The notes beneath the pieces are model-generated. The model made no database searches, was not told the DNA's origin, and saw only the letters and a list, made by a program, of their open reading frames with translations. A stretch of 64,000 nucleotides of DNA, taken from the NCBI GenBank assembly GCA_033819885.1, contig JAQYUZ010000031.1, positions 150,806 through 214,805 of the forward strand, read 5' to 3'. The stretch comes from Microbotryomycetes sp. JL201. Lineage: Eukaryota > Basidiomycota > Microbotryomycetes. Shown here in pieces: positions 1 through 64,000 of this stretch (positions are counted from its first letter, which is position 1; each line of letters starts with the position of its first letter). The translations under genes were made by a program, and so were the position numbers.

Positions 1-237
1 CCTTGTCTTTTGCAAGCCTGGCGCGCTTTGAGCTGTTCGAGGTCGCCCTGGACGCGACTGACCCTGCCCGAGACTTGCCATTCTTGCCACGGCCACCGCT
101 GGATCTACTGCCGGTGCTGGGCATCGAATCGCTGGCTCGGCGCTTGCGAGATGAGCCTGAACTCGCCACAGCGCTCGTGTCAGTAGACGAGGGTCCTGCG
201 AATGTCTTTGGTGGAGCTATTGAGGGGCCTATGTGAA
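1..237 (-). CDS. Unidentified protein, partial (runs off left edge)
   Basis: Read on the minus strand, this segment is open to the window edge and gives a Ser/Arg/Lys-rich low-complexity sequence (for example SSGSSRKRRASDSMPS and RATSNSSKRARLAK). That looks like a nuclear or disordered tail; the plus-strand reading has no such character. CACATAG and CAATAG at the upstream end could each be a 3' splice site, so the first visible exon may begin near 225-235. No domain is visible and no function can be given. The low-complexity character and lack of a start codon make this a weak call. Confidence 0.3.
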
Positions 238-1091
238 TTACGCGTGCTCGTTCAACGCAGTTGAGTGATGCACGGACTCTGCGGTGAGATTTGCTCTGCA
301 CGGTGCCAGCCGCGCTTGGCACTAGGCGGAAACGCGTGCAAAGGGTCCTCGTTGCTGTTTCTGTCCGTGCGAGGGCTCACGTGTTGCGCCTGAGGATGGT
401 CAGAGGGAAAGTCGAAGGCAAGAACGCTTCGCCTGCCAGGACAGACAAGCGACCTGGCTGGGACTGCTTGGCAAATTTGATCAGGAGCTCCGCTTCAAAA
501 GAGTCTTACCCAACTCATTCCGCTGCATCTGCTTTTCCCAGAGAAATCTGGGGGTCCGTGCGATGCGCTCGGGCCCCTCGCATTTTACTGTACAGCGGGG
601 GCTGCTTCTCAGTGGCCCTAGCCATATTGAGCTGCATGGCTGGCCGTAATGCCATTCCTGACGGTTCTTGTACTGCACGGAATGAGCATAAAGGCTTTTT
701 GCTCATCTGCAAGGACAGCCGCGTTGACACAGAGTCAGTGAATTGCGGTCAAAGACATGATCCACCAGTATCTGCTGTGCTCAATGAACACTGCCTCGAT
801 TGCCTAAGCATGGATGGAGCGAGCTCGTCAGAGGAGTCCAGGCTCTGGACACGTCATCACGGTGGCACAAAATGGTACAGACAGTGAAAATACATTGTGA
901 TGGTGCGAATCTGCTGGTGAACTGCAAAGCTTGACGAAATCCGCCATCGGATGCTAAATCTTGAGCCGATCGATCATGTTCGTCGCCGGCCTCGGTCGAG
1001 TGTTTCGTTCTCCTCTCAGCACGCCACGGCACTCTCCCGCTTGGCCCACTTGTCCGCGCATCTGTCGTCTACAGTCACACACTCTCTCAAC
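238..1091. other. Gene-free stretch left of 6PGD
   Basis: ORFs of up to about 200 codons occur here on both strands, but none shows a recognisable motif, a convincing start or splice continuity with a neighbour. The stretch probably holds upstream exons or promoter of the left-edge gene and the promoter of the 6PGD gene. Nothing else is supported. Confidence 0.4.
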
Positions 1092-3237
1092 ATGTCTTCG
1101 GAAGCTGTGTAAGTTGATCTCACGCGCTGCACGCGGTTACTCGAATGATCAAACGCTGGGCGAACCCTCGGTCCCCTCGGTCGACGAGCCCGCTGCAGCA
1201 TACCGCGAAGAGCACGTTCACTGATCGCACAATCTTCCTTTGCACAGTGCTGATATCGGCGTGCGTCCTCTTTGCGATTCTTACCATTTCAGACAGTGCA
1301 GAACACACGCGCTGACGTTTCTCGGTCGCACCGGGTCGGTCACCGCTCATTGTAGCTCATCGGCTTGGCCGTCATGGGTGTAAGTTGCCGCACCGTTATG
1401 TATGCTTATCAAGGTCTGATCTGACAATGCTCCGCTGGCCAGCAAAACTTGATTCTCAACATGTCAGTCTCCTTCAGACCTCGGAAGACGGCCGGCCCAG
1501 CTTTTGATGCTGACGAGCGTTCATGCGACAAAACAGGGCCGACAAGGGCTTCACTGTCTGCGCGTACAATCGCACGACCTCCAAGGTTGATCACTTTTTG
1601 GAGAACGAGGCCAAGGGTCAGTCCTCGAGAGGCGGCACCTCCGGACTTTGTGGCTTGAGCTGACGAGCGACTCTCAACGCATTCAGGCAAGTCGATCGTC
1701 GGCGCTCACTCTGTTGAAGAGCTGTGCAAGAAGCTCAAGACGCCCCGCAAGATCATCTTGCTCGTCAAGGCCGGCGACGCCGTCGACTCGTTCATCCAGC
1801 AACTTGAGCCTCACCTCGAAAAAGGCGATATCGTGATCGACGGAGGAAACTCCCACTATCCCGATTCCAACAGGCGCACAAACGAGCTCGAGAAGAAGGG
1901 TCTCTTGTTTGTCGGCTCTGGTGTTTCGGGTGGCGAGGAGGGTGCCCGCCATGGTCCTTCGCTCAGTCAGTATCTTCTGTGGTGTTTCGCGAGCAACTCG
2001 TGCTGACCGCTCTTCTTCTACAGTGCCCGGTGGCTCGCCTGCCGCATGGCCTGCTATCAAGGAGATCTTCCAGAAGACGGCTGCCCAGGTCGACGGTCAA
2101 CCTTGCTGCGACTGGGTCGGCGAGCAGGGTGCCGGCCACTACGTCAAGATGGTCCACAACGGTATCGAGTACGGCGACATGCAGCTCATCTCTGAGGCGT
2201 ATGACATTTTGAAGCGCGGCTTTGGCATGGCCGAGAGCGAGATTGCAAAGGGTTGGTATACTTCAGTTTCCTTTGGAAGATTCCCAACTAACACGCCCGT
2301 CATTGCACAGTCTTTGAGGGATGGAACAAGGGCGTTCTCGACTCGTACTTGATCGAGATCACGACCGACATTCTCAAGTTCAACGATGACGATGGTGTCC
2401 CACTCGTCACCAAGATCCTCGATTCTGCCTCGCAAAAGGGTACCGGCAAGTGGACTGCCATCAACGCCCTCGATCTTGGCATGCCGGTCACTTTGATCGG
2501 CGAGGCCGTCTTTGCCCGTTGCCTCTCGTCCATCAAGGAGGAGCGTGTCCGCGCATCAAAGGTCCTCGGTGGCCCCCAGATTGAGGCCTTCACCGGCGAC
2601 AAGAAACAGTTCATCGACGACCTCGAGCAGGCCCTCTACGCGTCAAAGATGATCTCGTACGCCCAAGGCTTCATGCTCATGCGCGAGGCTGCTGCCCAGT
2701 ACGGATGGAACTTGAACTATGCCGGCATTGCCAACATGTGGCGCGGCGGCTGCATCATCCGCTCCGTCTTCTTGGGCGACATCAACGCCGCCTACACCAA
2801 GAACCAGCAGCTCGAGAACCTGCTGTTCGACGACTTCTTCAACAAGGCAATCCACAAGGCACAGCCCGGATGGCGCCGCATCATTGCCCAGACAGCACTA
2901 TGGGGCATCCCGACGCCTGCGTTCTCGACCGCCCTGTCGTTCTTTGACGGCTACCGCACCGAGCGCCTGCCTGCGTCGCTGCTCCAGGCCCAGGTGAGCA
3001 TTCATGTGCCGCGACGGCCGCGTGTCTTCGTATCCGGGTTTCGTGCGCGTGAAACAGGCAAAGGCTGACAGAATTTTTTTGGACGGTCTCACCCAGCGCG
3101 ACTACTTTGGCGCTCACACATTCAAGGTCTTGCCTCAATTCATTGATGGCAAGAAGTACAAGGACGAGAAGGCGGACGTTCATGTCAACTGGACCGGCCG
3201 CGGTGGCAATGTGTCTGCTTCGACGTACTCGGTCTAG
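1092..3237 (+). CDS. GND1: 6-phosphogluconate dehydrogenase, decarboxylating
   Basis: Cytosolic pentose-phosphate enzyme oxidising 6-phosphogluconate to ribulose-5-phosphate with NADP+. The N-terminal Rossmann start ([19 protein letters not shown]) is assembled from four very short exons: 1092-1108, 1248-1260, 1356-1379 and 1443-1462. Longer exons from 1537 carry [10 protein letters not shown], the catalytic Lys/Asn segment KMVHNGIEY, the family signature QKGTGKWTA, and the C-terminal helical domain ending in RDYFGAHTF and VNWTGRGG. Total length is about 490 residues, normal for the family. The start at 1092 (MSSEA) is chosen because it is the only ATG that splices in frame into ADIG. Stop is TAG at 3235. 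At least nine introns are inferred; all have GT-AG ends. Identification is very secure, and only exact small-exon borders are inferred. Confidence 0.95.
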
Positions 3238-3780
3238 ACAAAACCGCTCCTTGGTGTCTGTCTGTTTTTGTCTTTAGGCTTGATTGTACAATGAAAAGAC
3301 GGATTTTATTGCTTCTACTTCGAGTGCATGGTTCTTGATGACTTGCGTCGACTACTGTGCTCAGTACGCGTGGACTTGACGGAGCGCGAGCGCGCGTATG
3401 CGCGCGCCGCCCGCGCAATCAGGACTGAGCGCTGCTTCCCGTTTTCTCGGCGCCTCTGATCTCTGACAATTTTCGAGATTTGGGAAAGTTGATACGAAAT
3501 GGAGCGGCCAAGTACCTTTGCAGTGGCGAGCTTGCAAGCGCTGGCGACGCCACGGGGTGGAGAGTGACCTCCCATTCTGACCGTTATGAGGCGGCTGCCT
3601 ATATGCGGTGACAATTCTGTGAGCTGCCTGGTACTTTGTAAGCGCATCATGCGATTCCTAGAGCGCTAGCGCTCGAGCCGCTCCTAAGCGCGTTTGCCGC
3701 GCTTTGCCGCGATCCGTCTCTCATGTTCAACTCGGCTTGGTGATTTCTTTCTTCTCCATATCGACCACGCATTACCCGCA
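3238..3780. other. Intergenic region between 6PGD and MFS gene
   Basis: There is no supported gene. It holds the 6PGD 3' end, an alternating purine-pyrimidine GC-rich patch (about 3383-3415), a perfect 14-nt palindrome GAGCGCTAGCGCTC at 3661-3674, and the presumed promoter of the transporter gene. Confidence 0.4.
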
Positions 3781-5949
3781 ATGGGCCGGAGACTTGACTT
3801 TCTCAGCAAGAAGGCCAAGACGGAAGAGGACCGGCTGGCGCACTACAGGACTTCGCGGCCACCGTTCTTGCTGCGGTACCGCTCGTCCACCTGGTACATC
3901 GCGTTGACCATCTGGCTCGGTCTCGTTGTCGACACTGCTGGATAGTTCGTCCGCACTGATGACCGTGGATCGCGGGCGCGAGCTAACGTGATTCTTTTTC
4001 TGTTGCGCTCTTCCGTCATTGTCGCCTCGGCGATCGCCGACATGATCTTTCCTCGCCTGACCTGCATGCTTTCGTTCGTAACATGTACTTTCCGTCCCTG
4101 ATCACATCAACTGCGTCTCTCCATGATTGCACCTGCCTCGACTCGCTTCGGCTCCGTCATCGGTTCGGCCGTGCAGTGGTCTTGTCGTGCCTGTCATACC
4201 GTACCGTCTGCAAGAGCTGGGATACGGCTCAATCAGCTCGAGGACAGGCTGGCTGGTCGCAGCCTACGCCGGAGGTCTGGTCGTCTCGTCGCCACCCGTC
4301 GCCTACCTCGGATCCTTGATCAGAGGCAAGCGGATACCGCTCATCATTTCGCTGCTGTTCATGGCCGGAGCTACGATCCTCTTCATGGAAACGACAGACT
4401 ACACCGTGCTCGTCATTGCGAGGATATTGCAAGGTTTCTCGGGCACGGGCATCTTTTCTTTGGGTCTAGCTTTGATTACCGAGTCTGTGCCGGAAGAGCG
4501 ACTTGGGTTCCTCATGGTACGCGTCAGGCTCCAGAGTCCGACTGCTAGAGTGGTACTGACGTACTCTCGCTTTTAGGGAATCGTCATGGTTAGTGGTGGT
4601 GCTGCCCACTTCGGAGGCCGGGGGGCAGGAACTGACCCTAAACCTATAATTACAGAGTGGATACAGCGCAGGACAAACTATTGGCCCTCCGATTGGTGGT
4701 GTTCTGTACGATCGTCTCGGCTATCGCGCGCCATTCATCTTTTCGCTCATTCTCAGTCAGTCGCCTGTTCTTGCGTGCTTGTACATGTCATATTGACGAA
4801 CACTCTTCTCAGTTGCCATCGACGCAATCTTGCGAATGCTTGTGATCGAGAAACACGTTGCGCTCAAATGGATCCAAGCTGGCCATGACATTCCCGGCTT
4901 TGAATCGCCGTATGGCTTACCGACAGCGCCGACGACTATGTCTGAGACGACGGTTGTCGGATCTCGTCCGGTCGATTCTGCCGGCAAGATCGGAAAGGAG
5001 CCTGAAATCGCACCACTGTCAAAGAAGGATGATGAAAGGGCGAAGACGACGTGGAGGGGCGTCTTATACCTTGTTACCGACATGCGGCCCGTCTCTTGCC
5101 TTTTGTACATTTTTATTGAGGGTATCGCCATTGGTGGTCTCATCGGTGAGTTTGTTTGATTCTGATCCGTCGGATCTGCCTGCTGACAGCCCTCCTTTCA
5201 GAGTCTGGTATGACACTCAAGCTCGAAGAGCACTACGGCTTGTCCTCTCTGGGCGCAGGGCTGGCTTTTATTGGCCTCGTCGTGCCAACCATTCTGGTCA
5301 GTCTCGCTCGTCTTTCGAACTGGTTTCTCGCTTGTTTACCATGAGTATTTTTAGGCTTCGCCTATCGCTGGCTACGTACGTCACGTGTCGCAAATAGCGC
5401 TCACCTAGCCTGACTAGTCCTTGCCGACAGCTGAGCGACAAATTCACCGCAAAATGGGTTGTCGTCGTCGGCGCCTTTTTGACTTTGCCGGCGTACCCTT
5501 TGCTGATCATCAACGGTCCATTGCCGCTCTTCATCTTCTTTTTGGCCGTTCTGGGTATCACGATGGCCATGTTTATCACGCCTTGTACGCACGATCTGGG
5601 CTTGGTCACGTCATCTGTCGAAGGACTGGTGAGTCGACAGCCTCATCTTGCTTCGTCGTGCTAGACGCTGAAAGCATGTCGACAGTCTTCGATGTGGTCC
5701 ATGTCAGCTTTCAACCTCGCATACTCACTCGGCGCCTTTATCGGTCCGATCATGGTCGGCCAGGTCTTGCAAAAACTCGGCGTCGAACGAGGTTGGATGG
5801 TCATGTGCATAGTCATTCCAGCGTTCACGGCAGTCGTCTTGCCCTTGGCCATTTTGTATATTGGCGGACCGCTAAAGATTCGCGGCAAGTCGTTTGCACC
5901 GGGTCCGAGGTTTGACGCAGAGTTAGAGGAGCCAAAAGAGCATCAATAG
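3781..5949 (+). CDS. MFS transporter, vesicular amine/drug-antiporter type
   Basis: Twelve-helix-type major facilitator, probably a proton-coupled exporter of small molecules; substrate unknown. Exon 1 (from ATG 3781, context CGCAATGG) encodes a basic cytosolic N-terminus and a first membrane segment WYIALTIWLGLVVDTAGY. Splicing joins it to GLVVPVIPYRLQ, then the loop GSLIRGKRIPL between helices 2 and 3 (MFS motif A position), helices with ARILQGFSGTGIF, and SGYSAGQTIGPPIGGVLYDRLG (motif C type). A long cytosolic loop follows (about 4900-5050), then the C-terminal six helices ending in GGPLKIRGKSF and an acidic tail. A 12-nt exon (4577-4588) and a 21-nt exon (about 5355-5375) are required to keep the frame. 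The sequence most resembles the VMAT/DHA1 branch of fungal MFS proteins. The family is certain; the substrate cannot be read from sequence. Confidence 0.85.
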
Positions 5950-6267
5950 ATACTTTCGTAGATAGACAGATTGTTATGCTTGTTGTAGATGAGTGAGTCT
6001 TTCCAGCACGCACATAAATCACGATCTTTGGCGCCACCGAGTCAGTGTGCGTGCGCCACGGAATGTTTCATGTCGGACTGAGTTTTACTTCAATCATTAC
6101 TGTGACGGTGACTTGACTTGCTATACACGCGCATGCAAATGCAAATTTTGAGGGATTTGTGCATCACGTCATCGCTGCAGGAGTCAAGGATGGGCGGATC
6201 CTCGGATCTCGGCAGGTCACGCTCTCTCCCTTTCTAACAAGTGAGCTCAAGTGGTGTGTCGCGCCCA

Positions 6268-6465
6268 TGGCGCCGTGTCGCTTCTTCAATAGCCCTAGAG
6301 GCTGTAACCGAGGCGACTCGTGTACGTTTGAGCACGTTCGAACGCACGGTCCCCCGGTGCTCGGGCAAGATCAAGAACAACCATTACTGCACTCACAGCA
6401 GCTATGCACGAGGGCAAGACTGCGACTCCCCGGGCTTCGTCACCGCATGACCTTGCATGACCTTG
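6268..6465 (+). CDS. Small CCCH zinc-finger ORF, probably truncated gene
   Basis: ATG at 6268 opens a 65-codon reading frame whose first 20 residues form a CCCH finger, C-x8-C-x5-C-x3-H (MAPCRFFNSPRGCNRGDSC then TFEH). Such fingers at the extreme N-terminus are typical of fungal RNA-binding or helicase-type proteins. Downstream of the finger the frame gives no further recognisable domain and stops. Other frames offer a short Cys/His-rich stretch (KIKNNHYCTHSS) and a later CLKCE, but I cannot join them with confidence. It is either a real short gene, the first exon of a gene with unrecognised introns, or a fragment left by rearrangement next to the intein relic. Confidence 0.4.
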
Positions 6466-6634
6466 CATGAGACGGTGAGAACGAAGACGGGCAAGAAAAC
6501 GAAGCATGTCGAGCAAACGAGCTGGCCTTGGCGGTTCGGGAGGTGACACCGATGACAATCTGCCTCAGCATGTCAACTACAAGGCTCTGTTTGAAGTGTG
6601 AGATCAATTACGACGAGCTGGAAGAGTCGGCGGC

Positions 6635-8300
6635 TCAAGTTCTTCCGGGCGTGCGGTAGAACGACCGTTTGACGCCACGAGCGACGTCTCCCGAGAGGCC
6701 CAACTGAGAGACTGAGCTAGATTCCAAGCCAGGCAGGGAGTATATGCGCCGGACTCCGTCGGCAAGCGACTCCCCGTGGAGATCGTCGACAAGCAGCGTC
6801 TCCTGAAACCGAGCAAGAAAGCCCTCCGCACACGGAAAGCCGAGAAGCGCGGTCGTGTCAACTTTTCGCTTGATGCGGTCCGCCATTTCGGAGTCACGGC
6901 AGACGGAGAACAGCGGGGATGGGATCCTGACAGGAAGCATGAACCGTTTTCGCACCTTCAAGCACACGCGCCGTCCGTTTCGAATTTCTGGCCAACTTCA
7001 TTGATCCGGACGGCAGCCGGTTCGAGGAGACCCACCATACGATGATGGCGTCATTGTTGCACCGCGCTTCTCGGCTTTCCGCTTGCCAAGAGTCTTTGTG
7101 CTTGGACGCTGCTCGTCGACGATCTGTACTGAGTCATTGATCGACGGAGGTCGGCCCACGTTCTCCTTGTCTGAGCCATCGTTCCTCCGCTCTTCCAGTC
7201 AAGCCGATTAGATGACGCCGGACGTGGCGTCACGCGGTCGCCTTCCCGCGAGGAAGCATTCGCGGCTTCCACGATCGATCTTTTCGGCGCGACGCTTCCA
7301 TGTCCAGTAGGCTTGCTACGGGTTGGCACGTGGTGAGGCGCGGTGGCGGGTCGTTTAGGAAAAGAGCCGAGCGCCGCGAAGATCGCGGGCCTGCCTCAGG
7401 CGACATAGTTTCCCCTCGCTTGGGCCGTGCCCCGCTCGCGCCTATCGATACCAGTCCGCGAGCTTCCTCAATTTCTGACGGCGTAGAGGTCGAGCCGAGC
7501 AGCGCTGCGACGACTGTGTCGGAGGACCTCGAACAACCGGACGAGGGGCTCGGGTGGCGCTGCACGCCGTTAAAAATCGAGGAAATTTCGGAGCTAGCAT
7601 TGATGGGCTCGAGCGGCGCACGGCCCAGGCGTGGGACTATGCCTACGTGGGAAAGCCCTCGGTCTTGGCGCTGTCCGGCTTTCGTTTTTCTGTCAAAAGT
7701 CGTGTGAGCGACATTGAATGCACGGCGTACACCACACCACACCGAGGCGATTCGGTAATTGATCTTGTGATTCGAGACTTTGTGACCGAAAGCCGCCGCG
7801 TACCGCTGCAGAAAGTCGACCACTTCCGCCTCGTGATTGTTCGTGATGGTGGTGCTCGCCCGAGAGCCGTCGCCAAGCCAGAGCCCGAGAAGGTAAGGGT
7901 CCACCGGAAGTCGGCTTCGGTAATCGTCGATTGCATGTTGGTCCTCATCGTCGTGGCCGAAATCGAGTCCCTCGTTGAAGAACAGTCGGTATTCTTGCTG
8001 TTCTTCTGGTGTTAAACCGAGGAAGTCGTCCACAGTCACCTCAACTTCTTGGACGTCGCGGGTGTAGACGGCGAAGCGCCCGTTCTCTCCAACCTGCTAG
8101 AAAGTGCATCATCTCTAGCGTCGCACTTCCAATTGCAAGCAAAACTCGGCGGCTTCAACTTGAAGTGTTTCTCAGTCTCGGTCCGAAACACTCTTTCCAT
8201 TCTGTGTAGGAGGCATTGCTTGGCGGTGCGCAGACGCTTGCTATTGAGCGTTACGAATGGCAGCTGCCGACTTCTGAAGGACATGAGTGGGTTGCGCATC
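6635..8300 (-). pseudogene. Decayed intein module (Hint plus LAGLIDADG endonuclease)
   Basis: Minus-strand relic. From its 5' side: a stretch at about 8296-8150 (RMERVFRTETEKHFKLK) resembles the middle of a Hint splicing domain but lies in another frame from what follows. Next comes VEVTVDDFLGLTPEEQQEYRLF at about 7975-8045, which I recall as closely matching the conserved segment after block B of fungal PRP8 inteins. Then LPVDPYLLGLWLGDG at about 7866-7910 with TTITNNHEAEVVDFLQ, a typical first LAGLIDADG motif with its following segment. A possible second endonuclease half (GFLARFQETLLVDDLHGES) lies near 6760-6880 in another frame. In-frame stops and frame changes separate the pieces, and no intact N-terminal Cys block or C-terminal His-Asn was found. 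It is not inserted in a recognisable host protein. I judge the endonuclease part secure and the Hint part probable. Confidence 0.65.
7403..7645. repeat. Imperfect inverted repeat within intein relic
   Basis: The arm at about 7403-7499, read forward, matches the arm at about 7556-7645, read in reverse complement, over roughly 85 bases with about 70 percent identity by eye (shared blocks TGGGCCGTG, CCGCTCG, GACGGCGT / AACGGCGT). Both arms are open in the matching direction and give related peptides (RLGRAPLAPID and RLGRAPLEPIN). About 55-60 bases separate them. It may reflect an inverted duplication during decay of the mobile module. Confidence 0.6.
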
Positions 8301-8792
8301 GCTTGTGAAGGCTGCCTGCGATTGGATTGTTGTGAATGAACATAGTTTGCTTTCCCACCTCCTCTGATGCTGTTTTGACGGTGATAGAGCGTACAGAAGC
8401 TGAGGAGCAGCCTCAAAGACGGCTGTCGGTGTTCTCGCGGACTTACTTGTGCACATGAGTTGCTGCGCTTTGCTCAATGTCCAGAAGATATGGTCACTCG
8501 TGGCTTGTTTCGAGAGTGCGATGCGCGACGCCACCTGAAAGTGGTGCAGCAGAGAACCTGATGCCATCTCCAAACTTTTTATGAAGCTGGAACTAGACGG
8601 ACTACCTGTCTAAAGATTTTTGTACGATGCAGTACACGCCCCAAGTCACGCCGTCGCCGCGCGTGTTTTCCGCCGTTCGCCCCACTCGCTGCAGTCCATC
8701 GAAGCCAGCTCATGTAAGCGCGTGGGCAAGCACCCAGTCGAGTGATAGCAAGGTACTGACAGACTGCGATCGTACGCGTGACGCACAGCAGC

Positions 8793-16685
<7,893 letters not shown>

Positions 16686-17323
16686 TGATGACTTTCTACA
16701 AAAGAAAATAAAATGGGGCGATCCCGTTTGTCAAGGTGTTTGTGTATTCTCTTTGCTTTGGTTTTGTATTTCAAGTTGCAGTATGGATTTTCATCAAGCT
16801 TGGTCAAGCGCAACGGAACGTGACGCGTGCATGTTCATGCGGAGGCTCTGACCTTTTCACGTGCATAGCCTTTTTGTTTGGCACCTTGCGAGATTTTCTT
16901 GTCGGCGCGCCCGAGTGCTCTTCAAGGTCCCGGAGGAGCAGGAGGGCTTGACGAAGTGTGGACGCGTTTGGGCCGTCCTTGCTTGTAAGCTGTGCTAAGG
17001 CAGAGCTTGACTCCGGCCCCAACGTCACCTGACTGTACTCGAGACCGAAACGGTTGCTCGTTGCTTCCGGTATGTGAAGACATGAGCTCTGAGCTTTCGG
17101 GTCCCGTCTCAGGGTCTGCGTACCCAACTGCAAAAAATAAAAGGCCGCATCCAGATCCCTTAACATCAACACTTGTCTAAATATGCGACTCTGATCATGT
17201 TGCCTACTTCGGCGAATCTTGAGTCCCGCGAGTGAGACATTCCACGCAAGCGAACGCTTGGAAACCCGTCCGGCTAACGGATCTTGGCTTGATTTCGCTC
17301 ATGCACAACGCCGCGCCGGGCAG
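16686..17323. other. Intergenic region PRP8-GT92
   Basis: It contains the PRP8 3' end with AAAATAAAATGG at about 16706 as a plausible polyadenylation context, and upstream sequence of the glycosyltransferase gene. No gene, repeat or RNA is recognisable. Confidence 0.4.
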
Positions 17324-20008
17324 ATGTCGTCAGCCATGTTTGAGCTGCGACGTCGGTCGAGCGTCGTTCCGTTCACAAATGGACGTTCGACCGGTCACGT
17401 CAAAGTTGAGCTCGAGCCTCTGACGACGACAGGCAGCGACAGTGGATCGGCCAACGTGAAACAAAGCACGGTTCGAGCGTGGTTGTGGCTCTCAGCCGGA
17501 ACCTTCTTTTGCATCTTGCTTTACGTTGTCGTCTGCACGACGTCTATTTTGACGACAAGCTCGAGTTGGACTCCTATCGTCTCTCGACTGCTGTACAGAG
17601 CTAGACCAGCAGGTTTCGGAGATGTCAGACTGCCTCAATGGCACGACTTTGATCGGATACGCAAACGAACAAAGCAGTGCAACGGCGTCGTCAAACAAGT
17701 CAAACTCGGTCACTTGGCCGATCACAGGGTCCGACACCCGTTCAGAGAGGTGAATCTGACTGCACCAGAACACGTTGTTGTTGACGCACGCATGGCTGAT
17801 TACGGCAACATGCTGTCGCTCGCGCAGGTCTATGTCACTTCAGCGTGGCTAGACACTCGCCCGCTCGTCGTCTCTAACCAGTTGCCACAATTGACGCTGC
17901 TCGCGTCCATCCAAGGTCGCGAACACATGGAAATGCCAAGTGGCTTGTTCAAGCACAACGAATTGAAATGTTACATCGTTATGCGCGATCTGAAAACGGG
18001 ACTCGAGACAGTCTTGGTCGAAGACAGTCAGCTGCAAGGCTTGCCAGATCCGCACGAATGGGAAGTCGATTTGGTCAGCGTCAAATTTAGCTGTCCGGTC
18101 AAAGGTGACTGGCAAGATGCGGAAATGTGAGATGGTCCAAGTTTGCGAAGACGGCAAATCAAGCTGACGGTGGTCGCCTGGACTAGTTTTGCTACTCTCT
18201 CAACAGCGCACATCGCTCCACCTTCAGACACATTCGTTTCTGTTACTGCTCTTCCGACACTCGACACTAGCCAGCACATTTCGGGCAAAGGGTCAGCTGC
18301 TGTGTGCGTGCCGGCACTCATAGGCGACTTGTATGCCCCTTTGCTCGCCGACTTTGTGGCATACTACCGCACCCTTGGGTTTTCTCAAATTTACGCCTAC
18401 TTGTTGGATCCAGGTCGCAACGCACTAGATCAAGTCGCACGGTTGGGCAAGCAATCTTCAAACAGTGGCGTGACGCCAATCCGATTCGGCTTGCACAAAA
18501 ACCTCAAAACGAGCTTTGAAGCTGGTTCATCGACATATGCTGTGCCTCCTTCAGACTGGAACATTGACGGAATCGACGTGCTCGATGGTGACGACGAGTT
18601 CGAGTTGGCGGGCATGGCAAATGGCAATGCTCAGTCTGTGAGAACATGGTACTTTGGCCAGGGATTGGCTCTACATGATTGTCAGTACAGGGCAATGAAA
18701 GATGGACACCGTTGGTTGATGGCGGTAGATTGGGACGAGTTTGTGGTGCTCAAGCCTGGGGCCAAGAACAATGTGTGGCCGCCATTGAACGAGGTTGGCC
18801 GAGGTGGCAACGTCGCCCTACTCGACTGGCAAGTCTTTGAATACGATGCTTCTGCTTCTTACATATCGCAATGCTCATTTTGCGAATTGGCAGGCTAAAC
18901 ACGGCTCGCACGAGGTGGACTTGGCCGTTCACGATCGCGTGGAAAGAAGCCGTGGAACAACTTGGTGTCGACGTTACAAACATTTCTCAGCGCAATTTCC
19001 CAAGCGCGTTCATGTTTCAGAGCACATTTGCTTGCATCAGATGTACGCCTTCGACCAATGTCGTGCCAGATCTCGAATCAACAAGCGTACAAGCGTTATC
19101 TCGGCTCGTGCCAGACGTTGCAAACTCCCAGTGGACCCAGCCTGGACCTGGATTATTCTTGCCAATGCTGTCGCCTGTGCGAATGAAGAATTGGTTTCCA
19201 CAAAACTTTCGATCGAAAGCGATGGTCGATCCCTGGTACGTAGCGTTTCGGAATTCATGGAGCATAATGTGCCTGGTCTGATTCTGTCGGGCGCTCGGTT
19301 GATCACAGGGCCTGGTGGTCACTCGGCATACACTCGCCCGGAGTTGGTTTCGCCGAATGGATGGTGCAGCGCGGACCCTGTTCTTCCACTTTTTCGCCCG
19401 ACGGGCATGGCAGTCGACTCGGTTCGTCTGACGCACAATGCGCCAAGCTTCTCGTCGAGGCGTTTGCTTGGGGTACGGCTCTCGTAGCCGTGCCGGATTC
19501 CGATCCCGTTAGCCCGTCCGAGGACGTGGCCAAGTTTGGCATGTCGTCTGATGCTAGCTCTTCGCGAGCGACGGGTGCTCTGTATCACTTTCGCGTGGAT
19601 TCCCAAATGAGTCGTGCAATGACTCGATTCTATGCCGAGTCGCAAGTTTCGTCTTCTTCTAGCATGGACGTGCTCGATGGTGGCGTAGGCGTTCAACTCG
19701 TCGGTCATAGCAGGGTCGCGTTTCAAGACTCGTCATCTCAGTACGGCGATACCGAGATCGAGTTGGTTCAAGACTGGACGATGCTCGAGACGATGGGCCA
19801 CAGTCTCGTCCCTGTGCTCGTTGCCAAGCGTGCGCTCGGTCCGTTTGGTTGGATCTCGGACACAAACGTGTTTGGGAGTCGCGTGCGCGTTCACCCCACG
19901 TCAAATGTTCGAAAGTATGCGCTCATCGCCGTCGTGTGGTCTGTCGGCGCGTGGTGGCTGGTCAAGCTGTGGTGCGGCAAGCGGTCACGTGCGACACTTT
20001 TGAGATGA
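17324..20008 (+). CDS. GT92-like glycosyltransferase, membrane-anchored
   Basis: Type II membrane protein, probably acting in the Golgi or ER. The ATG at 17324 gives a cytosolic head, a first membrane helix (VRAWLWLSAGTFFCILLYVVV) and a lumenal region. A 60-nt intron from 18126 links to the catalytic part: VCVPALIGDLYAP, ADFVAYYRTLGFSQIYAYL, then HDCQYRAM..RWLMAVDWDEFVVL with the DxD-like DWDEF, the core of the GT92 (DUF23) fold. An intron from about 19236 to 19310 restores KAMVDPWAWWSLGIHSP, matching the conserved Lys...GxHxP segment, followed by ALYHFR. A second hydrophobic segment (YALIAVVWSVGAWWLVKLW) lies near the C-terminus. The exon structure between 18832 and 18990 is unresolved: two introns (GTCTTT..GGCAG and GTTCAC..CTCAG) keep the frame but have weak donors. 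Acceptor sugar is unknown. Confidence 0.7.
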
Positions 20009-20170
20009 CATGGCGAATAAAGGGGTGGAAACAACGGGTCTGAAACGTAGAGCTGTGCAAGGTGATGATTCTGTTGTTGTTGTACTACTCGTTGCCTGAT
20101 GTGAAATTACCCCGGTGACCTCGATGCGAGCGATCGCCGGTGCGGCGGACATTCTTGCCTCTTTGACGCC

Positions 20171-23100
20171 ATGGACTACCTCGATGGGTGCGTGCCAGGC
20201 AAGCGCGACCAAATTTGGGCTCGCTAATCACAGTCTGCTGGCGTCTAGTGCGCTGCACCAGAGCATCTTGACGGCATTGGCGAGCAACTTGGCCTCGACG
20301 TCCGAGCACGACGACCTGGCCTTGTTGACGGATACGTTCAGCACAGTAGAGCCTTCGACGAACAAGCAAGTCAATGGCGTGCTCGACAGGCTCACACAGC
20401 CCGCGTCTGCGCTAAACGGCACCCGTGGCTTGACCAGTGTCGTCAGTCACCGTCACACACGTCCAAAATGGCCATGCACTAATATGTCATGCACTTGTAG
20501 ACTGTCCCTCAAGTTGAAGGAATGATCTCGGTGGCCCAATTTGCCCAAAAGTCGACCGCATCGACCGAGATTGTCGATCAAGTCGTTCGCTTGGTCCGCT
20601 CGAGCCCGCTGTTTGAGATTGAGCCGGCGCTTGGACTCGCAGGCAAGTGCACAGGACAAAAAGCAAGTAAGCTTCGCACGCAGGCTGACGCCAGACTCCC
20701 ATACGTTTGCAGCCGCGCAAGGATTCACGCTCTCTGACCAACTCGCGTTCGAACTGACGCTCGCGGTACTGAGTTTGGCTCAGTCGGGCGCAGTGCAGCG
20801 CCGAACCGCCCTCGAGCACATTTCCGAGTATCAGCACGACATCTTGCAACAGATTGAATCGTCAGAAGGTGAGCGCACAACCCTTGACGGCAAAACTTCG
20901 TTTCGAGTCCTAATTTCATCCACCTCGCAATGCGCACCCCCTCACAGGGCATCGCATTATCGGAAACTTGCTGCCTGCACTGAACGGTGTACGTCGCGCA
21001 ATCGCGGCCGCGCCTTTCGTATGGACGAAAGATGACCCCTCACCAGCGCCACCCCGACCATCCGGTGAAGCGCTCGGCAATGCTGGCACGGCCACGGCAG
21101 ACGAGTGGGACACGACGACTGAATCGGGACGTATCGCCTTGGCCACTTTGGCCCAGTACGAGACTTCGCAAAAGGGCTTGTCCTCGGGCTTGATTGTCTG
21201 GTGCGACCTCGAAGCGCAACGTGCTTACTGGACGACCGTCGTGTCCAGCGACCACCCTGCCACAAACAAGTGGCAATTTGTCAACCACACGCAGGCGATG
21301 CAGATCAAGGCCGGTGATGGCGCCCTCACGTCTCGCGAATGCGCACTTGGCGTGTGGCAACATACCTTGCTCGAGCTCGAGAAAGCAGACAGCGAGACAC
21401 CATTCGATCCTTATTCGTTCGACGTGCTCCTGTCGAGCTTGGTGAGCCAGAACGACACATGTTTGCGCTCCTGCTTTCGCTGACTCGCGCGCTCGGTAGC
21501 ATCTTGGCACCGTGTCTACGATCGCCTACGGTCAAGCATCAGCCGAGTTGACCAAGATCTTGGAAGACTTGCTCGTCCATCCGCCTTCAGTATCTGACGA
21601 GATCGTTCAGATCGGTGCCGTCGAGTGTCTGCAGGCGCTCACGTTTGCGTGAGTGGACCGAGTCCGTTTTAGCAACGAGGGCGAGAAAACTGATTCTAGC
21701 TTCGCAACAAAGCTTCCCAGCGTCCTTGACGAGGTCAATTGCCATAATTCGCAGGTTTATTCTCTCACCATCTCCCATTTTTGAGCAGCTGGCCGGCACA
21801 GGACCCAGCCTCGCTTCCGTCGCCGCTGCCAAGTGCTACGCCGCACTTATCGACTTGACCGGCGATCCAGCTCAGCGCGAGTCGGCTATCCAGTCTCTTT
21901 TGAACCACTTCACAGCGAGCGAGCGAGACTCGACCTCTCGAGGCGCCAACAGAAAGGACAGTGACGCAAGGTCGATCAGGTCCGTCACCGGCGGCCTGTC
22001 GGAATCTCAGCGAGCTACAGTCTCCGCAAACGTTGCGCACGCTGTTGGACGATTAGTTGTGCACTTCCAGGATCAAAATGTCAGTCCTTGGTCTGCAGTC
22101 CTGCTCAGATATGCCCAGCTAAAGCTCTTTCCGATCGTGTCAGCTCGCCCGTTTCGCCGCACCGATGCTGATCCAACGCATGTCTGGCACCAACCCTCAA
22201 GTCGACGGCGCGCTCATGTACCAACTCTGCGACATTGGCATGTTTGTCGACAAGTCCACCTTCATGGACATTGTCAAGGCGATTTACGACGTCAGCAAGC
22301 GACTCGAACCAGAAGACATTATGACGAGCGCCGTGTTGACCGCTCACAGCCGCTTGGCGTCGACTGCTGCACAGCGCAAGGACGTCCATCTGGAGTACCT
22401 GACCGAGACCCTCGGCTTGTTTGTTGCAAAGGGTGCACACGAAACGACAAGCCGCACAAAGTCTGCCGTGAGTGAAATTGAGGCTCTGACAGACATTGCA
22501 TCGCAACGTCCAGCTGATTTTCGTGCTGTGTGAGCAGAAGACTGAAAGCTTGCTCGAGCTCATCCCGTCAATTGACATGTTTCTGACGCAAGCCGAGTTT
22601 GATCCTCGTCGTCGAGACCTGCCATCTCCCTTGTTGGCGCTGTGGCGCAATTTCTGGATTTTGTGTCGCCTCGCTGGATTCTTGTCGACACCTGTACGCA
22701 TTTACGAGTGGCAACGTCAAGCTTTGCAGAGAATCGCTGTGCGCAGTCCTGCATTGTTACGCGGGGCCGGCAACGACTTTGTCGAGACCGAGTTGCAGTA
22801 CAATGCAATTCTCAAGTCGGAGATGCATGCACTGGTGAGTTTTGAGAGCTTTCGTCCCGCCGAGAGACATGTCTGACGGTTTCTGAACGCTCGCCCCAGT
22901 CACCCGACACAGTTCGCACGGAACTCGCATCTGCCCTGCCCTCGCAGGCCACCAACGCACGCTCTCTACCAAGCAATCAAGTTGTGTTTCTCGCGACTGT
23001 GCTCGGTCTAGAATCCCTTCGTGCCGAAGCGGGTCGTCCATCAGCCGTGTTTTCATACTTTCACAACGAGGGCGTCAACAGTCACACATCGATGTACGAC

Positions 23101-26100
23101 ATGCTAAGCTCGATCGCCGAACAAGTAAACTCTCGCTTCATGGGGCACTTGTCAGACAGAGTCGTGTCTCATTCGATGGATGAGGGCGTGTATCCCGAAA
23201 TCCGAGAGATCATCATCGAGTGCGCGCACCAGTATGCCAAGAATAGGACGGTCGCGACAAGATATCTGAACGACTTGTTCTCGAGCTTCCCGTCATTGTT
23301 GTGCAACTCACAGGTCGTCACGACTCTGCTCGAGCTGTTGACGTTGCTTCGGCGTGCTTGCTTGTCCGAATATACGGACGAGGTAGGGCGGCAGCGTCAG
23401 ACATGCAGATTATCTCGCGTTGACATTGATGTGCTCTCGCAGTACACACCCACGTTCAACTACCACTCTGAGCGTGGCAAGTTTTCAATTACTTTGTCGG
23501 ACGACTACACGGCCCGTAATCGCATTCTCACCGAAATGCACAGGTTCACAAAAGCTTGGTTGAAGACTGGTATCACGCGTGCCCCACTCGAGATGCGAGG
23601 ATTGTTGCAAGACTACGTCAAGGATCCAATCGAAGCAGAGTTTCATTCGGCCGCGTTCGCCGATGACGAGATGGGCAAGTCGGTCGCTTTGGACATTTTA
23701 CGCATGTCTACGACGAATGCGAAAGAAGGCAAGCTCTTTTCCAACGTGACGGCGATATCGGCCAGCTGACCATATTGTTTCCCAAAAGCCGCATTGCCCG
23801 CTTGGGGAGAATGGAAGGCCGACGACTCTGCCAACTTTGTTCGCAGCTTTAGTGCCAAAAACTATTTCGGTGGTCAACTCGCACGCACGGCTGAAGTCGA
23901 TCAGACGAGTTTGTTGGCAGAGCTCGAGGATTTGAGCGAACAAGTGGACAAGCACAAGCTCAAAATGTCTTTGCCGGAGATGCGCAAGCTGTTTTACCGT
24001 GCTGCAGGACATCTTGTCAATGCGCCAGAAGTGAGCGACGTTTGTGCAAATCTGCGATTCCGACTGACGCGTGCGCCTCGATCCAGCCCGATGTCGAAAT
24101 CCTCGATTTGCTCGTTTCTCTGCCGGTTCGCATCTTTACAGAGGGTGCCATGTCGCTCGCTGTTGAGGTTTGGACATGGATCGCCGAGGACAGGCCCGAA
24201 CTCGAAGCGAGACTGATGATTGAAGCTGTGCAAGCTTGGACTGGTACGATCCACGCTCGTCAAGGCTTGTTCTCGGACACTATCAAGTGAGCATACAATC
24301 TTATGCGCTCGATGGTACACTCATCGTCAGCGGATCTGGTGACAGCCGAGCGAATCCCCTCAATCAAGAAACGCAATTCACTCCGACGGACAAAGACCGC
24401 ATGACGAAAGAGTACTTGCTCGCAAATCGCCTCTTGCAACCTCATGGCACGTTCTTGTCGTTCTTGTCAAGCAGGTACCAGGCGTTCAGGTACCGATCTA
24501 TTGATCTGGTTCATGCGTGCTTGTTGCTCGTTATTCGATCGGTTCGAGCTCACAAGCTGTGGAGGTGGGCAAACCATGGTCACTTGGCTTGGTCGACGCG
24601 CTCATTACCTTTACCTATCAGCACTCACCAGCTGACGCGCGAGTTGCGCATGAAGCTCGTGTCGTTTGGATTCTGCGTCCTGCAAGGCAGTCGCTTAGAG
24701 ACTGCAGTCGAGTTCAATCTCCGCAACAAGCTGTACGACGCAGCTTTGAGCTGGTTCGCTACGCCCCCAGGGTTTGTTCAAATGAGCTGCGGTATTTGCG
24801 ATTGGATTTTCTTGCTGATGAACGTTTTTTGTCGCTCAGATGGTCTTATGGTTCTAACCGAGTTCAACTGAAAGCTGATCTAGTCGCGATGGAAGAACTC
24901 GCATCAACTGTCAAATCTGACGTACCCACGTACGATTTGATGCTTACGAGCACGCTCGACAGAACAGGTCAGCTACCAGGTCGAGTCGCCCTCAAGAGCG
25001 CGACAGCGTTGCACACTCAGCGTGTGCAGTTGCTCGGGGCTTTATTGGAGAATGAAATGGACCGGCTCAAACTGTGGTTGAACCCGCTGATGGATGCAAA
25101 GCACGGACCCGTGCCAAGCAAAGTGGCTCCTTCCGAGGTAAGAATTTGCCCCGCGGTACAAGCACAGAATCGGCCGACTCATGTCTCGTGGATACGCAGT
25201 CGACGTGGAAGCAACACGTGCGCGTCGCATGGCACCAGTGGCCGGACGTGGCAGTTCAAATCCCTGCTCGCATCAAATCGTCTGGTGTCGCCACAGAGGT
25301 GACTCGACTCGTCAAAAGCCATCCGGAGCGGGTGCAACATAACCCTGATGCGTTATCGTTCTTTGTCGGTGACGGTATAACCAGCGATGTCAAGCCTCAC
25401 TTGCGTGTGCGTATCTCAGCGTCTTCTCAGCAACACTTGTTGACGATGCGCTGTTGTCTTCAGCATCTGTTGTACTGGGCGCCTGTTCCGGTCATCATGG
25501 CTCTGAGGTTCTTGTTTCCAAAGTTCAAAGGGGATCCAGTCCTGCTGCAATACGCTTTGCGCACGCTCGAGCACCATCCGGTCGATTTGACATTCTTTTA
25601 CATTCCTCAAGTCGTTCAGGCTCTGCGAACGGACGAGCTTGGTAAGCACGCGCCTGGCGATTGTGCCTTGTGCATCAATCGAGAGCGGAGGGTATTCATG
25701 CGGATACTTTGGCGCAGGCTACGCCGAGCGGTTCATCTTTGAGACGTCGCAAATTTCACAATTGTTCTGTCATCAAATCATCTGGAACATGAAAGCTAAC
25801 GCGTATCGTGGCGACGACGGAGAAGAGGTAAGCTCTTGCGTTGAGGCCATATGCCACAGCTCGACCGACTGATTCTTCCGTGTCATCATTCGCAAATCCC
25901 AAGCCCGATCCGATGAAACCCACGCTCGATCGCATGGTTGACATGATCGTCGGCGCTTTGTCTGGCGACGCAAAAGACTTTTATCAGCGAGAATTTGCCT
26001 TCTTTGACGAGGTGACGTCCATTTCGGCGAAACTGAAACCGTACATCAAGGCGCCTAAACCAGAGAAGAAGGTCTGTTGCGTTTTATCTCTGGTGCACCA

Positions 26101-27583
26101 TTCGAGCGATCGCGCTGACGTCAGGTCTTTGTCTTTTCTTTGTTTACGATTCGAAAAGGCCAAGATTGACGAAGAAATGGCAAAGATTAAAGTTGATCCA
26201 GGTGTCTACTTGCCCAGTAACCCTGACGGCGTTGTCGTCGATATTAACCGGACGTCAGGTCGTCCGTTACAGTCTCATGCCAAAGTAGGCAGCCTGTTTG
26301 TTTTTCGAGCTTTGCGATGACGGGCATTGACGTTTGTGCGATCCTAGGCTCCATTCATGGCAACGTTCAAAGTTCGGCGCGAACACAAGAAGGGCGCCGA
26401 TCCGGCCGACCTTGAAGCTCAGGACGCTCTTCTCGAGCACAATGAGCAAAAGCAAGCGATTGATGGCGAAGGTGCAGATAAGCCAGGAGATGCGCAACAA
26501 GAGCCCGGAACCAAGACGTACGACACGTGGCAAAGTGCGATTTTCAAAGTCGGAGACGATTGTCGTCAAGACGTCTTGGCTTTGCAGATTATCGCCATGC
26601 ACAAAAACATATTCACGAGCTTGGGACTGGACTTGTTGGTGACGCCCTACAAGGTCACAGCGACCGGACCTGGAGTGAGCTTCGTTGTCAACATGTCATG
26701 GTCGCTCTGCTGACCAAACTACGAACGTTGCGACGCAGTGCGGAGTTATCGATGTCGTCCCGGACGCCACGTCTCGTGACGAGATGGGTCGAGCAAAGAT
26801 CAATGATCTCAAATCGTTCTTCCAAATCAAGTATGGTTCGCCAGACTCTATCGAGTTTCAACGGGCCCGCACCAACTTTGTCCAGTCAATGGCGGCCTAC
26901 TCTTTGTTGTGCTACTTGGTACAGATCAAGGATCGTCACAATGGAAATATCATGATCGACGGCAGAGGCTGCATCACGCACATTGGTAAGCTGTCGCCGT
27001 CCTAGAATTACAGAAACTGCAGAATGCTGAGCAGCGAGCGGTCTCTATATCAGATTTTGGCTTCTTGTTTGATATTGATAAGTCTGAGGCTGCTGATGAT
27101 GAACCTGCACGTCGACGAGACTGACAATGTTGATCGACGTCGTGATTACGTCCAGGAGGAGTCAAGTTTGAGCCATCCTCGTTCAAGCTGACTCACGAGA
27201 TGATCGTCTTGATGGGAGGCAAAGACTCTGTCGGGTTCAAGCACTTTCAAGAACTTACGATAAAGTCGTTCCTCGCTGCTCGACCGTTCGCTCAAGCGGT
27301 CGTTGAAACGTCTGCTCAGATGGCTGGAGCAGGGTTCCCTAGTTACAAGGATGAGCATACGATGGACAGGTTGTTGGACAGGTTCAAACCAGATCTGAGT
27401 GAGGTAGAGGCTGCAGAGTACATGAAGGGTATCATCAATAATGCGTTGGAGAACATGAGGTCAATCGTTTATGACGAGTTCCAAAGGATGACGAACGGTG
27501 AGCTGGGCGTCTCGCCTTCTGTGCTGCGGCCGAACAAGGTTTCTGATACTTTCATGTGTGCAGGTATTCCATACGTTCGTTAG
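20171..27583 (+). CDS. STT4: Phosphatidylinositol 4-kinase, Stt4/PI4K-III-alpha type
   Basis: Makes PI4P at the plasma membrane with Efr3/Ypp1 partners. About 2,000 residues from more than twenty exons. Exon 1 is MDYLDG at 20171, spliced to [17 protein letters not shown] long alpha-solenoid follows ([16 protein letters not shown] and LLPALNG serve as landmarks), then the PIK helical domain ([22 protein letters not shown] to [19 protein letters not shown]), a linker with [13 protein letters not shown], and the kinase domain: [16 protein letters not shown], catalytic loop [26 protein letters not shown] activation segment and [13 protein letters not shown] near the end. All GT-AG joins I checked keep frame, but the gene also needs one GC-AG intron (23729-23788) and one AT-AC intron (27078-27149). 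Stop TAG at 27581. Identification is certain. Confidence 0.97.
23729..23788 (+). other. STT4: GC-AG intron in STT4
   Basis: The donor reads GAAG|GCAAGC and the acceptor CAAAAG|CCGC. Removing 60 nt joins NAKE to [13 protein letters not shown] in frame. The nearest GT donor (GTGACG at about 23743) leaves the wrong phase. AG|GCAAGY is the known consensus of GC-AG introns, which compensate the T-to-C change with a strong match elsewhere. Confidence 0.7.
27078..27149 (+). other. STT4: AT-AC intron in STT4 kinase activation loop
   Basis: The 72-nt intron begins ATAAGT and ends GATTAC, with ACTGAC as a candidate branch site about 28 nt upstream of the end. Its removal joins GAT ATT G to GT CCA GGA GGA, giving [16 protein letters not shown], the conserved PI4K activation segment. 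Reading through hits an in-frame TGA. The only GT nearby (AAGTCT) with any AG acceptor gives a frameshift. The ends are unambiguous because no equivalent shift exists. ATAAGT resembles a U2-type donor with G1 changed to A, not the U12 ATATCC type. Confidence 0.8.
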
Positions 27584-27712
27584 TCGCGCTTTCATACGAA
27601 TCACAACTGCTGCTGAGCTGGTGGCTCGATATGCTTGCCGTGAAAATGTTTCTATTTCGATCATGTTTGTGATACAACAACAATGTCATCGCGTTACAGT
27701 TTGCTTGAATGC

Positions 27713-28874
27713 TCATACCGGCATTTCAACAGCGATGAATTCTTCCCAAGCTTCGCTGCTCGTGTGCCTGTCTTTACTCGGTAGCAAGGGTTGAACGGCC
27801 AGCATTGACATGCAAGCTTGTATCGTTTCTGACGAAGGACGTTGACCTGGTAAACGGTTTCGAGCGATCGTCATCGATGTCGAGTCGATGATTGCTTCGA
27901 GAGACTGTGGTTTGCTTAGACCTTCTTCGCCAGAAGTCGGCGCATGTGTTGACTGATCTACTGGCGGGTTGTTTGCTGGTAACGGCGGGAAAGTGAGGAG
28001 CGTGTCGAGCAGTGATTCCGTCAAGACGAGCGCGTCTTTGTACGGCATAGTGAGGGCCTGCAAGCCATCAGCTGTTGAAGAATACGAATAAAGTCAGCCA
28101 AGTCTTGTGAAAGGCTGTTGCGTGCGAGTAGACTTGCAAAATTTGCTCAATGGCCACGTGGCCCAAAGCGGTTCTCTGAATGCAAAGACGTGGCCTTTGA
28201 GTTTGCTTGCTTCGATGACGAGCTGTTCCGCCTTGTCACAAACGTTCGACATTGCTTGAACGCACGTGTACTGGCGTATGCGCGTTCCGAGGGAAATCAG
28301 GAACTTCGATTAGCCTCTGACGTGAGCGGATGAGTGTTTGAGCGGACTGACAAGCGAGTCGAGAACGACATCGATGGCGGCGACGTGGTCTTGCAGGCGT
28401 TTGCTCTGAGCGAGGATATAGCCTGGCCTGGCGATGTGCAGTCTTTGCTTGTCTTGGCCGAGAGAGGCCTGAGCGTTCTGGCTGTCTATGTGCTTCAGGG
28501 CGGTTCTGAAGGGTGTGTGGCCGCTGTCGTCAGCTTGAGCGCAGACTAATGCACGTGACTGACTCTAACTCTTGCCACAGCTCGACTGTCGCTCTTGTCC
28601 TCGCGATCAACCCGCGCACGCTCAGTTCGGCAAACTCGCGCCTCAATCGGCGGTGTTCGACAATGAGCCCCCTCGTTCGCTTGTGAAAAGAAGTTTCAGA
28701 TTGAGTGGGCGTCGGTCCCCTGTCGATTGCGGGCGTGTTCGTCGCAGATGCAGGCTGTTTGCTCGGCCGTGTCGGCGTTGACGGCGAGGACGCATCTGCA
28801 TCACTGCCGCTGTGGCGTGCATTCCCCTCGAGCTGTGTAGCGGCTTGCTTTCGAGGCGTGCCCCGCCGCGACAT
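27713..28874 (-). CDS. Unknown multi-exon protein
   Basis: ATG at 28874 (context CACCATGTC) begins a first exon MSRRGTPRKQ with a Ser/Pro-rich stretch followed by a charged helix (EHRRLRREFAELSVRG, then VELWQELE). Further minus-strand segments look coding: HIDSQNAQASLGQDKQRLH to RLQDHVAAIDVVLDSL (about 28345-28505), MSNVCDKAEQLVIEASKLKG (about 28180-28250) and a last exon containing MPYKDALVLTESLLDTLL ending at the stop at 27713. I could not join the middle exons with convincing splice phases. No domain is recognised; helices rich in Leu, Gln and Lys suggest a coiled-coil subunit of a complex. It is convergent with STT4 and divergent from the golgin gene. Confidence 0.4.
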
Positions 28875-29144
28875 GGTGGTGACGTGCAACAGACAAGAGG
28901 CGAGGCAAAAGTGAGGCCCGAGCGTTCTTGAATTTGGAAGGATTTCACATAAAGAGGTGACGTGGACACATCAGCTAGTAGATACGGATGTAGGAAAAAT
29001 ATGGCACACGGCGGTGGTGGCTTTGACTGTTTGCAAAGGATTTCAACAGGTCCAAAAGGTCAGCTCGCCCCCACATCGCTGCCTGTGCCTTGTAACGCGC
29101 CAGCGGAGCGCTTGCTCGCTCACACGCACGCGCACGTCGACAAG

Positions 29145-32100
29145 ATGAACTTCGGCAGCTGGAAGTCGATCAGCCAGACGATCGGCTCGAGCCTGTCCGA
29201 GCTGGAACAGACAATCGCCAACGCGGCACAGACGACGTTGAGCCCGCCGCGTCAGCTTCCGGCCCGGATAGAAGGGCAGCCAGCAGAAATGAGAGCGTCT
29301 CAATCGCCAACTCGAGCGCCAGCTCGTGCGACGAGTCCGCCCGTGTCGCCCGTGCAAGAGCAGCCGACGCACGAGCTCGCCTCGGCCTCGTCCGTCGCAG
29401 AGTCATTCAGGGAGAGGCTCCGCAGGCAACGAGAACAAGCAAAATCCCCGCCTGGTGCAGCAACCGCAGCGGCTAGGCCGACAGCGGCTACAAGGGACAG
29501 CTCGGATGCTGCTAGGCCGTCTACTGACAGCACACGCTCAAACCACACGACATCCCCGTCTTCATTGCCTCAGTCTACAGCAACAGCAATCGAACAGCAG
29601 CAACGCATTGCGCGGCCGGAACTAGCGCGTGAGCATTGACTTGTGTCGGTGCTGCTTGCTCGGCAGACCCTGACTTGACTCCTGCCTACGCACAGCGACA
29701 GCGTCATCGCAATCTTCCAAACCAGGTCCTCCAAAAGCTCTGCCAAGCGATGATCTGGCTCAAACATTTGATCTGAGCGATCAAAAGCCAGTTGCCACGA
29801 GCGCGTCACAGACTGCCACGGTCGACTTGCTTGGACTCGACGTCGACAACGCGACGCAATCGTCCGCAAAGACTGTCAACATAGCTTCTGCCGCCGTGTC
29901 GCAGCTCGAGACTACCAATCTGATCGATGTCGATGAAGCTCCTGCGCCACCCGCACCGGCGGCTCCACCCGAGTCTAAATCCGAAATTGGCTCGAGAACG
30001 AGCTTCAGCAACACGGCGGTTTTCGCCAATGCTCAAAACAACCTCGACAACGACGATGATGCTGCCGACGACGATGCTTGGTTTGCCTCCGGAGATGCTG
30101 GAGACGAGGCCGAAACAGAACATGGTCAAGAACCAGCTTCTATAGACCCCATTGCTGATGAAGCACTCGTGCCTGTCGCTGCGGTCAATGAAGGAGAGCG
30201 AAACGTAGCAGAGACGCTGATACAAGATCCTCTTGAAGACGCGTCAACGCATCCTGCAGCCGTGGACAGTGTGACAGTGGCCGAAACTTCTGCCAACAGT
30301 CGTACTTTTCTCGATCCGGTCACAGACGAAGCACTTGCGCCGACAGCTGATGACAACCTCAGCGTGGCGACAGACCAGGTGCAAGGCGGACCGAGCTCCC
30401 TGAATTCAGATATTCCGATTCAGATCTCCACCACAGAGTCAAAGCTTGATCCGATATCTGACGAGGCGCTTGCCCCGACCGGTAACGACAATGCGCTGGC
30501 CAAGGACATCAGGGATAAAGCAGTCGATCTGAGCAGCGAGGCATCAAAAGACGCGATAGTGCCTGTCTCTGCCGGCCATGCTCGTCTTGCCGCCGAAGAG
30601 GGCGATCAATTTGCTCCTCATGGTGACACGGTCCTGGTCGGCGAACGAGATCGAGACAGCCAAAGTCCTGCTCCACTCTCAGTACAGCAGATATCGGTCG
30701 ATCCTGTGGCTGAAGAGGCGCTGGCGCCTCCGGAAACGGGTTCAGATGAAGCTTCCCCTGTTTCGCTTCCCACCATTGTGGAACCTGCGACGACATCAGC
30801 TCAGGAAATTGGACTCGCTGCGGCGGGTATTGACCCAGTTGCGAATGATGCAATGGCGCCGACGCAGGGCGACGGTGTGTCATCTGCGGTCAATTTGCAA
30901 GATTCGACCACAGCGAGTGAAGAGCAAGCACGAGCGTCTGAATCGGCCAGTGAGGTCGCACCTTTGATCGACCCAGTCGCGGACGAGGCGTTGGCGCCTC
31001 TCAAGGCTGATGTCGATCGTGACGAGCCTCTCGTGCTTGCAAGCAGCAATCATACTACCCCAACGGCCTCAACACAAGTCACAACTCGATCTGAAAGTTT
31101 GGCGGACGGCGTCGACTCTGTCAAAGACGAGGCATTGGTATCGGCCACCGTCGAAGCCGAGCCCATTCTTAAACCAGACCTGGACGCAGTGGAGCCAACT
31201 GTTGATCCAGTTTTGGATGAGGCTATGGTACCCTCTGCTGCTCAGATTACCGAATCTCTTCCTGGCACGACGACGGAGTGGACCGTCGACCAGCCAGAAG
31301 GTTCAGCAATAAAGACGACCGCGGTCGACGAGGAGACGCAAGCAACTGCGAATCTGCTCGATCCTGTCACGGACGACGCAGTCGGATCTGCCTTGGACGC
31401 CAACAAGGACGTTAGTACCGACTCAAAGCATGTAGATGCTATCAACAACACGGCCGCCGTGCTCGCTCCAATCGCGGATGAAGCGTTGGCGCCGACAAAG
31501 CAAGCGAATGGTCTCATCGAGCAACACGATGACCTGACCGCATTTACTGTCAAAGTTGAGCGGGCTGCCTTGAGCTCTTTGCCGACGACGAGCGATGACA
31601 CAGACGAGGTCCAACCCGTTGATCCGGTCGCCGAAGATGCTATCGTTCCTAACGTTGGATCGACGTCAGTCGCAACAGAGACCATCATGAACGTTGAACC
31701 AGCTCTGCCGGCAATTCCATCGTCTACTTCGCCATCAAAGACAGATCCGAAAGACTCGCCGGGAACGCCGTCCAAGCGTGATTTACGTTACCAAGGTCAG
31801 TTCAATGTCGATTATACACGCTGAAGACGAACTCACGTGACATGATCTTCAGAAATGTCATCGGCTTACAAACGTCTACAAGCGCTCAAAACGACTCTGG
31901 ATGGCATCGTTTCGACCGTCTTGCCCCTGAACGGTGTCTCGGACACTGAAGCTTTTGAATCTGAACTGAAAAATATGAAGACGAAAGCAGAGGTGCGCCA
32001 TGTTTCATCTTTCATTCGTGCACTCGGCGTGACGTGCTGATGATTGTTGCTCCGGCTCTGGCAATCAGCTGGCTGTCGATGAAGTCACACGGTTAAGCGT

Positions 32101-34188
32101 TCAATTACAAGGTGGGTATGCACTGGCGGTTCTGGACGTTTTCAGACCTCATCTGACACTTTCTGGCGTAGCTACCAAGAAGGAGGCGGACGATGCCAAA
32201 GCGGCTTCTGCGGCTTCTGCGGCGGCGAAAGCGGCAGCTGCTGGCGATGATACCAAGTCTGCCGAACTCGAATCGAAAGAGGGACGCATAAAGCAGCTGG
32301 AGCGACAAGTCGCTGAAAAGGACCAAGAGCTGTCACAGGCGAGGCGAGACCTCGACGAGGCAAAGAGAGTCTCTGTTGCAGACCCATCGACGAAACCAAG
32401 TGACACGACAGACGGCTCTGCCGACGAGAAGCAAGCGGCGTTCGAGTCGCGCCTGAAAGCAAAAGACGACGAGATGGACAAGCTTCGGATCACGGCGAAA
32501 GAAGAGGAAGAAAAGCGTGTCAAGGCGTTGTCGCTCTTGCGAGCACTACGTCAAAAACTTGTCAAGAGTGAAAAGGATCGTGAAGACTTGCAGGCTGAAC
32601 GTGACAAGCTCAAGACGAGCGACTCTACTCAACAAGAGCTGGTCAAGGCTGAACGGGTCAGGTTTGAGCAGGAGATGCAGAGCATGCGCGCTGCGCAAGA
32701 GATGCAGATTCAAAAGTTGAGGCAAAGCTTTGAGCGAGAAACGACGTCACTCAAGGCTCAGCACGACAAGGATTTGGCGCAACGCAAAGGCCAGGCCGAG
32801 TTGGATGTGATTACGCTCAAGGCTGCGAATGCGAGAGAGCTCAAGGACAAGGACCAGCGAATCCAAGAACTGGAACAGACTGTGAGGCAAGTCGAACGCG
32901 CCCGAGACGACGTGTTTGAGCAACTTCAAGTGCGCACGGCCGAAGTCGAGTCGGCTCGCGAACGCCAAGAGGCGCTCGAGACGCAGTGCAAGGAGCTAGA
33001 GTACGACCTCGGGGACGCACGAGACAAGTTGACGACCTTGCGCAACGAAGTCGAAGAATTGCGCAAAGCTCAACGGGACGTGTCGAACGAGGACAAGAAT
33101 GCAAGAAAACTACTGGCCGAAGCCGAGGCGAGACACGATGCCAAGGTACGGGATTTGGAAGCTCGTGCACGACAGCTTGACAAGGACAGACAAGACGTAG
33201 AGGACGAGATGAGTCGAAATTTGCAAGAGCGATTAAAGGAAGTCGAAAGGATGAGGTCGCAGCTCGCTCAAAAGGATGTCGAGTACGCAGAGAGCGTTCA
33301 TTCAATGAGACTGAGAGAGGAGCGGATTGAACAGGCCGAGAAGGAAAAGGCAGAGTTGCTGTCCAAGCTCAAAAACGCCGAGAGCATGCTCAAAGAAGTC
33401 AAGACGGACTCTGAAAAGTCTGCGCGCGCAGAGGTGAGTGGCCCGAACAGGTCGAGCCTGCATCGACAAGTATGTGTGGGGTATGAACATTTTGCATGTG
33501 CGATGCAGGCTGCTGTTCGGGAAGAATTGAGCGACAAGTTGCAACGCGCGACCGAACTCGAGGCGCGCCTGGAAGAGGTTCAGTCGCGCGAGTCGGCTCT
33601 GAGGTCGACCAACAAGGTGAGTTTGACCGAGCTTGCTGCCTCGAACCGGATTTGATTGCGGAGAATTTTTTTTTTTGCCAGTCGCTGCGAGAAGAGCTAC
33701 GCAAGCTGCAGAGTGGCGTCTTGTCGTCTGAAAAGCAGCGCAATCCTGGCGTCGGATACTTTTCTTCGTTCAATCAGTCCTCGAGCAACTTGCGCACGCC
33801 GGCGCCTGCCACTGCTTCGGACGCCGTCACGCCCACGTCGAGCTCGCCGGCCAGTGCTGCAGCAGGGTCCGCAGCTCTGACGACTTCTGCTGGTGCTGCT
33901 TCGAGTCGTTCATCAATCGGCGGACTCGGACCTGCTCGTGCATCGATCGATGACGAGGCTGTCAATTTCGAATACTTGCGCAATGTGGTGCTGCAGTTTC
34001 TGGAGCGGCCAGAGATGCGGGTGAGTGGTGCCAGACTTGGAAAAGAGAGTGAGACAAAAATGATCAAGAAATGGCTGACTTTGACGGTTTGGATGCAGCC
34101 ACAGCTTGTCAGTGTGCTAGGAGTGATTCTGCAGTTTACGCCGGCCGAGTCGCGGCGACTGATAGCCAAAGCGGGTGTCAAAGTGTGA
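29145..34188 (+). CDS. IMH1: GRIP-domain golgin (Imh1/golgin-245 type)
   Basis: Trans-Golgi tethering coiled-coil protein recruited by Arl1. The ATG at 29145 (MNFGSWKSISQTIGSSLSELE) begins a Ser/Pro-rich N-terminus, spliced at about 29634 to an acidic region with 'NLIDVDEAP' and then about twelve degenerate copies of a DPxxDEALxP motif between 30148 and 31660. A GTCAGT intron (31796-31853) removes an apparent stop and joins RYQ to EMSSAYKRLQALKTTLDG. From 32180 to about 33700 the protein is a long coiled coil (KQLERQVAEKDQELSQARRD and similar). The C-terminus is the GRIP domain, NFEYLRNVVLQFLERPEMR|PQLVSVLGVILQFTP, with the conserved Tyr and split by one intron. The apparent separate ORFs are exons of one gene. 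Yeast Imh1 is shorter and lacks the acidic repeat. Confidence 0.88.
30148..31660 (+). repeat. Degenerate DPxxDEALxP peptide repeat in golgin
   Basis: Eleven or twelve copies of a short acidic motif are spaced about 30-70 residues apart: DPIADEALVP, DPVTDEALAP, DPISDEALAP, DPVAEEALAP, DPVANDAMAP, DPVADEALAP, DPVLDEAMVP, DPVTDDAVGS, APIADEALAP, DPVAEDAIVP, plus weaker versions. The intervening sequence is unconserved, Ser/Thr/Ala-rich and presumably disordered. The pattern suggests repeated linear binding motifs rather than a folded domain. Confidence 0.75.
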
Positions 34189-34359
34189 GGTAATTTTTCT
34201 TTATGGCATTGTACGGGACTGTGAGCTGTTTTGAATGTTGTAATCGTTTGCTTTTGATTGTAGTGGCTTCCGATTGGCCCGTGCGGGTTGGCCAGTCACA
34301 CCCATGTCCGCATTACGTCAGTCGTTGCCCGGGCAAGACGAACAACAGCGAGAGCTGAC

Positions 34360-35884
34360 ATGGCAGTGTGTCTGCTGACAGTGTCGAGGACCGCGCAGCG
34401 TGCGCCTGTCGCAGTGCAGGTCAGTCGCAAACCCCGAGCGAGCGCGGGCGGGCGTGTCACGACGGCCAGGGGCGGCCCATCGCTGCCGTGCAGCTACATG
34501 TGCTGACATTAGGTCAATCGTTTTGGTCGAGCAGACCCGGCACGTAAGCAACCAGGTCGTGCCGGCCGTGACCACTGGCGGCCGCGTGTTTGTGCAGAAA
34601 GGCCCGGGCGGCAGGTACGCGTTCGCACGCATTCGCGCTCATCAGGCTCTGTCTAGACTGACACTGTGCCTCTTGCCAGGCACTCGGCGACGGGCCGCGT
34701 GGCGACCGTGTTTGGCGCGACGGGTTTCCTCGGCAGGTACCTCGTCTCAAAGCTCGCAAAGCAGGGCACACAGGTCGTCGTTCCTTACAGAGACCAAGAT
34801 GAAGCGTCAGTCGTCTCCTCCATGCTCGTGCTCGACCCGTCTGCTGCCTTTGTCGCGCAAGCGCTGACCTGACTCTACGTTTCAGTCGCCACCTCAAAGT
34901 CTGCGGCGACCTCGGACAGGTCGTGCCCATGGTGAGAACTGCTCTTTGTGCAAGCCTCGCTGCTCGCTCGCTCGCTCGCTCACCTTCGCGCGGTGCAGGA
35001 GTGGGATTTGAACAATGACACCCAGATCGAGGAATGTCTCCGTCATTCAGACACGGTCTACAACCTCGTCGGCAGAGATTACACCACAAAGTGAGCAAGA
35101 CTTGAACTCACGAAAACTGCCGCGATCGTGCTCAAAGCAGTCGTTGTTTGTTGCTTCCAGAAACTTTGATTACAACGACGTTCACGTGACGGGCGCACGC
35201 CGCATTGCCCGCATCGCCAACCTCGCCGGAGTCGATCGCCTGATTCATGTTTCACACTTGAATGCAAACCCCAACTCGGCCTCAAAGGTCTACCGTGCGA
35301 AATTCGAGGGCGAACAGGCCGTGCAACAGGCTTTCCCTGACGCGACCATTGTCCGACCGGGATGGATGTACGGTCACGAAGACAGGTTGCTCAACACGTT
35401 GGCCGTCAGTCCGTCCGTATACCGTGTCAACCACGGAAAGACTGTCATTAGCCCGGTGCACGTCTTGAATGTCGCCGAAGCGCTCAGCATCATGATGAAC
35501 GCGCCTTCGACCGCAAACTCGACTTTTGCGCTCAAGGGACCAAAGGCGTACACGTTTGAACAACTATTGCAACTGACAGAATCGTTGACGCTCAAGAAGC
35601 TCGATGGACCCAACTTTCCAAAGCCATTGTTGATGGCCATGGCTCGTGTTTGGGACTTGATCTGGTGGCCGACATTGTCGCCTGACGAGGTGACGAGGAG
35701 GTACATTAACGATGCAGAGATTGAGCAGGGTCTCAAGACGTTTGCAGACCTCGAAATGGAGGCAGACGACCTCGAAGTACACGCCATCACCTATTTGCGG
35801 CGATACAGGAGTTCGGCCTACTTTGATATTCCTACAGACAAGGCCCCAACACCAAAACTGAGACGTTATCACGTCGTAGACTAA
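34360..35884 (+). CDS. NDUFA9: NADH:ubiquinone oxidoreductase 39/40-kDa subunit
   Basis: Accessory subunit of mitochondrial complex I, an atypical short-chain dehydrogenase that binds NADPH structurally. The ATG at 34360 ([19 protein letters not shown]) gives an Arg/Ser presequence. An intron ending at GTCGAGCAG (about 34530) continues [27 protein letters not shown]. Then [21 protein letters not shown] carries the dinucleotide-binding loop. Later segments are [67 protein letters not shown] and the C-terminal [22 protein letters not shown]. Introns at about 34805, 34933 and 35093 are GT-AG. Length is about 380 residues, usual for fungal homologues. The presence of complex I argues against a Saccharomyces-type yeast. 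Confidence 0.93.
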
Positions 35885-35949
35885 GACACTGGCTCTGGTT
35901 CGGGTAGGCCCGTTAGCCGCGCCACGGCCCGACGCTGCCGAGCAGGATG

Positions 35950-36005
35950 TTTTTTTTTTTTTCGATCTGGGTTCTTTTGTCTCTCTGTCTCTCTCTCTCT
36001 CTCTC
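35950..36005. repeat. T tract followed by CT microsatellite
   Basis: Thirteen T residues at about 35950-35962, then a CT-rich tract (35981-36005, one interruption by GT). It lies between the convergent complex I and PUB genes and has no coding potential. Confidence 0.8.
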
Positions 36006-36125
36006 GACAGTACGAGCAGATTATGCTTGCCAATGTAGATCATTCCAAACCCCAATGTCTATCCGCAAGCAGAGCGATTGAATTACAACACGAGAGCGCG
36101 AGTCAAGCTTGGGTAAAGAGCAGGT

Positions 36126-37412
36126 TCAATCTCTGTCAGTGTAGTCGCCGTCGACATCCTCAAGATCTTGATTGGACACTCCGACCCCGGGTGGCAAGTA
36201 CGGTTCAACGACTTGACCTGTGCCGAGGAGTCTACCTCCACCGACGACGTCATTGTACCGCGGTGGTAAAGGTGAAGGAGCCTCAAGATTGTTTCGACTG
36301 TCACTTTCCGTCAAATCGTGATGAGAAGCCGCTTGTTGATCTTCTTCTTGCTTTGCTTTTGCGGCTCTGGCTTGGCGCACAATCTTGTCTGTTTAGTCAA
36401 AGAAAAAGGAATGACGGGGAGAGCGACAAGAACAGAATGCGTCAGCCTGTGTCTGAAATGTCTCGCTCTTTGTCCCCGATTGAGAAAACGACGGCGTGGC
36501 CCACCTCTTTCGTCTTTTTCCTTTTTCAACCTACGATCCTCTTCGAACCCGAGTAAAGCTTTTTGCTTTCTTGCTTTTTCAACCTCTGCCTCACTCGTCC
36601 TGTTTCTTTCCAACCTTTCTGCAGCTTCTTTCGCCCTTTTCAAAACGATTCTTAAAACGTACAAAGACACGCGCAAGGAAAACAATGTCGTCTGCGAGGG
36701 GGAAGATGGAAAGATTAGAAATTGTTCCATCTCGATCGTCGTCGTACGAAAGCCAGCTTGGACTGGATTGTTTTTGGGCATTGGGTTTGACAGTGTTCGA
36801 CCGCGACATGGGGTCAGACAAGAGTTTAGATACACGAGAAAAAGGAAGATGCTTGCCTAGGTAATCTACGCAACCTTTAACGTTGACAATGTTTGATTTG
36901 ACTTGAGAATTTGACATGCGCAATTGTCTGTACTTGCCGCTCGCTGCAGGATTTGGAGGATGGAGAATGTTGCTGTTGTGATGTTTGTGCGTGGGATGGG
37001 CCAATGGAGAGAGACTGGTCAATCGACGGTTTTTTTGCCACATCAGAGTTTCGCGAAATTACCTGATGATGGTCACGAGCATGTCGAGCGTCTTTACAGC
37101 TTGAGGTTTGCTGACGTTTGGCAGAATCTGTGTCACCGCAACCGAAACGTTTCGCTAGTTAGATGAGTGATGCAAAAAAAAACACAGGTGTGCAGTGAGG
37201 CAACGACTGACGATCGAATCGAGCAACCGAAAGAATGGCAGCTGGTCTTGCCTGCTCGGTTCAAATGTTTGCTCTTCAAAGTTGATGCTGTGCGACGTCG
37301 CGCTCGTCGAGTGTGGGTTGGGTGCAGGTTGGGCCAGGCGACGCTCGGCTGCCAAACGCGCCGCCGCTGCGGGCGACAGCGAGGTTTGATTGTCCGTTGT
37401 GGCCGCGCTCAT
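36126..37412 (-). CDS. PUB-domain protein, putative Cdc48/p97 cofactor
   Basis: PUB domains bind the C-terminal tail of the AAA ATPase Cdc48/p97. The ATG at 37412 starts MSAATTDNQTSLSPAAAARLAAERRLAQP, leading to FEPSRQDQLPFFRLLDSI. The next exon gives NVSVAVTQILPNVSKPQAV and KTLDMLVTII, then GKYRQLRMSNSQVKSNI, VNVKGCVDYLAGF and EMEQFLIFPSSPSQTTLFSL. This is the PUB core with its R-x-L-x-x-x-N helix. After it a charged helix (KRAKEAAERLERNR to KALLGFEEDRRLKKEKDERDK) and a Gly/Pro-rich tail end at the stop at 36126. Joining CVDYL to AGFRTTT requires a GC-AG intron (36757-36856). Other introns are GT-AG. Similar uncharacterised PUB proteins occur across fungi; no UBX or PNGase domain is present. 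Confidence 0.75.
36757..36856 (-). other. GC-AG intron in PUB-domain gene
   Basis: On the minus strand the donor is CTAG|GCAAGC and the acceptor GTCCAAG|CTGG; 100 nt are removed. The join CTA G|CT GGC TTT restores CVDYLAGFRTTTIE, the expected end of the PUB helix. The GT options tried (GTTGCG, GTAGAT) either delete the conserved GCVDYL or break the frame. Confidence 0.65.
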
Positions 37413-37738
37413 GTTGTTGTTGTTTTCTCGGAGCTGATGACGGGCGCGCACAGTGCGAGTCTCGGAGGCGACGCAGTGTTACGGCCACGGCTGCGGCAGA
37501 GGTGGGGCCGAATCATGACAAAGAAGTGTCGTCATCCTGCGTACGACCTTTGATCGTTCGTGCAAGCAACTCGCCAACCGTTCATTCGTATGCGCATCAA
37601 TTGCATATATATCTTCATTCAGCGGACGGCGGCTTTCGCAACACTCAAGCTTTCGCCACAAAGTACAAAGCTGCATGCCCGTTGATCCTTTCCCTGTTTT
37701 CACATAAAGATCCAACTCTGTTGCTGCGCCATTCAAAC
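37413..37738. other. Intergenic region between PUB gene and GCV3
   Basis: Promoter side of the PUB gene and 3' side of the H-protein gene, both on the minus strand. Nothing else is recognisable. Confidence 0.4.
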
Positions 37739-38575
37739 CTAGTGCTCTCCGCCCTCGCAATGAGCCTGGTACGCTTCAGGAGACAGCAAAGCTTCAAACT
37801 CTTGCGGGTTTGAGAGTTTGATCTTTGCGAGCCAGCCTGTCAAATAGGACGGATCAGCATCACCGCTTGAATGACGGGCACAGGTCCTTGAGAGTCGAGG
37901 ACTGACCGTCTTGCTCTGCGCTCTTGTTCAACAAGTCTGGCGAGTCGCTCAAAGCCTCGTTGACCTCGCTAATCTCGCCAGAGACGGGTGCAAAGATGTC
38001 GCTCGCGGCCTTGACGGATTCGACCGCACCGATTTGTTCTGAATGCAGCATACGCCCGGATGAGTAGAATGTGTGTCAGCTTGCGAGTGAGCGAGCGAGC
38101 GTGCGCTGGTGCCGTGTCATCAAAAGGCAAGTCGAGCCGATCCGCTCGCTGGCAACTCGCGGGGCGGCCGAGGGCTAGGCACGCCTGCCGCTGCCGTGCC
38201 ATAGAAAGCGTGTACAACACAATGTCACAGACTGACCTCCTTGTGCGATCGTCGTCTGCGTCGCGGGCAGTTCGACGTACACGACGTCGCCCAAGCTCTT
38301 TTGCGCATATTCTGTGATGCCCATCGTGCCAATCGCACTGTCGCTGTCGAACGAGATCCACTCGTGGTCGGTCGTGAACCGCTTCGCTGTCAGAGCCACA
38401 CAGTCAGCGTGCATCCCATCCCACCTCGTGCGCTTCCTTGGCCGGTCGCGCGCGCCGCCCCACCGCCCGCATACTCACTCACGACAGTCCGAAACAGCAT
38501 CGGACGAGCAACAAATCGACTTTGCCTGGCACTCGCCATTCGAACCGCGGTCGTGCGCACACTTGCAGCCAACAT
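37739..38575 (-). CDS. GCV3: Glycine cleavage system H protein, mitochondrial
   Basis: Lipoyl carrier that shuttles the aminomethyl group among the P, T and L proteins of the mitochondrial glycine decarboxylase. The ATG at 38575 gives a presequence [28 protein letters not shown] intron joins TVVT to [41 protein letters not shown] second leads to [23 protein letters not shown], where Lys of ESVKAASD is the lipoylation site. The last exon reads [32 protein letters not shown] and stops at 37739. About 170 residues, normal for the family. A gap of 276 bases separates it from the Zn2Cys6 gene upstream on the same strand. Confidence 0.95.
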
Positions 38576-38800
38576 GGTATCTTCGGACAGTCGGGGCAGA
38601 GGCGGAAACCGGATTCCCCCCCGAGGCCACAGGAACCGCCGATTGACATTTTGCCATTGTTCATCATAAAGACGAAAGTCAGTCCTCGAGCTCACTTCGA
38701 CGTGCACTTGACCTCGCACACATTCTCCCACACACCCTCCAACACGATAATACCTAAAAGGCAAATGTTAAGAAATCTTTCTTGCATCTCTCTAAAGGCA

Positions 38801-38826
38801 ACGACAACAACAACAACAACAACAAC
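38801..38826. repeat. ACA trinucleotide microsatellite
   Basis: About eight tandem CAA/ACA units just 3' of the Zn2Cys6 gene stop, between that gene and GCV3. Non-coding. Confidence 0.8.
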
Positions 38827-38851
38827 ACATGCCACAACAAGCTCAGTCGTG

Positions 38852-41820
38852 TCATGGCGTCATGGCAGGCGCAAAGTACGACAGCAACGCATCCAGATCA
38901 CCCATCATCAATCCGCCGCCGCCACCGATTCCGTTGCCCGTCAGAGACGGCACTGCTGCTCCAACGTCAGCAGCAGCAGGACCACCAGCAGCATTCGACA
39001 TGACATGCGATTGGTGTACACTTGGCATGCCTGTCAAATTCTGATGACCATAGACACCCGCAGGTGGCGGTGTCGGCGGCACTTGTCTCGGCGCATGCCC
39101 ATCGCTGACACGCGTCGAATGAATCGGCGCCGGACCGCCATAGTACGACGGCGCATCCGTCGGGCCCCAAAATCCAATGGCACCAACACCAATGTGGCGC
39201 GGCGCCGCAAGCATCGTCAAAAATCCAGCAAAATCGGCATCAACAGCGACGTGAGGGCCGGCCGCAATGGTGTGGCACTCGCCACCGACAACCGTAGAGT
39301 TGTCGTCACTCGTCGAGACAGACGATTCGTCCCGCTTGCGTTGGTCTTGACGCCGCTGCTGCTGTTGCTGCTGCTGCTGCTGTAGTTGGTGATGTCGCGC
39401 TAATCCAACCGGATCCGACTCGAATGGCGCCATGTCGAGTTGAGGGACATTCGCCACGGCCGTAATGATTGTCAGGCACCGTTGCGCCAAAGGTTTCAAC
39501 AACGTATAATGTACGCGCTCGACCGTATTGGCAGCACGCTGGACGCTCGTCAGCCACTCGCGCGAGGCCTCCGGATGCGCAGGTCGGACTCGCAACGCAA
39601 TCAAAAGCACAAAGATGGCCGGAAACACAAAGTGCAGGCAATACCACCACTCCATGCAGCTCCGAGGTTGCTCGTCCGTGTACTTTTGAACAGATCGCAC
39701 AATCTGCGTCGCGCAGCTCGTGCATTTTTGCCAAGCTCGCTCTTCATCGACCGACACGGTCTCACTACCCGCAAGAGCGACTTTGAGAAACGTCGACCTG
39801 AGAACGAGCATTCGCAAGTTTTGAGTCCGCCAAAAAAACATTTGCCGTGGGAAATCAAACCACTTTGGGTCACGATGGAAATAGTACGCCGGTAATGTCG
39901 ACTCTAGCACGTCCAGGTCATGACAAAGATGCAATGCTGTCGTCGCCGTGACCGGATTCGGCCCAGCGCTAGTCGTGAGCGTATGGATGATCGAGTTTGC
40001 CACTTGGTGAAAATAAGTCTGGAAAATGATGGACGAGTTCGAAGTGGGCAAAGTGCTGCCGGTCGGTCTCATCTTTGCGGAAGGTGTGAATGTCGCGTCA
40101 TTGACGTTGACCAGGCACAAGACGTCGACACCTTGCGTCGGCATCGTCGATGGGTGTCCAAACGTCATCTGCGCGCCGCAATCAAAGCAGAACAGTGTCC
40201 ACCAAACGCGTCTCCGCATTTCTTGCTCAAAAGGTGACAAGCTGCGAGCTGTTGCCTCCGTGTGCAGTCCAAAGTTGATGCTCATGCGCAAGGCGATCCC
40301 AAGAAAGACGGCGCCAGCGGCCGTGTGATTCAGCTTTTGCGCAAAATTGGCCAGCAAGATGAACGCTTGAATGCCCGTCAAGCTCGTTGACTCGAACGTG
40401 GCGGTCGAGACTGATTGCGCAGCGCGCTCGTAGTAGATCAAGGTCGCCTCTTGCTCGCCAACGTCTGCGAGCGTGCACATGCTGCCTATCCCGAGGATCA
40501 CGAGATGTAGAAGCTTCCAGCTGGCGAAATTGGTAGCAATGAGTTTCGCAAGCCCGTACTGTCAAAGAGCAAACTCACGCGGCGCCACTCGGCCTCGGCA
40601 CAATCTCGGCTAGCTGTGCGCGAAATGTTGCTTCGTGGATAACAGGGTACACCGTGTGGAAAACGCGAAAGTATGCATCTACAAACTTGTCGGCCTGGTC
40701 CGCCGTCACGGCTCTAGATTTGAAAGGGACGGTCAGCTTACAACGTTGTGGCCAAAGCGTCGTCTCGACAGCTCACGTTTGCGAAGCAGACGTCGACGCT
40801 GGCGAGGCGGCACTTTTTGCCGTGCTCTTTGACTCGATCTTGACGTCTGCCGCGTTCTGCAAAAAATGCAGGAGCGCAGCGCCTGAAAGTGATCCTGACA
40901 AGGGCAGAAATGTGAATACACAGCAAACCTCACTCTCGGAACCAGCGCTCACCGAGGTAGCCGCCTCCAGCAGCGCCGTCTTCAACGGTCAGCGACCCCG
41001 TTCCATCACCGTTCTCGGCTGACGCCGTAGTCGAGTCTGAAGCACCAGCTGTGCTGATGATATCGCTTCTGGCCGGTCCAGGGATCGCAGCGTATGCCGC
41101 ACTTGAGGGATGCTGCGCCGATTGAGATACTGAACGCGCTGAAGCGAGGATGGGCGACGACAGGGACCGGTCGGATCTAGGTGGCGCCGTTTGCGGTGGC
41201 AAGCTTGTGGCGTGTGGTTCGTCTTTGAGATTGAGTCTGCTGTTGCTTTCGACGTCTGGGTTATCAGAATCGTGGTCACCTGAAGAGGCTCTGAATCGCT
41301 GCAGCAAGTTTTCGAGCGTGGCGATGCGCTTTTCGGCCGCATCAAGGTTTCTGCGGACGAAGCGTGAGCGACAAGATGATACCGACAGATCGAAAGCAGA
41401 AGTGACTGACTTGCGCGTGAGCGGGGTGCGCACGACCTTGGTGTAGGCACATTCGTGGTCGTGTTCGGCACAGAACGAGCAGTCTGGCAACTCGCGCGAG
41501 CACTGCCAGCACACATGCGCGCGAGCGTCAGAGAACAGCTTGCACCGACACGAGACGTGTCTGCGTCTACCGACCTTTAGTTTCCTGCGCTTGCATTCGC
41601 TGCACTGTTTACCGTAAACATGCGACGGAAGTGGAGCGCACAGACCCACGCGGAGAAGAAAGCGCAATGCTGTCAGCACGCTCAGACTAGGACGAGGCCT
41701 GCAAATGGCAATAAGCATATGACGCACTGCCAGTTTCGACTTGTCTGCCCCCTGCTCGTACAAGTCCTCGTCTTGCAATTGCCTTCTGACAGCCTCGCGG
41801 CGATCGCCCTTCGAGTCCAT
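38852..41820 (-). CDS. Zn2Cys6 fungal transcription factor (Gal4-type)
   Basis: Binuclear zinc-cluster regulator with a fungal_trans (middle homology) domain. The ATG at 41820 (MDSKGDRREAVRRQLQDED) is spliced through GCA|GTGCGT to CSECKRRKLK and again to CSRELPDCSFCAEHDHECAY, completing C-x2-C-x6-C-x5-C-x2-C-x6-C. A coiled linker (AAEKRIATLENLLQRF) and a disordered Ser/Thr region follow. The middle homology region includes FRVFHTVYPVIHEATFRAQLAE and GIALRMSINFGLHTEA, then RRRVWWTLFCFDC. The C-terminal third holds a poly-Gln run (about 39356-39385) and a Gly/Pro-rich tail ending MGDLDALLSYFAPAMTP, an acidic-hydrophobic motif that could be the activation segment. Target genes are unknown. The neighbours are not an obvious target cluster. 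Confidence 0.88.
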
Positions 41821-42271
41821 CCGCACGCCTCGTTGCTCGTCACGCGTATCGCGCACAACAGTCGCCCGTCAATGTTTCCGACACTTGAGGTTTGTCGTTT
41901 GCCGATAAAGTGCGCTCGGACAGCCGACAAAGCCGACCGACGCAGCAAAAAAGAAGCGAAAGAAGCTCCGGACGACAGTCGACCGCAACACGACTGCGCG
42001 GGGACCCCTGTGGGTCGAGGCTGTCAAGTAATTCTGTAGATCAGGCTCTCACCTTCATTGTATGTGTATAAATGCTATGTCTTCATGTACAGAGCGGTCT
42101 GGGACTAACGCCAATAAATTATTCACGGTACAGTGGGGCCGACCGCCATGATCGATCGCCTTTGCGGGTTGGCTCGCTGCCACTGCACAGCAACAGCTTG
42201 AACGTTTCTTGTCCAGCTTCTAGCGAGCTTAGCCACCCCTCAGCAGCACACAGACTTTGATTCTGAAAGAA
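41821..42271. other. Divergent promoter region, Zn2Cys6 gene / SDR gene
   Basis: About 450 bases between divergently transcribed genes. No ORF with support. It may hold shared regulatory sites, including possible targets of the adjacent zinc-cluster protein, but I see no clear inverted CGG pair that I would call. Confidence 0.35.
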
Positions 42272-43294
42272 ATGTGAGTTTGGCCTCTTGCCGCCTGTGC
42301 CTTTGTAAGCGTAAGCGTTAACCACCCGCCTCTCAATTCTGCAAATGCCAGGTCCGACGTCAAGGATGGGCCATTTCCCCGAGCGGTGCCCAACTTGCCC
42401 GACTCTGTGTTCGAGTGAGTGTGGCTTTCAGAGTAGACACTGGGCGTTGGCATCTGAGCAAAAAAGCTCGGACCTCGCTCACGCGAAGGATCTGTTTCGT
42501 ACTCTTGGTCGTGCTTTACGGCTGACGCTCAAGTTTACAGAATGTTCTCAATGAAGGGCAAAGTCGCCGCAATTACTGGCGGTGGTGGTGGTATCGGCTT
42601 TGCAGCGGCCGAAGCATTCGCAGAGGCCGGTGGCGATGTTGCTCTTCTGTACCGTTCGGCTCCAAACATGGACGAACGAGCAGCACAACTCGCCAACAAG
42701 TTCGGTATTAAGTGCAAGGCGTTCAAGTGTGAAGTGACAGAGTACGAATCCGTCGCAGCCGCAATCAAGGCTGTCCAGCAAGAGTTTGGCCGGTTAGACT
42801 GCTTCGTGGCCAACGCAGGCGGTGGCGTGCCCGGCAGCATCGACGAAAACTACCCTCTCGACGGCTGGCACAAGACTCAAGCTGTCAACCTGCATTCGAC
42901 TTTTTATGCGGCCAAGGCTGTAGCGCCAATCTTCAAGGCGCAGGGTACTGGCTCTTTCATCGCCACCACGTCGATATCGGCACACATCGTCAACGTACCA
43001 TACGATCAACCGGCGTATAACAGCTCGAAAGCAGCCGTCGTACACTTTTGCAAATCTCTCGCAAGAGATTGGCGCAACTTTGCTCGCGTCAACACCATTT
43101 CGCCTGGGTTTTTTGACACGCCAATGGGACCATCAGACGAAGCTGTCGAGCGAGTCGTGTACCGCATGACAGTTCTTGGCAGAGCGGGTCATGTCAAAGA
43201 ACTCAAAGGAGCGTTCCTGTACTTGGCGAGCGATGCGAGCACCTATACTACAGGCACAGATCTGCTGGTTGATGGAGGTTACACTCTGTCGTGA
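42272..43294 (+). CDS. Short-chain dehydrogenase/reductase, sorbose/xylulose reductase-like
   Basis: NAD(P)H-dependent SDR, probably acting on a polyol or ketose. The main exon carries the cofactor loop TGGGGGIG, the structural motif NAGGG, the catalytic Ser in ATTSISAHIVN and the YNSSK active site, with SPGFFDTPMG and the C-terminal TGTDLLVDGGYTLS. An upstream exon (42352-42419) encodes SDVKDGPFPRAVPNLPDSVFE, which matches the N-terminal extension of fungal sorbose-reductase-type SDRs, and joins MFSMKGKVAAITG through a GTGAGT intron. No ATG precedes it in frame on that exon. The preceding intron (42274-42351, GTGAGT..CCAG) places AT of the start codon at 42272-42273 and G at 42352. If that intron is not used, translation would start at the in-frame ATG at 42542 and still include the cofactor loop. 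Confidence 0.85.
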
Positions 43295-43543
43295 AGATCT
43301 ACAAGATCATCTGATCGCACGCGCACTCGTGCCGGGCACGAATGCCTGCTCGGCACATCCCATAGTGTTGCAATAAGAGAGAAAGTCTGAGCATATATCA
43401 GTACATTGATGGCGCCGGGCGGAAGCGGGCCGCTGCAGTCCGGGCCGCAGCGCTCCAGTTCACCCCGGATTGCTCGTCGACGGATCTCTGTTGCAGCTTT
43501 GCGCCCGGTCACGAACACGCTTTGACGACGACAGGAGTCCGCA

Positions 43544-45018
43544 ATGTCTGTCGTCGCAGCAAAGGTGTTTGTTGTCTTTGTCGGAGGCGGAGAGGTTAGT
43601 GGGGCATCGTGTAGCCCCCAGCAAGCGCCCTTGTACAGGCTCAAAGCCGCAGTGAATCTCTTGCTTAGATCAATTTTGGCTCTCCGGAAGGCCCTTGGAA
43701 CCATTCAAAGCGTGTGGAAAAGTAAGCCCGCCGACGCAAGTCCTGAACAACTTGATCAAATGCTCCTTGCCATCTCCAGACGATTTGGCGAGCAATTACA
43801 TGTATGCGGCATCATCGATCCAGATACGGAACGAGCCAATTCGCAAGTCAAGGCCAAACAACGGTCCGGCGTTCCAGGATGGGCACACGCCACAGTTTGG
43901 CAAACTCCAGAACAAGCTGGGCCGGAACTGTCAAGGCTCACGCCCGAGATTGATCTCGTTATCGTTGGCGCGCCACCACATTTCAGAGGATGTCTCCATG
44001 CACCTGCCGACCTTGACGTGCGCTTGCTCGAGTCGATCCGTGCGCGACACTGGCTCGTCGAAAAGCCAGTATCGGCGGCGCGGCCGTCAAAAGCAGCCGG
44101 ACAATCTGATGTAGCCGAGCTCTACAAAAGGACAGGCGCGGTCGTCGGAGCTGGTTACATGATGTGCGCTCTAAAAGCGGTCGATGAAATGAAACGGATC
44201 ATTCAAGCCAAGAATTTGACAGTCATGGCGACGGCAGCAAGGTAAGGTTGATCCTGGCTGGCCAGTAGCCTACTCTGACACGCTTACAATAGGTACTACA
44301 TGGCGTACGAATTTGCTGTAGGTCGATGGATGCTCGCGCCTTGCTCGTCACCGTAGCTCAGCTCACGCCGACGCAGACAAAACCCGCTTGGTGGAACAAA
44401 CACGTTTCGTGCGGTCCAATCGTCGAGCAAGCGACGCACCTAGTGTCTCTGAGCTTGCTTTTCGGCGGCGAACCTGAGCTCGATTCGGTTCGCGCTCACA
44501 CGGTCGAGTTTGACGAGTTCCCTGGACATCTGTCAAAAGTCGGGTTCGATGAGCATGCCATTCCAGACGAGTCGCGCATTCCAAGATACACGAGCAGCGT
44601 ATTCAAATACAAGTCTGGCGCCGTAGGTTCACTCACTCACTTTGTCGGCTTGCACGGCACGACGTACGACACGGAATTCGAAGTCTTATGCGACGGAACA
44701 ACGTTCAAACTCGTCGACATGTACACAGCATCACCAAAGCTTTTCATAAGGGAATCCGACGTGAATGCGGAAGGTGTGCAACTCCAGTGCATCTCAGACT
44801 GCATTGCCTTTGGCTGACACGCCTTATCGGCCCGAACAATAGTAAAGCTCAATCTGTTTGAGCACGACGATCCCTTTCAGACTCAACTCGACCGGCTCAT
44901 TGCGGGGACTCCGACCTGCTCGTATGATGACGCGCTCCGAACATACGAGCTGACTTGGGCGATTCGCGAGGCAGGTGAAAGGCAAGTCGCAGAGCGCAGG
45001 CGTGGCACTGTTCCGTAG
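43544..45018 (+). CDS. Gfo/Idh/MocA-family oxidoreductase
   Basis: NAD(P)-dependent dehydrogenase of the glucose-fructose oxidoreductase superfamily. The ATG at 43544 starts MSVVAAKVFVVFVGGGE; short exons then give INFGSPEGPWNHSKRVEK and RFGEQLHVCGIIDPD (end of the first Rossmann strands). EIDLVIVGAPPHFRG and RHWLVEKPVSAARPS carry the family EKP motif. The C-terminal alpha/beta domain includes RYYMAYEFA, WWNKHVSCGPIVEQATHLV with the catalytic His region, and YKSGAVGSLTHFVGLHG. The last exon (from about 44841) reads VKLNLFEHDDPFQTQLDRL and stops at 45016. Introns at about 43594, 43721, 44241, 44320 and 44772 are GT-AG. Substrate unknown. Tandem with the SDR gene 250 bases upstream. Confidence 0.85.
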
Positions 45019-45100
45019 TGTAGGTTTGAAAGTGTCACAAGTGTCTACATTATCCGGTATCTATGTCTATGATACGTTCTCGCGAGCTCAAGCAATTGCC

Positions 45101-46747
45101 CTATCTGTCCTTCCTATTCTCTGGCAGGGCGACATTGCCGATGTGGCCGTTGGAGAGACTGGCTGCGCCATTGCTTCTACATGTCGTCGCAGCTTGCCAG
45201 TTCTTGTTGTTGCGCTTGCTCTTCCTTCTATTCGCCTGTTCCTCCGTTTCGTCGTCGTCATCGTCTTCATCATCACTGCGGAGGTCTTCCGCTGAAGATC
45301 CACGAACCATCTTCCAAACAATTCTAAGAACTACAAGAGGCCGTGTCGGCTGTTTAGTAACGTGAGCCCCGTAGGAAATAGCAATGCAACTTACTCGTCG
45401 CAAGCCACATGAGCAAAATGCACTGTAGCGCTGTCAAAAGTGCAGCGAATCCGTAGTGCACTGTCCGATTGAAAAAGAAACCTTGTGCTGGTTTCCATGT
45501 GTATGGCATGACTTGGAGCACCTCAAAGTAGACGGACCATAAGATGACACCGAAAATGACGTGGCGAGTGAGGATCCAGACGATCAAAAAGATTGCGAAA
45601 CAAACGTCCGCGGCCGTCGAATTGCCTGTGTACTTGAACAGCTTGGCGAGCTGCGAGACAGATATCAGTCTGGAAAATTTGCCTCGTTACTGTTCTTGCT
45701 GCGACTCACAGGCAAGACAATGTCGACGGGGTCCATCGTGACCAGGATCGCATTGCCGATCCGGGTCCAATTTTGGATATAGCTGCCGGCCATGAGCGAC
45801 GTTGTGATAATGTGGTGTGTGAACATTTGAACAAAGTCTTTGCGTCGCTCTTCCAGGTTGAGCACGATGATTTGTTGCATCCAGACTGCAGATTCATCCC
45901 GTCAGCTCGAGCGGCGATTGGTGCAAGATGCATGACTGACAAGCTGTTTGGACTAGGTCTGACAGACAAAGGAGGATGAGCTCCTGTGAATTATCATGAA
46001 GCAAAGTTCTGCTCCCGCTTACAGTAGGTTTTCGTGAGTGGCGTCATGGCCTCGTGAGGATAGCCTTCCCAAAACGCGCGTGTGTTCAGATTACGATACG
46101 GACTTGTTTGCATGATGTACTGGAATGGAGTATGTTGCCGTCAGGTCTGTGTATACTCAGCATCAGTGGTCTTTCGACAACTGACCAGTCCGACAAGCCA
46201 AGATGCGGCTGCGCAAGCAAGAATGCAGAATCAGCTACTGAGCAAACGAGGCCAAGTGCACCTCGGACCAGGAGTACTCACTTGCGTACGACATTGCGTA
46301 ACCTTGTTCTGCAAACCTGACGACTGAGCGCTCGTGGCGAATGCCGCACGCCTGCGCGAGTCTCTGGAAGGCCCATCTCATCATGGCCTCTCTCAAGAAC
46401 CAAAATGCGACAACCCAGAACCCAATGAAGTACGCGTCACTGCTCGAGAATGGTCAATACTCTGGTTCACCAAAAAAAAACAGCGGTCCCGAGGGGCCAG
46501 TGCTGCGGTGCACGTACTCTCGCCCCTTGAAGTACAGGTCCGAGCCTGGCTGCTTGAATGACAGCATGATAAACCTCGACCAGAATGAACGATGGAATGA
46601 GGGCTTCGGTGTCCACCTCGTGCTCAAAAACACTTGCGGCCGCTCGACAATGTTGCCGACGGCTACGATGGCGATGAACGCGAGAGACAGCTCTGCTCGA
46701 ATGCGGATCCCCACATGGCAAAGGCAAGTGTCAGCTGCATGGTCCAT
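45101..46747 (-). CDS. LAG1: Ceramide synthase, Lag1/Lac1 type
   Basis: ER multi-pass enzyme that N-acylates sphingoid bases. The likely first exon (ATG 46747) contains a helix RAELSLAFIAIVAVGNIV. Later exons give AFWFLREAMMRWAFQRLAQACGI and RFAEQGYAMSYA, then YIMQTSPYRNLNTRAFWEGYPHEAMTPLTKTYY. The Lag1 motif follows: FVQMFTHHIITTSLMAGSYIQNW and RIGNAILVTMDPVDIVLPLAKLFKY, with the catalytic His pair and the conserved Asp residues. Two further helices (VWILTRHVIFGVILWSVYF; FAALLTALQCILLMWLAT) precede an acidic cytosolic tail (RSDDEDDDDDETEE) ending at 45101. The true start could lie in a further upstream exon. The gene is convergent with the Gfo/Idh/MocA gene, only about 80 bases apart. Confidence 0.88.
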
Positions 46748-47122
46748 GCAATGGCCCCGAGACGCGAGCGTTCAGGCGGGCGCGCACGACTGACCCAACT
46801 GCCGAGCCATGCACCATGACAGCACAGCACGCCGCCGCCTTCGTCGCCGACCGGGTTGTGAGCGCGCAGCTGAACCGTCTCGCTTCAACAATGGAGCACT
46901 TGGCGCCGGCCCGCGCGCGTCTCGTCCGTGCCCGTTGCCGTTGGCCGCCGCCGCCGTCATTTCGCAAACGGCGAGAGAGCGCAAAATGCAAATCTACCAT
47001 ATCGCACGCACAACAAACCAGATATCTTCCAATTTCTTCGCATGCCATGATACGCTCATTTGATTCTTTCCTGTACCGGGCATTCGCGCGCAGCTTGGTT
47101 GGCATTGCAGCAGCATTCTGGG
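46748..47122. other. Intergenic region LAG1-PBP1
   Basis: Upstream of the ceramide synthase and downstream of PBP1, both on the minus strand. It probably contains the LAG1 promoter and possibly an N-terminal LAG1 exon that I could not prove. No other gene. Confidence 0.35.
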
Positions 47123-49950
47123 TCAATAAGGAGGAAACGCTGGACCATAACGGGGAGCGAATGCTTGACCAGGCGGAGGCATCGGTTGCTGATGTGATAC
47201 AGCTGCAAACACTGTCAACAAAAAGCGCGCGCGCGCGCGCGCAAGTCTCCTTCAGTCTCGTCCCGTCTCATGCCTGGCAACAACTAGACCAGACTCACCA
47301 TGCGGCGGACCAGGTTGCTGCGCAAAAGGCACGCCAGGTTGACTAGCAAACTGTTGAAACGGAAGTGGCCCCGCTCCAGGACCTCCATTCATTGGCGGCA
47401 ATGCATGCATTGTCGGTTGGCCCTGTCGGCGCAATCCAGAAGCCTGTCTCAGTCCGCTGCTTACAATGACGGCTATCTTTGTCCCGTCTGACACTTACAT
47501 GAGGACCAAGTCTGCCGAATTGAGCAGCCGGCGGTTGTTGAAACTGTTGCACATATATGCCAAATTGTGGAGGCGGAGGATGGTGACCTGGAGGCGACAC
47601 GCCGGGCAAACCGGGCGCCGCGTGCACAGGCAGAGCGATCGAGCCAGGCTGGCTATCCTCTTCGACACTGCTGCTCGTCACACTCTGCGATAGCGGCGTC
47701 GGCGTTGGCGACGGAGACAGTGGCAGCAACGAACGGTACGGCTTGCCCGTGAATGACCACGCTGGCACTTGATTGCGGCGAACAACGTCGGCGATACAGC
47801 TCGTGAAAGTAATAGCTCAATAGTCACTCACCAACAGACGCTGGCTCGGGAACGACCGCATTCTTGAACGGCGTAAAGTCCTCTTTGACGTGCATAGATA
47901 ACGAACCCTTCTTGATGGCCTTGGTGCCAAAGAATGGATGAGCGGCAGTCACCGAAGTCACTGCGACGGGCGCCGCCGATGGTACTGCTCCAGCTTCTGC
48001 TGGCTTTCGGGACGTAGAAGCACCCTGCAGAAAGCGAATGCGTCAGCTAGCCTCTTCCAGCCACCAGCTTGCTTTCGACGCACTGGCGTAAAGCTTGTTG
48101 CATTCGGATTTGGCTTGAAAACAAAAGCGGGCGCGTTGGCATTGATCTTTGAAGTGGATGCTTTGGGCAGAGCAGGCGACGGTGTCGAGCTTGTGGCTGC
48201 AGAAGTAGCGACGCCATTTGACGTCTTCGTAGTTTCGGCTGACGTTACTTTGTTGACAGTGGTCGAGGGCTCGGTAGCCTTGATTGCAGCTTTCATTGGG
48301 TTGAAAGGTGGAATGTCCAAGTTCAATTTTGACTTCGTCCACGCGCTACTCAGCTTCGCGGATGGCGCAGCAGAGGCAGCATTGTCGGTCGCAAGATCCT
48401 TTGTCGCTGTTGTCGGCGCATCGACCGCTGCTGCTCCAATTTTGGCCGCAGCGGCTGCTTTCGCGGCAAGTTTAGCCGGGTCGTGACCTGCAATCTCGGC
48501 AATATCTGGCGGTGTTGGTACGGGCAGCTGGTGGTGGGAATACCAAGTCAGCATCCAGCATGGGCCCGGCCCTCGACTTGACACACCTTGAATTTCTGGC
48601 TGAACTCGAGCAAGCTGGCGAGCTTCGAATCCTTGTCTTGGCGTGCGGCGGCCTTGGCCAGTGCCTGCTTCTTTTCTGTCAAGCGCTGTCGCTCGTTCGA
48701 TACGAACTGGCGGAACGACGAGTCGAGTGACTGGACCGGTGATTTATCGAGCCGCTCGGACCCTGCAGCAGCGGGGGCCGCGGCCCCCGCCGAAGGTATC
48801 CGCGATGTGCCGGACGCAGGTACTGGCAACCTCGAGCTGATGGAAATAATGGACGGGTCCGCCGCTGCTGCGGCTGCTGCTGCTGCTTTGTCATCTGCAC
48901 CTTTGCCGTTTGTTGTTGGGCTGGCTTCAACCTTGTTCTCGGTCGGGACATTTGCTGGCGAGGTTGCAGTTGAGACGGATTTACGAGCAGCGGGCGGCAC
49001 GTATGCGCCTGGGCCCCGTATGACGGCGCCATACCTAGACAAGCCGGTGTCAGTTACTGAACATGAGCTCGCAGACTGCGAATCTCGAACGTACCGGTCT
49101 TCTTCGTTCAGAAGTGAATCGTCGACGACGTTGCGTTCCTCAGCCATGTGCGCGTTGCCAGTAAGAGCAGTACCTGTTGCCTGTATGATCGCGCAACAAA
49201 AAAAACGAGAGAAGATACTTCAGCCATTGAAAGCACAAATGCGCATCATCGGGTCCGGCTTACGCGCAGAATCTCCTTTTCAAGTTGGGCAGCGCGTTGC
49301 TCACGCTCCTTGTAGTCCGCTGCTGTCCTGTCGAGCTTGGTCGTGTAGAGCTCTTCGTCATAATCTGATCTGATGCCGTGCAATCGTTCGTTTGCTGCAA
49401 ATTGGTCCCAGCCACGAGTGTTGCCCGCCGAGTCTTCGAGCGAGAGCGCACCAAATGTATCTTCCAGGCCGGATCCAGCTGAGACTGCTGGGTCGGTACC
49501 CCAAGCTTGTAGTTGACGCTCGCGCCTGTGCAAGCCCTGACCGGTGACCTGGCTGTCTGTCTTGAAGGACGAATCCGGTGGTGGTGGTGCTGCTGCGGAT
49601 GGCGCACTGGCCCCGCCGACCGCACGCCCTAGTGACAGGCTGTCGGCGTCGATCGAGACGAGCTCATGAGCCGAGACGGTCATTGATGGCGTGACGGTGC
49701 CTGGCTTGCCAACCATGTAGGCTTGTCGCAATGTCAGTGACACTTGGCCGTCTGGCGCGGTTGCGCTGCCGCCGACGATGGCCGTCACCTCGCGCGCAGG
49801 CGCTGTGAGCGTCACCTGCACCGTCTGGCCGACGAGCGCGGCCAAGACGAACGCGAGCGTCGAGTCGGACCCGGACCCGGCCCCACTGGCAGCGCGACCT
49901 CTGTGAGCGCAGACGACAGGGACGACAGACGCAAAGGTATTAGTAATCAT
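47123..49950 (-). CDS. PBP1: Pbp1/ataxin-2 homologue
   Basis: Cytoplasmic RNP protein that binds poly(A)-binding protein and acts in mRNA stability, stress granules and TORC1 control. From ATG 49950: an Lsm-like domain (FVLAALVGQTVQVTLTAPARE to VSLTLRQAYMVG), a linker, then the LsmAD domain GWDQFAANERLHGIRSDYDEELYTTKLDR. Later exons are Ala/Ser/Pro-rich and include FVFKPNPNATSFTP, a PAM2 motif (x-N-P-N-A-x-x-F-x-P) that binds the PABP MLLE domain, and a Pro/Gln-rich tail. The last exon continues FAAVSHQQPMPPPGQAFAP and stops at 47123; the intron before it contains a (GC)9 tract at 47225-47242. It shares a 137-bp divergent promoter with PAB2. About 770 residues; the extreme N-terminus could have another exon. 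Confidence 0.88.
47225..47242. repeat. GC dinucleotide microsatellite in PBP1 intron
   Basis: Nine GC units inside the final PBP1 intron, just 5' (on the minus strand) of its TTTTTGTTGACAG acceptor. Such alternating tracts are prone to slippage and Z-DNA. Confidence 0.85.
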
Positions 49951-50087
49951 GGCGACGAGAGCCTACAAGACATGATGCACTCCTTTCTCATGTAACTCAC
50001 GCCAGCGTGTGCGCCGCGTGTGCCGCTGCGGCCATCGTCGAGGGGATGAAGTGCGATGAGCCAAGCTGGGTCGGTTCTTTCGACACC

Positions 50088-51139
50088 ATGGCCGCAACCA
50101 GCTCCGCCACAGCCGCCACCACTGCCGCAACGGCAAGCAACAATGGTGTGAACGGCTCGGCCGCCGCTGCGAGCTCTCCGTCCGGCAGGAGGCCCGAGGA
50201 GGAGCCGGACGATGTCGAGATTCAGCTCGGAGGCGACGACGACGAAGACGAGGACGACGAGGACGACATTGCAGCTATGCGCGCGCGAGGCGAGTCTATA
50301 CTAGTTCTCTGCAACCCAAGTCATGGCGCTGATCGCCTCGCGGGGCATGTAGTGGCCGAGATGGAGGCAGAGGCGGCCAAGCTGAGGCAAATGACAGCCG
50401 CTGCAGCCGCAGGCGGGGCCGCACAAGGCGACACATCAGACTCGGCAATGCTCACGGACGAGGACAAGGCAGAGGTCGACAGCCGCAGCGTCTACGTTGG
50501 GAACGTGCGTCACCTTTTTTGCGTCCGCGCACGCACAGGTCCTTGCGCGGCCCCAGCTCGAGACACTCGACCGCTGACTCGACAGATGACCGCAGGTTGA
50601 CTATGGTTCGACGCCCGAGGAAATCCAAGCCCACTTTGCGTCATGTGGTACCATCAACCGCGTTACAATTCTCTTTGATAAATTCACGGGGCCGAAAGGG
50701 TCAGCCACAGCTGCAGCTGTACTATCAGCGTCATCACATCTTTGTGCTGACATTCACCGTGCGCCACCCAGGTACGCTTACGTCGAGTTTGCAGACCCGT
50801 CGCTCGTTGCCAATGCCGTCTTGCTCAACGAGAGCATGTTCAGAGGACGAATGCTCAAGGCGAGTCTGGCATCTTGGTATGCACTCACACACCAAATGTC
50901 GTGGCTGACGTGCGAATTGCCCAGGTCACGCCGAAACGAACAAACGTTCCCGGCATGGGGGCCCGTGGTCGAGGCAGAGGTCGCGGACGGGGAGGCTACA
51001 GGGGCGGTCATAGAGGAGTGAGTACTCATTCTGGTCTGCAGACGCTGCTCAGTTTCCGCTGACACTTGGATACTAGGGTCATCATTTTTCACCGTACGCA
51101 AGAGGCCGAGGACGCGGTCGAGGGCGTGGCGGCTTCTGA
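50088..51139 (+). CDS. PAB2: Nuclear poly(A)-binding protein 2 (PABPN1/Pab2)
   Basis: Binds nascent poly(A) tails and stimulates poly(A) polymerase and exosome targeting. The ATG at 50088 has a good context (CACCATGG); an in-frame ATG at 50046 is the alternative. An Ala/Ser-rich then acidic N-terminus ([19 protein letters not shown]) leads to a coiled-coil helix [20 protein letters not shown], created by removal of a GC-AG intron (50290-50352). One RRM follows: RNP2 SVYVGN|VDYG, helix [16 protein letters not shown]1 [12 protein letters not shown], with introns inside. The C-terminus is [24 protein letters not shown] and a final [20 protein letters not shown], the RGG tail usual for this protein. 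Stop TGA at 51137. Confidence 0.92.
50290..50352 (+). other. PAB2: GC-AG intron in PAB2, length multiple of three
   Basis: Donor CGAG|GCGAGT, acceptor CATGTAG|TGGC, 63 nt. Splicing gives [16 protein letters not shown], the expected continuous coiled coil. Retention is also open and adds 21 residues (containing [16 protein letters not shown]) within it. No GT donor yields the conserved join. The coincidence of open frame and length divisible by three means splicing can only be proved with transcripts. Confidence 0.6.
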
Positions 51140-51332
51140 TCACATAAGCCAATGAGCTCCCTTTGTTTGTAATCATAACCTGTCTACTATCAAAAGAGGA
51201 AGGAACGGCCAGCGAGCGGGCAGGAAAAAAAAACAAGCGTTACAGGTCGGAACTCAAAAGACAAATACACGTAGACTAGGCCAAAACAGCGATCAACAGA
51301 GGGAAAAGACGGTATAGAGAGAGGCAAAAGAA

Positions 51333-52996
51333 CTATGCGGCATGCCTGCGGTAGCTGGCGACGACGAGAGCGTGGTCTCGCTCGTAGGGCTCTGCAGCAG
51401 GCAAAAAGTCAACGATCCGCGATTCGCGAACGACCGGCTGACAGTTTGCTGCAAGGCCATCGCTACTTACCGAGGGTCAACTGCTCGTGCGGCTTGAGCA
51501 TCTCTTCCTGCATCTTTTTAACCTCGCTGGCAAACACAACCTCGGCTGGTGCTGTCGAATCAATGCAGGTTGCTTTGATAGAGATGAGGACATGGCCTTC
51601 GTTCTTCAAAAAGTGGTGGGCGTTCAAAGCGACAATACGGGCTTGATCGGGTTGAGCGACATCGGCGAAGCTATCGAACGGTGCAGGGTCAGCTGTGAAG
51701 CACATCATAAAGTGAATCTTTAACGAACATGACATCGACCATGGACATGAGCATGCGGTACTTGTTAGGATGGCGAGCATCCTCGACAATCGCTGTACGA
51801 AGCGATCGAATTAGACTACGCGAAATATTCGAACGCGAACACAAGGACGTACGGATGACATTGGTACGCTTTTTGGCCATGTTGACGAGGTCACGACCAG
51901 AGCGGTGCGAGAATTCAACGGCGTAGACGGTGCCCTCCTGCATCGTAAGGGCGGTGGTCAGCTGACGCGAGATCTCTGTGCGTTCGCTTCGATTTGTGTA
52001 CGCACAGGTCCCACAATGTCGGCCACGTGAGAGACTGATGTTCCGCTAGCTGCGCCAATGTACAAAACTTTCTTGCCTGGTGCAATGTGGATGTCGTCGA
52101 GACCACCGAGGATACCGGCTGCCAACTTTGACCTGAACGGATTCCACACGCGGTATTCGACCTTCTCTGCTGGTGCGTCGGGCGAGGTTGACGGCGACTC
52201 TATCGAGATGCGCTTCTCGCCGTACACAGATTCGCCCGGAACCAGGTTGCGCGTGACGAGCAAGTGTTCCTTGCCCTGTGAATAGGTGAGTAAGAATCGT
52301 CAGTTTCGTGAGCGCTGAGGGCACAAGAGAAGACGCACCTTTGCGACAAACACGCCAGGGTGCCTGTGCGGCTCAAGAATGACCTTTGGTGCGCCACCCT
52401 TCTTTGCGCCGAGACCGCCTCGTCCGCCGCCGCGTCCACCTCGAGGGGCACCTCAACGGACAGCGCACATGAGCCACAGGATGATGGATACATAGAAAAG
52501 GATGATGGACTTACCTCGTCCGCCGCCTCGAGCACCGCCGCGAGGGGCGCCGCCCCGTCCGCCTCCGCGGCCGCCGCCAGCTCCACCGCGAGCAGAAAAG
52601 CCACCTGGCACCAGGTGCAAATCGACATCAGTGACAGAACAAAGACAGCACGCAGCAAGCGCATCTGCAAGCTTGGATCGAGCCTGCCTGAGAACCTGCG
52701 CCAGAGCACCTGGGCAAAAAAGATACGGTGGCTGCCACGACAACTCACCACGGCCGCCGCCTCGTCCACCGCGGTCACCGCCACCAAATCCACCGCGTCC
52801 GCCGCCGCGTCCGCCACCACGTCCGCCGCCGCGACCTCCTGCGTTGCCTGGTTCGCGAGTGCGGTTTTTTGCAAGCGAGACGGAAAAAAGAACGAGCGCC
52901 ATAGCTCTGTCAGCATGCGTCGAACACGCCTTGCATCGACTCGAAAGCATACGCCTCCAGTCAGACTATCACATGCGACTGACCTCCGTATGCCAT
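51333..52996 (-). CDS. NOP1: Fibrillarin, box C/D snoRNP 2'-O-methyltransferase
   Basis: Nucleolar enzyme methylating rRNA ribose under box C/D snoRNA guidance. A 13-nt first exon (52984-52996, MAYG) is followed by two 90-nt exons (52749-52838 and 52515-52604) that encode most of the GAR/RGG domain. Exon 4 (from 52451) continues [20 protein letters not shown] into [17 protein letters not shown]. Then [22 protein letters not shown] and [18 protein letters not shown], the SAM-binding [21 protein letters not shown] and [36 protein letters not shown] and the final [20 protein letters not shown]. The stop is at 51333. About 310-320 residues, normal for the family. The gene is divergent from the 3-hydroxyacyl-CoA dehydrogenase gene. 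Confidence 0.96.
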
Positions 52997-53355
52997 CGGT
53001 GCGAGTTTGTGTGAGCAGAGGCGCTGAAACCGACTTCGAGTCCGCTCACCAAGCCGGCTGCGCACAAGTCCATTTACATCGCAGTCCAGACATACAGTCA
53101 CATATGGCTACCGTGCATCTTTGACGTCCTTCTGGCCTCACATGTAGAGCAGCCTCTTGAGACAGCGGCGCCTCCTATCGGGCACGTCACATTGTCATCA
53201 TTTATCATTGTCGCCGCCAAAGTAGAGCTGATGCTGCCATTGTGTAAGCTTGGCGAATCTTACATGCAATTTCGGCTACTTTTCACTATGACCGTGCCAT
53301 CCGGGAAGCCGACGGACGCACGCCGGCTCAGGCTCAAAGCTTGCCCGAATCCTCG
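52997..53355. other. Divergent promoter region NOP1/HADH
   Basis: About 360 bases between divergent starts. No ORF or RNA gene is supported. Confidence 0.4.
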
Positions 53356-54617
53356 ATGATGCTGAGCCAAGCGCCCGTTTCAACTGCCCGTGTGCTCAGT
53401 CAGCGCAGCTCTCGAGATGCTATCCGGCGATGCATGTCGACGCACAACGTCAAGAGCGTCGGAGTTGTCGGCGCCGGCCAGATGGGCTTGGGCATCGCCC
53501 TCGTTGCTGCCAAGGTTAGTCGCGCCCGTCGTGCAGCGCCTGTTGCACCCTCAGAGTGCCACACACCTTGCCCTTTACAGACACTGACGCTGGCCCTGTT
53601 CTTGACATCTCCGTCGGATGATGCGGTGCCCCGCTTAGACCGCTAAAGCTAATGTCATCGTTACGGACAACAGTCAAGCCCAGCTCGATAAAGCGAGCGC
53701 GTTTGCAGACAAACTGCTAGCGAAAGACGTCGACAAGGGCAAAATGTCAAAACAAGACGCCGACGCGACCAAAGACCGCATGCGCTTTGCGAGCGGCGTC
53801 GAAGCCATGCGTGACGTCGATCTCGTTGTCGAAGTGAATCATGATGCTGCCAGAGCGCGCACTTAGGTTCGCTCACTGTGCTCATGACGCAATCTCCGCA
53901 GGCCGTTTCTGAGAACCTTGCGCTCAAGCAAAGGATTTTCGGCCAGTTAAGCGAGCAGATCCAGAAAGATGCCATCTTAGCTTCAAACACTTCATCAATC
54001 TCGCTGAGTACCCTTGCAGCGGCGGCCGGCGCCCGGGCCCATCAAGTTGTCGGCTTCCATTTCTGTGAGTAGGCAAACGTCTGCCACAAAAAAGAGCGGG
54101 CGCAGCTAACAAGACACTGAGACGACAGTCAATCCTGTCCCTGTTATGAAGCTTGTCGAGCTCATTCCAGCCCTGCAGACGTCTGACGACGTGCTGGCAC
54201 GTGCGAGATCATTCGCAGAAGCAATGGGCAAGACTGTCACTGTCTCACAAGACACTCCGGGTGAGCACTGAGATACTGATGAGAGCCAGCCTCTGGTGCT
54301 GACTCTTTATGTCTCGCAAACTAGGCTTCGTGTCGAACCGATTGCTGATGCCATTCATTAATGAGGCCATCATTGCGCTCGAGAGTGGCATCGCCACGAA
54401 GGAAGACATCGACACAACTCTCAAACTCGGCATGGGACATCCAATGGGCCCGCTCACATTGGCTGACTTCATTGGTCTCGACACATGCTTGAGCATCATG
54501 GAAGTCCTGCAACGTGAGACCGGTGACTCCAAGTATCGCCCGGCCGTCTTGCTCGGCCGCATGGTAGCTGCGGGATGGCTTGGCAAGAAGTCTGGCCATG
54601 GTTTCTTCACCTATTGA
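53356..54617 (+). CDS. HADH: 3-hydroxyacyl-CoA dehydrogenase, mitochondrial
   Basis: NAD-dependent third step of fatty-acid beta-oxidation. The ATG at 53356 gives an Arg/Ser-rich presequence ([30 protein letters not shown]), then the Rossmann loop [19 protein letters not shown]. Exons joined by GT-AG introns supply [47 protein letters not shown] with the catalytic-site Ser, and [19 protein letters not shown] with the catalytic His. [16 protein letters not shown] carries the active-site Asn, and [20 protein letters not shown] is the C-terminal domain signature. It ends [10 protein letters not shown] at the stop at 54615. About 320 residues, usual length. Convergent with the adenylate kinase gene, about 200 bases apart. 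Confidence 0.96.
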
Positions 54618-54820
54618 AATTCGCCGGGATTTAAAAGCAGTAGATCTATAGAAATTCGCACTGCAACTTCTAGCTCAGATTCTGCGCGGGGCGAGGTCGA
54701 ATTTGTCCCTTCACCTAAGTTTAGAGATCACTTCTGAGCCCGTTCAATCGCCTCGGAAGCGAGGGAAACTGGTGACGGCAGTGTCAGGGGGTCTGTTGAA
54801 CGGAAAATTCTGTGTCGGCA

Positions 54821-56152
54821 CTAGGAACCCACCCGCGAACTGAGTGATTCTTCTAGCTTCGGCGTGATTTCGTCGCTCGTACGTCCATGTAGACGCACGA
54901 GCTTGGGGACTGGGCCATGTGGACCTGAGACCTGTGCTTGGGCGAAATGTGCCAACAACGGTTCGTTCTCGGCGTGATACGCGGTCAGACGCTTGGCAAA
55001 AACCTCCTATGAATGACAGCTGGATGAGTTCTCCGCCAATGTGCTCGTCTAGAGCCGGAGACCTCACCGCGGTGTCATCAGGCCTTTGACTAAGCGGTTC
55101 GCCAGTCACGTCGTCCTTTCCGGCCTCTCTTGGTGGATTGAATGACAACTGCGCAGCAAGGTCCTCTTTCTCTTAGTACCCGGTCACAGCCGCATCGCAG
55201 CATTCTCACATTGTACACGCGGCCACTCGGCGCGTGAATCCAACGCTCTGCGATATCGCAGCCGGTAAATCAGCGACCATCGTCTGGCTGCACATGTTTA
55301 AATTGGCAAGTGGGTCCCGGCTCACGCTCGATTCTTTCCAAAATAACTTCATCTGGCACCTCGAGATTGACGACGTAGTTGAGTTCGTCTTTCTGCTCCG
55401 CCAGCAAGCGGTCAAGCAAGACAGCCTGCGACGCTTTTCGTGGGAATCCGTCAAGGATCCAGTTCTGTCGATGCAAGGCAGATCGGCTGGTGGAGCAAAA
55501 AAGTGTTTCAAAGTTCGCTCACGCTGTGTTGCAACTTCTCGAGTTGTGGTTTCACAAGTTGAAGGACCAGCTCGTCTGGCAAAAGACCTGTGTGGGCACA
55601 CCAGATTGTAGAGCTAAAGTCAGTGGCTCTGGACCACTTGGAGCGGACCGTCAATGGTACATCTCACGTACCTCCTGCTTTCATGACGCTTTCTGCCTGC
55701 CGTCCTAGTGCCGTTCCTTTGCGAGTTTCTTGCCTGAGCAAGTCTCCCACAACGACTGACTCAATGTCCCATTCTACTCCCGGGGTCAAGCGTGTGATCA
55801 TCAGATCGATATCATTGTATACGTCATCTTGACCTAAGAAAATTAGTCTGCTTACTTTGGAGTAACCGGTCCGTCTGCGTACCCTTACCGGCGCCTGGCC
55901 ACAGCGATGAGAAGTCAGGTCACTCAAGTCTGCAGCGGCTCGAGCAGCACACATAGTACAGATCTGGCTGAACCATGGATACGCACCGGGTGCACCGAGA
56001 ATGATCATGCGCAACGGTTGGCTTGGCGAGCGAGCGCGAGTGACCCCAGCCGCATTGCCAGTTGTGCTGGCGAACCGCCTCGAGACACTCAACCAGCAGG
56101 CAGCCACCTCCTGCCGCTGCCGCTGCTGTAACAATGAGAGACGTGCGCTCAT
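54821..56152 (-). CDS. ADK2: Mitochondrial adenylate kinase 3 / GTP:AMP phosphotransferase type
   Basis: Matrix nucleoside monophosphate kinase. The ATG at 56152 gives a presequence (MSARLSLLQQRQRQEVAACW, then SRRFASTT). The P-loop is assembled across an intron: LRMIILGAP|GAGKGTQTDRLLQ. Exon 3 reads KWDIESVVVGDLLRQETRKGTALG; then LLPDELVLQLVKPQLEKLQHS, NWILDGFPRKASQAVLLDRLLAE and LNYVVNLEVPDEVILERIE. The LID domain is RWIHAPSGRVYN|LSFNPPREAGKDDVTGEPLSQR, the full-length zinc-free LID of AK3-type enzymes. It ends KLEESLSSRVGS at 54821. Many short ORFs in the region are exon fragments of this gene. ATP versus GTP preference cannot be decided by eye. Confidence 0.9.
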
Positions 56153-56274
56153 GACGCAGCGCTCGACGTCTCGGCTGTCGAAAGTGGAGCGCAGCCGGAA
56201 GTCTCATAATGATTACGCTGATATTCTGCACTCCTATCAGTCAACGTATGATAGTTATCCTGACCCTAAACTGT

Positions 56275-57691
56275 CTACAGAACGGCCTTCACAGAGAGTA
56301 AATTTGTGTTTGAATCTTCAACGTTGACCGGTCTTAGCTCTGGGCTGGTTGATAGATTGAGCAAGAGCTCTGCCGTTGCCTGATCGTCAGTAAAGGTCCT
56401 AGACGTATCACAATCGTCCGCTGATTTCCTGGCCGAGGCGCTGGTGACCTCCTTCTCGGTGTGGCGGGCATCAGCTAGTCCGTTCGGGCTGCCTCTTGTC
56501 CGCCGGCGAGTCGAGTCGTTCTGTCTTTCGGTTTGGATCCGGCGGCCATCTGCCGAAGGATGTTCGCCAAGCGCCGCCAATCGCGCCTCGAGTTCCTCGA
56601 CGTACAGAATAGTGCCCTTTACCAAACGCAGACGAGTCAAAACCGCGCTCATTCTTTGCAGCTATCCTCTACAAATTGGACACACCTGTAGGATCTCAAG
56701 CTTGTGTAGACCGCCGCGAGGCGAGTCGTCCAAATCTTCGTCCGACTTGCGTCTACGCTTGCGACCTCGCTCTCGAGCCCTTGCTATCTTGCGCTCTCCC
56801 TCTGCACGGCACTGAGGTACCAGTCGCTTCAAGTGCGCCAGACATTCATTGATCTTTTCGCGTCGTCGTCGCTCGATCAGCGAGTGTGACACACGCCGAC
56901 TTGAATGCTGCGTGCCAGGGCGCGCAGGTGGAGGCGAGAGTTCTAGCGACGACGTTTGACGTGGAATGCTTCGCTGAGCTGTGGCTGCGGCTTCTCGCAG
57001 AGGCCTTTTGACACTGGCCTTGTACGGGCTTCCCTTGCCACGAGCTTTCTCGTTTTCATACCAGTCCGAGTCTGGGTCTGCCGCAGACTCCTGCTGGTCG
57101 GTCATAGCGTGTGCGTCTCCTCCATGACGGCTTGACGGCGGTGCAGAATCCTGCAAGCAACACGGCGGGTGGCGACGTCAGGGAGTCTGTCCCGTTCAAA
57201 GCGGGTGCACAGGGCTCTGTACATACTTGAGACAGTTCCAGCGTCTCTTTTGAGCTAGAAAAGTATCCTTTGACCGCTGCGGGCACATTGTCGTGCGCGA
57301 GCGGCCGTACGGAGCTCGGGGTCGCTCGGCAGTCGACATCACGTGCGCTTGAATTCAGTAGGCTGCCAAGCGAGGAGCCACGGCAACCATCATTGTAGAG
57401 CGATGGGTTACTTTCGCCTGTGCTACGATAGCCGCTTTCGTCTTTGACTATGCTCTCGAGCGCTGGTGGCAGCGGCTCGAACGAGACATCGTCGTCGTGA
57501 GCACCTTTGCCGCTGAACGTTGACACCAGCAGCGATCGAGGAGTCGGCGGGGCCCAAGCAGATGACATTGTTTCTGCTGGTTCGGAGAGTACGAGCTGCC
57601 GTCGATCAATTCTCGCAGAGTCGCGTGAACGCGGCGAGTCGCGCACGTGCGCAACACTGTTTGCGATTGGCACTGAGAGCGGCTGCTCCAT
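56275..57691 (-). CDS. bHLH transcription factor
   Basis: Class B basic helix-loop-helix regulator, expected to bind CACGTG. First ATG at 57691 (MEQPLSVPIANSV) begins a disordered Ser/Pro region. A splice joins ETLELSQ to DSAPPSSRHGGDAHAM. The DNA-binding domain is RRVSHSLIERRRREKINECLAHLKRLVP with the H-x3-E-x2-R pattern, then an unusually long loop of about 40 residues rich in Arg/Lys and Asp (RGRKRRRKSDEDLDD), then helix 2 GGLHKLEILQ|GTILYVEELEARLAAL across an intron. The C-terminal region is polar and ends at 56275. The start lies 71 bases from a perfect CACGTG in its own promoter. Specific orthology unassigned. Confidence 0.82.
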
Positions 57692-57761
57692 GGCCAAGAG
57701 TTTAGTTGTAAAGGCCTCATTGGTGCGTCGGAATGTGAGCCATGAAATACAGCAAACCAAT

Positions 57762-57767
57762 CACGTG
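57762..57767. promoter_or_regulatory. CACGTG E-box upstream of bHLH gene
   Basis: Perfect palindromic E-box (within TCACGTGA) 71 bp upstream of the bHLH start codon, in the 84-bp gap to the next minus-strand gene. It is the predicted recognition site of the encoded class B bHLH protein, hence a candidate autoregulatory site. The site is seen; its function is inferred. Confidence 0.4.
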
Positions 57768-57775
57768 ATGCCATT

Positions 57776-58353
57776 TCATGCGATCAAAATAGGCTCGCCA
57801 GCTTCATCTACCCAGAGCAGCGACGCGGAGCGCAGGAACCGGACCTCGTCACCATCTCTCCATGCGGAGACTAATCCAAGCAGACTCCGCAGAGGCAGAG
57901 CGAGGTGCGCATCGGCTCCTATCCTGATCAGCGGAGGCCATGCATACGATGACGACTCTGTTTCTTCCACCTCACAGCTGACCCGCACGTGACCCATGTG
58001 TCCATTCGATGCCAGGGTCTGCAGTACACGCCACATTGCCAACAAACGATCCTCGGTCCACAGAATATGGTCCATTGGTGGCATGTTCGTGTCTCTTTCT
58101 CTCGCGCTGTGAATACCCCTTTTATCGTCCCAGAATCCACCACTCGTATCAGAAGTGGGAAGGCGTCCGAGCAAGGGTACTATCCACGAGCCTCGCCTTC
58201 CAGCGGCTAGAGCTGATACCAGAGCTTGGCTGGGGCTTCTGCCTGAATGCATGACACTTACGTGGCTGCCAACATTTGACCCGCTCAGCACCTTTTTGAT
58301 TCTGACAGCGTGTTGCCGCTTAGGGTTTCGCTCCACACAGTCTGTCCGCGCAT
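57776..58353 (-). CDS. Small unknown protein
   Basis: ATG at 58353 (MRGQTVWSETLSGNTLSESK) can be spliced from AAAAG|GTGCTG to GGAAG|GCGAGG, giving RRGSWIVPLLGRLPTSDTSGGFWDD. The frame then continues MDHILWTEDRLLAMWRVLQTLA, HVRVSCEVEETESSSYAWPPLIRIGAD and RSASLLWVDEAGEPILIA to the stop at 57776. About 165-170 residues, aromatic and acidic, without membrane segments. I do not recognise the family. The second exon reads like a folded domain (alternating strands, W/F-rich), so I believe it is coding. It ends only 84 bases before the bHLH start on the same strand. Confidence 0.5.
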
Positions 58354-58967
58354 CGCTCCCCAATTCAAGTCGGTAATCGTTGCGTGTTGCTGCCTAGCAA
58401 CGAATAAATTCTTTCAGTGACAGGGCGCGAACGCAAAACAGAGTGCGACCAGGCATACTGAGGACGACGACATGCATCTAGCCACCGCTCGGCGCATGGA
58501 TAGCCAGGGTGAGGAAGGCGGATCGCTCGGAGTGCTGCCTGTACATTGTTGTCGCACAGACACCGCCGAAGGATAGTACTCAGCTATGCATGCCTAGTCT
58601 CGTAGCTCGATTCGGGCTTACAGTCTGCTTCCTTTGATGCTTCTATGACTGGCGGAGCCCGCAGAGCGACTTGACGGGCACCTTGCGCATGACATGCGCT
58701 CATGATCAAGTGGACATTGTTGATGTCGGTTGCTAGGTCAGGCGGCTCAGCGGAGACAGGCAGCCGAACTGGGTCGGCAAAGGTCCATACTTCCATGGCA
58801 ATCATATGTCTGTTCTCCAGGGCGTCTGGACAGAACTGCGATTCGCGACATGTGCTGTTGCGGGCATCAGGCCATGGCGGACGAAGGGCGATGGTCAAAG
58901 CCCGCGAGCCGCACAGTCTCCGAACTCTCCGACATTCCACGAACAGCCTCTAAATCAATACGGCGAC
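58354..58967. other. Divergent region between unknown gene and CIA2
   Basis: About 610 bases. A minus-strand ORF near 58584-58940 (containing MEVWTFADPVRLPVSAEPPD) is open but has no recognisable domain and no neighbour to splice to, so I do not call it a gene. The remainder is presumably promoter for both flanking genes. Confidence 0.35.
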
Positions 58968-59833
58968 ATGCCCGACAACGCCAACCCTGTTGTGCACAAG
59001 CCAGGTTCGACCTTCAAGACTGCACGGCGGCACGCCCGAGCTCTGCGCCTCTCGGAAGAGAACGAGGATGATGATGCAGGCGAGTGGTCGACTGCAGCTG
59101 CCAGCGGGACATCTTCAGAGGAGCAGCAACAGCAAGAAATTAACCAGGACGAGGTTTTTGGTGAGCGACGCCGCCGTGGCGTTATCAAGTGACTTGATGT
59201 GCCGCGCGCCCTGCCTACAAGTAGTGTCACTGACCTGTTGGTGCACACTGGTTCGTAGATCTCATACGTTCGATATCGGATCCGGAGCACCCTTTGACGC
59301 TTGAGCAGCTGGCAGTGGTCTCTGCGCCGCAGATCACGATCAAGAATGGATCTTGGCCCAGTGTCCTGGTTGAGTTCACACCAACCATTCCTCACTGTTC
59401 CATGGCTACACTTATTGGTCAGTAGTGCTGGTTGCTTATGCAGTGCTCCACTATTACAAGGAAACCGTTTTTAATGAATCAATCTATCATCTGGCAGGCT
59501 TGTCTCTACGCGTACGACTCCTCCGAAGCTTGCCTGAGCGCTTCAAGGTGGACATCCGAGTTAAAGAAGGCACTCATCAAAGCGAAAACGCTGGCAGGTT
59601 GCTCCAATCTTCTGTTTCTTCTTGAAAATGCTCACTAGCCCAAATGCTCAGTGAACAAGCAACTCAATGACAAAGAGCGTGTGGCAGGTGAGCACACCTT
59701 GCGGTCTCACCAAGCTCGAGCGTGGTCTTGGCTGACATCTCTAACTGCAGCTGCCTTGGAGAATAACCACTTACTCTCCGTGGTACACCAGTGCCTAGCC
59801 ACAGCAGATCAACGTGGTTCAATTGTTGTTTGA
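58968..59833 (+). CDS. CIA2: Cytosolic iron-sulfur assembly factor Cia2 (MIP18 family)
   Basis: Component of the CIA targeting complex (with Cia1 and Met18/MMS19) that delivers Fe-S clusters to cytosolic and nuclear apoproteins. The ATG at 58968 starts [20 protein letters not shown], followed by an acidic/Gln-rich N-terminal region ending INQDEVF. Splicing joins [22 protein letters not shown], then [37 protein letters not shown] with the conserved reactive Cys in [44 protein letters not shown]. It ends [10 protein letters not shown] at 59833. The exons are connected by canonical introns. Identification is secure. It is the last host gene before the repeat-rich right end. Confidence 0.95.
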
Positions 59834-61579
59834 TGCTCACAAGACTGTTTCCTCCTTTTTGTGTTTCTGATGTGTGTTGTTCAATTATACAGACAGTTGA
59901 AAAATGACCTAGCCTGAAATGAATTTGACCTTGCAACCCTCTTCATCAACTGCTACAAACACCAAGCAGAAGCAGATGAAGCAATATCTTGTGGAATGGG
60001 TCTTTGGCTAGTTGGCTGACACTGCGCATCCTCAGTCCTGGGAAAGGATTCACCTTCAAGGCACCTTCCAAACTGGAATCCATCACAATAGATAGACAAA
60101 ATTGCAAACTATATTGCAAACAGTCTTGCAAATGTAAACAAACATAATACCTTTACCATGCTGAATGTCAGAATCTATCTCACATAAGGTTAAAGACTTG
60201 ATCTTTGGCCAGCACTTTGGCTCATACAGTGTGAAGCAACCAGGCTGGACCAGCTCCCATCTTGAACTGAGTCCCTTGGTGGCTCTGAACAGCAAGCCCA
60301 TTGGCCAAACCTCAGGGACTGAGTTCCAAGTATCAATTTCAAACAGGTGGGCTGCTTGGGTTTCTACTGCCAGAATTTCCAGAACTTGAGTGAAGCATAA
60401 ATCTCTTGAGACTTTAATTAGGCCAGCACCAATAATTGACATCAATCAAGCAACTCCTTCTCTCTCTCTCCTCTGTGGCATTGACGGCCTTGCTTAAGGG
60501 CATGTGCTTGCAACACAAGCATTGCAACTATTTGAAAGTCCCACCATCTGGCTGAAAGACACACTTTGCATTGCCCATTGACTCCAGGCTGCCTCTGTAT
60601 CTTGCTGGTCTTGTTTGAACACTGCCCACTTCATGCTCTCTGCTTCTTGTGCTGTAGACTCCTGGTCTCAGTATCTCCTTGTCTTTGGCTTGCTTTGTGC
60701 TTCCATTCTCAGTGCGCGCCCTCACAAAATCAAAGAAACCTTCTTCAAGTTCTTCATTCTCTGCAACTTTGATTTTGTCATCTCTTAGTTGCCTTGTGTT
60801 GCATTGTGTTTCCCTCTGCTTGTTCATGCTGGAGACTCCCATCTTGCACTTTGTCACTTGTCCAGAAAATGCCTTATGCAACCATGTTGGCATCTCATTT
60901 GACTTCCTGAGGATTGCACACAGTGCTGCGCCTGTCTACATAAGACTTGGGCACATGTCTGTGGAGCAGATTGGCACAGGCTGGCGTAAAGCATCTTTCT
61001 TGACTGGTTTGTAACTGGGTGTTTCTCATGCTGCTGCTCATTGTCTGCAATGTTGTGTCTTGAAACAGTTTGTAACTATTTGCATTCACCTTGCTAGCTT
61101 GTGCCAGTTCCATGCACTTGATGCGGGCTTCGGTCCCAGGCTTCAGCTTGGGCCTTGCAATTCTGTGCCTGCTCAGTATAAGTCTTGGTGTTGCTGCAAG
61201 ATGAGCATGTGCATGGAGGTCCATGTCCTGCACAGTTGCGTGAGGGCTCACATTATAGAGCTCTCAGAAGCCATTGATGCTGTGATGAATTATGTGTTCA
61301 ATGATGGATCATTTGTCATTTCAGTGAGATCAGAAGCTATGTTATGATGCTGTGCACTGTCAGGAGGCTTCTCAGTCAGAGCGGATACACAGAGTAAACA
61401 ATCCAAGGGAGAACAAGAGAACGCCTCCCCGACAGCTATAAGAAGCTACACCAAGCGTGAGAAGATGACTAAGCTATTGGGAATCCAAAAGAATCTCAGA
61501 GAACAGAATTCAGCGCCACTGGCAATCCAAGTCCGCCAACCCAGCATAGTCAAAGATCTCAGTCTGTAACATGCTAGAC
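59834..61579. other. CpG-poor, gene-free stretch, probably decayed repeat
   Basis: Base composition changes abruptly after CIA2: CpG is rare (about five in 480 bases sampled from eight lines between 60781 and 61260, against about four per 60 in a sampled PRP8 line) and TG/CA are common. ORFs on both strands are short and non-conserved. One minus-strand reading (60083-60445) and two others (60528-60893, 60895-61251) are fairly long for the composition but show no domain I can defend. I interpret the stretch as transposon-derived DNA aged by cytosine deamination. Confidence 0.5.
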
Positions 61580-62024
61580 TGTCAGAGAAGCGCCGGGCGC
61601 CGTAGACTAGATGCAGGCAAAGGCGCGAGGCGGTTCCCTTGCAAACAAAGAGGTGCAAGACGGTGTCAGGGAAGGCCAGGCGCACTGACACAATGACAAG
61701 CAAAGTGCGCGGAGCGGATCCCAAGCAAGCAAGAGTGCGAGTGAAGACGGGAGTCTCTGCAAGGGGAGGACAAGAGTACGCAAAGGTACAAGCAAGTAGG
61801 CAAGGGAGCAAAGACAAGTGAGAGGCGTGACAAAGACAAGATTCAAGTTGCAGAAAAGAGAGAGAGAGGACTAAGTGCAGTGCCTTCTTATAATGTGAAG
61901 AGAACAATGAAACGCAAGGACAAAAGAACAAAGAGAACAAAGAGAACAAAGAGGACACGACAAGGCCTGCAAGACAAGGCCCAAGAGCGAGGCATGTGCA
62001 ATGTGAACAATGCATCCGTGACAG
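61580..62024 (-). repeat. 3' LTR of older Ty3/gypsy element
   Basis: On the minus strand it begins TGTCACGGATGC directly after CCAGGGGACC (purine-rich tract) and 10 bases after the pol stop, and can end TCTCTGACA at 61580, giving TGTCA...TGACA terminal inverted repeats and 445 bp. Its interior shares blocks with the LTR/leader of the downstream element (CTGCAACTT.ATTCTTGTCTT, ACTCCCGTCT, GCCCGGC..TCTCTGACAG). A second possible end TGACA lies at 61358. Confidence 0.6.
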
Positions 62025-62034
62025 GTCCCCTGGG

Positions 62035-62904
62035 TCAATTGTTGAGCTCCGCAAAACGTTTAATGCAATCGAAACCAGGCTTGTCTGGGTAGAACTGATG
62101 GAATTTGAGTACAAGCGAGTTGTCGTTGTCAAAGTCCAAGGCAAGAGTCCACAAGCAATCCTCATGGCTGTAACCTTCCAAGTCAACAAAGTATTGGAGC
62201 GAGCTGCTTTCTCCGCAAGAGACCAGGATTTTGGAGACAACATAGGCATCCTCTCCATTGATCAAGTTGGGTGGCGCGGGCGGTGCTTGTCTGGAAGAGC
62301 AAAGCGAGCTGGTGCAGTACGGCTCAAGCAATGAGACATGGAAGACTGGGTGAATGCGCATGTGCGGCGGCAGTTTGAGTTCAAAGGCAACGGGATTGAC
62401 AACGCATTTGACCTTGAAAGGGCCAAGTTTGTGGTTATTGAGCTTTGACGAGGGCGGAGTGGTGCAAATGTAACAACAAACAAGAAGCACGCTATCTCCA
62501 ACGTCGAACGGAGGTGTCCCAAGATGGTGGCGGTCAGCGTAGCGAGCTTGAGACTCTTGAGCGCGTGCAATTTGCTGCTGAGCGGTCTCCTGAGCTTGCC
62601 AAATCTTGTCGACATGCAAATGGAGGTCAGGGATGCGCAAGTCTTGGAGTGTAAGTTCAAGTCAAGGATGATAACCGCATGAGCAGAAGAAGGGCGTCAT
62701 GCCAATGCTTGAATGGTACAAATTGTTGTAAGCAAACTCTGCCAGTGGCAAGAGTTTGCGCCAGTTGTCTTGATGATAGTCGCAAAAGTGTCTCAGGTAG
62801 TGCTCAAGAACTTGATTTGTGTGCTTGGTCTGTCCGTCAGACTCCAAATGGAATGCAGTTGAGAGGTTGGGTCAAATCTTTACCATGGCGCAAAATTCAG
62901 ACCA
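62035..62904 (-). mobile_element. Ty3/gypsy chromovirus pol 3' fragment (integrase plus chromodomain)
   Basis: Minus-strand remnant of a retrotransposon polyprotein. From the right: SEFCAMVKI, an in-frame stop, then [27 protein letters not shown], the integrase core end (DGQT...N-x-x-L-E-x-Y-L-R). [23 protein letters not shown] follows, and after a frame change the GPY/F module (LGPFKVKCVVNPVAFELKLP, HPVFHVSLLEPY). A C-terminal chromodomain (AYVVSKILVSCGESSSLQYF, EGYSHEDCLW) and a stop at 62035 complete it. The stop and frame breaks make it inactive. The fragment is cut at 62904 by the start of another LTR, so the rest of pol must lie beyond the inserted element, outside the window. Confidence 0.85.
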
Positions 62905-63311
62905 TGTCATAAACAACCTTTGGCCCCACTTGCCGACTCAGCCTCTCCCCCACCTTGGCCTCAAGTGCGTCTCCGGCTCTTGCTCACCTCAGCCTCCACT
63001 TCTTCGCACCTCCACCGCGTGACTCGGACTTGCAAATACAACACCATCGATCTCGGACTGCTTATGTACGCCTCCACTTCTCCGTACCGCTCAGTCAGCC
63101 TCAGTCTCAACGTGTTTGATCTAGTCTCGTCTTTCCGCTAGCTCTGTTAGTTTCCTGCAACTTCATTCTTGTCTTCACCTCGTCTAAGCCTTTGCTCGAC
63201 CTCGCCTTGCACCTTTGAGGGACTCCCGTCTCGCAACTTGCCACTTGCAAAGGGACTTGCCACTGCGTCTTGCTCGACAACTTGTTTGCGACGCCCGGCT
63301 GTCTCTGACAG
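62905..63311 (+). repeat. 5' LTR of younger Ty3/gypsy element
   Basis: Starts TGTCATAAACAACC exactly where the minus-strand integrase reading stops being alignable, and can end TCTCTGACA at about 63310, 61 bases before the gag ATG. Terminal TGTCA/TGACA match those of the older LTR. No clear primer-binding site was recognised after it. The end position is provisional. Confidence 0.5.
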
Positions 63312-63371
63312 AAGAATTGAGTTTTCTCGAGACGCCAGTCTCTCCCTGTTCAGTCCTACTTGTACTCAACC

Positions 63372-64000
63372 ATGCCTGACAAACACTCAGGCGCTCCCGT
63401 TCTCTCAGCTGAGGAACAGCTTGCTCAGGCCGCTGAAGCTTTGGACGCGCTCCACCACCAGGCTCACCTCCTTCAAGTTGAGAACAAACAGCTTTGCCAG
63501 ATGGAGAATGAGCAACTTCGTCAGCAAGCAGTTGCTGCTGAAGCCACTGTGCCCACTCCACAGCTCGTTCAGATCACCAAGGAGACCTCGCCTTTCCAGC
63601 GACCTTTGACCTTCGATGGCAAGGATAAGTCCAAATTTTTGAGCTTCATCTCACAATGCAAATTCTATATCTTGGCTGTCCCTCACCAGTTCAAGACGGA
63701 CACAGTCAAGGTCTCATTCGTCATCTCACTCTTGCGCGACAACGCTTACAAGGCATTCGAGCCTTACCTCGAGCTGCCTGGCAACAAGCGCCCCGCCTTC
63801 CATGACGACTTTGACCTCTTCCTCAAGCGCGCCGAACAGTACCTTGGCGACCCCAATTGCGCTCACACAATGACGCAGCGCCTCAAGACGCTTCGCCAAA
63901 CTGGCTCCGCCACCAACTACTCGAGCATGTTCTTCCAGACGGCCGCCTTCCTCAACTGGAACGACAAACCGCTTCAAGCGCAGTTCTACAATGGCCTCAA
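63372..64000 (+). CDS. Ty3/gypsy Gag, partial (runs off right edge)
   Basis: The ATG at 63372 (MPDKHSGAPVLSAEEQLAQA) opens a frame uninterrupted to the window end. An N-terminal coiled coil (EALDALHHQAHLLQVENKQL) is followed by the retrotransposon Gag capsid region: PLTFDGKDKSKFLSFISQCKFYI, VSFVISLLRDNAYKAFEPYLEL, FHDDFDLFLKRAEQYLGD and RLKTLRQTGSATNYSSMFFQ. Frame integrity and normal CpG content suggest a recent, possibly intact copy. The capsid is that of a fungal chromovirus-type element. Pol and the 3' LTR are outside the window. Confidence 0.85.
   Translation, partial: MPDKHSGAPVLSAEEQLAQAAEALDALHHQAHLLQVENKQLCQMENEQLRQQAVAAEATVPTPQLVQITKETSPFQRPLTFDGKDKSKFLSFISQCKFYILAVPHQFKTDTVKVSFVISLLRDNAYKAFEPYLELPGNKRPAFHDDFDLFLKRAEQYLGDPNCAHTMTQRLKTLRQTGSATNYSSMFFQTAAFLNWNDKPLQAQFYNGL

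What the first reader, a model, noticed from the sequence alone, without database searches (positions are those of the whole stretch)
27078..27149. AT-AC intron in the STT4 kinase activation loop
Seen: exon ...GATATTG, then ATAAGT...GATTAC, then GTCCAGGAGGAGTC; only this excision gives [16 protein letters not shown] in frame, and reading through hits a TGA. Known: U2-type AT-AC introns pair G1-to-A at the donor with G-to-C at the acceptor and are very rare; U12 AT-AC introns start ATATCC. Inference: the donor ATAAGT is U2-like, so this would be a rare U2-type AT-AC intron in a fungus, inside an essential lipid kinase. A possible genomic mis-call cannot be excluded, but two independent errors would be needed.
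Basis: partly seen in the sequence, partly recalled or inferred. Interest (0 to 1): 0.75.

Follow-up and report, generated by a model that had tools for sequence, protein, structure and literature searches.

The report
Ancient AT-AC intron in fungal kinase
An essential fungal enzyme gene carries a very rare kind of intron (starting AT and ending AC instead of GT and AG), and traces of the same odd intron appear at the same spot in other fungi of its phylum, so it looks real and old, and it has led some published gene models to leave out the enzyme's active site.

Summary
In STT4 (PI4-kinase) of Microbotryomycetes sp. JL201, one excision only restores [16 protein letters not shown]: 27078-27149, ATAAGT...GATTAC, 72 nt. 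Apart from its terminal A and C it looks like an ordinary U2-type intron: donor +3 to +6 scores like its neighbours, and CTGAC lies 25 nt from the end. It does not match U12 signals; no U11, U12, U4atac or U6atac gene was found, but those negatives are weak. What is new is depth. Of 348 homologue rows fetched, 83 read on past the donor at the same codon as DID[K/E/R], which means an A at +1; no DFGFLF row reads DIG[K/E/R], as a GT donor would. Of 32 long read-throughs, 24 reach the next exon, and all 24 carry the junction residue that an AC end predicts and an AG end does not. Named or nearest-named relatives are Agaricomycetes, Tremellomycetes and Microbotryomycetes, so the intron probably dates to an early basidiomycete. 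The deposited JL201 model drops the DFG motif to keep GT-AG; two other deposited models lose DFG at the same place. A base-calling error is effectively excluded. No RNA and no relative's DNA was available. Verdict: a real U2-type AT-AC intron; new member of a known kind.

The parts
20171..27583 (+). STT4 (PI4KIII-alpha) gene of Microbotryomycetes sp. JL201, start codon to stop; with 23 GT-AG introns, one GC-AG intron and the AT-AC intron removed it encodes 1917 aa without an internal stop
   Evidence: exact spliced mapping of the deposited protein, corrected CDS, match to human PI4KA chains
26986..27053 (+). upstream intron, ordinary GT-AG, 68 nt, phase 1 (GTAAGC...TATCAG)
27054..27077 (+). 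24-nt micro-exon that carries the DFG motif (second and third base of the Asp codon to first base of a Gly codon: DFGFLFDI)
27078..27149 (+). AT-AC intron, U2-like, 72 nt, phase 1 (ATAAGT...GATTAC)
   Evidence: only excision that restores the family sequence; same site in homologues
27078..27083 (+). donor ATAAGT: GTAAGT with the first base changed; +3 to +6 score 4.47 against -0.91 to 5.07 for 23 neighbours in the same gene
27121..27125 (+). candidate branch site CTGAC, A at 27124, 25 nt before the last intron base; the in-frame TGA 27122-27124 lies inside it
   Evidence: sequence
27144..27149 (+). acceptor GATTAC (YAC in place of YAG)
   Evidence: same acceptor type in 24 of 24 homologue read-throughs that reach the next exon
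27150..27497 (+). downstream exon, GTCCAGGAGGAGTC... (GPGGVKFE...); the deposited model wrongly removes its first 6 bases by using the AG at 27154-27155

Best explanation
27078-27149 is a real spliceosomal intron with AT-AC termini that the major (U2-type) spliceosome removes. U1 and U6 read a normal donor (RAG-T at +3 to +6), U2 reads CTGAC, and the only departures, A in place of G at +1 and C in place of G at the last position, compensate each other because the first and last intron bases meet in the second step. The change is old: read-through traces show the same pair at the same codon in Agaricomycetes, in sequences nearest to Tremellomycetes, and in Microbotryomycetes. It probably stays because going back to GT-AG needs two changes at once, and each single change would break an essential kinase. 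SHOWN here: the unique excision, the U2-like signals, the shared A-starting donor and C-ending acceptor. INFERRED: that it is spliced, that U2 snRNAs do it, common descent of the copies, and the reason for its persistence.
For: Unique excision; donor +3 to +6 score 4.47, 14th of 24, with G at +5 as in 23 of 23 neighbours; CTGAC 25 nt from the end. Donor in relatives: 83 of 348 fetched rows read DFGFLFDID followed by K (50), E (31) or R (2), that is A-Y-AAR, A-Y-GAR or A-Y with an Arg codon; the next residue, where present, begins with T unambiguously in 49, possibly (S or L) in 24, not in 2, and 8 rows end there. In DFGFLF rows none reads DIG[K/E/R]. Acceptor in relatives: of 32 read-throughs with 18 or more residues after DID, 24 reach exon 3; junction residue R in 3 of 3 (frame A), T in 9 of 9 (frame B), Y or H in 12 of 12 (frame C), as YAC predicts; YAG would give G, R, and Q/K/E/stop. 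Internal control with the same method: the upstream intron reads G at its donor junction in 61 of 61 (GT) and D at its acceptor junction in 61 of 61 (AG). Depth: named read-throughs are Rhodosporidiobolus azoricus (Microbotryomycetes), Tulasnella sp. 403 and Amylostereum chailletii (Agaricomycetes); 10 of 83 are nearest to Cryptococcus or Kwoniella, for example 93-98% over 76-82 aa for P0142, P0241, P0242, P0243 and P0246, but only 80-81% for P0341. Models of JL201, NB124-2 and Phenoliferia lose DFG at this very place. Published: AT-AC is the best terminal pair after GT-AG in a mutated yeast intron, as stated in PMC6726248 (passages).
Against: No RNA was seen for any species. Protein letters cannot tell AT from AC at +1/+2 (Asp is GAT or GAC); T at +2 is shown in JL201 only. 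In frame A an AA end would also give R before some Gly codons, and in frame C a final T is also allowed. One search used a query that itself contained DIDKS, so the 79 rows that came from it are biased towards D; the two searches with a DIG query gave 4 read-throughs, all D. The deposited JL201 model does not use this intron. Of the 120 rows of one search, 115 are contiguous here, and nothing tells whether those species lack the intron or were annotated correctly. One row, P0325 (unnamed, DFGFCFDIGMH), reads as a GT donor at this codon. Most read-through rows are unnamed and were placed by nearest named protein only.
Confidence: 0.92

Rival explanations
1. It is a U12-type AT-AC intron removed by a minor spliceosome that this lineage still has.
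For: AT-AC termini are typical of U12 introns. Two published hints of minor-spliceosome RNAs in basidiomycetes: minor snRNA genes in Cutaneotrichosporon oleaginosum (PMC7072748, passages) and one U4atac in the rust Phakopsora pachyrhizi, judged a likely remnant there (PMC2846911, section 11). A 6-of-9 match to the U12 branch consensus lies near the 3' end.
Against: The donor matches RTATCCTT at 4 of 8 positions only and has G at +5. A U12 donor would read DIDI or DIGI; none of the 348 rows does. No U12, U11, U4atac or U6atac match in the JL201 assembly, while U2, U6 and U4 were found over their cut-offs and U1 below it; but the minor-snRNA searches had no control genome that rang. A survey of over 3000 genomes found no convincing minor introns in Basidiomycota (PMC10639083, passages).
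Confidence: 0.03
2. The sequence is wrong or the gene is damaged in this strain: an ordinary GT-AG intron with two base errors or two private mutations.
For: The deposited JL201 model did not use the intron.
Against: The same donor and acceptor types appear at the same codon in dozens of other sequences. STT4 appears at one place only in the assembly, and its corrected CDS is open over 1917 codons and 88% identical to the sister strain NB124-2.
Confidence: 0.01
3. The deposited GT-AG model is right: 26986-27155 is one intron and the protein lacks [10 protein letters not shown], or a GT-AG form without the DFG is made as a regulated isoform.
For: P0001 maps exactly with this 170-nt GT-AG intron; P0002 and P0029 also lack DFG here. 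Both introns flanking the micro-exon are phase 1.
Against: It removes the metal-binding Asp of a kinase; 170 nt is the longest of the 24 introns of that model, the next being 106. The three models lose DFG in three different ways, as expected of gene finders that cannot use AT-AC. The read-through ORFs keep the DFG exon.
Confidence: 0.03
4. The AT-AC pair is kept because it protects the DFG micro-exon: the upstream GT donor cannot be joined to an AC acceptor, so skipping is blocked.
For: In JL201 a GT-AG intron lies just upstream and the exon has 24 nt; 61 of 83 read-through rows also show the upstream GT-AG intron.
Against: 22 of 83 rows have no upstream intron read in and still have the AT donor (three of these are deposited gene models in which an upstream intron may simply have been spliced out by the predictor). 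So protection from skipping is not needed for the pair to persist.
Confidence: 0.15

Closest known systems
U2-type (U2-dependent) AT-AC introns of animal sodium-channel genes, e.g. human SCN4A intron 21
   Same: AT-AC ends with a U2-like donor bearing G at +5, removed by the major spliceosome (as described in PMC2831892, passages and section 16)
   Different: Here in a fungal lipid-kinase gene, 72 nt long, in a phylum reported to lack minor introns; splicing not yet shown by experiment
AT-AC splicing in budding yeast (protointron in SUT635, alternative use in RPL30, mutated reporter introns)
   Same: A fungal major spliceosome uses AT-AC without any minor spliceosome (PMC6726248, passages)
   Different: There no standard intron normally uses AT-AC (same paper); here it appears to be the only way to make the kinase, and shared across the phylum
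'Other AT-AC' introns from ESTs, e.g. 2 in the rust Phakopsora pachyrhizi; at least 42 judged real in C. elegans
   Same: AT-AC introns in lineages thought to lack U12 splicing (PMC2846911, section 11; PMC3033335, passages)
   Different: Genes and conservation were not given in the passages seen; I cannot tell whether STT4 is among them
U12-type AT-AC introns
   Same: Terminal dinucleotides only
   Different: Donor and branch site do not fit

Membership tests
U2-type AT-AC intron | AT at the start and AC at the end, junctions fixed by the protein | tested here: met
   single excision that restores the family sequence
U2-type AT-AC intron | U2-like donor with G at +5 | tested here: met
   ATAAGT, +3 to +6 score 4.47 among 23 neighbours; AAR/GAR or an Arg codon at +3 to +5 in 83 of 83 read-through rows
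U2-type AT-AC intron | U2-type branch site at usual distance | tested here: met
   CTGAC, A 25 nt from the end; the same YTRAY scan found a candidate in 17 of 23 neighbours
U2-type AT-AC intron | removed by the major spliceosome in an experiment | not testable with these tools
   no RNA or splicing assay available
U12-type intron | donor RTATCCTT | tested here: not met
   4 of 8 positions; no DIDI or DIGI among 348 rows
U12-type intron | branch site TTCCTTRAY near the 3' end | tested here: not met
   best match 6 of 9
U12-type intron | minor snRNAs U11, U12, U4atac, U6atac in the genome | tested here: inconclusive
   none found, but no control genome rang; U2, U6, U4 found over cut-off, U1 below it
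STT4 / PI4K type III alpha | full-length match to known members including the DFG loop | tested here: met
   human PI4KA chains E 9e-55 over the whole 210-aa query; 120 listed homologues, most named ones called PI4-kinase or hypothetical protein

The most novel reading that the evidence does not exclude
The STT4 intron is a fossil of the minor spliceosome: it was a U12-type AT-AC intron in the fungal ancestor, was taken over by the U2 spliceosome when Basidiomycota lost U12 splicing, and has been trapped with AT-AC ends ever since because a single end mutation is lethal. It would then be one of the oldest trapped AT-AC introns known and a natural record of how a lineage survives the loss of a spliceosome. 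The pathway was proposed for sodium-channel introns (PMC2831892, section 16); nothing here excludes it for STT4, and nothing here proves it: the one GT-type row at the same codon (P0325) would rather favour a GT-AG ancestor, if it is the same intron.
Probability: 0.25. Interest if true: 0.8.

Novelty: new member of a known kind. Interest (0 to 1): 0.6.

Why it matters
If right, a major spliceosome has handled the same AT-AC intron since early in basidiomycete history, inside the catalytic loop of an essential kinase. That makes the 'trapped intron' idea directly testable by comparing many species at one codon, gives a ready set of natural AT-AC substrates in culturable fungi, and shows a recurrent annotation fault: three deposited STT4 models lack the DFG motif and three more carry foreign residues there.

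Tried and rejected
Rejected: GT-AG and GC-AG alternatives around 27054-27203 (12 keep an open frame, none restores the family sequence; the only GT donor among them, GTCGAC at 27111, lies 13 nt before the CTGAC adenine). Rejected: U12 type. Rejected: duplicated or allelic STT4 as the source of the oddity (the search with the kinase piece gave 6 matches, two of them the STT4 exons in the window and four weaker ones on other contigs).

Led nowhere: DNA of relatives. The genome tool says that no relatives are held for this genome. A degenerate pattern for the DFG exon plus an ATRAG donor gave 0 matches in viral contigs and 0 in genome contigs, as expected for collections of viruses, bacteria and archaea. 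A genome-wide count of other AT-AC introns in JL201 was not made. A first gene-finding script needed too strict a branch site and ended the gene early; a relaxed one followed. No structure prediction was run.

Paper searches (10 of 10 used). The searches for JL201, for AT-AC with Rhodosporidium, for AT-AC with phosphatidylinositol 4-kinase, and for PI4KA with U12-type introns gave no paper. So I found no report of this intron in that library; subscription journals and supplements were not searched. PMC8283771 gave only reference-list passages and is not relied on.

Full report
What was claimed.

Where it is. The window lies on a 214,805-base contig of an unnamed 17.15-Mb assembly. The best protein match is the deposited PI4-kinase of Microbotryomycetes sp. 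JL201, on a contig of the same length (P0001), which maps letter for letter to the window. JL201 is a basidiomycete of Pucciniomycotina, Microbotryomycetes.

The observation. All letters and coordinates are as stated. Among excisions of at least 15 nt with any termini in the stretch scanned, one only gives [19 protein letters not shown]: 27078-27149. The intron follows a 24-nt micro-exon (27054-27077) that carries the DFG motif and is preceded by an ordinary GT-AG intron (26986-27053). The spliced kinase piece matches human PI4KA chains over its whole length, with a one-residue insertion after the loop's PGG. With the AT-AC intron, one GC-AG intron and 23 GT-AG introns removed, the CDS 20171-27583 is open over 1917 codons and 88% identical to the sister strain's protein.

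Signals. Against 23 GT-AG introns of the same gene the donor's +3 to +6 score is 4.47 (range -0.91 to 5.07, 14th of 24), with G at +5 as in 23 of 23. CTGAC has its A 25 nt before the end. The U12 donor consensus is matched at 4 of 8 positions and the U12 branch consensus at 6 of 9 at best. The assembly holds U2 (two matches), U6 and U4 over their cut-offs and a U1 match below its cut-off. No U6atac, U12, U11 or U4atac match was found, with the warning that no control genome rang for those families. In print, a survey of over 3000 genomes found no convincing minor introns in Basidiomycota (PMC10639083, passages), but minor snRNA genes were reported in Cutaneotrichosporon oleaginosum (PMC7072748, passages) and one U4atac in Phakopsora (PMC2846911, section 11).

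How gene models fare. P0001 avoids the intron by one 170-nt GT-AG intron, 26986-27155, and so reads ...THIGGVKFEP..., without DFG. The sister strain NB124-2 (P0002) reads THIGKSNFLRGVKFEP and Phenoliferia psychrophenolica (P0029) THIDSSANVIVDLQGVKFEP: both also lose DFGF at this place. Three further deposited models keep DFGFLFDI and then run into foreign residues: Rhodosporidiobolus azoricus (DIDES...), Tulasnella sp. 403 (DIDKC...), Amylostereum chailletii (DIDES...). Of the 120 rows listed in one search (of 2738 hits), 115 are contiguous here.

Donor in relatives. A phase-1 intron that starts ATAAGT after ...GATATTG reads D-I-D-K when not spliced; a GT donor would read D-I-G. Of 348 rows from three searches (120 listed rows each; the third added 108 new ones), 83 read DFGFLFDID then K (50), E (31) or R (2); 4 come from the first two searches, whose query had DIG, and 79 from the third, whose query had DIDKS. 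In DFGFLF rows none reads DIG[K/E/R]; one row with DFGFCFDIGMH (P0325) reads as a GT donor. A D-to-G difference costs only a few bits (my estimate), while the third list runs from 106 down to 80 bits, so the bias alone should not hide such rows. No row reads DIDI or DIGI, as U12 donors would. Protein letters leave +2 as T or C.

Acceptor in relatives. Of 32 read-throughs with at least 18 residues after DID, 24 reach the next exon in one of three frames: residue at the junction R 3 of 3, T 9 of 9, Y or H 12 of 12. YAC predicts exactly these; YAG predicts G, R, and Q, K, E or stop. The search pattern accepted any residue at the junction. In P0142, P0251 and P0304 the loose pattern also hit elsewhere, and I took the hit that continues into exon 3. 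Eight gave no call: three deposited models (P0027, P0071, P0155) and five ORFs (P0250, P0282, P0284, P0290, P0320). P0142 is the clearest: 226 aa from genomic contigs...[39 protein letters not shown]..., a stop-free stretch of 66 nt between the two exons.

Internal control. In 61 of the 83 rows the upstream intron is read through as well: junction residues G at its donor in 61 of 61 and D at its acceptor in 61 of 61, which is GT-AG. The method therefore reads a canonical intron as canonical. In the other 22 rows no upstream intron is read in (three of them are gene models).

Depth. By nearest named protein the read-through rows spread over Agaricomycetes and Tremellomycetes (10 rows nearest to Cryptococcus or Kwoniella) besides the named R. 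azoricus, Tulasnella and Amylostereum. With JL201 at DNA level this spans Pucciniomycotina and Agaricomycotina, so the simplest reading is one origin before their split (inference; not tested with a DNA tree, and most rows have no name).

Mechanism. The first and last bases of an intron interact in the second step of splicing, and AT-AC is the most efficient pair after GT-AG in a mutated yeast intron, as PMC6726248 states (passages, citing Parker and Siliciano 1993, which I did not see). AT-AC introns taken over by the U2 spliceosome may be trapped because a switch needs two changes at once (PMC2831892, section 16). That fits an intron in an essential gene. A protective role for the micro-exon is possible but not needed, since rows without the upstream intron keep the AT donor.

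Standing. U2-type AT-AC introns are a known kind. AT-AC makes up 0.019% of annotated fungal introns (PMC7072748, passages); AT-AC splicing is known in yeast, and 2 'other AT-AC' introns were listed for Phakopsora. What I did not find in ten searches of the held library is this intron or its depth.

Noticed in passing
window 23729-23788 (+): A second non-GT intron in STT4: GC-AG, 60 nt, GCAAGC...AAAAG with CTGAC. Its removal gives [15 protein letters not shown] as in the sister strain; the deposited JL201 model uses 23746-23817 instead.
   Followed up: yes
L008 1501-1683 (G000:C63:52479-52661): The U6 snRNA gene spans 183 nt against a 105-nt model, apparently because an mRNA-type intron (GTAAGATTAG...CCCATTAG) sits right after ACAGAGAA. 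Introns in U6 of other yeasts are known (recalled).
   Followed up: partly
proteins P0253, P0257, P0285, P0301, P0309, P0341: In several unnamed basidiomycete ORFs the AT-AC intron seems to be followed by an exon of only 8 nt (GNCCNGGN) and then a GT donor, judged from the read-through residues.
   Followed up: partly
P0325 (unnamed, 79 aa): Reads DFGFCFDIGMHC: an apparent GT donor at the same codon in a non-basidiomycete-like STT4, perhaps the GT-AG counterpart.
   Followed up: no
L009 979-1114 (-) and 1501-1691 (+): U4 and U2 snRNA genes lie divergently about 390 bases apart.
   Followed up: no
P0002, P0029, P0027, P0071, P0155: Five deposited STT4 models besides JL201's are distorted at the DFG loop, which suggests a systematic annotation fault.
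   Followed up: yes
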